Shown in pieces: positions 1 to 62,972 of a DNA stretch of 62,972 nucleotides. The stretch lies in contig JAHISP010000004.1 in the NCBI GenBank assembly GCA_018818165.1, forward strand, positions 1 to 62,972. The letters run 5' to 3'. The translations under genes and the position numbers were made by a program. The notes under the pieces were generated by a model that ran no database searches, was not told the origin of the DNA, and saw only the letters and a list, made by a program, of their open reading frames with translations. The first letter of the stretch is position 1; each line of letters begins with the position of its first letter. Source of the DNA: Bacteroidota bacterium (GTDB lineage Bacteria > Bacteroidota > Ignavibacteria > Ignavibacteriales > Melioribacteraceae).

Positions 1-1103
1 TCAATCTTGTCACTTACCAGTATTGGTTTTCTTAGTAAGGGTATATTCCAACTGTCTTCAACTAAAACCGCGTCTTTCATTTTAGGATCTTTTGAACGAT
101 ATAATTTGTATCCTTGGAAATCATTTCCTTCCTTAAAAAATGTTTCATATGTCGAATCCTCAGCGACTCTATCCCAAATTAAATTTACCTGATTATCACA
201 AGCAATAGCATTTAATACTGGTCGAATTGGAGGGGTAGGAAATGTAAATTCCATTTTAGCGAAAACGGGAAAATGATCAGAGATAAATTTATCATTTGGT
301 TTTTCATTTATAATACCACACTTTAGCGTTTTAAAAAATTGATTCACAAAAATAAAATCAATTTTTAATGTTGGAGAATTGTCTTTAAAATCATTGAATG
401 AACCTTTTGGTCCAAACGGATCATCAAGACAAATTTTCTCTGAGTTAGATATTAACAAATCATCTTTATTTTCTTCAATTATTAAATTGTATGGAGTAGT
501 ACCTGCAGTACAATTAAAATCTCCGGTTATTATTATTGGATTTAAACCTGCAATTTCCCTCATTTTTAATCTAAGTAACTTTGAGCTTTCCGTTCTTGCG
601 TAATCACTAATATGATCATAATGTGTGTTGAAAACATAAAATGTTTTTTCAATAGATCTGTCAAGAAATTTTCCCCAAGTAACAATCCTAATATCACTTG
701 AACTCCAACTTTTGCTTCCAACTACATCTGGAGTTTCAGACAGCCAAAAAGTACTTTGCTCTAATAATTCAAATTTTTCTTTTCTATAAAAAATTACACT
801 TGTTTCACCAAAATCCTTACCATCCTCTCGTCCAACTCCAAACCAAGAAAATTCTGGTAAAGCCTTATCGATAGCTTCTACTTGCAATTTATGGAGTTCT
901 TGAGTTCCAAGAATATCTACTTTCCAATCCTCAACAAACTGTGCTAATAATTGTGGAGTTTCTGTCCGATAGTAACCCCCAGTTTGTATATTGTAAGAAA
1001 CTACGTTTAATGACAGTGAATCAGGAGATGCTGGAAATAATAAACCATAGATAAGAAAATAGTTAAAAATAAAAACTTTCTTTATAAATAGATGTGTTCC
1101 CAT
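1..1103 (-). CDS. Secreted endonuclease/exonuclease/phosphatase-family hydrolase with C-terminal FnIII module (3' end outside window)
   Basis: The minus-strand frame is open from an ATG at 1103 to the window edge, so the C-terminus is missing. The N-terminus is a hydrophobic signal-like segment (FNYFLIYGLLFPASPDS). The EEP-fold motifs appear in order: SYNIQTG, the metal-binding Glu in LGTQELHK, FNTHYDH, ITGDFN and SDHFPVF. The pattern is closest to COG3568-type metal-dependent hydrolases, a family that includes sphingomyelinase-, phosphodiesterase- and nuclease-like enzymes, so the substrate cannot be read from sequence. After the SDHFPVF motif comes an FnIII-like module containing FQGYKLYRSKDPKM, nearly matching a segment of the large surface protein at 5050-8580. 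It lies downstream of a minus-strand terminator and so probably has its own promoter. Extracellular or periplasmic location is inferred from the signal. Confidence 0.85.
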   Translation of the reverse strand, partial: MGTHLFIKKVFIFNYFLIYGLLFPASPDSLSLNVVSYNIQTGGYYRTETPQLLAQFVEDWKVDILGTQELHKLQVEAIDKALPEFSWFGVGREDGKDFGETSVIFYRKEKFELLEQSTFWLSETPDVVGSKSWSSSDIRIVTWGKFLDRSIEKTFYVFNTHYDHISDYARTESSKLLRLKMREIAGLNPIIITGDFNCTAGTTPYNLIIEENKDDLLISNSEKICLDDPFGPKGSFNDFKDNSPTLKIDFIFVNQFFKTLKCGIINEKPNDKFISDHFPVFAKMEFTFPTPPIRPVLNAIACDNQVNLIWDRVAEDSTYETFFKEGNDFQGYKLYRSKDPKMKDAVLVEDSWNIPLLRKPILVSDKI

Positions 1104-1106
1104 TTG

Positions 1107-1127
1107 TTACTCAATTAAATACAGTAA
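1107..1127. promoter_or_regulatory. Weak copy of the locus-wide palindromic operator
   Basis: The arms are TTACTCAA and TACAGTAA, separated by 5 bp. The outer TTACT/AGTAA is perfectly symmetric and the spacing equals that of the stronger copies, but the left inner bases deviate. It lies 4 bp upstream of the hydrolase start. This is the least convincing member of the set. Confidence 0.35.
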
Positions 1128-1147
1128 AAATTAAACTTCTAAATGCT

Positions 1148-1183
1148 AAAAAAACAATGGGACACATCAATAAAAGTGTCCCA
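1148..1183 (-). terminator. Rho-independent terminator of the T9SS beta-helix gene
   Basis: An 8-bp perfect stem (1158-1165 with 1176-1183; TGGGACAC/GTGTCCCA) has a 10-nt loop. Reading the minus strand, it is followed by a run of seven U from 1154 to 1148. It sits 60 bp past the stop of the gene at 1243-3396. Confidence 0.85.
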
Positions 1184-1242
1184 TTTATCTTCTAAGGAGG
1201 CAATATCATGCAAATTATTGCAATTCAATTGTTTGTATTATA

Positions 1243-3396
1243 TTATTTCATTAACATCATTTTCTTTGTTGCAGTAAAATCACCAGCTTGAATAGTATAC
1301 ATATAAACACCTGAACTTAATTTAGAAGCATCAAAATTAATTTGATGATTGCCAATTCCCAAATTACCATTCACCAAAGTAGCAACTTCTTGTCCTAAAA
1401 CATTAAAAATCTTCAATGTTACAATTCCTGTTTCAGGCAATGAAAAGTTTATTGTAGTTGTTGGATTAAATGGATTTGGATAGTTTTGAGATAGTGAATA
1501 GTTAGATGGAATTTCTCCTAAATTTTTGCTGTCAACATCAGTTACTGGAGTTCCTGTTTCAAAAGCACCAATATCTGGAGCATTGCCAACAAATCTAACT
1601 TTGAATCCGAATGGTTCAATTTGTCCAGCGTCAACTGCTGGTGAACCATCGGTAATTGTAAAATCATCTTCCAACTCATTAGTAAATAATGGATCTTCAA
1701 CTATAGCAACTGTTCCTAATGTAGCAATATTATTTGTTCCATTAGCAAAAGATAAACCATAATCAATATCTGTAGAAGCTACTGTTCGGATATCATAATC
1801 TTTACCACTACAATGCGCAATTAGGTTATTTCTAACATAGAAATTTGATTCTCCATTACCCATTTGCATACCATCACTTTTCCAGCCAACTATTGTATTG
1901 TTATAGATATAGTCGGTAGAACCACCTTTATCTTGATTTTCAAATCCATCATCACCAGAAGTATCACCAGCACCATATAAAGATTCGCTTCTTATGTTCA
2001 TATTATGATGAATTGTGAATGTAGCACTACCACCATAACCAATTCCACATTCACCTCTGTGATTAAATATTGTATTATAAGCTATATCAATTGCAGTTCC
2101 AGGTTGAGTTCCTTTTACATTAATAGCATAACTTCCTTGTTGCTCTTCTGAGTAATTATAACGAATTACTGTTCCAGAAGTGTTAAAACTAATTCCACCA
2201 TTACCAAGGTAGGATTTATTGTCTTCAAAAACACATGCAAATGCTTTTGTAGAATCTACACTTCCTTTAAGAATAGGACTATCAAATCCATTAAATGTGT
2301 TTCCAAGTATCCTTGCAGAAGCACTTCCTATAACAATACCTGCTGCTGCATTCGTTGAATCATTATTTATACCTTCAAGAGTAATATTTTTTATTGTTAC
2401 TCCATATGCTGCATCATCATTTGCAATTGTTATAACTGGCTCAGAAGCTACTGCTGGAGTTATACTTACATCTCCGTCAGCCATAACAATAATGTTTGGT
2501 GTGCTAATTGTGATGTTTTCTGTATACTGACCAGCTGGTATAACAACAATATCACCTTCTGAAGCAGCATCCAAAGATGCTTGAATTGAACCTGAAACAT
2601 TATGTACAGTTTGAGATACACATTCCAAATTACCCCAAAAATAAGTATTTGACCAAACAGCATCTACACCTATTCTTTCTCCATTTAATCCGTTATAAAG
2701 TTGTGGCCAAATTACAGTAGCTGCATCTTTATCTTTTTGCGAGTCATCTTGATTAATATCATTATCACTACAATATAAATAGAATCCCATATTGTAAAGA
2801 TTTTGGAGAGTTGCAGTTGCATCCAAAGTTATTGCCACTTCCAATTGAGCGGTTTTAGGGAAAGAATTTTCATTTACTACCCACTTGGCTTCATAGCCAG
2901 ATGGTGCAGTTCCTTCAACTCCTGATGCTTCATTTATACCAACTCTAAATCCTATATTAAAAGCAGAGCTTGGATTTTCACCAGGTTCACCAGCAGCTTC
3001 TTGATCAAATGGATCAACTCTTATTTCTAAACCATCTGAGTTGTACCAATTAATTGAATCAGCTGTTATAAATTGATCATCTTGAATGTTAATAAGTAAA
3101 TAAAGAACATTGCTTCCATCAACCCATCCTGCTTTAAATTTACTCACGTAATCAATTCTTCCTGGGAATGGATCTGATAAATTATCACCATTAAAATCCT
3201 TGTCATTAAAGTAAAGAGTTTGCCAAGGAATTGACGCCCATTCTGAGCCATCACCATCAATTGTTGGTGCTGCATCCATCTTATAGTTTAGAGCTTTCGC
3301 TTCTATTTCAAGTGTAGGATCAATGTAGACTTGAGCACTAAGTGAGTACGCCATACAAAGCATAAAAGCAAAAAAAAGTATTGCCGATTTTTTCAT
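1243..3396 (-). CDS. Secreted CBM9-like plus right-handed beta-helix protein with T9SS sorting domain
   Basis: The 717-aa protein starts with a signal peptide ending SLSAQ. Residues about 38-255 resemble a family 9-like carbohydrate-binding beta-sandwich (the TIDGDGSEWASIPW opening is typical). Residues about 265-610 are Gly/Asn-rich strand repeats (ITISTPNIIVMADGDVS, IVIGSASARILGNTF, IRYNYSEEQQG) of a parallel beta-helix, the fold of many polysaccharide lyases and NosD-like proteins. The last 90 residues are a T9SS type A sorting domain (NYPNPFNPTTTINF, GVYMYTIQAG). It is probably an extracellular glycan-binding or glycan-cleaving protein, but I cannot place catalytic residues. It is monocistronic, with two operator copies just upstream and a terminator downstream. 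Confidence 0.85.
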   Translation of the reverse strand: MKKSAILFFAFMLCMAYSLSAQVYIDPTLEIEAKALNYKMDAAPTIDGDGSEWASIPWQTLYFNDKDFNGDNLSDPFPGRIDYVSKFKAGWVDGSNVLYLLINIQDDQFITADSINWYNSDGLEIRVDPFDQEAAGEPGENPSSAFNIGFRVGINEASGVEGTAPSGYEAKWVVNENSFPKTAQLEVAITLDATATLQNLYNMGFYLYCSDNDINQDDSQKDKDAATVIWPQLYNGLNGERIGVDAVWSNTYFWGNLECVSQTVHNVSGSIQASLDAASEGDIVVIPAGQYTENITISTPNIIVMADGDVSITPAVASEPVITIANDDAAYGVTIKNITLEGINNDSTNAAAGIVIGSASARILGNTFNGFDSPILKGSVDSTKAFACVFEDNKSYLGNGGISFNTSGTVIRYNYSEEQQGSYAINVKGTQPGTAIDIAYNTIFNHRGECGIGYGGSATFTIHHNMNIRSESLYGAGDTSGDDGFENQDKGGSTDYIYNNTIVGWKSDGMQMGNGESNFYVRNNLIAHCSGKDYDIRTVASTDIDYGLSFANGTNNIATLGTVAIVEDPLFTNELEDDFTITDGSPAVDAGQIEPFGFKVRFVGNAPDIGAFETGTPVTDVDSKNLGEIPSNYSLSQNYPNPFNPTTTINFSLPETGIVTLKIFNVLGQEVATLVNGNLGIGNHQINFDASKLSSGVYMYTIQAGDFTATKKMMLMK

Positions 3397-3436
3397 ATTT
3401 CCTCCAGTTTGTTTGTTGTTTGTTTGTTTAATTTAC

Positions 3437-3457
3437 TTATTGTATATAGTACAATAT
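3437..3457. promoter_or_regulatory. Operator copy (strong)
   Basis: Arms TTATTGTA and TACAATAT with a 5-bp spacer. It is 41 bp upstream of the T9SS beta-helix gene and is the proximal member of a tandem pair whose centres are 27 bp apart. The arms are identical to those of the copy at 19157-19177 next to the Nudix-type regulator gene. Confidence 0.65.
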
Positions 3458-3463
3458 ACTAAC

Positions 3464-3484
3464 ATACTGTAATATATACAATAA
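3464..3484. promoter_or_regulatory. Operator copy, distal member of tandem pair
   Basis: Arms ATACTGTA and TACAATAA with a 5-bp spacer. It shares the C/T-tolerant fourth position with the copy at 12629-12649. Confidence 0.6.
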
Positions 3485-3522
3485 CAAAATATTATTTGTT
3501 TACCAATTTAATTTCACTTGAT

Positions 3523-5040
3523 TTAATTTAAATTATTGTCTACTTCGCCGTAATCTAATTTATGCTCTGAAGTTATTAAGGGAAAGCTTGGAACAACTAA
3601 TGAAAATGGAGCTCCACTATAAATAACAGACATATCTATATTTGATAGTTTTATTGAGTTAAACAGGTCAGTATTAATATATATTTTATCAGAATATTTT
3701 TTTTGTAATTTATTAATGTATGGATTTAAGACTTCATTAATTGCAGTTTGATTATCTACAGCAAATAGATTATCAGCATTATGGATTTCAAGGTATTTAT
3801 ATTTATGGAATACTGAATTTAAATAATCTGACCAAATAGAATTGTCTCGAACAACTTCTGGAGACTGATCAAAATTGTTCTCATAAGCAATTTTAGTTAA
3901 ATACTTGTCCCTAACTTGATCAATAATAGCCATTTGCAACTGAAATCCAAATTCCTTTTGTTGAAATTGTTTTTGTCTAAATACTAGAGGATGAATTTGA
4001 ATATCTTCTAAAAATTGAGAGACTGTATAAGATTTATCATCTAATTTATATAGTATCTTTTTTTTAATCTGTTCAATATCGGGTTTTAAGTTTTTATATT
4101 TATTTTGTTCTTTATCAAATGCCCAAACACCTTTTTTAAATATCTCTTCCTTCTCAGTCTGTGATTTCATATAAATTGGGCCCATAATATCAGCTAGATT
4201 AAAAAATATTTCTGAATTGAATTCGATACTATGATCTTCCATTACTTTTCTAATAAAATCTTCATATTTCACTCTTGATTCTCTTCGTCTATAAACGTCC
4301 TCTATATTTTTAATATTTTCGAGCTTTTGAGATTCGTTTATTTCTTTGGTAGCTGTCCAGCCATTAATCTTCAAAAACATATAATGTTCATCAGAAAATT
4401 TTAAAGGTCCATAAATTGAACCTTTCTGAACATCTTGAGTAAACAATAAATCTAGTAGTTTAAAGTTTTCCAACCCATTCCAAGTCACCACCCGTTTAGG
4501 TATATCTTTCAAATTATAATTATCGTGTAAAGTGCTATCCCAGCCAAGGTTAAAATCAATCAACTCTTCTTTTAATTGGGTCACAACAAGGGTATCAGCT
4601 AAGCTTATATAAGAAATATCATATTGTCTTGTAACATTATTGGATACTTTATTAATTAAATTCTCATCCAATTTTACTTTTTTCGTTACTTCTTTATCAT
4701 AAAGAAACTGTCTCATTGCTTGTTCTTTTCTGCCTAATAAAAAGTTTTTTACAGTCGCCTTTTTTAGGATATCACTTTCTTCACCGACTTCAAGTGATAA
4801 CATTTTTTCAGCAATTAAAGAATTTAGAATGATTTTTTTATCAATATTTGTATTGTTACGGCAATAATTTGGACGAATAGTATATTCTGCCCTTCTTATA
4901 AATTCATTTAATGAAATTGTTTTATCGCCAACTTTGGCTATTATTTTCTCTTTACTTTCTGCTTCTGCTGAACATCCAAAAAAGAAAAGCAAAAGCAAAA
5001 AGGCAACTCTATTTCTTATTAAATCCAATTTATTTGCCAT
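3523..5040 (-). CDS. SurA/parvulin-like lipoprotein
   Basis: 505 aa. The N-terminus is a lipoprotein signal (hydrophobic FLLLLFFFG then Cys23). Residues about 33-130 resemble a SurA-type chaperone segment (IIAKVGDKTISLNEFIRRAE). Around 195-235 a parvulin-like stretch is recognisable (KGSIYGPLKFSDEHYMFLKI), so a peptidyl-prolyl isomerase or periplasmic chaperone role is likely; the family-typical residues are only loosely kept. It begins 9 bp after the stop of the giant surface protein, so it is translated from the same message. A dedicated chaperone for that 1176-aa protein or for the TonB receptor is a reasonable inference. Confidence 0.7.
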   Translation of the reverse strand: MANKLDLIRNRVAFLLLLFFFGCSAEAESKEKIIAKVGDKTISLNEFIRRAEYTIRPNYCRNNTNIDKKIILNSLIAEKMLSLEVGEESDILKKATVKNFLLGRKEQAMRQFLYDKEVTKKVKLDENLINKVSNNVTRQYDISYISLADTLVVTQLKEELIDFNLGWDSTLHDNYNLKDIPKRVVTWNGLENFKLLDLLFTQDVQKGSIYGPLKFSDEHYMFLKINGWTATKEINESQKLENIKNIEDVYRRRESRVKYEDFIRKVMEDHSIEFNSEIFFNLADIMGPIYMKSQTEKEEIFKKGVWAFDKEQNKYKNLKPDIEQIKKKILYKLDDKSYTVSQFLEDIQIHPLVFRQKQFQQKEFGFQLQMAIIDQVRDKYLTKIAYENNFDQSPEVVRDNSIWSDYLNSVFHKYKYLEIHNADNLFAVDNQTAINEVLNPYINKLQKKYSDKIYINTDLFNSIKLSNIDMSVIYSGAPFSLVVPSFPLITSEHKLDYGEVDNNLN

Positions 5041-5049
5041 TCCAAAATA

Positions 5050-8000
5050 TTATTTCACTACTGCAAATTTACCGGCAAATGTATTGCCTGTTAGAGTTGA
5101 TTTAACTTGATAAATGTAATATCCTGAAGCTATATCTAACCCTTCTCTCGTTTTCAAATCCCAAAATGCTGTCCCATTTGAGGATGAGTTAGTATCCCAT
5201 TCATTAGATTGTGATGAAACAGAGTTATCAACAATTATTTCATCCACTAAATAGCCACTTACTGTGAATATTTTAATAACACATTGTGCTGGAATATTAG
5301 TAAACATTAACTGTCTTTTTTGGTTTAATTGATAATTTGTTAAAGCAGGCTCAAGAGAGTTTGTCATAATATATGGATTAGGAACAACTTTAATTTCCTT
5401 CATTTTTTCTTTTAAATTATTTTTATCTAATTCATTTTGAGGTAATACTGTAAATTCAACATAATCGTTACTTGTAAATGGTCTTAAAAAATCGATTTGA
5501 TAAACGTTATCGACAATTGGAAGATTATTATTGGCAAAAGCTTCACTAAAATCTATTGTAAAAATGGTTCCAGCCCAATAATATGTTGAACCAGATAGAA
5601 CAGTATATCCTACTAAAATTTCATCACTATCCATATCTAATTGACCATTTTTATTTTTATCATGTACCAATAAGTCGAGTCTTTCAAATTCGCCGCTTTC
5701 GGATGGAAGTGATTTATTAATTACATAAAAATCAAATGATTGCCCAAACAATATTTCAGATGGTCCAATTGGCATATTTTCTGAATTATTTATCTTTTTG
5801 GGCGAATTTGTTAAAGTTGTGTATTCATCACTTTTCCCAGTAAACACAATCTGGTATTGCCATGGGAAATAAATGCTTTCCTTAGTATTTATTTTAATAA
5901 CTAGAGGAGAATCGCCATTAACCCAGCCAGTTTTTTCCGAATTTATTTCGGATAGATACATAGCATTTTGAATTTGAATTTGCAGTCCATCAAACATTCC
6001 AGAAGTTAATAACTTATTATTAATACGAGAGAATTGATACTTAGTGCCACCAGGATTAGTATAGCTATCGAATTGTATATTTTCACCAGAATAATTTTTT
6101 ACATCTTCTGAATAAACAAGTTTATTATTTTCAGTTACGTCATATATTCTAAAACCACTATTCAAGTATAAAGCATCTGCTGGATGTCTTACTTTTTCAG
6201 TTAATCTTAAATATGTAACAGTATCAACATCAAAATACACTTTATAAGTGTGGTTTGGTTTAATTGAATTATCAACAATTATTGTGGGTTGAACTTTTGA
6301 ACTTCCTAATGTGGATATATCTTCATTGACAGAAATATTAGGAGCAACGTAACCAGCAGCAAATTGATGAGGTTTTACAATTGCCACATTTTTACTTACT
6401 TCAATTACATCTTCAGATTCGTCTAATCTAAGAACAAAATTATTTTCTGATGGACTTATACCGTCACCAACATCAGGCAGTCCATAATCATATGCGACTA
6501 ATACATAATAATAAGTTCTTCCATTATCTACATCTTCATCTATATAATAGTGTTTTATGCCAGTGTCGTCTCCAAGATAATATTCCACGCCATTTACTTC
6601 GCCAAAATCAGCAAATCCTTTAATTGAATCAATTTTATCACATTGAAATATGGGTTTTCTTAAAGAAGGATTTCCAAAACCGTCCGTAATTAATTCTGTG
6701 TCTGACATTTTTTTGTCAGTTGCTCTATATAGTTTATATCCTTCAAAATCATTTTTGTTACTTGCAAATTCATCTCTTGTTAATTGATCCGCCACATCAT
6801 CCCAAGTTAATATAATTTTTCCATCAGCAGGAGTTGCCGTAAGGGTTGGCATTAAAGGAGGTTGAGCAAACCTATAGTCCGTTTCATAGATCACTTGCAC
6901 AACTTCTTTAAGTCTGAATAAAGCAGGAGCTGAGTGATCATCGCTCATTAAACCTGATAATGGATCATAAGAATGAAGTTCAGCCATTGATACTCTTTCG
7001 GTTCTTCCTTTGTACAAAGGGAAAATTCCGGAAGCAAAAAATTCCATAAAATTTAATGGTTCACTTTGGAATTCGTGAAACTGTCCATCAACCATGTATT
7101 TAAAAAGACTTTCGTCAGTTCTTATAATAGCTTGTCTTTCAATATCAGATGTGTAGTGAAATGAGGTTAATCCTAACATATCAGATTCACTTACATCTGT
7201 AACAGCAAAATTTGGTTCAGCACCAACTCCTTCAATAAAATCTGGTTTATGGTTGCACTCTGTGCCATCAGCATCTGGGCCGGTATAATTAATATCATTT
7301 GGACCGACACCATCAAGTCCAACATCATTTCCTGCATCTTCATTATTATCATAAACGCCATTACCATTTTCATCATTTCCATCAATCCAGTCCTGATCTT
7401 CATCTGCATCCCAATGTTCTTTTAGATCAGATTCATTTAATTTGTAATACTTCATAAAATCACTTAAATTCTCGATACCATCAGTTGGCCCAATTTTATT
7501 AACTGCAACGTTATCTCTTTTTTCATTTAGCAAACCATCCTTATCGTTATCTAAATTATCATAGGGCAAACCAGGGCTTTCCAAATAAGCAAATCCTAAT
7601 ATTCCAGGAGCTTTACCACCACCGACAGGAATAAAATCGATATCCCACGAATATGCCATATTTAATGACTTGTCATAATAAGCTAAATCATCTCCCACAC
7701 CCTCTTCACCACCAACAGCATTATCCATCCAAAAGCCAAAAGCCATTTCTGGTAAATCATAGTCAGATATATTAGCAATATTGTGTTCCCAAAAAATTGC
7801 ATCATTTGCAGAAGGATTACTCCATTGGAAACCTCTGGTTTCAATTCTAACACCAATGCCACCCCATGGTTTACCTTTTTGAATTGAAACATTTGGATTT
7901 TTATCACCAATTTTTACATTTGGTCTTGGATAGTACTTTACTGTTTTGCCATCTTCAAGATACTCTTGATCCTGGGCATCATTAGTAACAAAAAATGTTT

Positions 8001-8580
8001 CTAGGTCAGCTTTCATAATACCACGTCCAAATCGTCCGTTCCATTCCCCTTGCCATTTTTTACCGTCTCTTGTTGGCCATCCTTCAGTTGGCCAAGAATC
8101 TGGCAAATTACTCATTGCGGGAGTTTCACTTAATTCGTTGAAATAGCCAAACACTGGGTATAATCCATATTCAATTGTTAAAGATGGATCCTCGTCCATA
8201 TGTTCACGATAACTACTTTGTATATAATAGAGAGTATCTAAATCTGTTCTTCCTTCATAACCCGAAGTTACTGGAATAGTATCGTTTTCTAAAAACACCC
8301 TTGCACCAACTAAAGTAGCAATACCATCGTGCATTTTTGTGCCGTCAAAATTATTAGGCCATTTTGATACATCGTAACCAAGTCCACAGCAATCACTTAA
8401 CTCGGATGTATTTCTAAAAAAGACTAGTGTTCTATTGCCAGTCATATATCCCGTTCTCTCTGCTGCTTTATCACCTGCTGGATCGTCAGGACCATCATAC
8501 ATTCTTCCCTGAGCATTTATGTTTATTGTAACAATAAAAAACATTACAATTGATAAAAAAGCTAATATAATTTTTTGCAT
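5050..8580 (-). CDS. Giant secreted FnIII protein with Asp-rich calcium-type repeats
   Basis: 1176 aa with a signal peptide ending ININAQ. The middle (about residues 345-450) has Asp/Asn-rich loops (DNLDNDKDGLLNE, DENGNGVYDNNEDAG) of the thrombospondin-3/dockerin-like calcium-binding kind. An FnIII-type module follows around residues 590-720 (FEGYKLYRATDKKM), matching the module in the partial hydrolase at 1-1103. The C-terminus has VVPNPYIM, then GYYIYQVKS and GKFAVVK, resembling a FlgD/T9SS-type sorting domain but without the NYPNPFNP core. It lies between a PorV-like protein and a SurA-like lipoprotein in the TonB-receptor operon. It probably sits on the cell surface and may play the glycan-binding part that SusD plays in Bacteroides; that role is inferred. 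Confidence 0.75.
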   Translation of the reverse strand: MQKIILAFLSIVMFFIVTININAQGRMYDGPDDPAGDKAAERTGYMTGNRTLVFFRNTSELSDCCGLGYDVSKWPNNFDGTKMHDGIATLVGARVFLENDTIPVTSGYEGRTDLDTLYYIQSSYREHMDEDPSLTIEYGLYPVFGYFNELSETPAMSNLPDSWPTEGWPTRDGKKWQGEWNGRFGRGIMKADLETFFVTNDAQDQEYLEDGKTVKYYPRPNVKIGDKNPNVSIQKGKPWGGIGVRIETRGFQWSNPSANDAIFWEHNIANISDYDLPEMAFGFWMDNAVGGEEGVGDDLAYYDKSLNMAYSWDIDFIPVGGGKAPGILGFAYLESPGLPYDNLDNDKDGLLNEKRDNVAVNKIGPTDGIENLSDFMKYYKLNESDLKEHWDADEDQDWIDGNDENGNGVYDNNEDAGNDVGLDGVGPNDINYTGPDADGTECNHKPDFIEGVGAEPNFAVTDVSESDMLGLTSFHYTSDIERQAIIRTDESLFKYMVDGQFHEFQSEPLNFMEFFASGIFPLYKGRTERVSMAELHSYDPLSGLMSDDHSAPALFRLKEVVQVIYETDYRFAQPPLMPTLTATPADGKIILTWDDVADQLTRDEFASNKNDFEGYKLYRATDKKMSDTELITDGFGNPSLRKPIFQCDKIDSIKGFADFGEVNGVEYYLGDDTGIKHYYIDEDVDNGRTYYYVLVAYDYGLPDVGDGISPSENNFVLRLDESEDVIEVSKNVAIVKPHQFAAGYVAPNISVNEDISTLGSSKVQPTIIVDNSIKPNHTYKVYFDVDTVTYLRLTEKVRHPADALYLNSGFRIYDVTENNKLVYSEDVKNYSGENIQFDSYTNPGGTKYQFSRINNKLLTSGMFDGLQIQIQNAMYLSEINSEKTGWVNGDSPLVIKINTKESIYFPWQYQIVFTGKSDEYTTLTNSPKKINNSENMPIGPSEILFGQSFDFYVINKSLPSESGEFERLDLLVHDKNKNGQLDMDSDEILVGYTVLSGSTYYWAGTIFTIDFSEAFANNNLPIVDNVYQIDFLRPFTSNDYVEFTVLPQNELDKNNLKEKMKEIKVVPNPYIMTNSLEPALTNYQLNQKRQLMFTNIPAQCVIKIFTVSGYLVDEIIVDNSVSSQSNEWDTNSSSNGTAFWDLKTREGLDIASGYYIYQVKSTLTGNTFAGKFAVVK

Positions 8581-8630
8581 TTATTATTTCTCCAAACTTT
8601 CACTAATTCAATTTCTTATAAAACACAATA

Positions 8631-9689
8631 TTAAAATTGGTACCCGAGCGAATATGAATAAATACCACCTAAAGTTTTATGCTCTCTATATGAATAATCA
8701 AATTTCACAGTATTATTACCAAACAAATCAATCATAAATCCTACACCTAATGATAATCCATATTCAGATTCATCAAGTAAAAATCCTTTATATCCTCCTC
8801 TTAAAAACACAGAGCCATATGTTGGAATTTTAAGTGAGTACTCAGCACCTAAATTTACAGACTCACTGTTATTATTTGGGTGAAGAGCATCCACAGCGAC
8901 AGTTATTTTGTGTATTTCATCAATGTATGGATGAAAGGAAACACCCAATCTAAATATTAATGGTAATTCCCATTCATCTAATTCAAATCTTGAAGGAACA
9001 TTTGCAAAGTTTCCATCTTCATCAGGTAAAATATCTACACTTTGCTTTAGATCTATTCCATTATAGGATAGTCTTGTTCCATAATTTGAAATTGACATTC
9101 CAATATTTAATCCATCACCTGGTATGTCTGACCAAGTAAAGAAATTAGTATTCACAATTGCACCTAAATCAATAGCCATTGCACTGGCTGTCTCATGCCA
9201 AATTTTAGATGTTATATATTTTGCAGTTGCACCAAAAGCAAACCAATCAGCCAACTTTTTTCCATAAGATACACTTAAGGCTAAATCAAATCCGTCAAAA
9301 TTTTCACCAGTACCGTTTGGTAAATCAACGGTTGTCACTTCTTCTTTTCCAAAATCCATTATTAGAACTCCAACAGCAAATGTTCCAAGACTTGGATGTA
9401 CATATGCTAAACCAGTCATTGAGGTGTTTATATTTACAAACCATGGTTGTACTGAAATAGAAACTTCATTTTTTTCCATATATCCAAGACCAGCAGGATT
9501 CCAATATATTGATGATAAACCTCTTACATTACTTACATGAGCATCTCCCATGCCTGTAGCAGCAGAACCATATCCAATTTCTAGAAAGTTTGCTGCGGTA
9601 GTAGCAACTCTAAAAGGTTTTTGAGCATAGTTGCTTATTGAAAAAATAAGCAACAAACATATAGTTAATAAAATTTTTGAGTTTGTCAT
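8631..9689 (-). CDS. PorV/PorQ-family outer-membrane beta-barrel protein
   Basis: 352 aa with a signal peptide ending SNYAQ. The N-terminal mature segment ATTAANFLEIGYGSAATGMGDAHVS, then GLSSIYWNPAGLG, is the signature of the PorV/PorQ (UPF0164-like) family. The rest alternates amphipathic strands and ends with aromatic YSLGYQF, as outer-membrane barrels do. PorV is the T9SS shuttle that hands cargo to the outer surface. This copy, located between a TonB receptor and a large surface protein, may be a cargo-specific paralogue. It lies 34 bp downstream of the TonB receptor gene and 50 bp upstream of the surface-protein gene. Confidence 0.8.
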   Translation of the reverse strand: MTNSKILLTICLLLIFSISNYAQKPFRVATTAANFLEIGYGSAATGMGDAHVSNVRGLSSIYWNPAGLGYMEKNEVSISVQPWFVNINTSMTGLAYVHPSLGTFAVGVLIMDFGKEEVTTVDLPNGTGENFDGFDLALSVSYGKKLADWFAFGATAKYITSKIWHETASAMAIDLGAIVNTNFFTWSDIPGDGLNIGMSISNYGTRLSYNGIDLKQSVDILPDEDGNFANVPSRFELDEWELPLIFRLGVSFHPYIDEIHKITVAVDALHPNNNSESVNLGAEYSLKIPTYGSVFLRGGYKGFLLDESEYGLSLGVGFMIDLFGNNTVKFDYSYREHKTLGGIYSYSLGYQF

Positions 9690-9723
9690 AATAAACCTTT
9701 AGATGTATCAATTATATATAATT

Positions 9724-12486
9724 TTAAAAAACAATTCCCAGTCCAATCTTTATTTCTCTCGGAGGTGAATACATCGATGGATCACGTATCGCATCATAAA
9801 TATTATTGTAATTACTCTTAAATGTTGAAATTTCAGTAGGTCTAACTATTGCGGAATATGCTCTTCCTGTTGTTTCGTTTACTCTTACTTCATTTAATTG
9901 GTCAAGTAAGTTATATACAGAAAGTGTTATTCTAGTTTTTATATTTTCAATTAATTCAATATCATAATGAGCTTTTATATCAATACTCATTGTAGATGGT
10001 TTATGTTCATTATTTGGATATAAAGTTTGCTTAGAAAGCGGACTTTCTGGAATAGGAGTATAAGTATATGCTAAGCCAGAATTTAAATATCCAGTTAAAT
10101 TTATACCATAATTTTCTTGTGTAAAACCAACAGTAATATTAAACGTATGTCTTTGATCCCACTCAAGCGGAATAAGTTTTGGAATCTCATCCAAACTTTC
10201 ACCCGCTCTTGTAAAGTTTGATGTAGGATTATCCGCGTTTCCTCTTGTAAATTGTAAAGTGTAGTTACCTAAAAATGAAAATGGTCCAACGAAATAATCA
10301 AATTTAAGTTCAAATCCCTTTACGTTACCATAATCTTTATTACTAAATAATCCATATTTAGTTTGATTATAAGTTGTAAGAATTATTGCGCTTTGTAAAT
10401 CATAAATATCTCTATAGAATACATTCAATTCGAGACCCATTTGCGGCATTATCTCCTGCCATATACCCATTTCGTATTGAACCGTTTTTTCTGCCTTTAA
10501 ATTTGGATTACCTAACACAATTTCGTAATCCCCTGAAGGAATTAAGAATCTGCTATTTTGATAAAGTGCATATAATGGTGGCATTTGGAAAAAATGTCCA
10601 TAACTAAAATGAAGAACAGCTGAAGAGCCTAATGTATATGAAAGACCAAATCTTGGGCTAACCTGAGATTGTGCCTTTGCATTTGGATAAGTCGACATTC
10701 GTTCAGGATTATCAGGAAAGGATGATTGATTAGCCGGATTTCTATATTGCGAAGGATATGTTGTTTTGGAATCAAATAAATCAAATCTTAATCCAAAATT
10801 TAAGACTAAATCATCATACTCCATTTTATCTTGAATATAGGTGGAAAATTCAACAGGTTTTTTGTTATAGGAATCTGAAAAAACTGAGGAACTTAAAATT
10901 TCAGGTTCAAAAGGATTGAATTGAATTTTTTCCTTTGCCGTATCGTAATAAAATTCATCTAATTCACTTGAACCATATTTTTTATCTCTTACAATAACAT
11001 TATCTTTTGATAAATCATACTTTGTGAACATTGCTCCAGTTTTAATACTATGATTTTTATTTATTTGCCATGTTAAGTCATATTTTATACTGAGATCATT
11101 CAATTCAATATTTTCATATCCTAAATCCTGTCCTCCCGAAATAAATCCACCAGCTCTGGAATTATAGTTAGTTGCAACATATCTCGAATCAAAAGGATCC
11201 ATATATAAATAATTTTCATTCTTTGTTTTTTTATAAGACAATTTGAGATCATGAAACATGCTATTTGAAAGTACATGATTCATTTGGAATAAAAATAAAT
11301 CACTTTTCTCGTAGTACGTTCTCCTACCATCTGGTTTATATTTATAATTGTGATTATAATTTTGATATTCTTTATCATTCATTGTGTACATTAAGGAAGT
11401 TTTTAATCCAGGGAATGGTCTAAAAGTTAGTTTGCCAATAAATGAAGAATTTTTATCTGATGCCATCGGCACATAATCGTAATCACCCGTAGCTTCGGAA
11501 TAATATTTTGAATTATTAATAATCGCATCCCATTTGGTTGCAGTCTCACCTAATTTTTCAGCGTTTGAAAAGTTTGAATAATCATCAACGTTAAACCTTC
11601 TAATACCGTTCAAATATCCCTTATTATTTTGATATCTAAAATTTGAATAAAAAGTTATATAGTCTTTATAAACTGGTCCTTCTAATTGAAATTTATAATC
11701 TTGGTTGCGAGTTACATCACCAGCATCAGACCCTATAAATATATCACCATTACTTGTTATGTAGTTTGATAATGAACTTGAAAAACTACCATGAAAATCC
11801 TTAGAACCTTCTTTAGTAACAATATTTACTATACCGCTCATAGCTCTTCCATATTCAGCATTAAAAGTTCCAGTAATAATTTCTAAATCTTGAACTGCTT
11901 CTGTTTCAATAGAAACACTATTACCCGATCTATTAAATCCTTCCGTAACTGAAACACCATCAACTAGATAAGAGACTTCAGTAAGTCTTCCACCACGAAA
12001 ATGTCCATCAACTACTCCAGCCTGCATACCTATAACATCGCCTACATTTTCTACAGGAAGCTGCTTAATTTGGTCAGACGAGACGTTTTTAATTGAACTT
12101 GTTTGATCTTTTCTTTTTGATACTGCTTCCACAGAAACTACAATCTCTTCTAATTCTAAATTTTCCAGCGACAATTCACCATTAACAGTTGTTGTTCTAT
12201 TTACAGAAACTTGAATATCTTTGTAAATTACTGGTGCGTAACCCATCATGGATATTTTTACATTATATTTACCAGGCGAAATGTTTATAATAAAATACTC
12301 TCCGTCATAGTCACAAGCACCACCCATCGTTGTACCTTCAATTAAAACATTTGCACCCACAAGTGGTTCACCTGAATCTTTATCAACAACTTTACCCGAA
12401 ATTTTACCTGTTGTTTGCCCAAAAGCAAGTTGTCCAAACAAAAGAAGAAATATAATTGTCAATCTGATATTCATTACTTTATACAT
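9724..12486 (-). CDS. TonB-dependent receptor with carboxypeptidase-regulatory-like N-terminal domain
   Basis: 920 aa. A signal peptide ends LAFGQ. Residues about 26-115 form a CarboxypepD-regulatory-like domain (GKISGKVVDKDSGEPLVGANV, GEYFIINISPGKYNVKISMMGY). A candidate TonB box (EEIVVSVEA) precedes a plug domain (LPVENVGDVIGMQAGVV; RGGRLTEVSYLVDGVSV) and then a 22-strand-type barrel ending in IKIGLGIVF with a terminal Phe. It imports a large ligand across the outer membrane using TonB energy. It is the first gene of an operon with the PorV-like, FnIII and SurA-like proteins. There is no SusD neighbour and no anti-sigma/ECF pair; the upstream operator at 12629 suggests control by the Nudix-type regulator instead. 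Confidence 0.9.
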   Translation of the reverse strand: MYKVMNIRLTIIFLLLFGQLAFGQTTGKISGKVVDKDSGEPLVGANVLIEGTTMGGACDYDGEYFIINISPGKYNVKISMMGYAPVIYKDIQVSVNRTTTVNGELSLENLELEEIVVSVEAVSKRKDQTSSIKNVSSDQIKQLPVENVGDVIGMQAGVVDGHFRGGRLTEVSYLVDGVSVTEGFNRSGNSVSIETEAVQDLEIITGTFNAEYGRAMSGIVNIVTKEGSKDFHGSFSSSLSNYITSNGDIFIGSDAGDVTRNQDYKFQLEGPVYKDYITFYSNFRYQNNKGYLNGIRRFNVDDYSNFSNAEKLGETATKWDAIINNSKYYSEATGDYDYVPMASDKNSSFIGKLTFRPFPGLKTSLMYTMNDKEYQNYNHNYKYKPDGRRTYYEKSDLFLFQMNHVLSNSMFHDLKLSYKKTKNENYLYMDPFDSRYVATNYNSRAGGFISGGQDLGYENIELNDLSIKYDLTWQINKNHSIKTGAMFTKYDLSKDNVIVRDKKYGSSELDEFYYDTAKEKIQFNPFEPEILSSSVFSDSYNKKPVEFSTYIQDKMEYDDLVLNFGLRFDLFDSKTTYPSQYRNPANQSSFPDNPERMSTYPNAKAQSQVSPRFGLSYTLGSSAVLHFSYGHFFQMPPLYALYQNSRFLIPSGDYEIVLGNPNLKAEKTVQYEMGIWQEIMPQMGLELNVFYRDIYDLQSAIILTTYNQTKYGLFSNKDYGNVKGFELKFDYFVGPFSFLGNYTLQFTRGNADNPTSNFTRAGESLDEIPKLIPLEWDQRHTFNITVGFTQENYGINLTGYLNSGLAYTYTPIPESPLSKQTLYPNNEHKPSTMSIDIKAHYDIELIENIKTRITLSVYNLLDQLNEVRVNETTGRAYSAIVRPTEISTFKSNYNNIYDAIRDPSMYSPPREIKIGLGIVF

Positions 12487-12628
12487 TATTATTAACCTTT
12501 AATGATATTTATCATTTTATTTAGCCAACTAATACAATTAACAAAATTATTATTCCATGATAACACTTGGAATCTTGATACATAAATATAATTATCTATT
12601 GTTAAGTAATTATTAACTCATTATTATC

Positions 12629-12649
12629 TTACTGTAACCAATACAATAA
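12629..12649. promoter_or_regulatory. Operator copy upstream of the TonB-receptor operon
   Basis: Arms TTACTGTA and TACAATAA with spacer ACCAA; one mismatch to the consensus. It lies 143 bp upstream of the receptor start, in the 178-bp gap after the preceding gene. A separate imperfect GTTAA/TTAAC palindrome at about 12601-12616 lies between it and the gene. Confidence 0.6.
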
Positions 12650-12664
12650 CTTATTAATTAAAGT

Positions 12665-13171
12665 CTACTGCATGATTAATTTTACAAAAACTGGTTTCAT
12701 TTTTGCCCCTTGTTTTTTACCATTCACAGCATCAACCACTTCAAAATCGAATCCATTTTTTCTTTTATAATAACCAATCCAATAAGGATATTTTATAAGA
12801 GAAATAAGTTTAATATCTATTGAAACTAGATTGGCTCCTTTACCTTTTTGTACCATTAACATTGCAGTAATGGCACTTTTTGCAATTTTTGATGCCTGAG
12901 ACTCAGTTAAAATCAGTTTTGTATGTTCATCAGATTCATTTGTAAACTTTAAATGTTCTTTTTGAACAAAAGCATATTCACCTGATAAACCATCAATACA
13001 AATGTGTTGAATGATGATTTTACTCTTTAATTTTATCTCAACCTTAAATAGAAAATAGGATAAATGAAGAAGCTCAATATTATTTACCAATTTTTTACTT
13101 GAAAAAATGTTATCCTTTTTTTCAATTTTTTTTACAGCCGAATTACTATCTATTTTTGCTAATACCTTCAT
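12665..13171 (-). CDS. Hypothetical protein with conserved-looking C-terminal YPYWIGYYKR segment
   Basis: 168 aa, no signal peptide or membrane segment. I do not recognise the family. The C-terminal third (KYPYWIGYYKRKNGFDFEVV, then DAVNGKKQGAKMKPVF) has the compact aromatic/charged look of a conserved domain. The first half is Lys/Ile-rich. The start overlaps the end of the preceding small membrane-protein gene by 4 bp (ATGA-type), so it is translationally coupled as the last member of the inositol-dehydrogenase/NAGLU/symporter operon. A role with the symporter is a guess from position only. Confidence 0.6.
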   Translation of the reverse strand: MKVLAKIDSNSAVKKIEKKDNIFSSKKLVNNIELLHLSYFLFKVEIKLKSKIIIQHICIDGLSGEYAFVQKEHLKFTNESDEHTKLILTESQASKIAKSAITAMLMVQKGKGANLVSIDIKLISLIKYPYWIGYYKRKNGFDFEVVDAVNGKKQGAKMKPVFVKLIMQ

Positions 13172-13389
13172 TTGTTAATTTTATCTTCTGAATTATTTCT
13201 AGAAATAAAAACTGAACCAACACCAGAGAGAATAAAGAATATAGAACAAATAAGATTAACAATTATTCCTTTTTCGGAATCTGTATAAAATATCGCAATT
13301 ACTAATGTTAATCCAAAAGTAAAAAAGAAAATACTTATTAAAGAAAAAATATTGTTCTTTGGAAAATATTTTGAAATAAATTTTTTCAT
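13168..13389 (-). CDS. Small two-helix membrane protein
   Basis: 73 aa from the ATG at 13389. An upstream in-frame start exists but would overlap the previous gene; the chosen ATG follows a GCGGAAAG ribosome-binding stretch located after that gene's stop. Two hydrophobic segments (about residues 17-35 and 44-62) suggest an inner-membrane protein. Function unknown; it lies in the symporter operon. Confidence 0.65.
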   Translation of the reverse strand: MKKFISKYFPKNNIFSLISIFFFTFGLTLVIAIFYTDSEKGIIVNLICSIFFILSGVGSVFISRNNSEDKINK

Positions 13390-13402
13390 AGTCTTTCCGC
13401 TC

Positions 13403-13612
13403 TTAGAAATAAGAATATATACCAATCATAAAAATTGTTAAAATCATAATCCATATTTTTAGGTTTCTCCAAGGTTTAACATCAACAGCACCTTGATAAA
13501 TATATTCTTTCTTAAGGAACAAACTAAATATCAGTGGCGCTAAAAATGCACATAATATAAATGTTTTAGCCACACTCAAATCAATTCCACTTAGCCAATC
13601 AAAATTAAACAT
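13403..13612 (-). CDS. Small membrane protein downstream of the symporter
   Basis: 69 aa starting at ATG 13612, preceded by GGAAG about 7 nt away. An earlier GTG at 13627 overlaps the symporter stop and is less likely. Two hydrophobic helices surround a KKEYIYQGAVD loop. Short membrane proteins of this size often follow SSS-family symporter genes and may be accessory subunits. Function not shown. Confidence 0.7.
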   Translation of the reverse strand: MFNFDWLSGIDLSVAKTFILCAFLAPLIFSLFLKKEYIYQGAVDVKPWRNLKIWIMILTIFMIGIYSYF

Positions 13613-13623
13613 TGTAATCTTCC

Positions 13624-15156
13624 TCACTCCACTTTCGATTTCAATCTATCTTGCAATTTGTCATCTTTCAATACCAACCCATAAACTAAACCGATTAAAT
13701 CTTCTATTGGTTTTGGTTTAGTAACTGCACTTACTAATAAAGTTACAATAACCGAACCCAGAAAACTCCACCATGAGATATATAAAAATGGATCATCAAT
13801 TGTAAACAGTTGAGCTTTGAAGAAATATAAAATTCCAGAAAAAACAATTCCCGAAATTAATCCCCAAAATCCGCCCCACTGAGTAATTCTCTTGAAAAAT
13901 ATACCAAGCATCAAAACTGCAAATACTGGGCCTTGCACAAATGAATTTATTGTTTGAACATAGACATAAATACCCGGAAACTGGGCACTTATTGGTGATG
14001 TTATTACTGCTAATATTAGAATGAGTCCGGTAACATACCGTCCAACAATTAAATAATGTCTATCATCTGCATCTTTTTTAATAAATAATTCATAAATATC
14101 TTTAGTCCATACGGTAGCTACCGAATTAACAATTGCACTTACGCTAGACATTAAAGCTGCTAGAAATGCGGCAAAAACAAGCCCGGTTAATCCGGGTGGT
14201 AAGAGTTCTATTATAAGTTTAGCGTAAACACCATCACCATCTTTCACATTTGGGAACAAAACAACCGCAATTAAACCAGGAACAACAACAAGTATTGGGA
14301 TAAGAACTTTTAGAAACGCTCCAAATATCATACTTGCCTTTGCATTCCATTCATCTTTTGCACCCAAGGATCTTTGTATTATAACTTGGTTACCAATAAA
14401 ATATGCGGGTGCTAGAACAAATGTTAGCCCAAATAATATACCAGTCCATGGATAAGGTGTATTTGCTTCAGGAGAAACAACTAACTTAAAATGATTTGCA
14501 TATTCTGGTCCCATTGCCGATATTTTTTCAAACAGAGCACCGACACCACCAATTTCCCAAAAACCTAATACCAAAATAGCCATGCTTCCAATTATCATAA
14601 TTACTACCTGAATAACATCAGTCATGACAACAGCTGATAAACCTCCAGTAATTGTATATAGACCAACAATTACAACTGTTAAAATAATAGATAGCATTAT
14701 TGGCCAACCAAGCATTTCTTGAAGTAAGACTCCCGTTGCCCATAAAATAACACCAAGTGTAAAGGCAATAAATAACAACCATATTATTGCACTTATTGCT
14801 CTTAAATAAATATTATATCTTCTACCTAAATATTCTGGAATTGTATATACACCAGCTCGCCAATAATATGGAATAAATACCAATCCAGCTAAAATCATTG
14901 CTGGTACTGACCCAATCCAATCAAAATTCGCAACAACAATTCCATATCTATATGCTTGCCCAGTTAAACCTACAAAATCCACCGCTCCAATGTCAGTTCC
15001 AACAATTGAAATAGCAATTGCCCAGAACGGCAACAATTTACCAGCTAGGAAATAGTCTTCGGATGATGAAATATACTTTTCGTAATAAAGTCCAATAACT
15101 ATTGTACCGGCTAAATAGAGAAGTATTATTAAATAATCAATACCTATTAGATTCAT
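13624..15156 (-). CDS. Sodium:solute symporter (SSS family)
   Basis: 510 aa with about 13-14 transmembrane helices. Family features visible: SSSEDYFLAGKLLPFWAIA near residue 30, TDIGAVDFVGLTGQAYRYG (Na+-site helix), TIPEYLGRRYN near residue 105, and ALMSSVSAIVNSVATVWTKD around residue 330. It lacks the hallmarks of the acetate/proline branches and resembles the SGLT/SMIT-like sugar or inositol branch, which would fit the inositol dehydrogenase and alpha-GlcNAcase in the same operon. The substrate is inferred from context. It begins 68 bp after the NAGLU gene. Confidence 0.85.
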   Translation of the reverse strand: MNLIGIDYLIILLYLAGTIVIGLYYEKYISSSEDYFLAGKLLPFWAIAISIVGTDIGAVDFVGLTGQAYRYGIVVANFDWIGSVPAMILAGLVFIPYYWRAGVYTIPEYLGRRYNIYLRAISAIIWLLFIAFTLGVILWATGVLLQEMLGWPIMLSIILTVVIVGLYTITGGLSAVVMTDVIQVVIMIIGSMAILVLGFWEIGGVGALFEKISAMGPEYANHFKLVVSPEANTPYPWTGILFGLTFVLAPAYFIGNQVIIQRSLGAKDEWNAKASMIFGAFLKVLIPILVVVPGLIAVVLFPNVKDGDGVYAKLIIELLPPGLTGLVFAAFLAALMSSVSAIVNSVATVWTKDIYELFIKKDADDRHYLIVGRYVTGLILILAVITSPISAQFPGIYVYVQTINSFVQGPVFAVLMLGIFFKRITQWGGFWGLISGIVFSGILYFFKAQLFTIDDPFLYISWWSFLGSVIVTLLVSAVTKPKPIEDLIGLVYGLVLKDDKLQDRLKSKVE

Positions 15157-15224
15157 AAGAATTTCAATAATTTTTTATATTGTAAAATCAATTTATTATC
15201 TAGTAACTCTACAAAAAGAACTTT

Positions 15225-17393
15225 CTAAATAAAATATTTATTAAGTAAAGTTTCTGCTAAAAGGATGGAATTTTCACCATTAGCATCCTCAAATTCATCA
15301 TTTTTGTTGGACCATTCTTCAGCCCAATCAAGTGTTTTTTTCTTAAAACTAATTTCATCAAATTCTTTATTATGCAATAAACAATCTCTTTGAAACTCTA
15401 CAAACATCTTCCATCTGGGTAAATAATAATCTTTAATCAAACCACCCCATTGTTTATTGGCATAGTCATGAAATTCATGAATCTCGGGTGAACTCCATAA
15501 TGTAATTTGTCTTCTTGCGTTCCACTCAAGCAATTTTAAATCATGATGATCTTTTGCTTTTGCCTTAGCTCCATTTAGCCAAGTGCCTAATGAAAATCTC
15601 TTATTTGATGAAAGCATATTATCCAAATCTTCAAATAGTTGGAATAACCTATTCACTATTTGATTGAATGTGGCAATCTCTTTTTGTTTAATTGATTGAA
15701 CTAAATCAACGTACATTTCATTAGCAAGATTAGCACAAATCTGTCTTGTAATATCAACAATATCATGTACATAAGTTTCTGAATCTGATAACTCATTTTT
15801 ATCTTTTAATAGCAATTGTAAAGCTTCAAGAAGAACTTTATTGCTATAATACATTTGAGTTGATCCATTAGAACCAGCTTTCTCAATGGTTAATGATGGA
15901 TATGCACAGATTATTGTTTCTAAAGGAGGATAAGATTTAGGACCACTATAAACAGTAGTCAATAAATTTTTCCAAGCATTCTTAATATTATTAGAACAAT
16001 AGCCATATCTTCTACATGCAAAATCAAATATCCAATTTTCCAGATTATTTATTTTGTTTCTCCAATTCATTTCTGCTAACAAATCATAGATTATTGGATT
16101 ATATCCTATTCCTTCAGGTGCAAAACCAATTCCAACTAATTTGCCTTTATTTGGATGTATTAGTGCTTTTGGAATTTCATTTGCTATTAATTCTAATTTA
16201 CCACCTAAACCAGATCTTCCACCAAAATTATTAATAATATTCCAAACCCATGGGTGACCATGAAATGCATTTGTTTTTTTCCATTTCGGTTCAGAATCAC
16301 AATATAAATCTAGTATAATAACATGATTTTCATCTAATATATCAATGTTTTCGTCTCTAATTGACCAACTTTGCAATACCCAATGAGATTGACTATCAGC
16401 ATATAAAAGTCCTTCTTGGATTCCTTTATATATCCTATTTAAATAATTGCTGTTCTCATTTGGAGATTCAATTTCATGGAAAACATCTCCTGCAAAAAAG
16501 TGATAGTTTCCATACAACTTTGTTTGTTCTTGAATAAACTGCTTACTCAATTCTTTGAACAAAGGTTCAGCTGGATCTAGAAAGTAAACTCCTTCGTAAC
16601 CATACCAACCAGGTAACTGATCTATTTTTGCATTTGGATACTTTTCTTTAAAATATTTTGGAACTCGTCCAGTAAAAGCTTGTAGTGCTGGCGTAATTCC
16701 TAATTCAGTTAATCTATTTATTATTTTCTTTTGTAACTCTTTTTGATCATCAATCCAATTTTGAGTTGTAGGTCCACCCCAACCATCAAAATTACCCAAC
16801 CACCCCCACGCTAAATAAGCTGGACCAGGTAAAAACTCAAATATTTGCTGCTCAGAAAAATTGTGTGCTCTCATTAAATTTTGCCATACAGCCTCTTGAC
16901 CAACAATTGCAAGGGCAAGATTTATTCCATGCAAAGCCATCCAATCAATTTCTCTTTCCCACCTTTCCCAGTTCCACCAGGGCATAGAATAACTAAACGT
17001 ACAATAATTGAGATAATATCTAAAATCAAAATTTGCTTTATGCGCAATCTCCTCAACTGGTAAAGGTAATTCTTTAGGTAACTTTAATTGGTCACCTGTC
17101 CATGAAATATGGCAATTACAATAATATTTTAGATACCAATATAAACCAGAAGCAATGGAAATTGGATTATTAGCTTCAATTTCTATTAATCCAGCATTAC
17201 TTCTAATATGAAAGTAATCTTTTTCTGTATTATTATTAATTGTAACTAAGAAGCTATTGTAATAATCAGGTAGAATTCTCTTAATTAATTCTTCAGCAGA
17301 TTTAACATTTTCTTCTTTATTATCAATTTGAATTTTGTCGATATTACTCAATGCAAAGTCTCCAGTTTTTCCTTTCTCAAAATGTTGGACCAT
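15225..17393 (-). CDS. Alpha-N-acetylglucosaminidase, GH89 (NAGLU family), apparently cytoplasmic
   Basis: 722 aa, covering the whole NAGLU family. The N-terminal domain is followed by the TIM-barrel landmarks SYSMPWWNWERWEREIDWMA, GINLALAIVGQEAVW, FLPGPAYLAWGWLGN and GRVPKYF. The two catalytic carboxylates match family positions: Glu307 in AGDVFHEIE and Glu427 in IGFAPEGIGYNP. GH89 removes terminal alpha-GlcNAc (heparan fragments, mucin caps). There is no signal peptide, unlike secreted bacterial GH89 enzymes, so the substrate must be imported. The start overlaps the acetyltransferase gene by 17 bp. If the true start were later the protein would still lack a signal, since the first hydrophobic run belongs to the folded domain. 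Confidence 0.93.
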   Translation of the reverse strand: MVQHFEKGKTGDFALSNIDKIQIDNKEENVKSAEELIKRILPDYYNSFLVTINNNTEKDYFHIRSNAGLIEIEANNPISIASGLYWYLKYYCNCHISWTGDQLKLPKELPLPVEEIAHKANFDFRYYLNYCTFSYSMPWWNWERWEREIDWMALHGINLALAIVGQEAVWQNLMRAHNFSEQQIFEFLPGPAYLAWGWLGNFDGWGGPTTQNWIDDQKELQKKIINRLTELGITPALQAFTGRVPKYFKEKYPNAKIDQLPGWYGYEGVYFLDPAEPLFKELSKQFIQEQTKLYGNYHFFAGDVFHEIESPNENSNYLNRIYKGIQEGLLYADSQSHWVLQSWSIRDENIDILDENHVIILDLYCDSEPKWKKTNAFHGHPWVWNIINNFGGRSGLGGKLELIANEIPKALIHPNKGKLVGIGFAPEGIGYNPIIYDLLAEMNWRNKINNLENWIFDFACRRYGYCSNNIKNAWKNLLTTVYSGPKSYPPLETIICAYPSLTIEKAGSNGSTQMYYSNKVLLEALQLLLKDKNELSDSETYVHDIVDITRQICANLANEMYVDLVQSIKQKEIATFNQIVNRLFQLFEDLDNMLSSNKRFSLGTWLNGAKAKAKDHHDLKLLEWNARRQITLWSSPEIHEFHDYANKQWGGLIKDYYLPRWKMFVEFQRDCLLHNKEFDEISFKKKTLDWAEEWSNKNDEFEDANGENSILLAETLLNKYFI

Positions 17394-17907
17394 TTAAGTT
17401 AATCAAACCACTTGGCCATTCAACATCAGAAATATCTTTAATCATGGCATCTTTAATAATTTCTACTTTCCATTCTCCAGAAATATGGTCTAGATATTTT
17501 ATTGTATTATCAATTGTCTTATACCCACTTGAACTATATACATTAGTATCTCCAAACAGCATTGAAAATATGTAACCATTTTTAATGGAAAAATTATGCG
17601 CATGCGAAAGCAATAATTTAACAAATCCTTTACCACGGTGATCTGGATGAACACACACTTCGGCAATTCCGCCAATAATTAGTTTAGTTGTTTCAGTATT
17701 TATTTCTTTTTTGTGCAGTGCAACGTGTCCAATAATTTCATTATTATTTTCTAAATACCAACGATATTGTGGTAGCTCCTTAAAATATCTCTGTTTATTA
17801 AATATTGGCTGATCTGCAAAACAGATTGAGAGAATTTCAATTAACTTATTGTTCATCTCAATATCTACATCCGCATCCAAAATAAATTTAACTTCGTGGC
17901 TATTCAT
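17377..17907 (-). CDS. GNAT-family N-acetyltransferase
   Basis: 176 aa. The acetyl-CoA-binding signature is clear (VCVHPDHRGKGFVKLLL, the Q/RxxGxG/A-type loop), preceded by the IIGHVALHKKE strand and followed by FSMLFGDTNVYSSSGYK, the usual GNAT C-terminal Tyr/Gly region. No signal peptide. It lies between inositol dehydrogenase (12 bp upstream) and NAGLU (17-bp overlap). In lysosomes terminal GlcN must be N-acetylated before NAGLU can cleave it, so acetylation of a GlcN-terminated substrate is an attractive but unproven role. Confidence 0.8.
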   Translation of the reverse strand: MNSHEVKFILDADVDIEMNNKLIEILSICFADQPIFNKQRYFKELPQYRWYLENNNEIIGHVALHKKEINTETTKLIIGGIAEVCVHPDHRGKGFVKLLLSHAHNFSIKNGYIFSMLFGDTNVYSSSGYKTIDNTIKYLDHISGEWKVEIIKDAMIKDISDVEWPSGLINLNGPTF

Positions 17908-17919
17908 AATAATAAGTAC

Positions 17920-18936
17920 TTAATTAATTAGAGAATTCAATTTAATTGGTCTATTTTCTTGAAGAGATTTTTTTGCAGCAAGGGCAATTTTTACAGCATT
18001 TAATCCATCATTTCCATTTGCAAGTATTTCAGAATTATTGACTAATGCATCTACGAAAAGTTTCATTTCTTGGAAATATGATTCAGTGTATCTATCCATA
18101 AAGAAATTTAGAGGTAAGGAAGAATGTTCACCAGTTTCATTAATATAGACATGATTCTCAGCTTTATTATTGTTAATATAAATCATCCCTTTAGAACCAA
18201 ATATTTCTATTCGTTGATCATATCCATAAATAGCCTTTCTACTGTTATCTATAGTCCCAATGGCACCATTTTCAAATTTTAACATTGTAACCGCTGTATC
18301 AATATCACCCGCATCTCTAATACCTTCATCAATTAAAACCTCACCCATCGAAAATACTTCTGTTACTTCCGAATCCACAATATATCTAGCCATATCAAAA
18401 TCATGAATTGCCATGTCCAAAAATAATCCACCAGATACTTTTATATAATCTTTACAAGGTGGCTCAGGATCTCTACTGGTAATTTTTAATAAATTCGGAT
18501 TACCAATTCTACCTTCTTTAACCATATTCTTCACTTTTAAAAAGTTGGGATCAAATCTTCTATTAAATCCCACCATCATTTTTACATTATTTTCCTCAAC
18601 AACTTTCAGCGTTTCACTTATCTTTTCTATGGTTAAGTCAATTGGTTTTTCGCAGAATATATGTTTCCCTTTTTTAGCAGCATCAATTATAATTTTGGAA
18701 TGAGTGTTAGTTGGTGAACATATTATAACAGCTTCTATTTCAGAATCATTAATTATTTCTTTATAATCAATTGTATATTTAGGTATGTTAAATTGTTTAG
18801 CTACTAATTTTGCTTCGTCTACATTTATATCAGCAATAGTTTTAATCTTAACTTGTGGAAGTTTGTATGCAATACTTTCTGCATGAACTTTCCCAATTCT
18901 ACCAGCCCCTATAATTCCAATTTTAATATTTTTCAT
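17920..18936 (-). CDS. iolG: Inositol 2-dehydrogenase (Gfo/Idh/MocA family)
   Basis: 338 aa. The N-terminal Rossmann domain has IGIIGAGRIGKVHAE (residues 7-20). The catalytic set of IolG is present: Lys97 in CEKPID, and Asp174 with His178 in FLDMAIHDFDMARY, the K-D-H arrangement known from Bacillus IolG. The segment SRDPEPPCKDYIKVSGG is also characteristic of this subfamily. It oxidises myo-inositol (or a close cyclitol) with NAD+. It is the first gene of the operon continuing into GNAT, NAGLU and the symporter, and is divergent from the Nudix-type regulator with operator copies between them. No other iol genes lie in the window. Confidence 0.85.
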   Translation of the reverse strand: MKNIKIGIIGAGRIGKVHAESIAYKLPQVKIKTIADINVDEAKLVAKQFNIPKYTIDYKEIINDSEIEAVIICSPTNTHSKIIIDAAKKGKHIFCEKPIDLTIEKISETLKVVEENNVKMMVGFNRRFDPNFLKVKNMVKEGRIGNPNLLKITSRDPEPPCKDYIKVSGGLFLDMAIHDFDMARYIVDSEVTEVFSMGEVLIDEGIRDAGDIDTAVTMLKFENGAIGTIDNSRKAIYGYDQRIEIFGSKGMIYINNNKAENHVYINETGEHSSLPLNFFMDRYTESYFQEMKLFVDALVNNSEILANGNDGLNAVKIALAAKKSLQENRPIKLNSLIN

Positions 18937-19116
18937 CTAAATTGAGCTCCTAACTCTATTAGAAATTATCTCGTATTTTAAATATAAATTTTTTAGAATT
19001 CCGTTCAAGATATTTTTCATTGTTTAATTTTAAATATTAGCCTTAATAGTTTATTTTTTTTTATATAATGTTATTCAATTTGGTATTTTGCATAATATTA
19101 TTTAATTTCTAGTTAC

Positions 19117-19137
19117 TTAATGTTATTTTTACAATAT
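19117..19137. promoter_or_regulatory. Weak operator copy in the iolG/regulator divergent region
   Basis: Arms TTAATGTT and TACAATAT with a 5-bp spacer; the left arm has two changes. Its centre is 40 bp from the strong copy at 19157. Confidence 0.35.
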
Positions 19138-19156
19138 CTATTCCAAATATACATAC

Positions 19157-19177
19157 TTATTGTAAATTATACAATAT
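19157..19177. promoter_or_regulatory. Strong operator copy between iolG and the regulator gene
   Basis: Arms TTATTGTA and TACAATAT, spacer AATTA. The 301-bp divergent intergenic region 18937-19237 holds this site and the weaker one; the rest is A/T-rich with no gene visible. The position is suited to both autoregulation and control of the iolG operon. Confidence 0.65.
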
Positions 19178-19237
19178 TATTTTTGGAACTCATTTGAACG
19201 TAATATTTATTTAAATAGTTTACGCTCTAAGAAATTT

Positions 19238-19939
19238 ATGGACAAAATTATGGTGAAATCATCTAGTAACATTCTTAAAAATGTCTCAACTGATTGTGTA
19301 ATTTTTGGGTTTGATAATGCAGATATAAAAGTGCTTTTAGTTAAATTAGCTGTAGACCCTGGTAAGGGTGAATGGGCACTTCCTGGAAGTAATATTCTTT
19401 ATGATGAAGATTTAGATGTTGCAGCGAAAAGAGTTCTTTGCGAATTTACCGGATTAGAAAATGTATATATGGAGCAACTACAGAGTTTTGGAAAAACTTC
19501 CAGGTTCCCCTTGTTTAGAGTTATTACTATTGCATTTTTTGCATTACTTAAAATAGAGGATTACTCACTTGAACCAGGTCCAAAAGTAACGGAAACTCAA
19601 TGGCATTCAATAAATAAATTACCTAAGCTTCCTTTTGATCACAATGAAATAATTGAAACCGCAAGAAAAAGATTAAAACAGCGAGTTAGAATTAGACCTA
19701 TTGGATTTGAATTACTTCCTCAAAAGTTTACTTTAACACAAATTCAGAATTTATATGAGTCAATATTAAATATAAAACTTGATACTAGAAATTTTAGAAA
19801 AAAACTCCTAAACTTAAAAATACTTATTGACACTCATGAAAGACAAAAAGGGGTTGCACACAGAGCAGCAAAACTTTATAAGTTCGATAAAAGGAAATAT
19901 AATAAACTTAAAGAGCAGGGTATTAACTTTGAGCTTTAA
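19238..19939 (+). CDS. Nudix-fold winged-helix transcriptional regulator (NrtR/AraR-like)
   Basis: 233 aa. Residues about 13-145 form a Nudix-like domain (VSTDCVIFGF, WALPGS, then the Nudix-box region ending RVLCEFTGL). In the catalytic box the REUxEE core is reduced to R-V-L-C-E-F, so hydrolysis is probably lost and the domain senses a ligand. Residues about 150-230 form a winged helix (FTLTQIQNLYESIL, NFRKKLLNLKIL, RAAKLYKFDKRKY) typical of NrtR-family regulators, some of which control sugar catabolism in Bacteroidetes. It is central in the locus and divergent from iolG; it ends 6 bp before the convergent phosphoesterase. The palindrome TTATTGTA-N5-TACAATAA is its likely operator. Confidence 0.85.
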   Translation: MDKIMVKSSSNILKNVSTDCVIFGFDNADIKVLLVKLAVDPGKGEWALPGSNILYDEDLDVAAKRVLCEFTGLENVYMEQLQSFGKTSRFPLFRVITIAFFALLKIEDYSLEPGPKVTETQWHSINKLPKLPFDHNEIIETARKRLKQRVRIRPIGFELLPQKFTLTQIQNLYESILNIKLDTRNFRKKLLNLKILIDTHERQKGVAHRAAKLYKFDKRKYNKLKEQGINFEL

Positions 19940-19945
19940 ATTTAA

Positions 19946-21850
19946 CTAATGCATAAAAACGTTATCTGGAATAAGTTTTTTTGTAAAATCTCCAGATTTA
20001 TAAAATAATTTTAACTCTTCACCTTCACAATCTTCAAAATACTCTAAATGGAATTTGTGATAACCCTTTCTTAGCCCAATATTTCCAGATCTGGTTCGTG
20101 GACTATGCGAACCATTATTATCGACTACTAATTCATCTGCAATAAAAAGTTTTGATCCATCATCAGACAACAAATAAAAATTATAAACTCCATCTTTTTT
20201 TATCTCAATGTACCCATCAAATACTATTGCAAATTGATCTTCTCTATCTTTAATTTTTTGAACGGAAATATTTTTTACTTCCCCCTCTTTCACTATTTCT
20301 AATTCCTCAAACTTTGGAAGATATTGCCAATTTTCGCCGACATAATATTTATATCTTAAGCCTTCATTTTTAAGAGAAATGTTCTCTGCTATTTTCGCTT
20401 CTATTTTGGTTACTTTTTGTTCACTTACTTTACTTTTATTCTCCTTACCAAGTACTACAACTTTAATTGTGAGGCTTCCATTTACTTCAAAAGGTCCGTT
20501 ATACAAAAATGAATTTCTCGTAGGCTCTGTTCCATCAATGGTATACCTAATTTCACCTTTATCATTGTAGCTAATTATAGATACATCTAGTTTTTCTATA
20601 AACTTATCATTTGCAAATTTAATGACTGGGGCACTCAATAACTTTCCATCTATTTGTGATTCATCAGAATGTAGCTCACTTTTATCAATTACATACTGAT
20701 CAAATAAATTGCCATTATAGTCAATTGCATTAAGATATAACTTAGAATTATTAATGGAAACTACACAAAAATGGTGTTCACTATTTAACTTTGCAGAGAA
20801 CCACGATCTAATTATGCCACTATGTTCAATATCTCCTCCAGCTCCACCACATTGTACATAAACAACTCCAGCCTTACTTACTCTCTTATTTGCTAATGGC
20901 CAGGTTCTCTCATAACTGTGAATATGCCCATAAAAAACCATATCAACATTATATTTTTCGTATAGTGGGATAATTGGATCAAAATTTGGGTCACCGTCAA
21001 TAGGCAATGCAGATTCTGTGTTTCCATAGTCATCAAAATCAGAAGAATAAGGTGGATGATGGTGAGCAGCTATTTTCCACATAGATTTTGATTTTGCCAA
21101 TTCATCAACAAGCCACAGATACTGGGGACTTCCTGGTTCCATATCTTGATTACTATCTAAAACAAATAATTGAACATTGCCATTTTTAACAGTATAATAA
21201 TTATTATTGCCAGGGTGTTTCATGTACTTATTAAAAGTTTTAGCTTCAGCATCATAAATTAAGTCATGGTTACCAACAACAGGAAATAAAGGTATACTTT
21301 GCATAAATTTATGCCCGTTTGCAAGAAATTCGTTCCTCCATTGACTCGAATCCCCCCCAGTATCAACTAAATCTCCAACAATTAATCCAAAGTTTGGCCG
21401 TTCAAGTAAAGCCATTTCAGAAATTTTATTCCAGACTGTTGTGTCACTTTGTTGTTGTGTATCTCCAAATACAGAAAATGTAACGGAGCGATTTGAGTTA
21501 ATAGAAGTCATAAAAGGAATTATGTTATATTCTAAAGTATCAGTATTCATATAACTGATTACTTTATAGAAATATTTGGTTTCCGCTTGTAAATCGGTAA
21601 GATTTATTGTGTGCAGAATGCTGGGGCTATTTGAGCTTTTATTCTTATCAAAGAACACTTCATTACTATTTGTTTTAGCTTTGCCATATTGTACAATTCC
21701 ATTTGATGGAATATTTGTTTCCCATAAAATGGTAATACCATTGGTTGATACATTTTGAATATAAGGTTTTACAATAAATTCTATTCTTTTTGATTCTGCA
21801 TTAATTATTATAAAAACAAAAAATAGAAATAAAGTTGATATTTTTTTCAA
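19946..21850 (-). CDS. Secreted purple-acid-phosphatase-like metallophosphoesterase with CHB_HEX_C-like and PA14 domains
   Basis: 634 aa with a signal peptide ending NAES. An N-terminal FnIII-like domain (about 28-120: PYIQNVSTNGITILWET) precedes a metallophosphoesterase domain with the full metal set: FGDTQ, GDLVDTG, GNHD, AAHHHPP and FYGHIHSYERTWP. Then come a chitobiase C-terminal-like repeat (IRYTIDGTEPTRNSFLYNGP, about 430-475) and a PA14 domain (about 495-630: YIEIKKDGVYNFYLLSDDGS and NNGSHSPRT). The same last two domains end the GH92 protein, suggesting one shared glycan target. It is the last gene of the GH92 operon; the start is 11 bp after the alkaline phosphatase stop. Confidence 0.88.
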   Translation of the reverse strand: MKKISTLFLFFVFIIINAESKRIEFIVKPYIQNVSTNGITILWETNIPSNGIVQYGKAKTNSNEVFFDKNKSSNSPSILHTINLTDLQAETKYFYKVISYMNTDTLEYNIIPFMTSINSNRSVTFSVFGDTQQQSDTTVWNKISEMALLERPNFGLIVGDLVDTGGDSSQWRNEFLANGHKFMQSIPLFPVVGNHDLIYDAEAKTFNKYMKHPGNNNYYTVKNGNVQLFVLDSNQDMEPGSPQYLWLVDELAKSKSMWKIAAHHHPPYSSDFDDYGNTESALPIDGDPNFDPIIPLYEKYNVDMVFYGHIHSYERTWPLANKRVSKAGVVYVQCGGAGGDIEHSGIIRSWFSAKLNSEHHFCVVSINNSKLYLNAIDYNGNLFDQYVIDKSELHSDESQIDGKLLSAPVIKFANDKFIEKLDVSIISYNDKGEIRYTIDGTEPTRNSFLYNGPFEVNGSLTIKVVVLGKENKSKVSEQKVTKIEAKIAENISLKNEGLRYKYYVGENWQYLPKFEELEIVKEGEVKNISVQKIKDREDQFAIVFDGYIEIKKDGVYNFYLLSDDGSKLFIADELVVDNNGSHSPRTRSGNIGLRKGYHKFHLEYFEDCEGEELKLFYKSGDFTKKLIPDNVFMH

Positions 21851-21861
21851 ATTGTCTCCAC

Positions 21862-23376
21862 TTATTTACCTTTTTCATAACCGCGCAATGTATTGAATAT
21901 AATCTCGGCGTCTTGATAAGTTAATTTATAATCAGTATTATCCTGTAGCATTTTATATAATTCATCAATCGTTTGGGCTTCTCCAAAAATTCTATAAAAA
22001 GCTCTTTTCTGATTCTTTAATTTCTTAAACTCGTCAAAAAACAGCGGATCTGTATTGCTTTCCCAAACATCTCCGCTTTCCAATTTCTTCTTAAACAACT
22101 TGTCCTTTGAAACCTTTGTATACGAAATTCCAAGACCGCCTGTTTCATGATCTGCAGTGAAGATTAAAAGAGTATTTTTATGACTTTTCTGATAATCGTA
22201 ACAAACTTTCAACATACCATTCATTTCTTCAACAGCTTTATAAACCGCTCCGGCATCATTGTCATGTGCTTCCCAATCTATACGCCCGGCTTCAACCATT
22301 AAGAAAATATTCTTGTTTTTGTCATCCAATATTTCAAGTGCTTTTTCTGTCATTTCTATTAAAGAAGGTTCCCCAGTATTTTCAAAATCTCTATCAATTG
22401 CCGCAGACATTCCCCCAGCATTAAATAATCCTAAAACTTTATCCGTTTTTTTATTAAGATTTAACAAATCATTTTTGTTTGAAATTATTTCATATCCTTT
22501 TTCTTCAAATTTAGACAACACATTTATGTCATCATTTCTTTCAGAACTAGCTTCGTTTGTACTTAGCGTATTTTTAAAATAGGAGAAATCTTTCAACTCT
22601 GTGCCTTTTGGAATAAACAGTTTTGCGCCACCACCAAATATTACTTCAATATTCTTTGAGGATAGCTGCTCAGCAATTTGGTTTTCAAGATTCCTATTAT
22701 AACTATGAGCATAAAATGCTGCGGGAGTTCCATCTGTTATTCCTGCATCGGTCACTAATCCCGTTACATAATTTAATTTTTCAGCAAGTTCCAGGTTAGT
22801 TTCAATAGGATATCCGTTTGTATCAATACTTACAATATCAAGAACATTTTTATATCCGGTTGCTAAGGCTGTTGCGGATGTTGCTGAACCAGTAACAATT
22901 CCATTAAGGGGATTGTTAAAAACAATTCCGCAAGAACCTTCATCCATTATTTTTTCGAAGTATGTTTTCTCCTTTTCCCCTTCAGCTATTCGCATGTAAA
23001 TAGGCAAGCTCATGTGATTGAAACCCATGCCATCACCTATTACAAGAATTACATTCACACCGTCTTTAACTGCTTGGCGTGTAACTTTTCCTATATCGGT
23101 ATTATCTATTATTCCTTTCAATTGATTTGTATATTTTTCAGCCCCAATTGCACCGCATGGTACGGGTGAAGCAGTATGATTACCAGTGCTCCACGAAATA
23201 TGTGATTCGCGAGACAAAGCCCTGTTAAGCAGCATGTGAGCATTTTTATTATTCGATGACCAAAAAACATCGCTTTTATAACCAATATTATTCACATCCT
23301 CAGTATTATTAAAAATAAAATATGAAGCCGCAAAAGTTAATATTATTGCAACTGTATAACCTATAAACTTTTTCAC
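21862..23376 (-). CDS. Alkaline phosphatase, C-terminally short
   Basis: 504 aa from a GTG at 23376 (AAGGG seven nt upstream); longer frames would overlap GH92 and start in basic low-complexity sequence. A signal anchor (FIGYTVAIILTFAASYFIF) is followed by the PhoA fold: Asp115 in VIGDGMG, nucleophile Ser164 in VTGSATSATALATG (Gly replaces the usual Asp before Ser), DGT at 215-217, VEAGRIDWEAHDND, and TADHETGG. The protein ends soon after the last motif and no HTG-VPV segment carrying the final zinc-binding His is visible. Either this subfamily uses another residue or the enzyme is altered. It sits between GH92 and the PA14-phosphoesterase in one operon. Confidence 0.85.
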   Translation of the reverse strand: MKKFIGYTVAIILTFAASYFIFNNTEDVNNIGYKSDVFWSSNNKNAHMLLNRALSRESHISWSTGNHTASPVPCGAIGAEKYTNQLKGIIDNTDIGKVTRQAVKDGVNVILVIGDGMGFNHMSLPIYMRIAEGEKEKTYFEKIMDEGSCGIVFNNPLNGIVTGSATSATALATGYKNVLDIVSIDTNGYPIETNLELAEKLNYVTGLVTDAGITDGTPAAFYAHSYNRNLENQIAEQLSSKNIEVIFGGGAKLFIPKGTELKDFSYFKNTLSTNEASSERNDDINVLSKFEEKGYEIISNKNDLLNLNKKTDKVLGLFNAGGMSAAIDRDFENTGEPSLIEMTEKALEILDDKNKNIFLMVEAGRIDWEAHDNDAGAVYKAVEEMNGMLKVCYDYQKSHKNTLLIFTADHETGGLGISYTKVSKDKLFKKKLESGDVWESNTDPLFFDEFKKLKNQKRAFYRIFGEAQTIDELYKMLQDNTDYKLTYQDAEIIFNTLRGYEKGK

Positions 23377-23413
23377 TTTAATTCCCTTAATCTTTTTTTT
23401 AACATGTTTAAAT

Positions 23414-26356
23414 TTATTTATTTTCACGATACAGCATTGAGGCAGAAATCGGTTGCTTTTCAATTCCTTTTCCCTCAAACATAACATTAATTTCCTGCCC
23501 CTCATAATCTTCAAAATACAATAATGTAAAACTATGATATCCTTCTTTAAGAGCAATTATACCTGTTGCTTCTAAAGCTGCGTGTGAACCGTCGTTGCCA
23601 ACAACTTGTTTTCCGTCAATATAAAGAACTGAACCATCATCACTTAAAGTATAAAATTGATATGAACCTTTTGCTGGTATTTTTATATACCCAGTAAATT
23701 TAAATCCGTAGTGATCTTCTTTTTCTGCAAGTGTTAGATCAAAATTTTTAAGTGTTCCAGTTTTCAAAGGAGAAAGAGAAGCAAAGTCAAAAACACTCAA
23801 AAAATTGCCCTCGTAATATTCGTAATCTATTCCGTTAACCGCATTTTCTAATACTACAGGAGCAAGGTATTTTAATTTATTTGCTTCAATAAATGAAACA
23901 ACACTCGAATCCATACCTTCTTTAAATGCTTTTGCTTTTATTAAAATAGATGAAGTTATTTTAAATGGTTCAGTAAATAATGTAGATTTTTGGTTTGGTT
24001 CGCTTCCATCTACTGTGAAGCGAATTTCTGCACCTTCTGTTCTGGAAAACAAATCTACTTCAGCCGATTCTTCAAAATATGTTATATCATTTTTTTGATA
24101 AGGTGGAGAAACAAAATCCACTTCAGAGAATGAATACGGTTGATCTTCTTTTTTAATTCCCCAACTCTTATTAGGCTTAGAACTCATTTCAAAAATAACT
24201 TTACTACCATTTTTGATATCTTCATAATTAATATAATTCTTGTTGTAACTCTGCCCGTTCAATTCTACAGATTGGATAAAAATATTTTTGTTTGATACAC
24301 GATTGGCAATAGCAACAAACTCTTTCCCGTTTCCTAAATCAATTGTTACTTTATCAAAAAGAGGTGTGCCAATAACATATTGATTTGTACCTGGTGTAAC
24401 CGAATAAAAACCCATGGCACTCAATACATACCATGCCGACATCTGACCGCAATCCTCGTTACCGATTAATCCATCTGGAGTATTATTGTACATATTATCT
24501 AAAATATATCTAACTCTTTCTTGTGTTTTCCACGGTTCAGATGTAAAATTATATAAATACGCCATATGGTGACTTGGTTCGTTTCCGTGTGCATATTGCC
24601 CTATTAATCCTGAAATATCCACCAATTTTTTCCCTTCTAATTTTGATTCGGCAGTAAAAGTTTCATCTAGTTTCTTTACAAGGTTTTTACCACTGCCGTA
24701 AAGACTTTTCATTCCTTCCACATCTTGAGGAACATAAAGCGAATACTGCCAAGAGTTCGCTTCTGTAAAATCACGGGTTACCGAAAAAGGATTAAATAGA
24801 GCTCCCCATTTTCCATCAGCATTTTTTCCGCGCATAAATCCGCTTTGCCCATCAAACAAATTTCTATAATTCATAGCACGCTTACTATATTTTTTGTAAT
24901 CATCTTCTTTGCCAAGATCCTTTGCCATCATTGCAATACACCAATCATCATATGCATATTCCAAAGTTTTTGAAACAGCTTCATGTTCACGATCGGAGGC
25001 GACATAATTTAATTCTTTATAAGATTTTAATCCAAGGTGATCCATCTCCGCGCTGTGCTTCATTGCTTCATATGCTTTTTCAACATTAAAATTTCTAATA
25101 CCTTTCATGTATGCGTCAACAATAACAGGAATTGAATGATACCCAATCATCGTTGCAGTTTCATTTGACCATAATTCCCAAACTGGGAGGATTCCTACCC
25201 TTTCATATTTTGAGATCAATGTTTTAATCATATCTGCATCCCGTTCGGGTTCAATAATAGTAAATAGTGGGTGCAAAGCACGGTAGGTATCCCAAAGAGA
25301 ATAAACTGTGTAATAATTGAAATCTTTTGCCTTATAAATTTTTTGATCCATTCCACGGTATTTACCATCAACATCCATAAAAATATTTGGGTGTATCATT
25401 GAATGGTATAGGGCAGTATAAAAATTTGTTTTTTGTTCAGTGCTCCCACCTTCAACTTTTATTTTCGACAAATCTTTTTCCCATGCATCATTTGCTGCCT
25501 TACGTATTTTGTCAAAATTCCAATCTTGAATTTCCGCTTCCAGATTTTTCTTTGCACCTTCAATGCTAACAGCCGAAATACCAACTTTAACAAAAACTTC
25601 CTCACCTTCTTTTGTTTTATAAACTACATAACCTTTTACATTTTCACCTTTTGCTTCTTTGTTGCTTTCTAAAATTTCATCGTTAAGAACTGTTCCGTAT
25701 TTTTCAAAAGATTTTGAGAACTCTATTGCAAAATAAATAATTTGGTCGGATGCCCACCCTTGCGATCTTCTATACCCTTCCAATTTATTTTCACCAGTGA
25801 ACCGAATAAATGCGTCGGTTGTTTTATCAGATATACCGTGTTTTAAATCAATTATTATATTCGAAACATCGGATTTAGGGAAAGTATATTTATGAAATCC
25901 TCCTCTTGCCGTTGCCGTAAGTTCAACTGTAATATTATAATCCTCAAGTAGTACTTTATAATAACCAGGAGAAGCCTCTTCATTTTCATGAGAAAAACGG
26001 GAACGGTAACCTTCATCGGGATTTTCTTTACTACCTGGAATTATTTTGAGTTCACCTGTAGTCGGCATTAACAAAACATCGCCATAATCTGCAGCTCCGG
26101 TTCCGCTTAGGTGAGTATGTGAAAAACCCATTATCGAATTATCCGAGTAGTGGTATCCAGAGCACCAATCCCAGCCTTCAATATCAGTATCTGGACTTAA
26201 CTGCACCATTCCAAAAGGGACAACAGCACCAGGAAAAGTATGACCAAATCCACCTGTTCCAATCATCGGATCAACATACTTTGTTAGTTCTTGAGCTAAA
26301 TTTATAAAAGGTATAATTAAACTAAATAAAATGATTTTGATTATAATTTTCCTCAT
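23414..26356 (-). CDS. Secreted GH92 alpha-mannosidase with CHB_HEX_C-like and PA14 domains
   Basis: 980 aa from the ATG at 26356, six nt after AAGGA; an adjacent ATG at 26359 is possible. The signal peptide ends NLAQ. GH92 signatures: VDPMIGTGGFGHTFPGA, GMVQLSPDT, GFSHTHLSGTG, YSLWDTYRALHP, the general-acid Glu in GNEPSHHMAYLY, and the Asp in GLIGNEDCGQMSAWYV. GH92 enzymes are calcium-dependent exo-alpha-mannosidases acting on N-glycans, mannans and GPI-like mannose. C-terminal to the two catalytic domains are a chitobiase-type repeat (IRFTVDGSEPNQKSTLFTEP) and PA14 (SYQFYTLSDDGSVLYIDG). It follows the 331-aa phosphoesterase by about 20 bp. Confidence 0.95.
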   Translation of the reverse strand: MRKIIIKIILFSLIIPFINLAQELTKYVDPMIGTGGFGHTFPGAVVPFGMVQLSPDTDIEGWDWCSGYHYSDNSIMGFSHTHLSGTGAADYGDVLLMPTTGELKIIPGSKENPDEGYRSRFSHENEEASPGYYKVLLEDYNITVELTATARGGFHKYTFPKSDVSNIIIDLKHGISDKTTDAFIRFTGENKLEGYRRSQGWASDQIIYFAIEFSKSFEKYGTVLNDEILESNKEAKGENVKGYVVYKTKEGEEVFVKVGISAVSIEGAKKNLEAEIQDWNFDKIRKAANDAWEKDLSKIKVEGGSTEQKTNFYTALYHSMIHPNIFMDVDGKYRGMDQKIYKAKDFNYYTVYSLWDTYRALHPLFTIIEPERDADMIKTLISKYERVGILPVWELWSNETATMIGYHSIPVIVDAYMKGIRNFNVEKAYEAMKHSAEMDHLGLKSYKELNYVASDREHEAVSKTLEYAYDDWCIAMMAKDLGKEDDYKKYSKRAMNYRNLFDGQSGFMRGKNADGKWGALFNPFSVTRDFTEANSWQYSLYVPQDVEGMKSLYGSGKNLVKKLDETFTAESKLEGKKLVDISGLIGQYAHGNEPSHHMAYLYNFTSEPWKTQERVRYILDNMYNNTPDGLIGNEDCGQMSAWYVLSAMGFYSVTPGTNQYVIGTPLFDKVTIDLGNGKEFVAIANRVSNKNIFIQSVELNGQSYNKNYINYEDIKNGSKVIFEMSSKPNKSWGIKKEDQPYSFSEVDFVSPPYQKNDITYFEESAEVDLFSRTEGAEIRFTVDGSEPNQKSTLFTEPFKITSSILIKAKAFKEGMDSSVVSFIEANKLKYLAPVVLENAVNGIDYEYYEGNFLSVFDFASLSPLKTGTLKNFDLTLAEKEDHYGFKFTGYIKIPAKGSYQFYTLSDDGSVLYIDGKQVVGNDGSHAALEATGIIALKEGYHSFTLLYFEDYEGQEINVMFEGKGIEKQPISASMLYRENK

Positions 26357-26375
26357 CATCAATCCTTGCTATTAA

Positions 26376-27371
26376 TTAAAAATTTTTGTGAAAGAAAGGA
26401 GCAATTAATTCAACATCGCCCTCACCATTTTTCCACCTACATGTAACAACATCTATATAAGTATTCGTAATTTTGCAAACTGAAAACGAACCATTTCCAT
26501 CACTATCCGGCCATGCATTATTAACTTGGAATATGTCAATTCCTTTCCAAATTAGGTTTTCAGCTACATGATTATGCCCAACAAATATAGCAATTACATT
26601 ATAGTCTTTAATTGTATTAAACAATATTTCTTTTTCTTCATCTGAATACCATTTTAAAGACCACCCATCAAATCCGTAGTGCTGAATTATTACAACAGGT
26701 TTGTTATTAGAGGCATATTTACTTAAATCTTCTCTTAACCAATTTATACTATTGGGAAGACCATTTTCCGTATTACCTGCAAATCTATGAGTTTGAACAA
26801 AATGAATACCTTCCCAATCCCATGAATAATTTTTTGACTCACTATCAAAATTTGTTACAGGCACTGGAGCATTTTTACCTTCATGTCTCTCGGCTACATA
26901 ATTAAGCATATAGGTTCTGTAAACTTCTGCGCTATCAACAACATGTTGTGGGTCTAAATCATGATTTCCTAATCCAACAAAAACTGGAAAGTTTATAACT
27001 TTATCCCCATCTCCTTTCTCATAACGATTCTTCAATAATTCTAATGATTTGGGTTCCGCTCTATCGGTTATATCACCAGCTAAAATAACACCTTTTGGCA
27101 TTTCAATTTTTTCACCTGCACTTCCAAAATTGGTTGCTTTGCCTTCTATAAATTCTGGCCAAACTGCGGCACTTTTGTTATTTATTGAACCACAAACTGA
27201 ATTTATTGCAACAATATGATAATACTGATCTGATTCAGGAGGTGGATCAAAGTGAGTATCAGCAACAACAAAAAATGTTATTCCAAAATTACTATCTGGT
27301 TTTGTTTGTGAATATTGGTTATAATTAAAAAATATCAAGAAGATAAAAACTGTCATATACCAAATCTTCAT
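26376..27371 (-). CDS. Secreted calcineurin-like metallophosphoesterase
   Basis: 331 aa with an N-terminal hydrophobic signal (VFIFLIFFNYNQYSQT). The metallophosphoesterase motifs are all present: VADTHFD, LAGDITD, GLGNHDLD, IIQHYGFD and VGHNHVAEN. The family covers nucleotide, phosphodiester and phospholipid substrates, and includes the eukaryotic enzyme that strips ethanolamine phosphate from GPI anchors (PGAP5), so a phosphodiesterase role on a glycan is possible but not shown. It is the first gene of the operon with GH92, alkaline phosphatase and the PA14-phosphoesterase; the 703-bp region upstream holds an operator copy. Confidence 0.85.
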   Translation of the reverse strand: MKIWYMTVFIFLIFFNYNQYSQTKPDSNFGITFFVVADTHFDPPPESDQYYHIVAINSVCGSINNKSAAVWPEFIEGKATNFGSAGEKIEMPKGVILAGDITDRAEPKSLELLKNRYEKGDGDKVINFPVFVGLGNHDLDPQHVVDSAEVYRTYMLNYVAERHEGKNAPVPVTNFDSESKNYSWDWEGIHFVQTHRFAGNTENGLPNSINWLREDLSKYASNNKPVVIIQHYGFDGWSLKWYSDEEKEILFNTIKDYNVIAIFVGHNHVAENLIWKGIDIFQVNNAWPDSDGNGSFSVCKITNTYIDVVTCRWKNGEGDVELIAPFFHKNF

Positions 27372-27707
27372 TTATTCTATTCCTTCATTAAAAGCAAATA
27401 TATTTGCATTTTCTGTTTTCGTGTTTTTTTACATCAAAATTATATTCTAAATATCATTATTTGATTTATCAATATAATAATGCAATTCAATTTTGTAAAA
27501 GTTCATGAACCTATTTGAAATGATCATAATTTATCAAACATCGTCTTAATTATCACCTATGTAATTCTCTATATTCTCTGAATAAGAAATAATGAAAATA
27601 ATTTTATAACAATATTCAGATTTATAAATGAACTTAATATTTTGAAGATAAATTTAAAAACATCAAGAATAGTCCATGAACAATATTCATATTGATAATT
27701 TACCAAC

Positions 27708-27728
27708 TTATTGTATAATTCACAATAA
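27708..27728. promoter_or_regulatory. Operator copy upstream of the GH92 operon
   Basis: Arms TTATTGTA and CACAATAA with spacer TAATT; one further flanking C/G pair (27707/27729) extends the symmetry. It is 337 bp upstream of the phosphoesterase start, inside the 27372-28074 intergenic region. Confidence 0.6.
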
Positions 27729-27760
27729 GTTTTTTGAAATTAAAAACGCAGCGAAGAAGT

Positions 27761-27892
27761 TTAATTAAATTCCTATTCTAACTTTGTTAAATATTTTGGG
27801 AATAAATCTGTACGAAAACACACCAAAACAGATAGAATATTTTTTATAAAATAGTGCCAATAACCAATAATTAAGAATGGGAATTAAATTAA
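27761..27892. repeat. Imperfect 21-bp inverted repeat enclosing 90 bp
   Basis: The left arm 27761-27781 and right arm 27872-27892 match in reverse complement at 18 of 21 positions (core AATTCC/GGAATT). No coding capacity lies between them. It may be a small non-autonomous element remnant at the island boundary, or chance in A/T-rich DNA. Confidence 0.4.
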
Positions 27893-27963
27893 GTATTATA
27901 GGCACAGAATGTTTTCCATAATTCCAATGTCCGGTTTAGCTTTATCAAACATGGATTGCATAC

Positions 27964-28021
27964 ATCCTCCAAATTATCTATTTTAAACAAACTATTTGTT
28001 TCACTTTATATTATGGAGGGT
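27964..28021. repeat. Nested inverted repeats upstream of hsdM
   Basis: Outer arms ATCCTCCA (27964-27971) and TGGAGGGT (28014-28021) enclose a perfect 7-bp hairpin AAACAAA-CTA-TTTGTTT (27985-28001). The outer right arm contains GGAGG, which could serve the short reading frame at 28024; folding would hide it. Confidence 0.4.
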
Positions 28022-28023
28022 AG

Positions 28024-28074
28024 TTGAAACCTGAATATTTTATAATCACAAACTTTATTGCACAGGGAAGTTAA
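28024..28074 (+). CDS. Possible 16-codon leader peptide of hsdM
   Basis: A TTG at 28024 follows GGAGGG and opens 16 codons (MKPEYFIITNFIAQGS) whose TAA stop directly abuts the hsdM ATG. This could couple hsdM translation to leader translation. A frame this short can occur by chance, so support is weak. Confidence 0.25.
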   Translation: MKPEYFIITNFIAQGS

Positions 28075-29733
28075 ATGGCAAAGAAAAATGGCACTGATTC
28101 AGAACCTATCGAAAAACAACTTTGGAAAGCCGCTGATAAACTTAGAAAAAATATTGATGCCGCTGAATATAAACACATCGTACTTGGACTCATCTTTCTA
28201 AAATATATATCTGATTCATTTGAAGAACTTTATCAAAAGTTAAAACTTGGCGAAGGTGATTACACAGGTGCCGATCCAGAAGATAGAGACGAATACAAAG
28301 CGGAAAATGTTTTCTTTGTTCCACCATCAGCAAGATGGAATTATTTACTCTCAAGAGCTAAACTTCCGGAAATTGGAAAAGACGTTGATTCTGCAATGGA
28401 CGCTATCGAAAGAGATAATCCATCACTAAAAGATGTACTTCCAAAAGCTTATGCTCGTGCTAATCTTGATCCAACAAGTCTTGGCGGTTTAATAGATTTA
28501 ATAGGCAACATTGCTCTTGGTGATGCTAAATCGAGAAGTGCTGATGTTCTTGGTCACGTATTTGAATACTTTCTTGGTGAGTTTGCTCTCGCTGAAGGTA
28601 AGAAAGGTGGACAGTTTTACACTCCACGTTCAGTAGTTGAACTACTTGTTGAAATGCTTCAACCATACAAAGGACGTGTGCTTGACCCATGTTGTGGTTC
28701 TGGCGGAATGTTTGTTCAATCCGAGAAGTTTGTTGCAGATCATCAAGGAAGAGTTAACGACATATCTATTTACGGACAAGAAAGTAACCAAACTACTTGG
28801 CGATTGGCTAAGATGAATCTTGCAATACGTGGTATTGACAGTTCTCAAGTTAAATGGAATAATGAAGGCTCGTTCCTAAATAATGCTCATAAAGATTTGA
28901 AGGCTGATTTTGTAATAGCTAATCCTCCTTTTAATGATAGTGATTGGAGTGGTGATTTATTAAGAACCGATGGAAGATGGAAATATGGAACTCCACCAAC
29001 TGGTAACGCAAATTATGCTTGGATACAACATTTCCTTTATCATCTTAATCCTAATGGAAAAGCTGGCTTTGTTCTATCAAAAGGTGCGCTTACTTCTAAA
29101 ACTTCTGGTGAAGGCGATATTAGAAAAGCACTTGTTGAAGCTGGGCTTATTGATTGCATTGTTAATCTTCCAGCAAAGCTATTCTTAAATACTCAAATAC
29201 CAGCTAGTCTGTGGTTCTTATCACGTAATAGAAAACGTAAAGATGAAATCCTTTTTATAGATGCTCGTAATTTGGGATATCTTATAAATAGAAGAACTAA
29301 AGAATTTACACAAGAAGATATTAGGAAGATTGCCGACACTTATCGTAGTTGGCAATCTTCCCCCTCACCTAACCTCTCCCAAAGGGAGAGGGACAATTCT
29401 CTACCTTTGGGAGAGATGTCCGAAAGACAGAGTGGGACTGAAGGACAGAAGAATCTCTCTCTCCCTCTGGGAGAGATGTCCGAAGGACAGAGAGGGTATG
29501 AAAATATAAAAGGTTTCTGTAATTCTACATCTTTAGAAAGGGTGAAGGAACTAGATTATGTTCTTACTCCAGGACGTTATGTTGGTTTGCCCGATGAGGA
29601 AGATGATTTTGATTTTAATGAACGCTTCACAAATCTAAAAGCAGAATTTGAGGAGCAGCTTAAAGAGGAAGATCGACTTAATACTTTAATTAAGCAGAAT
29701 TTAGGAAAGATAAAAACAACAGATAATTATTAG
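28075..29733 (+). CDS. hsdM: Type I restriction-modification DNA methyltransferase subunit HsdM
   Basis: 552 aa. The N-terminal HsdM helical domain ([28 protein letters not shown]) is followed by an adenine-N6 methyltransferase: [10 protein letters not shown] at 204-213 (SAM site) and IANPPF at 281-286 (catalytic NPPF). It modifies adenines in the target chosen by HsdS and forms M2S, or R2M2S with HsdR. Residues about 428-476 are a low-complexity insertion made of a palindromic DNA repeat (separate entry), between the methyltransferase core and the conserved VLTPGRYVG end. The start follows CAGGGAAG. It is the first gene of the island; hsdS and hsdR are separated from it by fic, rhuM-like and transposase genes. 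Confidence 0.95.
29358..29501 (+). repeat. In-frame palindromic repeat insertion inside hsdM
   Basis: A C/T-rich/G-rich block differs from its surroundings. It has a palindrome built on CCTCTCCC-AAA-GGGAGAGG (29373-29391) and two near-identical direct copies of a GGGAGAGATGTCCGAA-type unit (29401-29437 and 29461-29496). It is translated as [20 protein letters not shown] and then [13 protein letters not shown]. Such LGEMSER-encoding palindromes are scattered in many bacterial genomes, usually between genes. Here one keeps the reading frame of an essential RM subunit. Confidence 0.8.
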
Positions 29734-29824
29734 TTTATTAATGGTTCAATATAATATTTGATATAATAACAACATTTATTTACATTATAATATACAAAAA
29801 CACACAAATATTATATTATAGATA

Positions 29825-29863
29825 TTTATAATATACCAATGTGCCTAAATAGTATATTATAAA
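29825..29863. promoter_or_regulatory. Perfect 12-bp inverted repeat upstream of fic
   Basis: Arms 29825-29836 and 29852-29863 (core TTATAATATAC/GTATATTATAA) have a 15-nt loop. A third copy of the half-site lies in direct orientation at 29785-29795. The site is 49 bp before the fic start and there is no U-run, so an operator is more likely than a terminator. Confidence 0.45.
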
Positions 29864-29911
29864 ACGTGTTATTATACTTTTTATCGAAAATGTTAAACTT
29901 AAGAGGTTAAT

Positions 29912-31045
29912 TTGAATCTTAAAGATTTTATAGCCGGCACATACAAAAAAGGCTATGATTATAAATATTTTATGCCTGAATTAATTAATCATCCAATTAC
30001 TTGGGATGACGAAGTAATTAATGAATTGCTTGAAAAAGCATCGTTGCGATTGGGTGAATTAAACTCGTTCTCAAAGTTTGTTCCGGATACTGATATGTTT
30101 ATCCGCATGCACGTTTATAAAGAGGCTGTTATATCTAGCAGAATTGAAGGAACAAAAACCAACATTGAAGAAGCTTTATCGGATGAGGAAGATATTCAAC
30201 CAGAAAAAAGAGATGATTGGTTGGAAGTAAACAATTATGTAGCTGCAATGAATAAAGCAATTGAAGATCTAAAAACTCTTCCTCTTTCCAATAGACTAAT
30301 TAAGCAAACTCATGGCATTCTGCTATCTAAGGGAAGAGGTGAAACTAAAACTCCAGGCGAATTTCGTAGATCGCAAAATTGGATTGGTGGTATGTCTTTG
30401 AAAGATGCAGTATTCATTCCACCTTATCACGAAGAGCTTCCCGAATTGCTTTCCGATTTTGAGAAATTCCTTAATAATAACGAAATTAGCATTCCTCATT
30501 TGGTAAGAATTGCTATTGCACATTATCAATTTGAAACAATACATCCCTTTCTTGATGGAAATGGAAGAATGGGCAGATTATTAATTACATTGTATTTTGT
30601 GGCAAGCAGTATAATGGATAAACCGCTGTTATATCTTTCTGAATTCTTTGAAAAGAATAAAACACTCTACTATGATAACTTAACATTTGTTAGAACAAGA
30701 AATGACTTGGCTCAGTGGATAAAATACTTTTTAACCGGTGTTATTCAAACTGCGGAAAATGCTGTTAATAGATTAAATGAGATTATAGAACTTAAAAAGA
30801 ATATTGAAACCCAATACATTGTGAGGATGGGAAAAGGAAGTAAGCACGGTTTTGTACTGCTGAAATATTTATTTAGCAAGCCGGTAGTTACATATAAAGA
30901 TGTCCAGAAGCTATTTGGTTTTACTCCACGCGTAACAAATAATTTTGTTAATACGTTTGTTGAGTATGGAATACTTAAAGAAGTAACGGGTCAAAAACGA
31001 AATAAGGTTTTTGTTTTTAATACATATCTAAATTTGTTTAATTAG
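29912..31045 (+). CDS. Fic-family AMP-transferase with winged-helix C-terminus
   Basis: 377 aa from a TTG at 29912, preceded by AAGAGG. The Fic core motif is HPFLDGNGRMGRL (about residues 211-223), which binds ATP and carries the catalytic His. The N-terminal SSRIEGT (about residue 75) fits the class II inhibitory motif whose Glu blocks ATP binding, so the enzyme is probably autoinhibited. The C-terminal 70 residues form a helix-turn-helix-like domain (TYKDVQKLFGFTPRVTNNFV). Fic genes inside type I RM operons are common and may be accessory defence or regulatory factors; the target is unknown. Confidence 0.9.
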   Translation: MNLKDFIAGTYKKGYDYKYFMPELINHPITWDDEVINELLEKASLRLGELNSFSKFVPDTDMFIRMHVYKEAVISSRIEGTKTNIEEALSDEEDIQPEKRDDWLEVNNYVAAMNKAIEDLKTLPLSNRLIKQTHGILLSKGRGETKTPGEFRRSQNWIGGMSLKDAVFIPPYHEELPELLSDFEKFLNNNEISIPHLVRIAIAHYQFETIHPFLDGNGRMGRLLITLYFVASSIMDKPLLYLSEFFEKNKTLYYDNLTFVRTRNDLAQWIKYFLTGVIQTAENAVNRLNEIIELKKNIETQYIVRMGKGSKHGFVLLKYLFSKPVVTYKDVQKLFGFTPRVTNNFVNTFVEYGILKEVTGQKRNKVFVFNTYLNLFN

Positions 31046-31216
31046 GTAATAAATGATGAATTTGGCAGTTGAGATTCAAAAGGATATTTTTTTAAGATTG
31101 CAAAATGCAACATCAAATGTAAACTATGCCCAAAATATCATATTTTTTGTGCACGTAGCTAACAACATACACTGCCATTGTGCATTAAATAAAAACTTAG
31201 CAAATATGAGTGTTTT

Positions 31217-32119
31217 ATGAGTAAAATCACAAAAAATGAATCTTTTAATATGGTGGTTTATAATGATGGTGAGTTGGAATTAAATGTTTCTGTAAATGAT
31301 GATTCTATTTGGCTCACTCAAAAACAAATAGCAGAACTTTTTGAGGTTACTGTTCCAAACATTAATATGCATCTTAAGGCTATATACAAAGAAGAGGAAC
31401 TTTTTGAAAATCGAACTATTCAGAAATACTTAATAGTTCAACTAGAAGGGAAAAGGAAAGTAAAAAGAGAAGTTGATCATTATAATCTGGATGTTATTAT
31501 TTCAGTCGGTTATAGAGTAAACTCCCTTAAAGCGACTAAATTTAGACAATGGGCAACATCCGTGCTAAAAAGTTATGTGACTGATGGATATGTGATAAAT
31601 GGTGAAAAACTTACAAATCAAAGATTTAAAGAACTTGAAAATGATGTTTTGGTTCTTAAAACAAAAGTGGAAAATATCTCAAATTTACTTGACGATAAAT
31701 CATTGGAACCAAAACAAGGTATTTTCTTTGATGGACAAGTTTTTGATGCTTATAAATTTGTATCGAGTTTGATTAAAAAAGCCAGCAAAACAATTATTCT
31801 AATTGATAATTATATAGATGAATCCGTACTTGATTTATTAACCAAAAAGAAAAAGAAGGTTGATGCTACTATTCTTACAAAAAATATTAGCAAAGCATTA
31901 AAGCTTGATGAAAAGAAATTTAGTGAACAATATGGCAATTTAACAATTAAGCTATTTGATAAAGCACACGACAGATTTTTAATTATTGACGACAAATATG
32001 TATACCACTTTGGTGCGTCACTTAAAGATTTAGGCAAAAAATGGTTCGCTTTCTCTAAAATGGATATTGATACTCTCGCTATTCTTGAAAACCTTAAGAA
32101 GGTGAATCTTGATGAGTGA
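31217..32119 (+). CDS. RhuM-family protein with phospholipase-D-like C-terminus
   Basis: 300 aa. The N-terminal half is the RhuM domain (DDSIWLTQKQIAELFEVTVP, IQKYLIVQLEGKRKVKREV, YNLDVIISVGYRVNS, FRQWATSVLKSYV). Residues about 180-290 resemble a single PLD-like half (IILIDNYIDESVLDLL, then AHDRFLIID with the HxD-type core and YHFGASLKDLGKKWFAFSKM). RhuM proteins are typical passengers of type I RM loci and were named from a Salmonella island gene; their biochemical role is unclear. The stop overlaps the hsdS start (ATGAGTGA), so the two are translationally coupled. Confidence 0.85.
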   Translation: MSKITKNESFNMVVYNDGELELNVSVNDDSIWLTQKQIAELFEVTVPNINMHLKAIYKEEELFENRTIQKYLIVQLEGKRKVKREVDHYNLDVIISVGYRVNSLKATKFRQWATSVLKSYVTDGYVINGEKLTNQRFKELENDVLVLKTKVENISNLLDDKSLEPKQGIFFDGQVFDAYKFVSSLIKKASKTIILIDNYIDESVLDLLTKKKKKVDATILTKNISKALKLDEKKFSEQYGNLTIKLFDKAHDRFLIIDDKYVYHFGASLKDLGKKWFAFSKMDIDTLAILENLKKVNLDE

Positions 32120-33296
32120 GTGGAAAGAAATTACATTAGGTGAAATTGCAGAAATAACGTCATCAAAACGAATTTATTATGCAGATTATGTTGAAAGCGG
32201 CGTGCCATTTTTTAGGTCAAAGGAGATAATAAACAAACATAACAAACAGGACATCCAGACGGAACTTTTCATTACTGAGGATAGATATAATGAAATAGAG
32301 AATAAGTATGGAGTGCCAAAAGGAAACGATATACTTTTAACTTCTGTAGGTACTTTAGGAATACCATATTTAGTTAAGAATAATGAAAAGTTCTATTTTA
32401 AAGATGGTAATCTAACTTGGTTCAGGAACATTAACAGTAGTTTAGTTAATATTGATTATTTGTACATTTGGCTAAAATCAAGTATTGGAAAGCAAAAACT
32501 CGATGAAATAGCAATTGGCTCAACACAGGCAGCTTTAACCATTATAGGATTAAAAACAGTTGAAATTCTTTTACCTCCACTCCCAGAACAAAAAGCAATA
32601 GCCTCAGTTTTAAGCAGTTTGGATGACAAAATAGATCTTCTCCACAGCCAAAACAAAACACTAGAAGCAATGGCAGAAACACTCTTTAGGCAGTGGTTTA
32701 TTGAAGAAGCAGATGATGGGTGGGAAGTTGGTAAATTAGCCGATGAATTTGATTTTACAATGGGTGTTTCACCACCAGGGAATACTTATAACGAAGATAA
32801 AATTGGATTTCCTATGTATCAAGGTAATGCAGATTTTGAATTCAGATTTCCCAAAAGAAGAGTTTATACTACAAACCCAAAAAGGTTTGCTGAAAAATAC
32901 GAGACATTAGTTAGTGTAAGAGCTCCTGTTGGGGCTCAAAATATGGCCTTAGAGAAATGTTGCATTGGACGTGGAGTTGCTGCTTTTAAATACAAAAGTG
33001 AGAATTCAAACTATACATATACATATTTCAAACTAAAATCATTAATGGAAGAAATTAAGCAATTTAATGAAACAGGAACTGTGTTTGGTTCGATAAGTAA
33101 AGGTGATTTTGAGAATTTAGAAATAACAATACCACCACCAATATTAGTAGGTAAATTTCAGTCAGAAGTTAAATCTATTGACGATAAAGTTATAATTAAC
33201 AGTTTTCAGATAACAACACTCGAAAAACTACGAGATACATTATTGCCAAAGTTAATGAGTGGTGAAGTGAGGATAAATCCCGAAGGGATGAAATAA
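32112..33296 (+). CDS. hsdS: Type I restriction-modification specificity subunit HsdS
   Basis: 394 aa from the ATG at 32112; the preceding TTG is not needed. It has two target-recognition domains: TRD1 about 1-150 (WKEITLGEIAEITSSKR) and TRD2 about 205-345 (WEVGKLADEFDFTMG). Between and after them are the coiled spacers LPPLPEQKAIASVLSSLDDKI and PPPILVGKFQSEVKSIDDKV, each followed by a conserved tail (LFRQWF; LLPKLMSGEVRI). The recognition sequence cannot be predicted. The last residues (NPEGMK) are encoded by a REP-like repeat unit that overlaps the 3' end. Confidence 0.95.
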   Translation: MSEWKEITLGEIAEITSSKRIYYADYVESGVPFFRSKEIINKHNKQDIQTELFITEDRYNEIENKYGVPKGNDILLTSVGTLGIPYLVKNNEKFYFKDGNLTWFRNINSSLVNIDYLYIWLKSSIGKQKLDEIAIGSTQAALTIIGLKTVEILLPPLPEQKAIASVLSSLDDKIDLLHSQNKTLEAMAETLFRQWFIEEADDGWEVGKLADEFDFTMGVSPPGNTYNEDKIGFPMYQGNADFEFRFPKRRVYTTNPKRFAEKYETLVSVRAPVGAQNMALEKCCIGRGVAAFKYKSENSNYTYTYFKLKSLMEEIKQFNETGTVFGSISKGDFENLEITIPPPILVGKFQSEVKSIDDKVIINSFQITTLEKLRDTLLPKLMSGEVRINPEGMK

Positions 33297-33575
33297 TTAT
33301 AGAATAATGAACCAAATAATAGCAAAAACACCGAAGGTGTGAAATTATTGTAGAAATGATATATTTGTATGGTTACAACAAAAATATAAAATATCACCCC
33401 GTTGGGGTTGGGAAATTTTCTTGATTATATTTTCTATAAAAATACCAACCCTTCGGGTTTAAGAAATAGAAAATAAACAAAATGCCGAAGGCGTGAAATT
33501 ATTGTAGCAATGACATATTTGAAAAAAACAAAAAATCCCGAAGGGATGATATATTTGTATGAATGCAAACAAAAT
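33279..33575. repeat. Cluster of REP-like hairpin repeats
   Basis: Six short hairpin units occupy the gap between hsdS and the transposase: CCCGAAGGG at 33279, CACCGAAGGTG at 33329, ACCCC-GTT-GGGGT at 33396, AACCC-TTC-GGGTT at 33447, GCCGAAGGC at 33484 and TCCCGAAGGGA at 33536. Four are followed by a TGAAATNATT or TGATATATTTGTA tail. Stem bases covary while the pattern is kept, as in REP/BIME elements. The first unit supplies the hsdS stop region. Confidence 0.8.
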
Positions 33576-33631
33576 TAAATGATTAAAGAAAAATTAAACC
33601 AAAACAATTAAAACTCCACAGGAGGGACAAA

Positions 33632-34093
33632 ATGTCAGGTACCTATTCACAAATTTACATCCAAATTGTCTTTGCGGTAAAAGGAAGAGAAAACCTAATT
33701 TCACAAAATTGGAAATATGAACTTAACAAATACATTGCTGGTATAATTAAGGGCAAAAACCAAAAACCGATAATTGTAAATGGAATGTCAGATCATATCC
33801 ATGCGTTTGTAGGATTAAAGCCATCCATGAAAATATCTGATTTGGTTAGAGACATAAAAAACAACTCAACCAACTTTATAAATGAAAATAAATTTGTTCG
33901 CGGAAAATTCTTTTGGCAAGAAGGATATGGTGCATTTTCATACTCTCATTCACAAATTGGAAATGTTTATAATTATATTCTTAACCAAGAAGAACATCAT
34001 AAGAAAGAAACATTCCGTGAAGAATATTTGAACTTCCTAAAAAAATATGAAATTGAATTCGATGAAAAATACTTATTTGATTGGATTCAATAA
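33632..34093 (+). CDS. IS200/IS605-like Y1 (HUH) transposase, probably REP-associated
   Basis: 153 aa, full length for TnpA. The HUH motif is in MSDHIHAFVGL (about residues 51-61), and the candidate catalytic Tyr is in IGNVYNYILNQEEHH (about 110-124). The opening SQIYIQIVFAVKGRE is family typical. It has a good ribosome site (GGAGGG 7 nt before ATG). There is no accessory TnpB. REP-like units flank it on both sides, the usual arrangement of REP-associated tyrosine transposases that mobilise such repeats. It interrupts the hsdS-hsdR order. Confidence 0.88.
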   Translation: MSGTYSQIYIQIVFAVKGRENLISQNWKYELNKYIAGIIKGKNQKPIIVNGMSDHIHAFVGLKPSMKISDLVRDIKNNSTNFINENKFVRGKFFWQEGYGAFSYSHSQIGNVYNYILNQEEHHKKETFREEYLNFLKKYEIEFDEKYLFDWIQ

Positions 34094-34129
34094 TTTATGT
34101 TGCACATTCAGGGTTTTCGGAATTTATTA

Positions 34130-34165
34130 TATTATATTCGCTATAAAAATATTACTCCTTTGGAG
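34130..34165. repeat. REP-like unit downstream of the transposase
   Basis: The stretch TTATATT-CG-CTATAAAAATA followed by a small hairpin CTCC-TTT-GGAG repeats the layout at about 33427-33459 (TATATT-TT-CTATAAAAATA and then AACCC-TTC-GGGTT). The transposase is therefore bracketed by related repeats. Confidence 0.6.
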
Positions 34166-34175
34166 CTAAAAGAAA

Positions 34176-37100
34176 ATGATTAAAATAACAGAAAACGACA
34201 TAGAACTATTAGCAATTGAGCAACTTGAGAAGTTAGGCTACAACTACATTTACGCTCCAGATATTGCTCCAGATTCTGACAGACCAGAACGAGAATCGTT
34301 TGAAGATGTGTTATTGGTTAATCGTCTAAAATTAGCTGTTAATAGAATAAATTCCACAATTCCAGCTGATGCAAGAGAAGATGCAATAAAACAAATTATG
34401 CGTCTTAGCTCACCCGAGCTTATCTCAAACAACGAAACTTTCCACAGAATGCTAACTGAAGGAATAAAAGTTACATATAAGAAAAATGGTGATACTCGTG
34501 GAGATTACGTTTGGTTAATTGATTTTAATAATCCCGAGAATAACGAATTTTTGGTTGCTAATCAGTTTACTGTAGTTGAAAACAATGTAAATAAGCGTCC
34601 GGATATTATAATATTTATAAATGGAATACCGCTAGTAGTTATTGAGTTAAAGAATCCAGCAGTAGATAATGCAACTATTATGTCAGCATTTAAGCAGTTA
34701 GATACCTATAAAAAAGCAATTCCAAGCCTATTTACATATAATGGTTTTCTAATAATATCGGATGGATTAGAAGCAAAAGCTGGATCACTTTCCGCTGGTT
34801 TCTCAAGATTTATGGCATGGAAATCAGCAGATGGAAAAGCTGAAGCATCGCATTTAGTTGGTCAGTTAGAAGTTTTAATAAATGGAATGCTCAATAAACA
34901 AACTTTGCTTGATTTACTAAGGCATTTTATAGTATTTGAAAAGACTAAACGAGAAGATGCTAAGACTAAAATTACTACCATTGAAACAGTTAAAAAGTTG
35001 GCAGCGTATCATCAATATTACGCTGTAAATAAAGCTGTTGCTACTACCATATCTGCATCGTCATTTAATGGAGATAGAAAAGGTGGTGTTGTTTGGCACA
35101 CTCAAGGATCCGGCAAATCACTATCAATGGTTTTCTATACCGGAAAAACTGTCCTTGCGCTTCATAATCCAACAATCCTTGTAATTACCGACAGAAACGA
35201 TTTGGATGACCAGTTGTTCGATACATTCGCTGCATCAAAACAATTATTACGACAAGAACCAGTTCAAGCAGAAAACAGACAGCATCTTAAAGAACTGCTA
35301 AAGGTGGCTTCCGGTGGAGTTGTGTTCACCACTATTCAGAAGTTTCAACCAGATGATGGCAATGTTTATGAAGAGTTATCCGACAGAAAGAATATTATTG
35401 TAATTGCTGATGAAGCTCACCGCACACAATATGGCTTTAAGGCTAAAACTATAGATGACAAAGATGATAGCGGAAATGTTATTGGTAAGAAGATTGTTTA
35501 TGGATTTGCTAAATATATGAGAGATGCGCTTCCAAACGCAACTTATTTAGGATTTACCGGAACGCCAATAGAAAGTTCGGATGTAAATACTCCAGCAGTA
35601 TTTGGTAACTACGTTGATATTTATGATATTGCTCAAGCTGTTCATGATGGTGCAACGGTAAAAATTTACTATGAAAGCAGACTTGCCAAGATAAATTTAA
35701 GCGATGAAGGCAAAAAACTAATTGAGGATTTGGACAATGAATTAGCAACTGATGATTTATCCGATACTCAGAAAGCTAAAGCCAAATGGACTCAGCTCGA
35801 AGCTCTTATTGGAAGTGAAAATAGAATTAAGCAAGTTGCCTTGGATATTGTAATTCATTATGAAACCCGTCAAATTGCGAGTGAAGGCAAAGCAATGATT
35901 GTTGCAATGTCCCGAAGAATTGCGTCTGAATTGTATCGTGAAATTGTTTCACTTCGTCCAGATTGGCATAATGAGGATTTGGCAAAAGGTTCTATAAAAG
36001 TAGTAATGACAGCGGTTTCCTCTGATGGACCCGAAATGGCAAAGCACCATACAACAAAAGATCAACGAAGAACACTTGCTGACAGAATGCGCGATCCGGA
36101 AGATGAATTAAGAATAGTAATTGTCCGTGATATGTGGCTAACTGGATTTGATGTTCCAAGTTTAACAACTCTTTACATTGATAAGCCAATGAAAGGTCAC
36201 AATCTAATGCAAGCAATTGCACGGGTAAATCGTGTATATAAAGATAAAGCTGCTGGATTGGTAGTTGATTATTTAGGAATAGCCTCAGACCTTAAAAAAG
36301 CACTTTCCTTCTATTCAGATAGTGGAGGGAAGGGTGATGTTGCAATTCCTCAAGAAAAAGCAGTTCAGCTAATGCTCGAAAAGTTGGAAGTTGTAACACA
36401 AATGTTCCTTGAAAAACCAGTATATGGATATTCAGCAGAATTTCAGAATCTGGTTAAAGATAAAACAGTTCCATATCTTGGGGCTGATAGAGGTTTGCTT
36501 TACGAAGAGTATTTTACAGCCAATACAACAACCAAACTTAAAATTATACTTGCCGCTGAAGAACACATACTAAGTCTGGAAAATGGCAAGAAGCGTTTTG
36601 TTAATGAAGTATCCGCGCTTTCAAGTGCTTTCTCAATAGCAATTCCGCATGAACAAGCTATGGATGTAAAAGATGAAGTGTCGTTCTTCCAAGCTGTTAA
36701 ATCAAGACTTATTAAATTTGATACTACCGGTGGTGGCAATACTGATGAAGAGATTGAAACTGCAATCCGTCAAGTAATAGACCAAGCTTTAGTTTCAGAT
36801 CAAGTTATTGATGTATTTGATGCTGCTGGAATTAAAAAGCCCGATATTTCAATACTTTCAGATGAATTTCTAATGGAAGTAAAGAATATGGAGCATAAAA
36901 ATATAGCTCTGGAAGTTCTTAAGAAACTGCTCAATGATGAAATTAAATCTCGTACAAAAATTAATCTTGTTCAAAGTAAATCACTTATGGAAATGCTGGA
37001 AGCTTCAATTTTGAGATATCATAATAAAATACTAACTGCCGCTGAAGTTATTGATGAGTTAATTAAGCTGAGTAAGGAAATCCACAAAATGGACAAGGAG

Positions 37101-37400
37101 CCAGCAGAAATGGGGCTTACAAGTTTTGAATATGCATTCTACTCAGCAATTGCGGATAATAACAGCGCTAAAGAAGTAATGAGCAAAGATAAGCTCCGTG
37201 AGTTGGCAGTTGTCCTTTATGAACGTGTTAAACAAAACGCTTCTATTGATTGGACAATTAAAGAAAGTGTAAAAGCCAAACTAAAAGTGATTGTTAAACG
37301 AACTTTAAGACAATTCGGTTATCCACCAGATATGCAGAAACTGGCAACTGAAACAGTGCTAAAACAAGCGGAATTGATAGCTGCTGAATTGACGAATTAA
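34176..37400 (+). CDS. hsdR: Type I restriction enzyme HsdR (endonuclease/translocase)
   Basis: 1074 aa. The N-terminal nuclease domain contains RPDIIIFINGIPLVVIELKN (about 140-160), the D...ExK core. The motor has Walker A HTQGSGKS (about 309-316), motif II ADEAHRTQYG (about 414), and later helicase motifs TYLGFTGTPI, IVRDMWLTGFDVP and QAIARVNRVY. The C-terminal helical part binds the methylase. It is full length and appears intact. It starts 82 bp after the transposase gene, with a REP-like unit just upstream, so its expression after the insertion depends on local read-through or a new promoter. Confidence 0.96.
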   Translation: MIKITENDIELLAIEQLEKLGYNYIYAPDIAPDSDRPERESFEDVLLVNRLKLAVNRINSTIPADAREDAIKQIMRLSSPELISNNETFHRMLTEGIKVTYKKNGDTRGDYVWLIDFNNPENNEFLVANQFTVVENNVNKRPDIIIFINGIPLVVIELKNPAVDNATIMSAFKQLDTYKKAIPSLFTYNGFLIISDGLEAKAGSLSAGFSRFMAWKSADGKAEASHLVGQLEVLINGMLNKQTLLDLLRHFIVFEKTKREDAKTKITTIETVKKLAAYHQYYAVNKAVATTISASSFNGDRKGGVVWHTQGSGKSLSMVFYTGKTVLALHNPTILVITDRNDLDDQLFDTFAASKQLLRQEPVQAENRQHLKELLKVASGGVVFTTIQKFQPDDGNVYEELSDRKNIIVIADEAHRTQYGFKAKTIDDKDDSGNVIGKKIVYGFAKYMRDALPNATYLGFTGTPIESSDVNTPAVFGNYVDIYDIAQAVHDGATVKIYYESRLAKINLSDEGKKLIEDLDNELATDDLSDTQKAKAKWTQLEALIGSENRIKQVALDIVIHYETRQIASEGKAMIVAMSRRIASELYREIVSLRPDWHNEDLAKGSIKVVMTAVSSDGPEMAKHHTTKDQRRTLADRMRDPEDELRIVIVRDMWLTGFDVPSLTTLYIDKPMKGHNLMQAIARVNRVYKDKAAGLVVDYLGIASDLKKALSFYSDSGGKGDVAIPQEKAVQLMLEKLEVVTQMFLEKPVYGYSAEFQNLVKDKTVPYLGADRGLLYEEYFTANTTTKLKIILAAEEHILSLENGKKRFVNEVSALSSAFSIAIPHEQAMDVKDEVSFFQAVKSRLIKFDTTGGGNTDEEIETAIRQVIDQALVSDQVIDVFDAAGIKKPDISILSDEFLMEVKNMEHKNIALEVLKKLLNDEIKSRTKINLVQSKSLMEMLEASILRYHNKILTAAEVIDELIKLSKEIHKMDKEPAEMGLTSFEYAFYSAIADNNSAKEVMSKDKLRELAVVLYERVKQNASIDWTIKESVKAKLKVIVKRTLRQFGYPPDMQKLATETVLKQAELIAAELTN

Positions 37401-37442
37401 GTTTGGGTTGTATAAAGTAATTGATTCTTGTATGAACCAATA

Positions 37443-37480
37443 AATAGGAATATTCAAAATTGTAAAGCATCCTATTTTTG
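37443..37480 (+). terminator. Putative terminator of hsdR
   Basis: A 7-bp stem AATAGGA (37443-37449) pairs with TCCTATT (37470-37476) and runs into TTTTTG on the plus strand. The loop is long (20 nt). It abuts the 3' end of ssrA, so it may also affect tmRNA transcription from the other strand. Confidence 0.5.
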
Positions 37481-37841
37481 TGGAGGTGCCGGGAGTCGAA
37501 CCCGGGTCCGGAATTACCGTTCAGAGAACGTCTACACACATAGTTAGTCTTTTAATCTCATCCAACAATCTCTGATTAACAAGATATTATTGAACCAACT
37601 TGATTAAAGTTTTGCCTCATCTACTCAAGTTCTCAATTTGGCTATCGTATCTAAGCGGCGTTCGTTCAAATCCTGATACGAGAGAATTTGAGGAACGAGT
37701 AGCTATCCTTTTGGGATTAAGCTGCTAATGCGTAATCGTAATTGTCGATTATATTTAAGTTACCGTCGTTTAGCGTGTCTACGGATAACACGGTGCGCAG
37801 TCCAAAGACTAAATAATCCCGTCGAAACCAGTTTCACCCCC
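37481..37841 (-). ncRNA. ssrA: Transfer-messenger RNA
   Basis: The 5' end reads GGGGGTGAAACTGGTTTCGAC and the 3' end gives a tRNA-like arm with GGTTCGACTCCC followed by GGCACCTCCA, encoded CCA included; the two ends pair as the acceptor stem. The length of about 361 nt is normal. The tag frame ends NLNIIDNYDYALAA before TAA at about 37720; the upstream resume codon is uncertain because the usual TAGTC region reads TAGAC. It rescues stalled ribosomes with SmpB. Its 3' end faces the RM island, a classic integration spot. Confidence 0.95.
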
Positions 37842-37870
37842 AAAATTTCAAATAACAAATAATAAAATGT

Positions 37871-38413
37871 TTACTTTTGCCATGGAATATCATCCACATG
37901 GTTTAAGCTATTTTCATAACGTGCAAGGACAAAAAGTAAATCGGATAACCGATTTAAGTATATCAGAATTAAATTAGATATTTTTTCAACTTGGGATAGC
38001 GAAGTTACTAATCGTTCAGCTCTTCTGCAAACAGATCTCGCAAAATGTAATAAAGAAGCACCATTTGTACCACCTGGTAATATAAATTGTTTCAATGGTT
38101 CAAGCTTTTCTTCAAAAATATCTATATTTTTTTCTAGTAGTAATATATCATCGTTAACTAATTTAACTTTGTTCATTTCAGATTTATCATTTGGAGTTGC
38201 AAGTTCACCTCCAATTGTAAATAACTTATTTTGAATTACATGCATTAATTGATTCACAGTGTAATCACCTAGTACTGAATTTGCCATTCCAAGAGTTGAA
38301 TTTAATTCATCAACAGTGCCATAACACTCAACTCTTAACGAATTTTTACTAACTCTTTCACCACCAAATAACCCAGTTGAACCATCATCTCCAGTTTTAG
38401 TATAAATTTTCAT
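37871..38413 (-). CDS. ATP:cob(I)alamin adenosyltransferase, PduO type
   Basis: 180 aa, the normal length. It has the diagnostic N-terminal TKTGDDGSTGLFGGERVSK ATP-binding loop, YGTVDELNSTLGMA, and the C-terminal FILPGGTNGASLLHFARSVCRRAERL. It makes adenosylcobalamin from cob(I)alamin and ATP. The start overlaps the stop of the upstream YgfZ-like gene by one base (TAATG). A B12-dependent radical SAM protein near the right end uses cobalamin but probably not the adenosyl form. Confidence 0.95.
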   Translation of the reverse strand: MKIYTKTGDDGSTGLFGGERVSKNSLRVECYGTVDELNSTLGMANSVLGDYTVNQLMHVIQNKLFTIGGELATPNDKSEMNKVKLVNDDILLLEKNIDIFEEKLEPLKQFILPGGTNGASLLHFARSVCRRAERLVTSLSQVEKISNLILIYLNRLSDLLFVLARYENSLNHVDDIPWQK

Positions 38414-39489
38414 TACTTTCTCAATTCACAAATAATAATTTCAATTTTATTCTTGCCATCAGTAGCAAAATAAGAGTTACCATTAATGCCTAAATCAAAA
38501 TCAATAAACCCAAGTCCAATTGGAAACTTAATAATATTATTGTTTGCAAAACTTGTAATAACTCCAATTTCCATATTTTTGTCGTCAATAATAGATAGAG
38601 GAAGTTTAAGAGAATCAGCATTATGTTTAAATTTAATTTTTACAAGTCTACTTAAGTTAACGTTCTTATCTTCAACATTTTCATGTCCCATATAATCATG
38701 TTTTAAATTACTTACTTCAGAATTTAAATAAACTTCACTTGGATTTACCGAATCATTTAGTTCGTTAGGGGCAGTTGGAATTCCATTTTCAATTCTAAAA
38801 ATATTATAAGCATCTTCCCCCACCATTCCAAAATCAAAAACACTTTTATTTTCTTCCATAATTTCTAAAGTTCTAATTGCGTTTTTAGAATCGATAAGAA
38901 TTATGTACTTATCAACAGCTCCGCAATCATTAATTTTAATTCCATGAACAAAAAAGTCTTCAACTTGAACCCTAAGAATATTATTTTCCTTAAAATCATA
39001 AAACTTATCACCAAGAATCATGGTCATGTATGAAGTTGCTTGTGAACCCATTACTTCAAAAATTGTATATTCATCACTAGAATCAGAAAGAGAAATATCA
39101 TCATTAATAATAAATCTATTAATCCATTTAAATAATTTTTGCTTCTCAGTATTATAGCCAATAAGAATAAAATAATCTTCAAATTTCATTAACAAAGTTC
39201 TATCTATAATATTTCCTTCAAAATTTACAAACAGAGTCCTAACCCATTCTAAAACTTTTAAGTCAATTATTCTGTTTGTAGCCAATCTACGTAAAAGTGA
39301 AACTGAATCCTTGCCATGAATAAATATTTTACTATATCTAGATAAGTCTCTAATACCTACACCATTATGGATAAGGTTGTATTCCCTTTCAATTGATGAA
39401 TATTTTTTAATGAGATGATTGCTTTCATCTATTTCAATTTCATCAAATTGAGATTTATAGTAGTTATATAATTCTTCTCTTTTACTCAT
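38413..39489 (-). CDS. Folate-binding YgfZ/GcvT-like protein
   Basis: 358 aa from ATG 39489; an upstream TTG would overlap the preceding lipoprotein gene. The aminomethyltransferase-like fold is recognisable (HNGVGIRDLSRYSKIFIHGKD, RRLATNRIIDL, FRIENGIPTAPNEL near the C-terminal half). YgfZ-type proteins bind folate and help maintain Fe-S proteins such as MiaB. The family Cys motif K-G-C-Y-x-G-Q reads LKHDYMGHE here, so the conserved Cys is absent. It lies between a lipoprotein gene (8-bp gap) and the cobalamin adenosyltransferase gene (1-bp overlap). Confidence 0.7.
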   Translation of the reverse strand: MSKREELYNYYKSQFDEIEIDESNHLIKKYSSIEREYNLIHNGVGIRDLSRYSKIFIHGKDSVSLLRRLATNRIIDLKVLEWVRTLFVNFEGNIIDRTLLMKFEDYFILIGYNTEKQKLFKWINRFIINDDISLSDSSDEYTIFEVMGSQATSYMTMILGDKFYDFKENNILRVQVEDFFVHGIKINDCGAVDKYIILIDSKNAIRTLEIMEENKSVFDFGMVGEDAYNIFRIENGIPTAPNELNDSVNPSEVYLNSEVSNLKHDYMGHENVEDKNVNLSRLVKIKFKHNADSLKLPLSIIDDKNMEIGVITSFANNNIIKFPIGLGFIDFDLGINGNSYFATDGKNKIEIIICELRK

Positions 39490-39497
39490 ATTTTCAA

Positions 39498-40337
39498 TCA
39501 ATATTTTCTGAACCAATTTCGATTAATTTTAGTTACATATAAATTTTTTGTTGTATCCCAATAGAATGGAATTGAGTCTCTAATTCTGATAGATAATGAG
39601 TCTTCCCAAAATCTATATTCCCAATAATCGGGATATTTATCATCATTTACTATTGACAAAGTTCTTTTATGAACTAAACCAACATATGTTTCCATTAAGT
39701 GAGGTTTTTTCTCAATTCCATTAACCAAAAAGAAATTATAATTTCTATGCCCAGAGATAATGCCTGCTTCATAATTAAGCTCAACGTACATGATTTTTTT
39801 TGGCTTCCATGTTTTTAATGTCATACGATTAAAGCCACCATGAATAGGAACTTTAGATTCCCATATTTGATTAAAGGTAGAGTCTTGATCACATCTATAA
39901 AGAGCTAAGTAGAAGAAGGCTGTGCCTAATTTTGTGCTATCAAGATTAATAAAGCTAGATTCGTAACCAATAACATTTTTGGGTTCAATAAACCTTTCAC
40001 CTACTTTAGATTTTGCAATAACAGCAAAAATATATTGTTTCTTTGCTTTTTTATCTAAATAATAAATTACTGCTGATTTAGGAACATTATATGTAAAAGT
40101 TCTATCAAACTCCACTAAGTAAGTTCCAACACTATCTTTATTAAGTATATATTCCTTAAGTGCTAAAGTATCACAAGGATTTTCACTCGTCTTCTTTTGT
40201 TTTTTTTGCATTTCAATATTGTAACGTCTAATTGCTTCATCCTTATTTGCAGAATCTTCTGCTTGCTTATCAGACATTTCATTGCAACTTACAATTACAA
40301 TACTCAATAATAAAAAAACTATTTTGGTTATGTTCAT
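39498..40337 (-). CDS. Hypothetical lipoprotein
   Basis: 279 aa. The lipobox is VIVSC at residues 14-18, giving a mature Cys18. A charged, coiled stretch (about 25-50) precedes a mixed alpha/beta domain with no motif I know (VGTYLVEFDRTFTYNVPKS, FWEDSLSIRIRD). It probably sits on the inner face of the outer membrane. It is the first gene before the YgfZ-like gene, 28 bp downstream of the peptidase. Confidence 0.65.
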   Translation of the reverse strand: MNITKIVFLLLSIVIVSCNEMSDKQAEDSANKDEAIRRYNIEMQKKQKKTSENPCDTLALKEYILNKDSVGTYLVEFDRTFTYNVPKSAVIYYLDKKAKKQYIFAVIAKSKVGERFIEPKNVIGYESSFINLDSTKLGTAFFYLALYRCDQDSTFNQIWESKVPIHGGFNRMTLKTWKPKKIMYVELNYEAGIISGHRNYNFFLVNGIEKKPHLMETYVGLVHKRTLSIVNDDKYPDYWEYRFWEDSLSIRIRDSIPFYWDTTKNLYVTKINRNWFRKY

Positions 40338-40365
40338 TTTGTCCTCAACTTAATTAAGAAATAAG

Positions 40366-41730
40366 TTATTTGGAGTATTCATCAAGGAAATATATAGAAC
40401 TTAAAATTCCTAACTCAAAATTCTTTATTAGAAAGTGTTCATTAGGTGAATGAATATTATCAGTCTCTAATCCTAGTCCCATTAAAACTACAGGAGCTTT
40501 TAGTTGTTTTGCAAATTCAACAACTATTGGAATTGATCCGCCTTCCCTTGTATAAACAGTCTCTTTACCAAATGCTTTTGAAACAGCTTTAGCTGCAGAT
40601 TCAATAGCTTTATCGTCAAGCGACATAACAATAGGAAGCCCGCCATGATGTGCTTTAATATTAACAGTAACAGATTTAGGTGCTAGTGATTTAACATATT
40701 TAGTAAATAATTTTGCAATTTCAACTGGGTTTTGATTTGGAACAAGACGCATGCTAATTTTTGCGGATGCTTTTGAAGGTAATACTGTTTTTGCTCCCTC
40801 ACCAATAAAACCGCCAACAATACCGTTGCAATCTAGTGTTGGTCTTCCAGAAAGTCTTTCTAGTGTAGAATAACCTTTTTCCCCTTGCAATTCATTAACT
40901 CGATACTCTTTCATTAACTCCACATCTGAGAAATTTAATTTTTTGTAATTCTCTCTATCTTTTTTAGTTAATGGTTTTACATCTTTATAAAATTCTGGAA
41001 TAGTAATTTTTCCATTTTTATCTTGAAGTTTAGAAATTATTTTAGCTAATTCATTTATAGGGTTTGCAATGCCACCGCCAAAACTACCAGAATGAAGATC
41101 ACGATTTGGTCCTATAACTTCAATTTCCATATATGCCAATCCACGTAAACCATAATTTATTGTAGGTATTCCTGGTGCATACATGCTAGTATCAGAAATT
41201 AGAACAGCATCACATTTTAATAGTTTTTGATTTTTCTTTAGAAATTTCTCTAAGTTTTCACTTCCTATTTCCTCTTCGCCTTCAATAAGAAATTTTACAT
41301 TTAGTGGAAGTTCCCCTTTAGTTTTTAGATATGCCTCAACACTTTTAATATGAACAAAATTCTGTCCTTTATTATCATCAGCACCGCGTGCAAATATTTT
41401 TCCAGCTTTAATTACTGGGTCAAAAGGATCATTTTTCCAAAGCTCAATAGGGTCAACTGGTTGAACGTCATAATGTCCATAAATTAAAACCGTTGGCTTT
41501 CCAGGTGCTTTCATCCATTCAGCATAAACAATAGGATGCCCATCAGTTGGATATATTTTAACTTCAGTCATACCTGCATCATTTAATTTAGATGCAACAA
41601 ATTTACTGCACTTTTCAATGTCGCTTTTATAATTTTCTAAAGTGGAAATACTTGGTATTCTTAAATAGTCTTTAAGTTCTTCCAAATATCTATTTTTATT
41701 ATTCTTAGCAAACTTTACAATTTCTTTCAT
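40366..41730 (-). CDS. M20-family dipeptidase/metallopeptidase
   Basis: 454 aa from ATG 41730 (TAGG about 8 nt upstream); the longer frame adds a basic stretch without a ribosome site. The di-zinc ligands are visible: His in YGHYDVQP, Asp in ARGADDNKGQ, Glu pair in EGEEEIGSE, Asp in LISDTSMY, and His in NIHSPNEH. A dimerisation domain (about 200-340) is present with the RDLHSGSFGG loop. The protein belongs to the cytosolic nonspecific dipeptidase/PepV-CNDP group and has no signal peptide. Confidence 0.93.
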   Translation of the reverse strand: MKEIVKFAKNNKNRYLEELKDYLRIPSISTLENYKSDIEKCSKFVASKLNDAGMTEVKIYPTDGHPIVYAEWMKAPGKPTVLIYGHYDVQPVDPIELWKNDPFDPVIKAGKIFARGADDNKGQNFVHIKSVEAYLKTKGELPLNVKFLIEGEEEIGSENLEKFLKKNQKLLKCDAVLISDTSMYAPGIPTINYGLRGLAYMEIEVIGPNRDLHSGSFGGGIANPINELAKIISKLQDKNGKITIPEFYKDVKPLTKKDRENYKKLNFSDVELMKEYRVNELQGEKGYSTLERLSGRPTLDCNGIVGGFIGEGAKTVLPSKASAKISMRLVPNQNPVEIAKLFTKYVKSLAPKSVTVNIKAHHGGLPIVMSLDDKAIESAAKAVSKAFGKETVYTREGGSIPIVVEFAKQLKAPVVLMGLGLETDNIHSPNEHFLIKNFELGILSSIYFLDEYSK

Positions 41731-41915
41731 TACACAACCTATTTCAATTGTTAAATATATTCTAAAACCTAATTTACGTTTATTATTTGCGTCTTTCAAG
41801 AATCTTATTATTTATTGGTTTGTATATTTCTTCTAATTTATCATGAATCATTTCATTATTAATATTAGATATGTATTTTAGCAGTTCAACTTATTAACTA
41901 GAGATATGAATTATT

Positions 41916-43817
41916 TTGCGAAAAGTATTTATATATATTATAATTTTATTCTTACCAATATTAAGTATTGCACAAATATCTAGTGATTCTCTTAGCTTTG
42001 TGAAATCGAGGTATTCAACACCAATGCTTACTTCTAATTTTGAAAAACAGTTGCAGACTTTTAATTTAAAGGAGGACTTTATTTATGGTAAACAAATTGA
42101 TAATTTATTCATTGGTATAACCCAAACATTTATTTCAACAATAATTAAATCAAATGCTATAAGCGTTAGAGATAATGCTTTTTTTTCATTACTTGGACAA
42201 TATGATTTTTCAAACAATTTATCTTTTGGTTCAAATGTAAATTATAATATATATTCTGATGATAAACAGTTGGCAATTAATAATTCTTCCGTGTTTAATA
42301 CTTCTGCTTATCTAAAATATTATCCAATGCAAAAAATGAGTTTTACACCTTTTCTTGGAATTTCCAGAAATGAACAAATTGGAATTATTGACAATGGACC
42401 ACTTTATGGTATAGAGGCAATTTTAGATAATTATAATTTTAATGATTTCAATCTATTCTCAGGATTCAAATTTCAAACTGAAGATATAGCTCCAAGAAAA
42501 AATCAAATAATTAATTTTAGATTTGATATTGATAAAACATTTGAAAATGATTATCACAATAAATTACTCGGTTTATATTCTGAACAAAGAAAAGACTTTT
42601 ATTTTAATACCGACTCACTAACCATGAATGAATTTAATATTTCAAAAAATATCCAAAGTAGAATGGAAAAACGTTATTCGTTCATAGATAGACTAAGAAT
42701 GATAACTTCACTTCCTGGTCTAATTTTGGATATTGATGGAAGTCTTGATTGGCGAACTATTGATAGGGACACAAGATATATTTCTACTGAAAATATTTCT
42801 AGTTCTTCCTTTGATACTAAAGTTGAGGAATTTAAAATTAATTTTATATCTTCACTTCTATATAACAGCAATTGGTTTAATGGAGTTTTAAGAATAAGTT
42901 TTTCTGATCGTGAGGAAAAACATAGAGCAAAGTTTATTAATGGTGCAAAAGAAATATTTTACGAAAAAAGAGACGAACAAGAAAAACGAAAGAATAATAA
43001 TAGTAAGCAAATTACACTTTCGGGCGAAGGAACCTATTCCCTTTCTTCTTTTGACAGAATTTCGATGAGTATTTTTCACCGAAAACTAATGTATGACACA
43101 CCAAGTGAATTAAATTACGACGATAGAGATGAACTCTTATCAATGTTTGAAATTAGATATTTTAGAAATATGTCACCATTTTTAAATTTGTTTACTGGAC
43201 TTCAAGGAAGCATTAATCAAACAGTTTATTTATTTAAAGAACGAAGTGCTAACAATAATATCCTCCGGGTTCTTAAATTAATTGCTGGTGGTGATATTCA
43301 TATGAAAAATCTTACATCAAAAACCAGTGCTGAAGTATCTGCAAATTATACTGTTTATGATTTTCAACATTTAAATCCTAACCTTAAAAGTTTTTCATAC
43401 CGCCAATTATCGCTCCGTGATTCCACTACGCTCAAACTTTTTAGATCTACTTATTTTAGATTTTTAGGATACGTAAAATTTTCTGAACAAGGTGATTTTG
43501 ACTGGGAAGGTTTTTCAAATAATCCAGTAAGATATTTGGATGAACGGTATGCCGAGCCAACTATTGAATTTAGATTTAAATATTTATCATTTGCATTCGG
43601 AATTAGGTATTTCTCATTATTCACTTATTTATACGATAATAATATTAAAACAATTAATTCAACTTATACCAGCACCGCTCCTCTTTCTGAAATAGTTTAT
43701 TCAATTTCAAATACCCTTAATTTAAGTATTAGAGGGTGGTACGAGTTTATTAATACAGAATTGAACCAAAATAATGAACTTGCAAATTTGACAATTAGAC
43801 TTAATTGGAACTTTTAA
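41916..43817 (+). CDS. Outer-membrane beta-barrel protein, unknown function
   Basis: 633 aa from a TTG at 41916; no in-frame ATG gives a better signal peptide (FIYIIILFLPILSIAQ). The body alternates polar and aromatic residues in short strands with frequent Asn/Ser turns and ends LTIRLNWNF with terminal Phe, all typical of a large barrel. No plug, SusD or other domain is recognised. It is divergent from the M20 peptidase. Confidence 0.65.
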   Translation: MRKVFIYIIILFLPILSIAQISSDSLSFVKSRYSTPMLTSNFEKQLQTFNLKEDFIYGKQIDNLFIGITQTFISTIIKSNAISVRDNAFFSLLGQYDFSNNLSFGSNVNYNIYSDDKQLAINNSSVFNTSAYLKYYPMQKMSFTPFLGISRNEQIGIIDNGPLYGIEAILDNYNFNDFNLFSGFKFQTEDIAPRKNQIINFRFDIDKTFENDYHNKLLGLYSEQRKDFYFNTDSLTMNEFNISKNIQSRMEKRYSFIDRLRMITSLPGLILDIDGSLDWRTIDRDTRYISTENISSSSFDTKVEEFKINFISSLLYNSNWFNGVLRISFSDREEKHRAKFINGAKEIFYEKRDEQEKRKNNNSKQITLSGEGTYSLSSFDRISMSIFHRKLMYDTPSELNYDDRDELLSMFEIRYFRNMSPFLNLFTGLQGSINQTVYLFKERSANNNILRVLKLIAGGDIHMKNLTSKTSAEVSANYTVYDFQHLNPNLKSFSYRQLSLRDSTTLKLFRSTYFRFLGYVKFSEQGDFDWEGFSNNPVRYLDERYAEPTIEFRFKYLSFAFGIRYFSLFTYLYDNNIKTINSTYTSTAPLSEIVYSISNTLNLSIRGWYEFINTELNQNNELANLTIRLNWNF

Positions 43818-43914
43818 TTTTATTTTATTACTTGAAAAGATAATAAGTTTATACCTATTTTTTGTATCAATAAACTGAAACGTAAAACTAACATATAATT
43901 ATAATAATAAGTTA

Positions 43915-44331
43915 ATGACAAATAAATCATATACAAAAATTATTACTAGCGATCCTAATCTAATACCCGAAGTCAATATTTTTTTATTTGACATTCTTAA
44001 ACCTTTGAACATTGATAAGACATTGTTGAGTAACATAAATCTCGCAATTTCTGAAGGACTCTCAAACGCAATGGTTCATGGAAATAAACTTGATCCTAAA
44101 AAGAATGTTATTATTACTCTAAGCTGCTTTGATGACAAAATAGAAATTAGTATAAAAGATAACGGTAAAGGATTTAATCCAGACGAAGTACCTGACCCAA
44201 CACATCCAGATAATCTTTTAAGAGACAGCGGACGTGGTATTTATATTATGCGCTCTTTTATTGATGATGTTCAATATAATTTTACATCTGATGGAACAGA
44301 ACTAAAACTGACTTTTTTTTATAAAAAGTAA
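43915..44331 (+). CDS. RsbW/SpoIIAB-like ATP-binding serine kinase
   Basis: 138 aa. The GHKL motifs are ISEGLSNAMVHGN (N box), IKDNGKGFNPDEVP (G1) and DSGRGIYIMRSFID (G2). Stand-alone HATPase_c_2 proteins of this size phosphorylate STAS-domain anti-anti-sigma factors or bind sigma factors in partner-switching systems. No partner gene lies nearby. The ribosome site is weak (ATAAGTTA). Confidence 0.85.
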   Translation: MTNKSYTKIITSDPNLIPEVNIFLFDILKPLNIDKTLLSNINLAISEGLSNAMVHGNKLDPKKNVIITLSCFDDKIEISIKDNGKGFNPDEVPDPTHPDNLLRDSGRGIYIMRSFIDDVQYNFTSDGTELKLTFFYKK

Positions 44332-44366
44332 ATTCCATTTATTAAACAAATAATTATTTAAACTGA

Positions 44367-45401
<1,035 letters not shown>

Positions 45402-45418
45402 GCTACTTATTTCAAATT

Positions 45419-45452
45419 TTATCCTCCAGAATCAAATGATTTTGGAGGATAA
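45419..45452 (+). terminator. Hairpin downstream of mdh
   Basis: A 10-bp stem (TTATCCTCCA with TGGAGGATAA) begins 17 bp after the mdh stop; inner bases extend pairing (AATCA/TGATT). There is no strong U-run, so it may act as an mRNA-stabilising end or a weak terminator. Confidence 0.65.
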
Positions 45453-45495
45453 TTATCAATTTCAAACCCAATAATTCTTTCTAAATTGGTCTTTT

Positions 45496-45791
45496 TTAAT
45501 CAGAACAAATTAACTTTCCAGTCTCTAAAGTTATTTTTTTAAAATCAGAATCGACAGAATTTATATCAACTAAATCAACACTAAATAATTCCGAAATATC
45601 GTCAATTTTATCTTTTATCTAACTTAACTCTATACTACTATTTATTTCAGAATCAATTGCAAATCAAAATCTGAACCATCGGAATAATTTCCCTTTGCTC
45701 GCGAACCAAATAAAATAATTCTATTTGTATCTATATAGGAATTAATTATATAGATAATTTTATTTAACAATATTTCTTCTTTAACATTCAT
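45496..45791 (-). pseudogene. Decayed MNT-type nucleotidyltransferase
   Basis: From an ATG at 45791 the minus strand encodes NRIILFGSRAKGNYSDGSDFDL, the GSRARG...SDxDL core of minimal nucleotidyltransferases (MntA-like antitoxins). The frame then breaks: one base is out of phase after SDFDL, the continuation (AIDSEINSSIEL) hits a TAG, and the remainder (IKDKIDDISELFSVDLVDI to GKLICSD) ends at 45496. With one frameshift and one internal stop it is dead. No HEPN partner is visible. Confidence 0.8.
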
Positions 45792-45849
45792 TTAAATCTT
45801 ATTAAAATAATAAACCAAATTAAAAGAGCTTCCTTTTACTTACAATAAA

Positions 45850-45881
45850 AAAGCCCACCAGAAATTAATCCGATGGGCTTT
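45850..45881 (-). terminator. Terminator of the heat-shock operon
   Basis: Stem AAAGCCCA (45850-45857) pairs with TGGGCTTT (45874-45881). Reading the minus strand it is followed by a run of Us (TTTTTTATTG). It is 22 bp past the stop of the small Hsp20 gene. The plus-strand side also has a T-rich tail, so it may work in both directions. Confidence 0.85.
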
Positions 45882-45902
45882 CTCTTTTTATGGGAAATCT
45901 AT

Positions 45903-46295
45903 TTAGTTTATAACAATATTTTTTGGTTTTACCCTTTCATGCTTTGGTAGTGTAACAACTAATTGACCGTTTTCGTACTTTGCATCAATTTTATTGCTAT
46001 CAATACTATCAGAAAGATTAAATTTTCTATAGAAGTTGCCAAACTCATTTTCTCTCAAAATATATTTCCTTGTTGAAACATTTTGGTAATCAATTTTTCC
46101 CATAATAATTAGACTACCCTTTTCCAACTCAACTTTAATATTATCTCTACTTACACCTGGCATATCTGCTGTAAGAAAATAATTATCATCCGTCTCAAAT
46201 ATATTTGTTTTTGGAGCAACCCAAGTTTCATTTTCAAGGGCTTCTTCCCAATTATTGTTCTCTACAACTTTTACTATATTTTTTTCGTCAGTCAT
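45903..46295 (-). CDS. Small heat-shock protein (Hsp20 family)
   Basis: 130 aa. The alpha-crystallin domain is recognisable: FLTADMPGVSRDNIKVELE, LIIMGKI, FYRKFNLSDSIDSNKIDAKYENGQLVVTLPK. The N-terminal arm is short and the C-terminal I-x-I-type tail reads NIVIN. It holds unfolded proteins for DnaK. It is the last gene of the Hsp20-DnaK-Hsp20 operon and is clearly diverged from the first Hsp20, so the two may form different oligomers. Confidence 0.92.
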   Translation of the reverse strand: MTDEKNIVKVVENNNWEEALENETWVAPKTNIFETDDNYFLTADMPGVSRDNIKVELEKGSLIIMGKIDYQNVSTRKYILRENEFGNFYRKFNLSDSIDSNKIDAKYENGQLVVTLPKHERVKPKNIVIN

Positions 46296-46327
46296 TTTAA
46301 TCCTCTTCTTTACTCTTTAAATAACTT

Positions 46328-46352
46328 GATTGCCTACTTAAGGCAGGCAATC
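46328..46352 (-). other. Intergenic hairpin between dnaK and the second hsp20
   Basis: GATTGCC (46328-46334) pairs with GGCAATC (46346-46352), with further ACTT/AAGT pairing outside. It has no U-run. It may be a processing or stabilising structure that sets different levels of DnaK and Hsp20. Confidence 0.45.
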
Positions 46353-46363
46353 TTAAGTAAATA

Positions 46364-48298
46364 TTATTTTTTATCATCTTCATCATCAACAACTTCGTAG
46401 GAAGCATCTTCAACTTCTTTCTCATCCTTTTTTGCATCGCCACTAGTTTGTTGTTCTTGTCCAGCTTGATTTGCATCTGGTTCTGGTTGTCCAGCTCCTT
46501 GCTGTGCATACATCTGTTGAGAAACTTCACTCCAAATTTTAGTTAAACTATCAGTTGCAGCTTTTATTGCTTCTGTATCATTAGTTTTTAAAGCATCTTC
46601 AACCTTTGTAATTTCAGCTTCAAGCTTACTTTTTGTATCTTCTGGAAGTTTATCTTTAAGTTCAGTAATCTGTTTTTTAGTTTGAAATACTAAACTATCT
46701 GCACTATTTTTAACTTCTACTTGTTCTTTTTTCTTTTTATCCTCAGCAGCATGTTCTTTAGCAGCATTTTTCATTTTTTGAATCTCAGCATCATCTAATC
46801 CACTTGAAGAAGTAATTTTAATGCTTTGTTCTTTTCCAGTAGCTTTATCCTTAGCGGCAACGTGCATAATTCCATTTGCATCAATATCAAAAGATACTTC
46901 AATTTGAGGAATTCCCCGAGGTGCTGGTGGAATATCGGAAAGTTGAAATCTTCCAAGAGTTCTGTTATCCGCAGCCATAGGTCTTTCACCTTGAATAACG
47001 TGAATATCAACAGATGGTTGATTATCAGCAGCCGTTGAGAAGGTTTCGCTTTTCTTGGTTGGAATTGTTGTATTTGCATCTATTAATTTTGTCATAACTC
47101 CACCAAGAGTTTCAATACCAAGTGATAAAGGAGTAACATCTAGTAATAATACATCTTTAACATCACCAGCTAAAATTCCACCTTGAATGGCTGCACCTAT
47201 TGCAACAACTTCATCTGGATTTACACCTTTGTGAGGTTCTCTTCCAAAAATTTCTTTAACTTTTTCTTGAACTTTTGGAATACGAGATGAACCGCCAACA
47301 AGAATTACTTCATCAATTTGCGAAGCCGATAAACCAGCATCTTTAATTGCAGCAAGACATGGTTGCACACTTCTTTGAATTAAATCATCAACTAGAGATT
47401 CAAATTTTGCTCTAGAAATATTTATGTTCAAATGTTTTGGGCCATCTGCTGTAGCAGTAATAAATGGCAAATTAACGTCTGTTCCTGTAGATGATGATAG
47501 TTCTATTTTAGCTTTTTCGGCTGCTTCTTTTAATCTTTGCAACGCCATTGGATCATTTCTTAAATCAATACCTTCTTGTAATTTAAACTCATCAGCAAGA
47601 AAATCAATTATTTTTTGATCAAAGTCATCGCCACCAAGATGTGTATCACCATTAGTTGACTTAACTTCAAAAACTCCTTCTCCAAGTTGATGAATTGAAA
47701 TATCAAAAGTACCACCACCAAGGTCATAAACAGCAACTATTTCTTCTTTATCTTTTTTGTCTAAACCATAAGCAAGTGCGGCGGCAGTTGGTTCGTTCAC
47801 AATTCTTTTAACTGTTAACCCAGCAATTTCACCAGCATCTTTTGTAGCTTGACGTTGTGAATCGTTAAAGTACGCTGGAACAGTAATAACAGCTTCTGTA
47901 ACTTCTTGTCCAAGATATTCTTCAGCAGTTTTTTTCATTTTTTGTAAAATCATAGCTGAAATTTCTTGTGGGGAATAAAGTCTATCACCAACTTTAACAC
48001 GCGCAGTTTTATTATCACCTTCAACAACTTTATATGGAACTTCACCAATTTCAGTTGCAACTTCACCAATTTGGCGTCCCATAAATCGTTTTATTGACGA
48101 TACTGTATTAGTTGGATTTATAACCGCTTGTCTTTTGGCAGGTTGTCCAACCAGTCTTTCACCACTTTTGGTAAATCCAACAATAGAGGGTGTAGTTCTT
48201 CCACCTTCTGAGTTAGGAATTACAACAGGATCGTTTCCTTCCATAACAGATACACATGAGTTTGTTGTACCTAAGTCAATACCAATAATTTTTCCCAT
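46364..48298 (-). CDS. dnaK: Chaperone DnaK (Hsp70)
   Basis: 644 aa, the normal length. N-terminal [17 protein letters not shown], the phosphate loop [23 protein letters not shown], linker and substrate domain ([22 protein letters not shown]), and the acidic C-terminal EEVDK-like end ([17 protein letters not shown]). It lies between two Hsp20 genes instead of with grpE/dnaJ, coupling holdase and foldase expression. The start is 48 bp after the first Hsp20 stop with AAGGAGA upstream. Confidence 0.98.
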
Positions 48299-48345
48299 AA
48301 CTTTCTCCTTTAGTTAAGTGGCAATTAACGCCACCAATAATTTGT

Positions 48346-48783
48346 TTATTTTACTTCAATTACTTTTTCTACTGGTGCTTTTTCTTCAATTTTACTAAGT
48401 GTAATTGAAAGAACACCATCTTCAAATTTTGCTTTTACTTTATCAGAATCTATATTTTCTTGCAATGTAAAACTTCTTTTAAATGAACCATAATTTCTTT
48501 CTGATAATAAATATTTTATTTCATTGGCTTCTGATTCATTTTTCTTTTCACCTTCAATAGTTAAAATGTTATCTTGCAATGTTATTTTTAAATTTTCTTT
48601 TTTTACGCCTGGAATTTCAGCATTAATAATAAGCTGGTTCTCTTTTTCGCTAATGTTAATTTTTGGTGAAAATGCGTTTTCATTAAAAGAAGATTTCATT
48701 GTTGCTAAATCATCAAAATATTTTTGAATTAAATTATGCTTGTTATCAAATTCTCTCATTGGTTTTAATCTAACTAATGTCAT
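48346..48783 (-). CDS. Small heat-shock protein (Hsp20 family), first gene of the operon
   Basis: 145 aa. Alpha-crystallin domain: LIINAEIPGVKKENLKITLQDNI, LTIEGEKK, SFTLQENIDSDKVKAKFEDGVLSITLSK, then a terminal VEKVIEVK. The ribosome site is AGGAGG, 7 nt before the ATG. Transcription probably begins from the sigma-54-like promoter 40 bp upstream. Confidence 0.92.
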   Translation of the reverse strand: MTLVRLKPMREFDNKHNLIQKYFDDLATMKSSFNENAFSPKINISEKENQLIINAEIPGVKKENLKITLQDNILTIEGEKKNESEANEIKYLLSERNYGSFKRSFTLQENIDSDKVKAKFEDGVLSITLSKIEEKAPVEKVIEVK

Positions 48784-48822
48784 TTTATTTCCTCCTAAAC
48801 TAAATTTGTTTGGTGCTTATAT

Positions 48823-48838
48823 TACAAAGCACGTGCCA
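48823..48838 (-). promoter_or_regulatory. Sigma-54-type promoter of the hsp20-dnaK-hsp20 operon
   Basis: The minus strand reads TGGCACG-N4-TTGTA, matching the -24/-12 consensus TGGCACG-N4-TTGCA at all but one base, with exact spacing. The -12 element ends 40 bp from the ATG. A near-perfect ATAAC-GT-GTTAT palindrome at 48854-48865 lies upstream and could bind an activator. No CIRCE element was found. Confidence 0.55.
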
Positions 48839-48999
48839 TTTAGTTTTAATTTGATAACGTGTTATATTTTAAGAAGTTACAGTTTTTTGGTATGATTTGA
48901 CTATTTTTCATTCTTGTCATTTTATCTGCCATAAAAGCCGATGACTGCAATAATGTCACTATTACTGTCATATACGCAATTTATTTTTGGAGATTCATT

Positions 49000-49779
49000 A
49001 TGTCTAAATCAAACTTCACAATTGAAGAAATGGATATAAAATTAAAAACTAATTTTATTGGAACTAACTTTATTTTTTATGATGAAATTGGTTCAACCAA
49101 TGAGGAATTATTAAACGATAAATCAATAACTCAGCATGGTACAGTTCTTTTTGCCGATAACCAAGTAAAAGGCAGAGGTCGTTTAAATCGTGAATGGATA
49201 TCATATAAAGATAATTCAATTACATTTTCAATTTTGCTAACCGAAAATCTTAATTCAAAAACAATTAATTTGATAAATCTTGCTGCGGCTATCTCTGTTG
49301 CTCAATCAATTGAAAATCTTTTTCAACTTGATCTTCGATTAAAATGGCCAAATGATGTTTTAATTGCAACAAGAAAAGTATGTGGAATTCTAGTTGAATC
49401 AATTTCAAAGGGTGATAAATTAGAGCGAGTTGTTATTGGAATTGGTGTTAATGTAAATCAACCAATGTTTGAAGGGCATTACAATGTTCCACCAACTTCT
49501 ATTAGAAAAGAACACGGAAAAGTTGTAAGTAGAGAAAGATTACTTGCCGAAATACTAAATGAGTTTGAAAAAAATCTTAAAAAAGTTAATAAATCTCCAA
49601 ATGATATTTTGAGCAATTGGAAATCAAAATGTAAAATGATTGGCGAAAAAATTAAAGTTCAAGATGGTGAAAAGGAATTTTTTGGAATTTTTGAAGATAT
49701 TGATGAAAATGGATTTTTACTTCTAAAAGACTTAAAAGGGACAAAAAAAATATTCAGTGGTGATGTTTCACCTAGATAA
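49000..49779 (+). CDS. birA: Biotin--[acetyl-CoA-carboxylase] ligase (BirA, short form)
   Basis: 259 aa without an N-terminal DNA-binding domain, so it is an enzyme only. Motifs: IGSTNEELL (start of the catalytic domain), the biotinoyl-AMP loop KGRGRLNREW, LRLKWPNDVLI, GILVES, and GIGVNVNQ. A C-terminal SH3-like domain is present (about 210-259). It attaches biotin to the carboxylase carrier. It ends 15 bp before the cysteine desulfurase gene. Confidence 0.95.
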   Translation: MSKSNFTIEEMDIKLKTNFIGTNFIFYDEIGSTNEELLNDKSITQHGTVLFADNQVKGRGRLNREWISYKDNSITFSILLTENLNSKTINLINLAAAISVAQSIENLFQLDLRLKWPNDVLIATRKVCGILVESISKGDKLERVVIGIGVNVNQPMFEGHYNVPPTSIRKEHGKVVSRERLLAEILNEFEKNLKKVNKSPNDILSNWKSKCKMIGEKIKVQDGEKEFFGIFEDIDENGFLLLKDLKGTKKIFSGDVSPR

Positions 49780-49794
49780 ATCAGAAAGACTATT

Positions 49795-50946
49795 ATGAAA
49801 GTATATTTTGATAATGCTTCTACAACACAAATAGATTCCCGAGTTTTGGAAGCTATGCTTCCATTTTTGAAAGAAAATTATGGGAATGCCTCTTCTATTC
49901 ATTCATTTGGAAGAAAAGCACGAGTTGCAATTGAAAGTTCACGCGAATTAATTGCCGATTTTATTGGTGCAATTCCAAGCGAAATATATTTTACAAGTGG
50001 AGGAACTGAAGCAATTAATTTTATAATTAATGGAATAGCTAAAACAAATTTTTTAGAAACCGGCAAGAATGAGTTAATTACTTCACCAATTGAACACAAA
50101 GCTGTTTTAGATACTCACAAAAATCTTGAGCTATCTGGATTTAAACCTAAATATGTAAAAATCAATAATGATGGTCACTTTAATCGTGATTCACTCCAAA
50201 ATATTTTATCAGATAAAACATCATTGGTTTCACTAATGCACACAAATAATGAGATTGGAACTGTTAATGATGTTACACATATTTCTTCAAATCTTGGTGA
50301 AAATCAATTTCTATTTTGTGATTGTGTTCAAGCCTTTGGAAAAAGTATAATTGATGTTAATAAACTGAAAGTCCATGCACTTTCTGCATCTGCTCACAAA
50401 ATATATGGACCAAAAGGAATTGGATTTGCATTTATAAAAAGTGGCACTCCCCTTTCTCCTCTTATTTTTGGTGGAAGTCAAGAACGAAGTAGAAGAGGTG
50501 GAACTGAAAATGTTGCTTCTATTGTTGGATTTGCCGAAGCAGTTAAAATTGCAATAATTGAAATGGAAATTAATTATAAAAGGGTTTTCGAATTGAATTC
50601 TAATTTCCAAAAAGGAATTAAACAAGTTTTTGGAGATAAAATTTCAATAAATACTGCTGAAAATAGTACACCATATATTTTAAGTATCACGTTTAAAAAT
50701 GAATATTTCCATAATGATATTGATACGTTTTTAATGGCATTGGATATTAACGGAGTAGCTGCTTCGCAAGGTTCAGCTTGTACATCTGGAACAATTAAAC
50801 CTTCGCATGTAATTTTAGGAATTGGGAAAAGTGTTGAAGATGCAAACGGAACAATCCGATTTTCGTTTAATCCTAAAAATAAGATTGAAGAAGTTGATTA
50901 TGTTTTGGGAGTTTTGGAAAAACTTGGAAAGCATAATTTGAAATAG
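49795..50946 (+). CDS. Cysteine desulfurase (NifS/IscS-like)
   Basis: 383 aa. PLP-binding Lys in LSASAHKIYGPKG, PLP-contact HTNNEIGT, and the catalytic Cys in ASQGSACTSGTIKPSHV, in the longer flexible loop of the IscS/NifS group. YFDNASTTQIDSRVLEAM opens the protein. It supplies sulfur for Fe-S clusters, thiamine or tRNA thiolation. No iscU or other suf/isc genes are adjacent, so it may serve tRNA modification. Confidence 0.93.
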   Translation: MKVYFDNASTTQIDSRVLEAMLPFLKENYGNASSIHSFGRKARVAIESSRELIADFIGAIPSEIYFTSGGTEAINFIINGIAKTNFLETGKNELITSPIEHKAVLDTHKNLELSGFKPKYVKINNDGHFNRDSLQNILSDKTSLVSLMHTNNEIGTVNDVTHISSNLGENQFLFCDCVQAFGKSIIDVNKLKVHALSASAHKIYGPKGIGFAFIKSGTPLSPLIFGGSQERSRRGGTENVASIVGFAEAVKIAIIEMEINYKRVFELNSNFQKGIKQVFGDKISINTAENSTPYILSITFKNEYFHNDIDTFLMALDINGVAASQGSACTSGTIKPSHVILGIGKSVEDANGTIRFSFNPKNKIEEVDYVLGVLEKLGKHNLK

Positions 50947-51459
50947 TATTTTCATTTATTGTAAGTATTATTTCCCCCCTACATCAAAAATCAAAAATAT
51001 TATCTTCATTTTGTTCTTGTATAGCACTTTTCACAAGAAAAAGAGTATCAATAGGGCTTCATATTTACATCAAATTTTTATTATTAGAATATATAATCTA
51101 CCAGCCGTATAAGCATATCATCAACTCCAAAAAATTCAAATTAAACTATATTCTCTTTGATAATTTTTACATCTAATCATATCTTTTAATATATTTGCAC
51201 GTTTGCGTATTGTTTATAATCATAAAATAATGGTTTATAAAACATCTATTTCTTACTTTGATGTAATAAGCAAATAAAGTATTTGGTCATCAAAAAATAT
51301 ATAGTGTAAAACTTGCAGGATGATGGCTAGTGTCATTTATTATCCTTTGCAAAAAGTTTATTTAAGCGATAACAAAGTTCTAAAAATATATTAATATTTT
51401 TATTATACACAAGGAATCACTAAATCTAATTATTTATCACTTTATTTTGAGAGGAATTA
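50947..51459. other. 513-bp intergenic region without a recognisable gene
   Basis: The stretch is A/T-rich with stop codons in all frames and no ORF resembling a protein. I see no tRNA-like arms, strong hairpin or repeat. The last 100 bp presumably hold the promoter of the symporter operon; AGAGGAATTA ahead of the ATG at 51460 is the ribosome site. Confidence 0.5.
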
Positions 51460-52167
51460 ATGACAAATCATGACCGGTATGAAGTCAATTTTTTTAAGCC
51501 TTTGTCAAAACATGCTAAAGGAAATACGAAATTAATTTCTATTTTAGCAATAGTTTGGGCTGTAGCTGTCTTTGGATTTCATATTTTACTTATTTTAGTT
51601 ACTACCCCCACCGCAGAACAAACATTAAATGATTTTAATTCTGTTTGGCCTCAAGTTGTTGAAGATTCTTCTGCAACAACGGAAATGCAACAAGTATTTT
51701 CAAGATCACTTCTTATGGTTTTAGGTAAAAATATTGTTGTATCTGAAAATCACAAATCAGTCTTAAAAGAATCACTTAGCTGGTCTGTTTATAATATGCA
51801 ACCAGATTCTGTTAAAGCACAATATCTATTAAAACCAAATGGAGAAATAATTCAAGATGCTGCTACATATATTGGTTTAAGTTCAAATGGTTTTGATAAA
51901 ATAATGAAAGATCTTTTACCTACATCTATAGTTAAAGTTAATAACACCTCCCTAAGCTCTTCAACAAAAGAGCAGTTACCAGAAATTATGGAACTATACT
52001 TAATTCACAATCAAAGTTTCTTAACTGACTTTAAGTTTCTAGGCTTCCCATTCCACTATTGGTACACAGCACAATTCTTATTAATACTATTCGTAGTATT
52101 ATGTTTAATCTATGCAGTTGCAATGGATAGAATGAATAAAAAACATGATTTTATAGAAGAAACTTAA
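51460..52167 (+). CDS. DUF4212-type small subunit of sodium/solute symporter, with large periplasmic insert
   Basis: 235 aa. TM1 (LISILAIVWAVAVFGFHILLILV, about residues 26-48) and TM2 (WYTAQFLLILFVVLCLIYAVA, about 199-219) frame the family motif FLGFPFHYWYTAQ and the MDRMNK tail. The usual family member is about 80-110 aa with a short loop. Here about 140 hydrophilic residues lie between the helices, probably a periplasmic domain. It sits 26 bp upstream of the large subunit gene. Confidence 0.8.
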   Translation: MTNHDRYEVNFFKPLSKHAKGNTKLISILAIVWAVAVFGFHILLILVTTPTAEQTLNDFNSVWPQVVEDSSATTEMQQVFSRSLLMVLGKNIVVSENHKSVLKESLSWSVYNMQPDSVKAQYLLKPNGEIIQDAATYIGLSSNGFDKIMKDLLPTSIVKVNNTSLSSSTKEQLPEIMELYLIHNQSFLTDFKFLGFPFHYWYTAQFLLILFVVLCLIYAVAMDRMNKKHDFIEET

Positions 52168-52193
52168 AACTAAAATTATTATACGGAGGCATT

Positions 52194-53879
52194 GTGAATA
52201 AGCTATTTAAAACTTTATATACATTACTATTTATACTATTATTTTCGGGCAGTCTTTTTGCTCAATCAGCAACTAAGCTTGAAGGAGAATTTAAGCTTGG
52301 TCCAGCAATAATTTTAATAGTATTATTAATTACATTTATTTTAGTAGGTGTTTTTAATCGTGCAAAGGATACAAAAACCTATTGGGCTGCTGGAAGAAAA
52401 ATATCTCCAATTGGTGCAGGAATGGCAATTGCTTCCAACTGGATGAGTGCTGCATCTTTTCTAGGAATGGCTGCTATTATGTATGGTTCTGGTTATCATG
52501 GTTTGTCTTATGTTGTTGGGTGGACAGGCGGATATGTACTTCTCTTAATATTAATGGCTGGACAGATACGACGTTATGGAAAATATACTGCTGCTGATTT
52601 TATTGGGGATAGATATTATTCTCAAGGATTAAGAGGTGTTGGTGCTGGTTTAGCAATTTTTATTTCATTCTCTTATTGCGTTGGTCAGTTTGCTGGCATT
52701 GGATTAATGTTTAAATGGATTTTAGGAATTGATTATACCTGGGCAGTTTTAATTGGTGCATCTGTTGTTCTTGCTTATACACTCATTTCAGGAATGTTAG
52801 GTGTAACAAAAAACATGCAGATTCAATATGTTATTATAATAATTTCATTTGTTATTCCACTATTTATTTTAAGCTATAAATTTGGATATTTTGCATGGTT
52901 ACCTCAAATTGGTTATGGTGAGGTAATAAGTGATATTATAAGTGGAATTGCTCCAGGAAAAGGAGTTACTTCCATGGGACACGATTTTGCCATACTCCCC
53001 TCTCCTGAATTCGCCATGCCATGGGATCCGGCAACAGGACAAACAGCTTTTCAATGGTTAGCGATTTGCTTCTCCTTAATGATTGGAACGGCTGGTTTAC
53101 CTCATGTTATTCAAAGATTTTACGTGGTTCCTAGAGCAAAAGATGCAAGATGGTCAGTTGTTTGGGGACTATTTTTTATATGTATTCTATATTGGAGTGC
53201 CCCAATTTATTCAGCATTTGGAAAAATATTATCATCCAACCCTGAAGTTGGTAAATTGGCTCAAGATGCTATTGTTGTATACACTACACAGTTAGGGGAT
53301 TTATATCCACTAGTAGTTGGTTTCTTAGCTGCCGGTGCTGTTTCTGCAGCTTTCTCAACTGTATCTGGATTACTTGTTGCTGGTGCTTCTGCTTTCTCAC
53401 ATGATTTATATTATAATATAATTAATCCTAAGGCTACTGAAAAAACACAAATGTTGATGGCAAGATTAGGTACAATTTTGATGGCTGCTGGAGTTGCAAT
53501 TATTGCATTAATGAATTTAGGTCTTATTGCTCAATTAGTTGCTGTGGCTTTCTCACTTGCGGGATGCACAATTTTTCCACTATTCCTATTAGGAATATGG
53601 TGGAGTGGGTCTAACAGAGCTGGTGCTTGGGCAGGAGTTATTGCTGGTTCTTCAGTTGCATTGGTTGCTTTAATATATTTTATTGGTGGTAAATTCGGAG
53701 CTTCACTTCCTTATCAAGAATTTATTAATTATTACTTAAATGCCTGGTATTTTGCATGGTTAGGTGCTCCACTTGCAATAATCTCAAATATTGTTGCTTC
53801 AAAGATTTCTAAAAATAAAACTCCACTTGAGATTAAAAAATTCTTAGCGGAAAAAGTTCATAATTATGATATGACATAA
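52194..53879 (+). CDS. Sodium/solute symporter, ActP/VC_2705 type (organic-acid, likely acetate)
   Basis: 561 aa from GTG 52194, after a good ACGGAGG site. An N-terminal signal-like segment (LFILLFSGSLFAQS) is followed by 13 helices. ActP-family features: TYWAAGRKISPIGAGMAIASNWMSAASFLGMA, YTAADFIGDRYYSQGLR, GTAGLPHVIQRFYVVP, and AAGAVSAAFSTVSGLLVAG. It is paired with the DUF4212 small subunit upstream and with a DUF294-bearing sensor downstream, a combination seen around acetate/short-chain acid transporters. The exact substrate is unproven. Confidence 0.9.
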   Translation: MNKLFKTLYTLLFILLFSGSLFAQSATKLEGEFKLGPAIILIVLLITFILVGVFNRAKDTKTYWAAGRKISPIGAGMAIASNWMSAASFLGMAAIMYGSGYHGLSYVVGWTGGYVLLLILMAGQIRRYGKYTAADFIGDRYYSQGLRGVGAGLAIFISFSYCVGQFAGIGLMFKWILGIDYTWAVLIGASVVLAYTLISGMLGVTKNMQIQYVIIIISFVIPLFILSYKFGYFAWLPQIGYGEVISDIISGIAPGKGVTSMGHDFAILPSPEFAMPWDPATGQTAFQWLAICFSLMIGTAGLPHVIQRFYVVPRAKDARWSVVWGLFFICILYWSAPIYSAFGKILSSNPEVGKLAQDAIVVYTTQLGDLYPLVVGFLAAGAVSAAFSTVSGLLVAGASAFSHDLYYNIINPKATEKTQMLMARLGTILMAAGVAIIALMNLGLIAQLVAVAFSLAGCTIFPLFLLGIWWSGSNRAGAWAGVIAGSSVALVALIYFIGGKFGASLPYQEFINYYLNAWYFAWLGAPLAIISNIVASKISKNKTPLEIKKFLAEKVHNYDMT

Positions 53880-53895
53880 CAAAATAAAATAAAAT

Positions 53896-53925
53896 AAAAC
53901 CCCGATATTTTCGGGGTTTTATTTT
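53896..53925 (+). terminator. Rho-independent terminator after the symporter
   Basis: A 10-bp perfect stem AAAACCCCGA/TCGGGGTTTT with 5-nt loop, then ATTTTC. It is 16 bp after the symporter stop and separates it from the downstream sensor, which therefore likely has its own promoter. Confidence 0.9.
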
Positions 53926-54027
53926 CAATTTTATAGATTTGTCATTTTTTTATAAAATATATCGTAGTATCATTAATTTTGATTTCGTATTATTTAATTA
54001 TCTAATTCAAATAATAATTAGTTCAAA

Positions 54028-56946
54028 ATGAGAAAAAAGATTATAAATAAAGAATTTATATTTAAAATAATTCTTCCCACATTATTAGTCTTTTCCATAT
54101 TTACCGCATTAATATTTGCTGTTATAATCCCATCAATAAAAAATTATATGATTGATGGGAAGCGTGAGATGATAAAAGAATTAACAAATTCAGCATGGAG
54201 TGTTCTTGATGAATTTGAAAATGAAGTATCTGATAGTATTCTTACACTTGGTTCTGCTCAAAAACAAGCTGTTCAACGAATTGAAAATATGCGCTACGGT
54301 GATGAAAGAAAGGATTACTTCTGGATTACTGATTTACATCCTAATATGATTATGCACCCATATAGAAAGGATTTGAACAATACAGATCTTTCGGATTATA
54401 AAGACCCATCTGGGAAAAGATTATTTGTCGAATTTGTAAATGCTGTTAAAGCAAATGGCGAAGATTATGTTGATTACATGTGGCAATGGAAAGATGACTC
54501 GACAAAAATTGTTCCGAAATTATCTTTTGTTAAAAAATTTGATAAGTGGGGTTGGGTTGTTGGCACTGGTATTTATATTGAAGATGTAAATGAAGAAATT
54601 TCCGCTCTAACAAATCATTTATTTTATATTTCATTTGGTATTCTATGCCTTTTAGGGTTTATCCTTTCTTTTATAAGCAAACAAAGCCTATCATTTGAAA
54701 GAAAACGTCTCGAAGCAGAAAATTCATTAATTGAATCAGAAGCCAAGTATAGAGCCCTTGTAGAAGCTTCAACAGATGGTTTGATAATGATGCTTGATAG
54801 AAGCATAATTTATTCCAACCAAGCAATGTTAAAAATGCTAGGTTATGATGAAAAGAATATTTCTGTACTAGAATTAAATAATATTTTAGTAAACAACAAT
54901 ACTGAACTGACTTCTGGTTCGCAATATTTCAAAGATATTGTCTCAGGCATGACACCTTTGGAACAATATACAGCTCAATTAAAGAGAGAAAATGGAACTA
55001 TTATTGATGTTATTTTTTATTCCTCTAATATTGCTTTAGGCGATAAAGTGGGATATACGATTATTGTTAAGGATGTTAGCACACATAAAAAAGTTGAAGA
55101 AGAATTAGACTTAAATAAGGAAAAATTCTTAACTCTAACTAATAGTATAAATATTGGTGTATTCCGGTCAACATGGGCTTCTAACGGGAAAATAATTGAA
55201 GTGAATAAAACAGCTGCTAATATTTTAGGCTACATCAACAATGAAGAAGTCTATTCCATAAAGTTATTGGACTTATTTCACAACAGATTTGAAAGAAACG
55301 ACTTCACAAAATTTTTACTTGAAACAGGTGTCGTAACTGATTCAATAATAAGAATAAAGACGAAAGATGGCTCAACGGCAATTGTTTCTATTTCTGCTGT
55401 GTTAGTAATGGATTCAAAAAACGAACCTAAATACTTTGATGGAACTATTGAAGATATTACAAATAAAATTAAACTTGCTGAAGAGAGAGAAAACTTAATT
55501 GTTGAACTTCAAACTTCACTTCGTTTTTTAAACCAACCAATTGGGCACTTCTTAAAACATTTTGTTACATGTAATATGAATTTGTCAATTAATAGAGTCG
55601 CAAAGTTAATGACCAAGGAAAAGTATAGTGCAGCTTTGATTAAGGCAGATTCAAATGAATTTATAGGTATTATTACTGACCATGATATTAGAAGAAGAGT
55701 TGTCGCCGAAAATTTAAGTTTAGAAAGACCAATATTTGAGGTAATGAGTTCACCAATAATTACCATCTCTTCTACTTCCTTAGTTTTTGAAGCTTTTGTT
55801 ATGATGAATGAAAACTCTACTCGTCACTTAGCGGTTAAGAATCAATACAATGAAATTGTTGGAATAATTAGTAGCGAAGAGCTTGTGACCGTGCAACGAA
55901 ATTCCACAAGTTATTTACTAAGAGAAATTGAAAGATCTGAATCTGTTGATGAACTTATTTTAGCTCATGATAAACTGCCTAGACTTGTAAAAGTGTTAAT
56001 TGATAGTGGTGCAAGAAGCCAAATTGTTACGCACATAATTACATCAATATTTGAAGCAATTACTAATAAGTTAATTTCTTTTGCAATTGATGAGCTAGGA
56101 AAACCTCCAGTTGAATTTACCTTTATTGCTCTAGGAAGTGTTGGACGAGAGGAACAAACCCTAAACTCAGATCAGGATAATGCAATTATTTATGAAGATG
56201 TACCAATTGAATTAGAGGAATCTGTGCATAAATATTTTCACCAATTTGGAATAAAAATTTGTGATTGGCTAAACGACTGTGGGTATGTTTTCTGTCCAGG
56301 GGAAGCAATGGCTAAAAATCCCAAATGGTGTCAACCAATCTCAAAATGGAAAAAATATTTCCATACTTGGATTACAAACTCAGATCAACAAGATTTAATT
56401 AACTTAAGCATATTTTTTGATTTTAGATCTATTTATGGTAGTACAAAACTAACGGATGAACTTCAAAAATATTTGTTCAATACTGCCTATGGACAATCGG
56501 GATTTTTTCAGCATCTTGTTAAAAATAGCTTAGTTCATAAACCGCCAGTTGGTTTGCTTGGCAATATTATACTTGAATCAAAAGGTGAACATTCTGAGAC
56601 TTTTGATATTAAATTGGCAATTATGCCTATATGTGATTTTGCAAGAATATATGCACTAAAAAATTATGTTAATAATCCGAATAGTATTGAAAGACTAAAT
56701 GGTTTATTGAATAAAGGTATTATAAATAAAACTACTTTCGAAGAATTAAAAGAGTCATATAATTACTTAATGCAGTTAAGGCTTAAACATCAAGTAAAAC
56801 AAATAATGGATAATGTTTCAGCGGATAACTATGTTAATCCAAATAACCTAACACAAATTGAGCAAAAAACGCTTAAAAATATTTTCACTCAAATTTTAAG
56901 CATTCAAAAGAAATTAAATTACGATTTTAGTGGTGAAGCTATATAA
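54028..56946 (+). CDS. Cache-PAS-PAS-CBS-DUF294 signalling protein
   Basis: 972 aa. TM1 about 12-33; a periplasmic single Cache domain about 35-190 (DYFWITDLHPNMIMHPY, KFDKWGWVVGTGIYIEDV); TM2 about 197-220; PAS about 235-360 and 365-485 (YRALVEASTDGLIMM; PKYFDGTIEDITNK); a CBS pair about 515-640 (KEKYSAALIKADSNEFIGIITDHDIRRRV); a DUF294 nucleotidyltransferase (ALGSVGREEQTLNSDQDNAIIYED); and its helical C-terminal partner. There is no histidine kinase. DUF294/CBS proteins often accompany ActP-type symporters, so it probably senses an external acid and adjusts transport by nucleotidylation. The mechanism is inference. Confidence 0.9.
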   Translation: MRKKIINKEFIFKIILPTLLVFSIFTALIFAVIIPSIKNYMIDGKREMIKELTNSAWSVLDEFENEVSDSILTLGSAQKQAVQRIENMRYGDERKDYFWITDLHPNMIMHPYRKDLNNTDLSDYKDPSGKRLFVEFVNAVKANGEDYVDYMWQWKDDSTKIVPKLSFVKKFDKWGWVVGTGIYIEDVNEEISALTNHLFYISFGILCLLGFILSFISKQSLSFERKRLEAENSLIESEAKYRALVEASTDGLIMMLDRSIIYSNQAMLKMLGYDEKNISVLELNNILVNNNTELTSGSQYFKDIVSGMTPLEQYTAQLKRENGTIIDVIFYSSNIALGDKVGYTIIVKDVSTHKKVEEELDLNKEKFLTLTNSINIGVFRSTWASNGKIIEVNKTAANILGYINNEEVYSIKLLDLFHNRFERNDFTKFLLETGVVTDSIIRIKTKDGSTAIVSISAVLVMDSKNEPKYFDGTIEDITNKIKLAEERENLIVELQTSLRFLNQPIGHFLKHFVTCNMNLSINRVAKLMTKEKYSAALIKADSNEFIGIITDHDIRRRVVAENLSLERPIFEVMSSPIITISSTSLVFEAFVMMNENSTRHLAVKNQYNEIVGIISSEELVTVQRNSTSYLLREIERSESVDELILAHDKLPRLVKVLIDSGARSQIVTHIITSIFEAITNKLISFAIDELGKPPVEFTFIALGSVGREEQTLNSDQDNAIIYEDVPIELEESVHKYFHQFGIKICDWLNDCGYVFCPGEAMAKNPKWCQPISKWKKYFHTWITNSDQQDLINLSIFFDFRSIYGSTKLTDELQKYLFNTAYGQSGFFQHLVKNSLVHKPPVGLLGNIILESKGEHSETFDIKLAIMPICDFARIYALKNYVNNPNSIERLNGLLNKGIINKTTFEELKESYNYLMQLRLKHQVKQIMDNVSADNYVNPNNLTQIEQKTLKNIFTQILSIQKKLNYDFSGEAI

Positions 56947-56981
56947 CCATATTTTGGAATATTTTTGAGGAAGAATGCTTA

Positions 56982-57851
56982 TCATGAAATAATCATATCT
57001 AAATTTAAGTTTTTGTTCAATTCAGATAAACTATCACTAAAATATTTTTCGAAAATAATTGCGGCGTTGTCTGCATCAATTTCACGACATTCACTTATTA
57101 TTGGACCTTGGTAATTTATATTAATTAATTCCTCAGCCAATTCCCTCCATGGAACTGTCCCCTTTCCAATTGCCAGATGCTCATCATTTTTCCCATTATT
57201 GTCATGATAGTGAACACAGCATAGTTCATCTTTAAAATTATTAATGTATTCTAAAACTCCTTCACCCATGTTTGCATGTCCAGTATCAAGACAGAATTTT
57301 AAATATTTTGAATTTATATTCAAAAAAATATATTTAAAATCTTCAATATTATCACCCAACAAATAATAATCGGACCCAGTTGGAATAGGAACAACATTTT
57401 CTAAAGCAATTATTATGTCATTTTTTTCACAAACCTTAATAATTTCTCTCATACTTTTTATAAATCTTTTCAACGCTTTATTTCGCATCCAGGGTTCAAC
57501 AGGAAACCAGTAGAAGCTGCCTACATGAAGAGTTACATGTGTTGCTAGTAACTTTGAGGCTATTTGAATACATTTGATTAAATGACTAATATTAGATTTT
57601 TTAAGATATGGTAACATCTCAGAAACATTAATATAATATGGAATATGAAAACTAAGTTTAACGTTATATAATTTTGAAAGATTACATAACTTACTAATTT
57701 TATCATCATTGAATTTTTCTATTGATAATTCTTTTGATGACAAATTTATTTCAATATGATGTATACCAATTGATGAAGCATACTCAAATTGATGTTCAAG
57801 TTGCTTACTAAATACATTAAAACCATATTTTCTTTTAAATTTATTAACCAT
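56982..57851 (-). CDS. Sugar phosphate isomerase/epimerase-like TIM-barrel protein
   Basis: 289 aa of the xylose-isomerase-like (AP endonuclease 2) fold. Metal-site residues: Glu in IIALENVVP, His/Asp in FCLDTGHANMGEG, His-Asp in CVHYHDNNGKNDEHLAIGKGTVPW, and Glu in PIISECRE. Typical members isomerise sugars, inosose or hydroxypyruvate, or are IolE/IolI-like. The true substrate is unknown. It is convergent with the sensor gene (35-bp gap). Confidence 0.8.
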   Translation of the reverse strand: MVNKFKRKYGFNVFSKQLEHQFEYASSIGIHHIEINLSSKELSIEKFNDDKISKLCNLSKLYNVKLSFHIPYYINVSEMLPYLKKSNISHLIKCIQIASKLLATHVTLHVGSFYWFPVEPWMRNKALKRFIKSMREIIKVCEKNDIIIALENVVPIPTGSDYYLLGDNIEDFKYIFLNINSKYLKFCLDTGHANMGEGVLEYINNFKDELCCVHYHDNNGKNDEHLAIGKGTVPWRELAEELININYQGPIISECREIDADNAAIIFEKYFSDSLSELNKNLNLDMIIS

Positions 57852-58176
57852 TATTAACTAAGCTAGTAGATAAGTGAAAATCTAATAAATGCTACAACGC
57901 AAATGTTACTTTTTTCAATAAACTAAAATATTTTTTACTAAGCTAATGATTTGTTAAGCAAAGCTAAAGAAAATTCTAATGAGATACATAAAATGAACAA
58001 CGCTTGTGATTAATTAATGAGAAAAAATATAACTCACCCATTGTTACAATAAGTGAAAATTTTTAACAGAAAGAGAAGCAAAAACCTTCCATTTTAATAA
58101 TTTATTATTCATTGTTTATTTCTATGGTAGTTTATATATTGCTTTATATTACATTTATTATCTAGGAAACATACAC

Positions 58177-58938
58177 ATGTTCAAAAATGCGATAGTAAGA
58201 ACACCAGGTAAGAGTATGATTAGTGGATTAACCACATCTAATTTAGGACTTCCAGATTATGAAAAGGCACTTTTACAGCACTCAATTTATATATAAGTAT
58301 TAAAAGAATGTGGTTTGGAAGTTACAGTATTAGAGCCTGATGAAAATTTTCCAGATTCTACTTTTGTTGAGGATGTTGCATTACTTACAAAAGAGTGTGC
58401 AATTATTACTAATCCAGGTGCACCTTCCAGAAAAGGCGAAATTGTTGAAATGAAAAATGTTCTGCAAAATTTTTACACAAATATTGAAGAAGTAAAATCT
58501 CCCGGAACTTTAGAAGCTGGCGATGTAATGATGGTTGGCTCTCATTTTTATATTGGATTATCCAAAAGGACAAATTCCAATGGTGCCAAGCAAGTAATTC
58601 AATTTTTAGAAAAATATGAAATGAGTGGTTCTGTTGTGGAATTAGAAAAAGTGCTTCACTTAAAAACTGGAGTGGCATATTTAGAAAATAATAATTTAGT
58701 AGCATGTGGCGAATTTGTATCAAAAAGAGAATTTCAAAAATTCAATATTATAGAAATTGACGAAAGTGAAAGTTATGCTGCTAATTGTATATGGGTAAAT
58801 GACAACGTATTAATTCCAAAAGGCTTTCCACTAACATCCAGAATAATTAAAAAAGCTGGATACATTGTTAAGGAACTTGATGTTTCAGAATTTCAAAAAT
58901 TAGATGGAGGGCTTAGTTGTCTTTCTTTACGATTTTAA
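58177..58938 (+). pseudogene. Dimethylargininase-family hydrolase with stop at codon 40
   Basis: From ATG 58177 the frame encodes MFKNAIVRTPGKSMISGLTT and LGLPDYEKALLQHSIYI, then TAA at 58294-58296, and continues without shift to VLKECGLEVTVLEPDENFPDS, FVEDVALLT and the C-terminal LDGGLSCLSLRF with the catalytic Cys; the catalytic His region LHLKTG is also kept. One nonsense change is the only visible defect, so decay is recent or the sequence has an error. DDAH enzymes convert methylated arginine to citrulline. Restart downstream at 58315 would lack the N-terminal substrate loop. Confidence 0.85.
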
Positions 58939-59119
58939 TAAAAATTAAAATGTACACAATTTTACTAATAAATTGTTTATTAGAGTCTATCTATAAATCA
59001 TAATTAATATCATTCTGTGCTTCAGAGCTAAGTTAGAATCTTATAATTTTACTGTAAAAAAACTCTTTTCATCCAAAACAACATTTACTGATTTTAAGTC
59101 AGACTCTAATAATAAATAT

Positions 59120-60751
59120 TTAAAGATTTATTGAAGTCCGATGATAAACATCCATGTGAATTTTTTTTATTTTTTCATCAGCAATATATTCATCAAATGT
59201 CATTTTTTTATCAATAATTCCAGTTGGAATAATTTCGATAATTCGATTTGCAATTGTTTGAATAAACTGATGATCATGCGAACTAAATATTATTGTTCCC
59301 GGAAAATCAATTAGACTATTATTAAGCGCCGAAATAGCTTCCATGTCAAGATGATATGTTGGTCCATCTAAAAGAAGAACATTTGGATTTGCTAACATCA
59401 TTTTTGCAAGCAAACAGCGAACACGCTCACCACCGGAAAGCACGCTTGCTTTCTTTAATGATTCTGGACCACTAAAAAGCATTCTTCCAAGAAATCCTCT
59501 TATATATGCCTCTTCTTTTTCAACAGAATACTGACGAAGCCAATCAATTAGATTCAAATCAACATCAAAAAATTCAGCATTGTCCTTTGGGAAGTACGCA
59601 TACTTAATTGTAGCGCCCCATGTAAAACTTCCTTTATCGGCTTTTTCATTATGCGTAATAATATCAAATAATGTAGTTTTTACTAAATCATTTGGTCCAA
59701 CTAAAGCAATCTTATCACCCTTTTCTACTTTAAATGATACATTATTTAGAAGAATTTCACCTTCTTTATATTTTGTAATATTATTTATATCAATAAGATT
59801 GTTGCCAGCTTCACGCTCAGATTTGAATGCAATATAAGGCATTTTACGCGATGATGGTTTAATATCCTCAAGAGTTAAATTTTCAAGTTGCTTTTTTCTT
59901 GAAGTTGCTTGTTTGGATTTAGAAGCATTAGCACTAAATCTAGCAATAAACTCTTGTAATTCCGCACGTTTTGATTCTATTTTTTTATTGGAGTCTTTCG
60001 CTTGTTTTGAAGCCAATTGACTGCTTTCTAACCAAAAATCGTAATTGCCAGTGTACATTTGAACATGTCCATAATCAATATCAGCAATATGAGTACAAAC
60101 TTGATTAAGAAAATGTCTATCATGTGAAATAACAATCACAGTATTTTTAAACTTTTCCAGAAAATCTTCCAACCACCCTATTGAAATTATATCAAGATGG
60201 TTTGTAGGTTCATCCAAAAGTAAAATATCTGGATTTCCGAACAATGCTTGGGCCAAAAGCACTTTTACTTTATCATTACCCGACATATCTTTCATCAATT
60301 TTGAGTGATGTTCATCGTCAATCCCCAATCCACTTAAAAGTTCAGCTGCTTCAGATTCTGCTTCCCAACCATATAGCTCAGCAAATTCACCTTCTAATTC
60401 GGCAGTTCTCATGCCATCTTCGTCTGTAAATTCTGGTTTTGCATATAATGCATCACGTTCTTCCATTATTGCATATAGTTTCTCATGACCCATAATTACT
60501 GTTTTCAGAACTTCAAACTCATCATATTCAAATTGATTTTGTTGCAAAGTTGCAAGTCTTTCGCCTGGAGTTATTATAATATTTCCAGAAGTTGGCTCAA
60601 TTTCTCCAGAAAGAATTTTAATAAAAGTTGATTTACCAGAACCATTTGCACCAATAATGCCATAACAGTTACCTGGAGCAAATTTAAGATTAACATCTTC
60701 AAATAAAGTTCGTTTTCCGTATCTTAGTGATATGTTGCTTGTACTAATCAT
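59120..60751 (-). CDS. ABC-F family ATPase with one degenerate ATP site
   Basis: 543 aa with two ABC domains, no transmembrane segment, and a linker about 240-300; arrangement and length match the YbiT-like ABC-F group that acts on ribosomes. NBD1 has Walker A GANGSGKST (34-42) and Walker B LLLDEPTNHLD. NBD2 keeps signature LSGGERVR (438-445). But the other composite site is altered: signature 1 is MSGNDK (156-161), Walker A2 is GPNDLVKTT (352-360), the Q-loop reads FPKDN, and Walker B2 is LLLDGPTYHLD with Gly463 for the catalytic Glu. All changes affect the same site, so this looks like functional asymmetry or early decay. Confidence 0.92.
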   Translation of the reverse strand: MISTSNISLRYGKRTLFEDVNLKFAPGNCYGIIGANGSGKSTFIKILSGEIEPTSGNIIITPGERLATLQQNQFEYDEFEVLKTVIMGHEKLYAIMEERDALYAKPEFTDEDGMRTAELEGEFAELYGWEAESEAAELLSGLGIDDEHHSKLMKDMSGNDKVKVLLAQALFGNPDILLLDEPTNHLDIISIGWLEDFLEKFKNTVIVISHDRHFLNQVCTHIADIDYGHVQMYTGNYDFWLESSQLASKQAKDSNKKIESKRAELQEFIARFSANASKSKQATSRKKQLENLTLEDIKPSSRKMPYIAFKSEREAGNNLIDINNITKYKEGEILLNNVSFKVEKGDKIALVGPNDLVKTTLFDIITHNEKADKGSFTWGATIKYAYFPKDNAEFFDVDLNLIDWLRQYSVEKEEAYIRGFLGRMLFSGPESLKKASVLSGGERVRCLLAKMMLANPNVLLLDGPTYHLDMEAISALNNSLIDFPGTIIFSSHDHQFIQTIANRIIEIIPTGIIDKKMTFDEYIADEKIKKIHMDVYHRTSINL

Positions 60752-61066
60752 TTATTCCATTATATTTTTTATTATTAAATAGTGAGGTTCTTATTAAATA
60801 TTTGCAACGTTTAATATCCATTCTAACAAGACATAACTTAATCCACAAAAATATTACAAAGAATATTTTGTGCAACTAATAAGTCTAACTGTGAAAAATA
60901 TGGAGGGAAAACAAGATTATTTATGCAAATTTGTATTTATTCAAAAACTCCAATGCAAAAATACTAAATAATTTGATTGGTACCAATTTAGTTGATTGAG
61001 TTTTATTAATTTCAGTTCAATAATCAGTAATTTCTATACCAAAATTTTTATTGCTTGAGTATTATA

Positions 61067-61099
61067 AAACCACCTATATTTTTAAAATATAGGTGGTTT
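61067..61099. terminator. Perfect 33-nt palindrome, tandem terminator
   Basis: A 16-bp perfect stem built on AAACCACCTATA/TATAGGTGGTTT with a 1-nt centre, followed on the minus strand by TTTATAA. It lies 54 bp beyond the radical SAM stop. With the second palindrome at 61123 it forms a double barrier ahead of the ABC-F gene. The rest of the 401-bp gap 60752-61152 shows no gene. Confidence 0.7.
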
Positions 61100-61122
61100 A
61101 CTGTTATATGATAACTCTATTA

Positions 61123-61150
61123 AAAGTTTAGGTCATATGACCTAAACTTT
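61123..61150 (-). terminator. Perfect 28-bp palindrome directly after the radical SAM stop
   Basis: AAAGTTTAGGTCAT is exactly self-complementary with its right half and begins 3 bp after the stop codon on the minus strand. A short U-run (TTTTAATAG) follows. It may terminate transcription or protect the 3' end. Confidence 0.7.
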
Positions 61151-61152
61151 AA

Positions 61153-62634
61153 TTAACAATAATTATTTGATATTTTCCTAAAGTGGAAGCCATAAATTGC
61201 AAATAAAATTGCAAGTGAAAACAACTTTGGTTTGCGAAATAATGTCCAGAAAAAGAGTTTCCAATAGTAAACTCTTTCCTTTCCTATTATTCCTAATTTT
61301 AATATGGATTTGAACAATGCAGCTATGTAATTAGGATTAAGATGAAATACTTTCTTTTGTGTAGGTTCAAATTCTTTTAAAAATTGCATTACTCGTTCAT
61401 AAAAGTATTTTGGGTCATAAATAGTAATTAAAACTTTTTTATATCCATCAATAAGGGTTTCCAATTTCATTTGTGGAATAAAGTTAATTGAAAAATCAGT
61501 ATTATTACCCGTAAAATCTTTTAATAATCTACCTTCATTTTGTAACCTTTTATATAATTTTGTTTCCTTTGGTGCATTTAGTAACCCGACCATTGCAGTT
61601 ATAATTCCGCTTTCCTGAATGAAGTTTGAAAGCATTTCAAATATTGCTGGAGTATCGTTATCAAAACCAACTATAAATCCGCCTTGAACTTCTAAACCAA
61701 AGCTTTGAATTTTTTTAATGCTGGAAATTAGATTGCGTTTAATATTCTGAGTTTTGTTGCATTCTGATAAACTCGCCTCATTTGGAGATTCTATTCCAAT
61801 AAAAACTGTTTCAAATCCAGCTTCAACCATTTGGTTCATTAATTCTTCATCATCAGCAAGATTTATTGATGCTTCTGTATTATAGTAAAATGGATTTTTC
61901 TTCAACGCATTCCATTCAATAATTGCGGGAAGAATTTCCTTTTTTAGCTTTCCCCTATTCCCAATAAAATTGTCATCAACAAAAAACACTGGTCCTCGCC
62001 AACCAATTGAATATAAAACTTCTAATTCTGCAATTATATTTTCTGTTGTTTTAGTTCTCGGATATCTTCCGTAAAGGACAGTAATATCGCAGAAATCGCA
62101 ATCGTAAGGACAACCACGTGAATACTGAATATTCATGGAAGCATAATCTTTTAAATTCACTAATTCCCAAAGTGGTAATGGAGTGGTGGTAATATCTGCC
62201 CATTCTTTAGATGTATATTTATGAACAGCTTTTCCTTCTTGCAAATCTTCTAAAAAGCGCGGAAGTGTAACTTCTGCTTCATTTAAAACTAAATAATCAA
62301 CTATATCATAATATTCCGAACTACTTGTAAATAGCGGTCCTCCTGCTACAATTTTAGCATTTAACTTTTTACATTTTTGGATTACAAGATTTGCTGATTC
62401 ACTTTGAATTGACATAGCACTTATAAAAACATAATCTGCCCAAATAATGTCTTTCTCCTTAATATCAGTAGTATTCATATCAATTAGCTTTTTTTCCCAA
62501 CTATTAGGTAGCATGGAAGCTACTGTTAAAAGTCCAAGTGGAGGAAAACTTGCTTTTTTTGATATAAATTTTAAAGCATGTCTAAAACTCCAAAATGTAT
62601 CCGGGTAACTAGGATAAACCAATAATATATTCAA
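61153..62634 (-). CDS. B12-binding radical SAM protein (DUF4070-type)
   Basis: 493 aa from a TTG at 62634 with GGAGG 5 nt upstream; no ATG is closer to the conserved MNILLVYP opening. Residues about 1-135 form a cobalamin-binding Rossmann domain without a strict DxHxxG. The radical SAM domain has CPYDCDFC (about 177-184) for the 4Fe-4S cluster, plus FVDDNFIGN and TVFIGIESPNEASL. The C-terminal part (GFIVGFDNDTPAIFEMLSNF, then VGLLNAPKETKLYKRL) fits DUF4070. Such proteins include the hopanoid C-3 methylase HpnR and uncharacterised relatives. It probably methylates or alkylates an unactivated carbon; the substrate is unknown. Confidence 0.88.
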   Translation of the reverse strand: MNILLVYPSYPDTFWSFRHALKFISKKASFPPLGLLTVASMLPNSWEKKLIDMNTTDIKEKDIIWADYVFISAMSIQSESANLVIQKCKKLNAKIVAGGPLFTSSSEYYDIVDYLVLNEAEVTLPRFLEDLQEGKAVHKYTSKEWADITTTPLPLWELVNLKDYASMNIQYSRGCPYDCDFCDITVLYGRYPRTKTTENIIAELEVLYSIGWRGPVFFVDDNFIGNRGKLKKEILPAIIEWNALKKNPFYYNTEASINLADDEELMNQMVEAGFETVFIGIESPNEASLSECNKTQNIKRNLISSIKKIQSFGLEVQGGFIVGFDNDTPAIFEMLSNFIQESGIITAMVGLLNAPKETKLYKRLQNEGRLLKDFTGNNTDFSINFIPQMKLETLIDGYKKVLITIYDPKYFYERVMQFLKEFEPTQKKVFHLNPNYIAALFKSILKLGIIGKERVYYWKLFFWTLFRKPKLFSLAILFAIYGFHFRKISNNYC

Positions 62635-62841
62635 GTACTACCTCCAAATTAAACAAAGGAGCAAACCGAGAAAACTTGTTGTTAGAATATAACTTTTCTA
62701 GTATAAAGAGTTTATTGCAAAAAAGCAACTAAATGATGTGCTTAGGTAAATATTTATTTATGAAATGATTTATGAGCCTGGTCTAAAAAGGTATTTCCCG
62801 TCATTGCTAGGAACGGAGATTGTATGTTTAAAAATAAAAAA

Positions 62842-62921
62842 GGTATCCATGCTGCAAAATTGTCTTAAACAATTTATGATTATTTTTAAGTAATAAAATA
62901 TCACTAACAGTCAAGGATACC
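62842..62921 (+). ncRNA. Structured leader upstream of a possible IS110 transposase (bridge-RNA candidate)
   Basis: GGTATCC (62842-62848) and GGATACC (62915-62921) are inverted and enclose a perfect hairpin AAATTGT-CTTAA-ACAATTT (62857-62875). In IS110-group elements the non-coding left end before the transposase encodes a structured guide (bridge) RNA, so this is a candidate location. The evidence is structural only. Confidence 0.3.
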
Positions 62922-62924
62922 GAG

Positions 62925-62972
62925 ATGAAAAATAATCAATTAGACTTTACTGGTCAAACACTTTACATCGGA
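62925..62972 (+). CDS. Start of a probable IS110-family transposase (runs off the window)
   Basis: Only 16 codons are visible: MKNNQLDFTGQTLYIG. The xxFTGQTxYIG opening, normally continuing GIDVHK, is the start of the RuvC-like DEDD domain in IS110 transposases of Bacteroidota/Ignavibacteria. The assignment is from pattern memory and needs the adjacent sequence. CGAG precedes the ATG. Confidence 0.5.
   Translation, partial: MKNNQLDFTGQTLYIG

Follow-up and report, generated by a model that had tools for sequence, protein, structure and literature searches.

The window, the whole stretch of DNA analysed here (62,972 nucleotides of contig JAHISP010000004.1, from an Ignavibacteriales genome of the Bacteroidota), carries towards its end a gene that forms a single open frame of 543 amino acids (Table 1). 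Its product matches Pfam ABC_tran in two stretches and ABC_tran_Xtn in the linker, indicating tandem ABC domains and an ABC-F linker. The best-scoring profile is the YbiT-type NCBIfam model NF011646 (PRK15064.1), whose curated cut-off of 762 bits is not reached by the window protein (682.6 bits) or by the Bacillus velezensis YkpA protein (676.2 bits), while E. coli YbiT passes it (1067 bits). Both the protein and its AlphaFold2 model, which is fairly confident with a mean pLDDT of 86, have E. coli YbiT on the ribosome (9njf) as their closest PDB match. On a tree rooted on three paralogues from the same genome, the protein and E. coli YbiT fall together in a clade of 195 tips (support 99) that leaves out the other ABC-F proteins of the host. 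Within it, a single clade combines a degenerate Walker A2 with an intact first ATP site; the window protein belongs to this clade, which we call the YkpA-type branch, a name coined in this analysis. The protein is a YkpA-type member of the YbiT/YkpA group of ABC-F proteins, and it falls outside a definition of ABC-F proteins by two canonical ATP sites (both catalytic glutamates, Walker A motifs and signatures). From YbiT structures and YkpA genetics, it would be expected to bind and act at the ribosomal E site. Among the best 25 of 188 profile matches, no antibiotic-resistance ABC-F model was matched at its cut-off, and a resistance reading of the gene is weak; in S. aureus, deletion of YbiT had no effect on susceptibility to the drugs tested (PMC10810581).

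The same genome encodes three additional ABC-F proteins: EttA and an NF000355-type protein, both above cut-off, and a third that falls between EttA and Uup and whose Walker and catalytic residues are canonical in the two sites. The gene is patchy among relatives, being found, with its own genome counted, in 9 of 39 related genomes at E<=1e-120 and in two of the five genomes of the genus, and a 98% identical orthologue sits in an Ignavibacteriales metagenome-assembled genome. On one side of the gene lies a dimethylargininase-like sequence whose frame, from a start at 58177, is broken by an in-frame TAA (58294-58296) and is open only from model position 48 on (58315-58938); it is either a broken gene or an assembly error. 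On the other side, an inverted repeat that is probably a terminator separates the ABC-F gene from a radical SAM gene. The sole Rfam match upstream of the ABC-F gene, mir-299, falls far below threshold on both strands of this hairpin. Matches of the radical SAM protein to named families are weak; the best, to a PhpK-type P-methyltransferase, scores 82.5 bits where the cut-off is 600.

Table 1. Features of the YkpA-type gene and its surroundings, in window coordinates; counts refer to the family sample described in the text.
Feature	Position	Strand	Basis or count
YkpA-type ABC-F CDS (543 aa)	59120..60751	-	ORF reading + profile + structure matches
A-loop aromatic of NBD1, Y11, site I	60719..60721	-	F in 122/171 of YkpA-type set
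Walker A1 GANGSGKST (34-42), site I, intact	60626..60652	-	K40 194/194
Q-loop 1 Gln71, site I, intact	60539..60541	-	195/195
Signature 1 MSGNDK (156-161), site II, degenerate	60269..60286	-	alignment
Walker B1 ILLLDEPTNHLD (176-187), site I, intact	60191..60226	-	D180 + E181 195/195
H-switch 1 His210, site I, intact	60122..60124	-	195/195
Inter-domain linker region, residues 224-309	59825..60082	-	Pfam ABC_tran_Xtn
NBD2 A-loop position K329, non-aromatic, site II	59765..59767	-	alignment
Walker A2 GPNDLVKTT (352-360), site II; glycines 355 and 357 lost, Lys358 kept	59672..59698	-	alignment
Q-loop 2 position K389, Gln lost (FPKDN), site II	59585..59587	-	Gln in 27/195
Signature 2 LSGGERVR (438-445), site I, intact	59417..59440	-	G440, G441, E442 194/194; S439 195/195
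Walker B2 VLLLDGPTYHLD (458-469), LLLDGPTYHLD, site II; catalytic Glu463 to Gly, N466 to Tyr	59345..59380	-	alignment
H-switch 2 His492, site II, kept here; non-His in 54/194	59276..59278	-	alignment
Dimethylargininase-like sequence	58177..58938	+
Inverted repeat (hairpin)	61063..61102
Radical SAM protein	61153..62634	-

In head-to-tail ABC dimers, the Walker motifs of NBD1 and the signature of NBD2 build site I, and the reverse combination builds site II. The same composite pairing is described for ABCE1 (PMC6124641). Here, site I was taken as the NBD1 Walker A, Q-loop, Walker B and H-switch together with the NBD2 signature, and site II as the NBD1 signature together with the NBD2 A-loop, Walker A, Q-loop and catalytic glutamate. 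A sequence-only reading of this stretch had listed Walker A2, Q-loop 2, Walker B2 and signature 1 as non-consensus and Walker A1, Walker B1 and signature 2 as intact, and every quoted motif is present as it stated; Q-loop 1 and H-switch 1 are consensus as well. None of 13 site I positions is changed, and six of 13 site II positions clearly are (K329, D355, V357, K389, G463 and N159), with D160 a conservative seventh; the non-aromatic K329 at the NBD2 A-loop extends the earlier list. The site II residues still present are K358, T360, D462, H492, S157 and G158, and N466Y, which falls at the D-loop near the changed glutamate, was counted in neither site. By simple counting, the chance that four altered motifs of eight all fall in one named site is 1 in 70, and that six altered residues among 26 paired ones all fall in site II is 0.0075. 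Judged by its sequence, site II of the window protein has lost residues that serve phosphate binding, adenine stacking and hydrolysis. The structural model also offered a replacement of the P-loop by a helical turn, an NBD2 helix running from residue 355, and this was set aside: the control model of a canonical protein, L193, has the same helix, and that control is itself confounded because its alignment consists mostly of degenerate rows.

Conservation was read from a family sample seeded by the window protein. A scan of named genomes gave 27 loci. Phylum-wide searches (E<=1e-100 or 1e-110) matched 70 of 247 genomes (the window's own counted), 59 of 249, 31 of 146 and 11 of 149. Each searched set was the phylum around one central genome, namely that of the window or one from Peribacillus, Melainabacteria or Scalindua, and phylum names were inferred from these centres. 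Of 40 further phylum-sample matches, 33 were taken, the remaining seven all belonging to one family code (f25). With E. coli YbiT and the relatives' loci included, the sample held 208 proteins, of which 195 were distinct; ten loci scoring under 330 bits against the query were left out before counting, as were 13 identical copies (208 to 195), and two rows (L056, L188) are partial. The tree is a quick LG+G4 inference with weak deep nodes. On it the Pseudomonadota are E. coli alone; four other gammaproteobacterial proteins, read for their motifs, all have a canonical Walker A2.

Walker A2 splits the 195 proteins into 172 in which it is degenerate and 23 in which it is canonical. The 172 YkpA-type proteins form one clade (support 100) and come from Bacteroidota, Ignavibacteria, Bacillota, Melainabacteria and Scalindua genomes. 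The site I residues tallied over the whole class in Table 1 are present without exception, one row being partial at the GGE of signature 2. In site II, by comparison, the class retains K358 in 92/195, E463 in 152/194 and H492 in 140/194, and in signature 1 the serine (Ser157) in 56/195 and the second glycine in 23/195. Within the YkpA-type branch the erosion goes further: Gln389 is kept in 4 of 172, Gly355 in 13 and Gly357 in 3, signature 1 lacks SGG in 171 and has it in 1, and 111 have Ile or Val at the A-loop position of NBD2. Mean entropy among the 172 is 0.07 bits in site I and 2.01 in site II. Two control families, drawn from relatives of the window's genome and less broadly sampled than the 172, behave otherwise: entropies for sites I and II are 0.09 and 0.07 in EttA (n=22, from 22 of 33 genomes) and 0.11 and 0.06 in the NF000355-type paralogue (n=30, of 33 matches). 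Judged by whole-domain entropies (1.24 and 1.02 bits against 1.06 and 1.28), that paralogue matches the 172 roughly in diversity, the EttA set being less diverse. Both catalytic glutamates, both Walker A lysines and both signatures are kept in all 22 EttA relatives.

Evolutionary rates give the same division. Among YkpA-type proteins the mean rate is 0.090 for site I, 1.024 for site II and 0.70 over all residues, and the site II member evolves faster than its site I partner in 14 of 14 pairs (Wilcoxon p = 6e-5), the fourteenth pair being what we take to be the D-loop histidine. The earlier claim that the changes sort by composite ATP site is thus borne out well beyond the window protein. General decay of NBD2 does not explain the sorting, because signature 2, which lies in NBD2, is invariant while signature 1, in NBD1, drifts. 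Given an invariant site I, a site II that on average keeps pace with ordinary residues and canonical paralogues in related genomes that keep both, the degeneration of one site is a branch-wide trait under purifying selection rather than private decay. All 36 orthologue rows examined for the pattern (copies included) have a degenerate Walker A2, Q-loop 2 and signature 1, and orthologues with a normal NBD2 are absent among near relatives, the 23 proteins with a canonical Walker A2, E. coli YbiT among them, being more distant. The sequence-only reading had described the pattern in this one protein; the asymmetry itself belongs to the whole branch, and only the Glu-to-Gly and Asn-to-Tyr changes are lineage-specific.

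The losses within site II are uneven. Its slowest residues are D462 (0.09), the D-loop His (0.35), E463 (0.37) and H492 (0.38), the rest ranging from 0.71 to 1.81, with K358 at 1.08. Since their rates are about half the mean, Glu463 and His492 are loosened but not free. The fewest changes required on the tree, with loss and gain not told apart, are 11 at E463, 12 at H492, 10 at K358 and 4 at Q389, and 0 at each of eight site I counterparts. Among 171 proteins with a degenerate Walker A2, 42 lack Glu463; none of the 23 with a canonical one does. Of the 18 rows of the Ignavibacteria clade, 13 have Gly and 5 have Glu at position 463, and elsewhere the replacement is Gln, His, Asp, Thr or Gly; Tyr466 occurs in three distinct rows. 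The Walker B2 change is thus the young part of the pattern, those in Walker A2, Q-loop 2 and signature 1 extending over the whole branch. In another clade, two proteins of the Melainabacteria set (L064 and L228) have a Walker B2 that reads DGPTDHLD, close to the DGPTYHLD of the window protein. As to the order of the older losses, 12 proteins combine a canonical Walker A2 with a signature 1 without SGG versus one with the reverse (L104), so that signature 1 was likely lost first and Walker A2 later, on a tree whose deep nodes are weak (support 5 and 21). The breadth of the trait is the sole basis for its age.

Members of this group have been studied in several species. In Bacillus subtilis, knock-out reporters indicate that YkpA (YbiT) is functional, and its knock-out is reported to stall on charged motifs (PMC11381351). 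B. subtilis YkpA and its Bacilli orthologues belong to the same subfamily as the window protein and were compared here through the B. velezensis protein, which is 63% identical and has a degenerate Walker A2 without its lysine (TGRNELAVTT) and a degenerate signature 1 (LGGSEKVKV). The B. velezensis protein keeps Glu463 and has lost the Walker A2 lysine; the window protein is the reverse. Its gene lies near those of the signal peptidase SipT, a ketopantoate reductase and an aminopeptidase, which is presumably the gene order of B. subtilis ykpA. E. coli YbiT is similar to the window protein over its full length (45% identity) but differs in having a canonical Walker A2, Q-loop 2 and Walker B2, signature 1 alone being degenerate (VAPGWK).

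Asymmetry between the two sites is not new to ABC-F proteins. Functional asymmetry is reported for MsrD and, as cited there, Vga(A) (PMC10314930), and for M. tuberculosis EttA (PMC8782954). In MsrD, E125Q keeps some resistance while E434Q is more toxic (PMC10314930); from its position, we take E125 to belong to NBD1 and site I. EttA and MsrD share with YkpA-type proteins the ABC-F fold and an asymmetry of the two sites, but the EttA relatives keep both sites in sequence. Many ABC proteins with one degenerate site are known, and in ABCE1 occlusion of site II is required before hydrolysis at site I (PMC6124641). The two sites of ABCE1 differ in role, as those of YkpA-type proteins probably do, but ABCE1 needs closure of the very site that has degenerated in the YkpA-type branch. 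The sequence-only reading had held asymmetric sites to be uncommon among ABC-F factors; this stands for the loss of one site in sequence, which is what is unusual here, and does not stand for functional asymmetry, which was already known. No earlier description of a degenerate site in YbiT or YkpA was found among the matches listed in an open-access library.

Taken together, a YkpA-type protein is probably a ribosome E-site factor with a single catalytic ATP site, site I, and a site II that is at most a non-hydrolytic contact. By analogy with relatives, its linker would reach the peptidyl transferase centre. ATP at site I alone would bring about the domain closure that lets the factor fit into the E site, and hydrolysis at site I alone would open and release it. 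Site II would then act as a contact or hinge at most. In proteins that have lost the Walker A lysine as well, it is probably empty; where that lysine is kept, as in the window protein, it may still have a nucleotide bound. Loss of signature 1 and Walker A2 may have left Glu463 and His492 less tightly held, with repeated losses following. More tentatively, and with less than even confidence, we propose that this widespread branch of housekeeping translation factors needs a single ATP, in a single site, to complete its cycle on the ribosome, that site II has turned into a nucleotide-free hinge, and that the retained site is opposite to that on which MsrD and ABCE1 appear to rely most. As that reliance falls on the site lost in YkpA-type proteins, their cycle should not follow the ABCE1 scheme.

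Such a family bears on a wider problem. What each of the two ABC-F ATP sites does on its own is a question for which double Glu-to-Gln (EQ2) mutants are often used. A family that has naturally dispensed with one site provides part of the answer and points to the half to test, suggesting that a ribosome helper of the ABC-F kind can run on a single ATP site. An EQ2 version of a YkpA-type protein may in effect be a site I mutant, because its second glutamate lies in the degenerate site and is already Gln in 16 of 171 members.

Against a single working site stands the constraint that remains on D462, E463 and H492, together with the presence of K358, T360, D462 and H492 in the window protein. Degenerate sites of other ABC proteins can bind ATP. 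Site II might accordingly bind ATP without hydrolysing it and serve as an obligatory allosteric or glue site, two ATP being bound and one turned over, an arrangement that we consider unlikely. It would suit the K358, T360 and D462 of the window protein and the retention in YkpA-type proteins of K358 (69/172) and D462 (168/171), as well as the control of site I by site II occlusion in ABCE1; that need for occlusion also argues against a factor of such build working on site I alone (PMC6124641). A selected binding site should, however, retain its glycines and A-loop aromatic, which the counts given above for positions 355 and 357 (13/172 and 3/172) and for Ile or Val at the A-loop (111/172) do not bear out, and K358 itself is lost in 103/172 and evolves faster than the mean.

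That site II has instead been rebuilt for another ligand or contact, such as another nucleotide, rRNA or a ribosomal protein, is quite improbable. Part of the site is still conserved around Q-loop 2, with P388 in 191/195 and an acidic residue (Asp or Glu) at 390 in 192/195, but this pair is already present in most basal two-site proteins, and the rates of most site II positions are near or above the mean, which is unexpected for a new ligand site. There is even less reason to suppose slow hydrolysis at site II, with substitute residues, in the members that keep Glu463, which would make the family asymmetric and not single-site: the glutamate persists in 129/171 at about half the mean rate, but hardly any of the 172 retains signature 1, the Walker A glycines or Gln389, and the window protein is without Glu463 too.

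The substitution pattern bears on whether the gene is in use. Against the nearest, 98% identical orthologue, dN is 0.010 and dS 0.188 (dN/dS ~0.05); against 15 other orthologues, dN is 0.09-0.14 and dS is either saturated or at least 1.6. Between the domains, dN is somewhat higher in NBD2 than in NBD1 (0.107 vs 0.072 against L033, for example) and equal in the nearest pair. By these values the window gene is a working gene under purifying selection, in line with the earlier view that random decay would not sort the changes in this way, and a pseudogene reading is weak. Private or recent decay of a gene losing function is scarcely credible, for although E463G and N466Y are lineage-specific, the gene is patchy and dN is somewhat raised in NBD2, the frame is open, dN/dS to the nearest orthologue is low, site I is untouched and the pattern is common to several phyla.

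The matches in plasmid and phage records are not taken as a sign of mobility. Among 40 of 51 plasmid records with matches that were listed, most are very large replicons, and among 10 of 37 phage records listed, nine are without annotation under the match. In the phylum of the Melainabacteria centre, three genomes carry two or three basal two-site YbiT paralogues each (L191-L197, L234, L235), and two of these, L191 and L235, adjoin in one genome.
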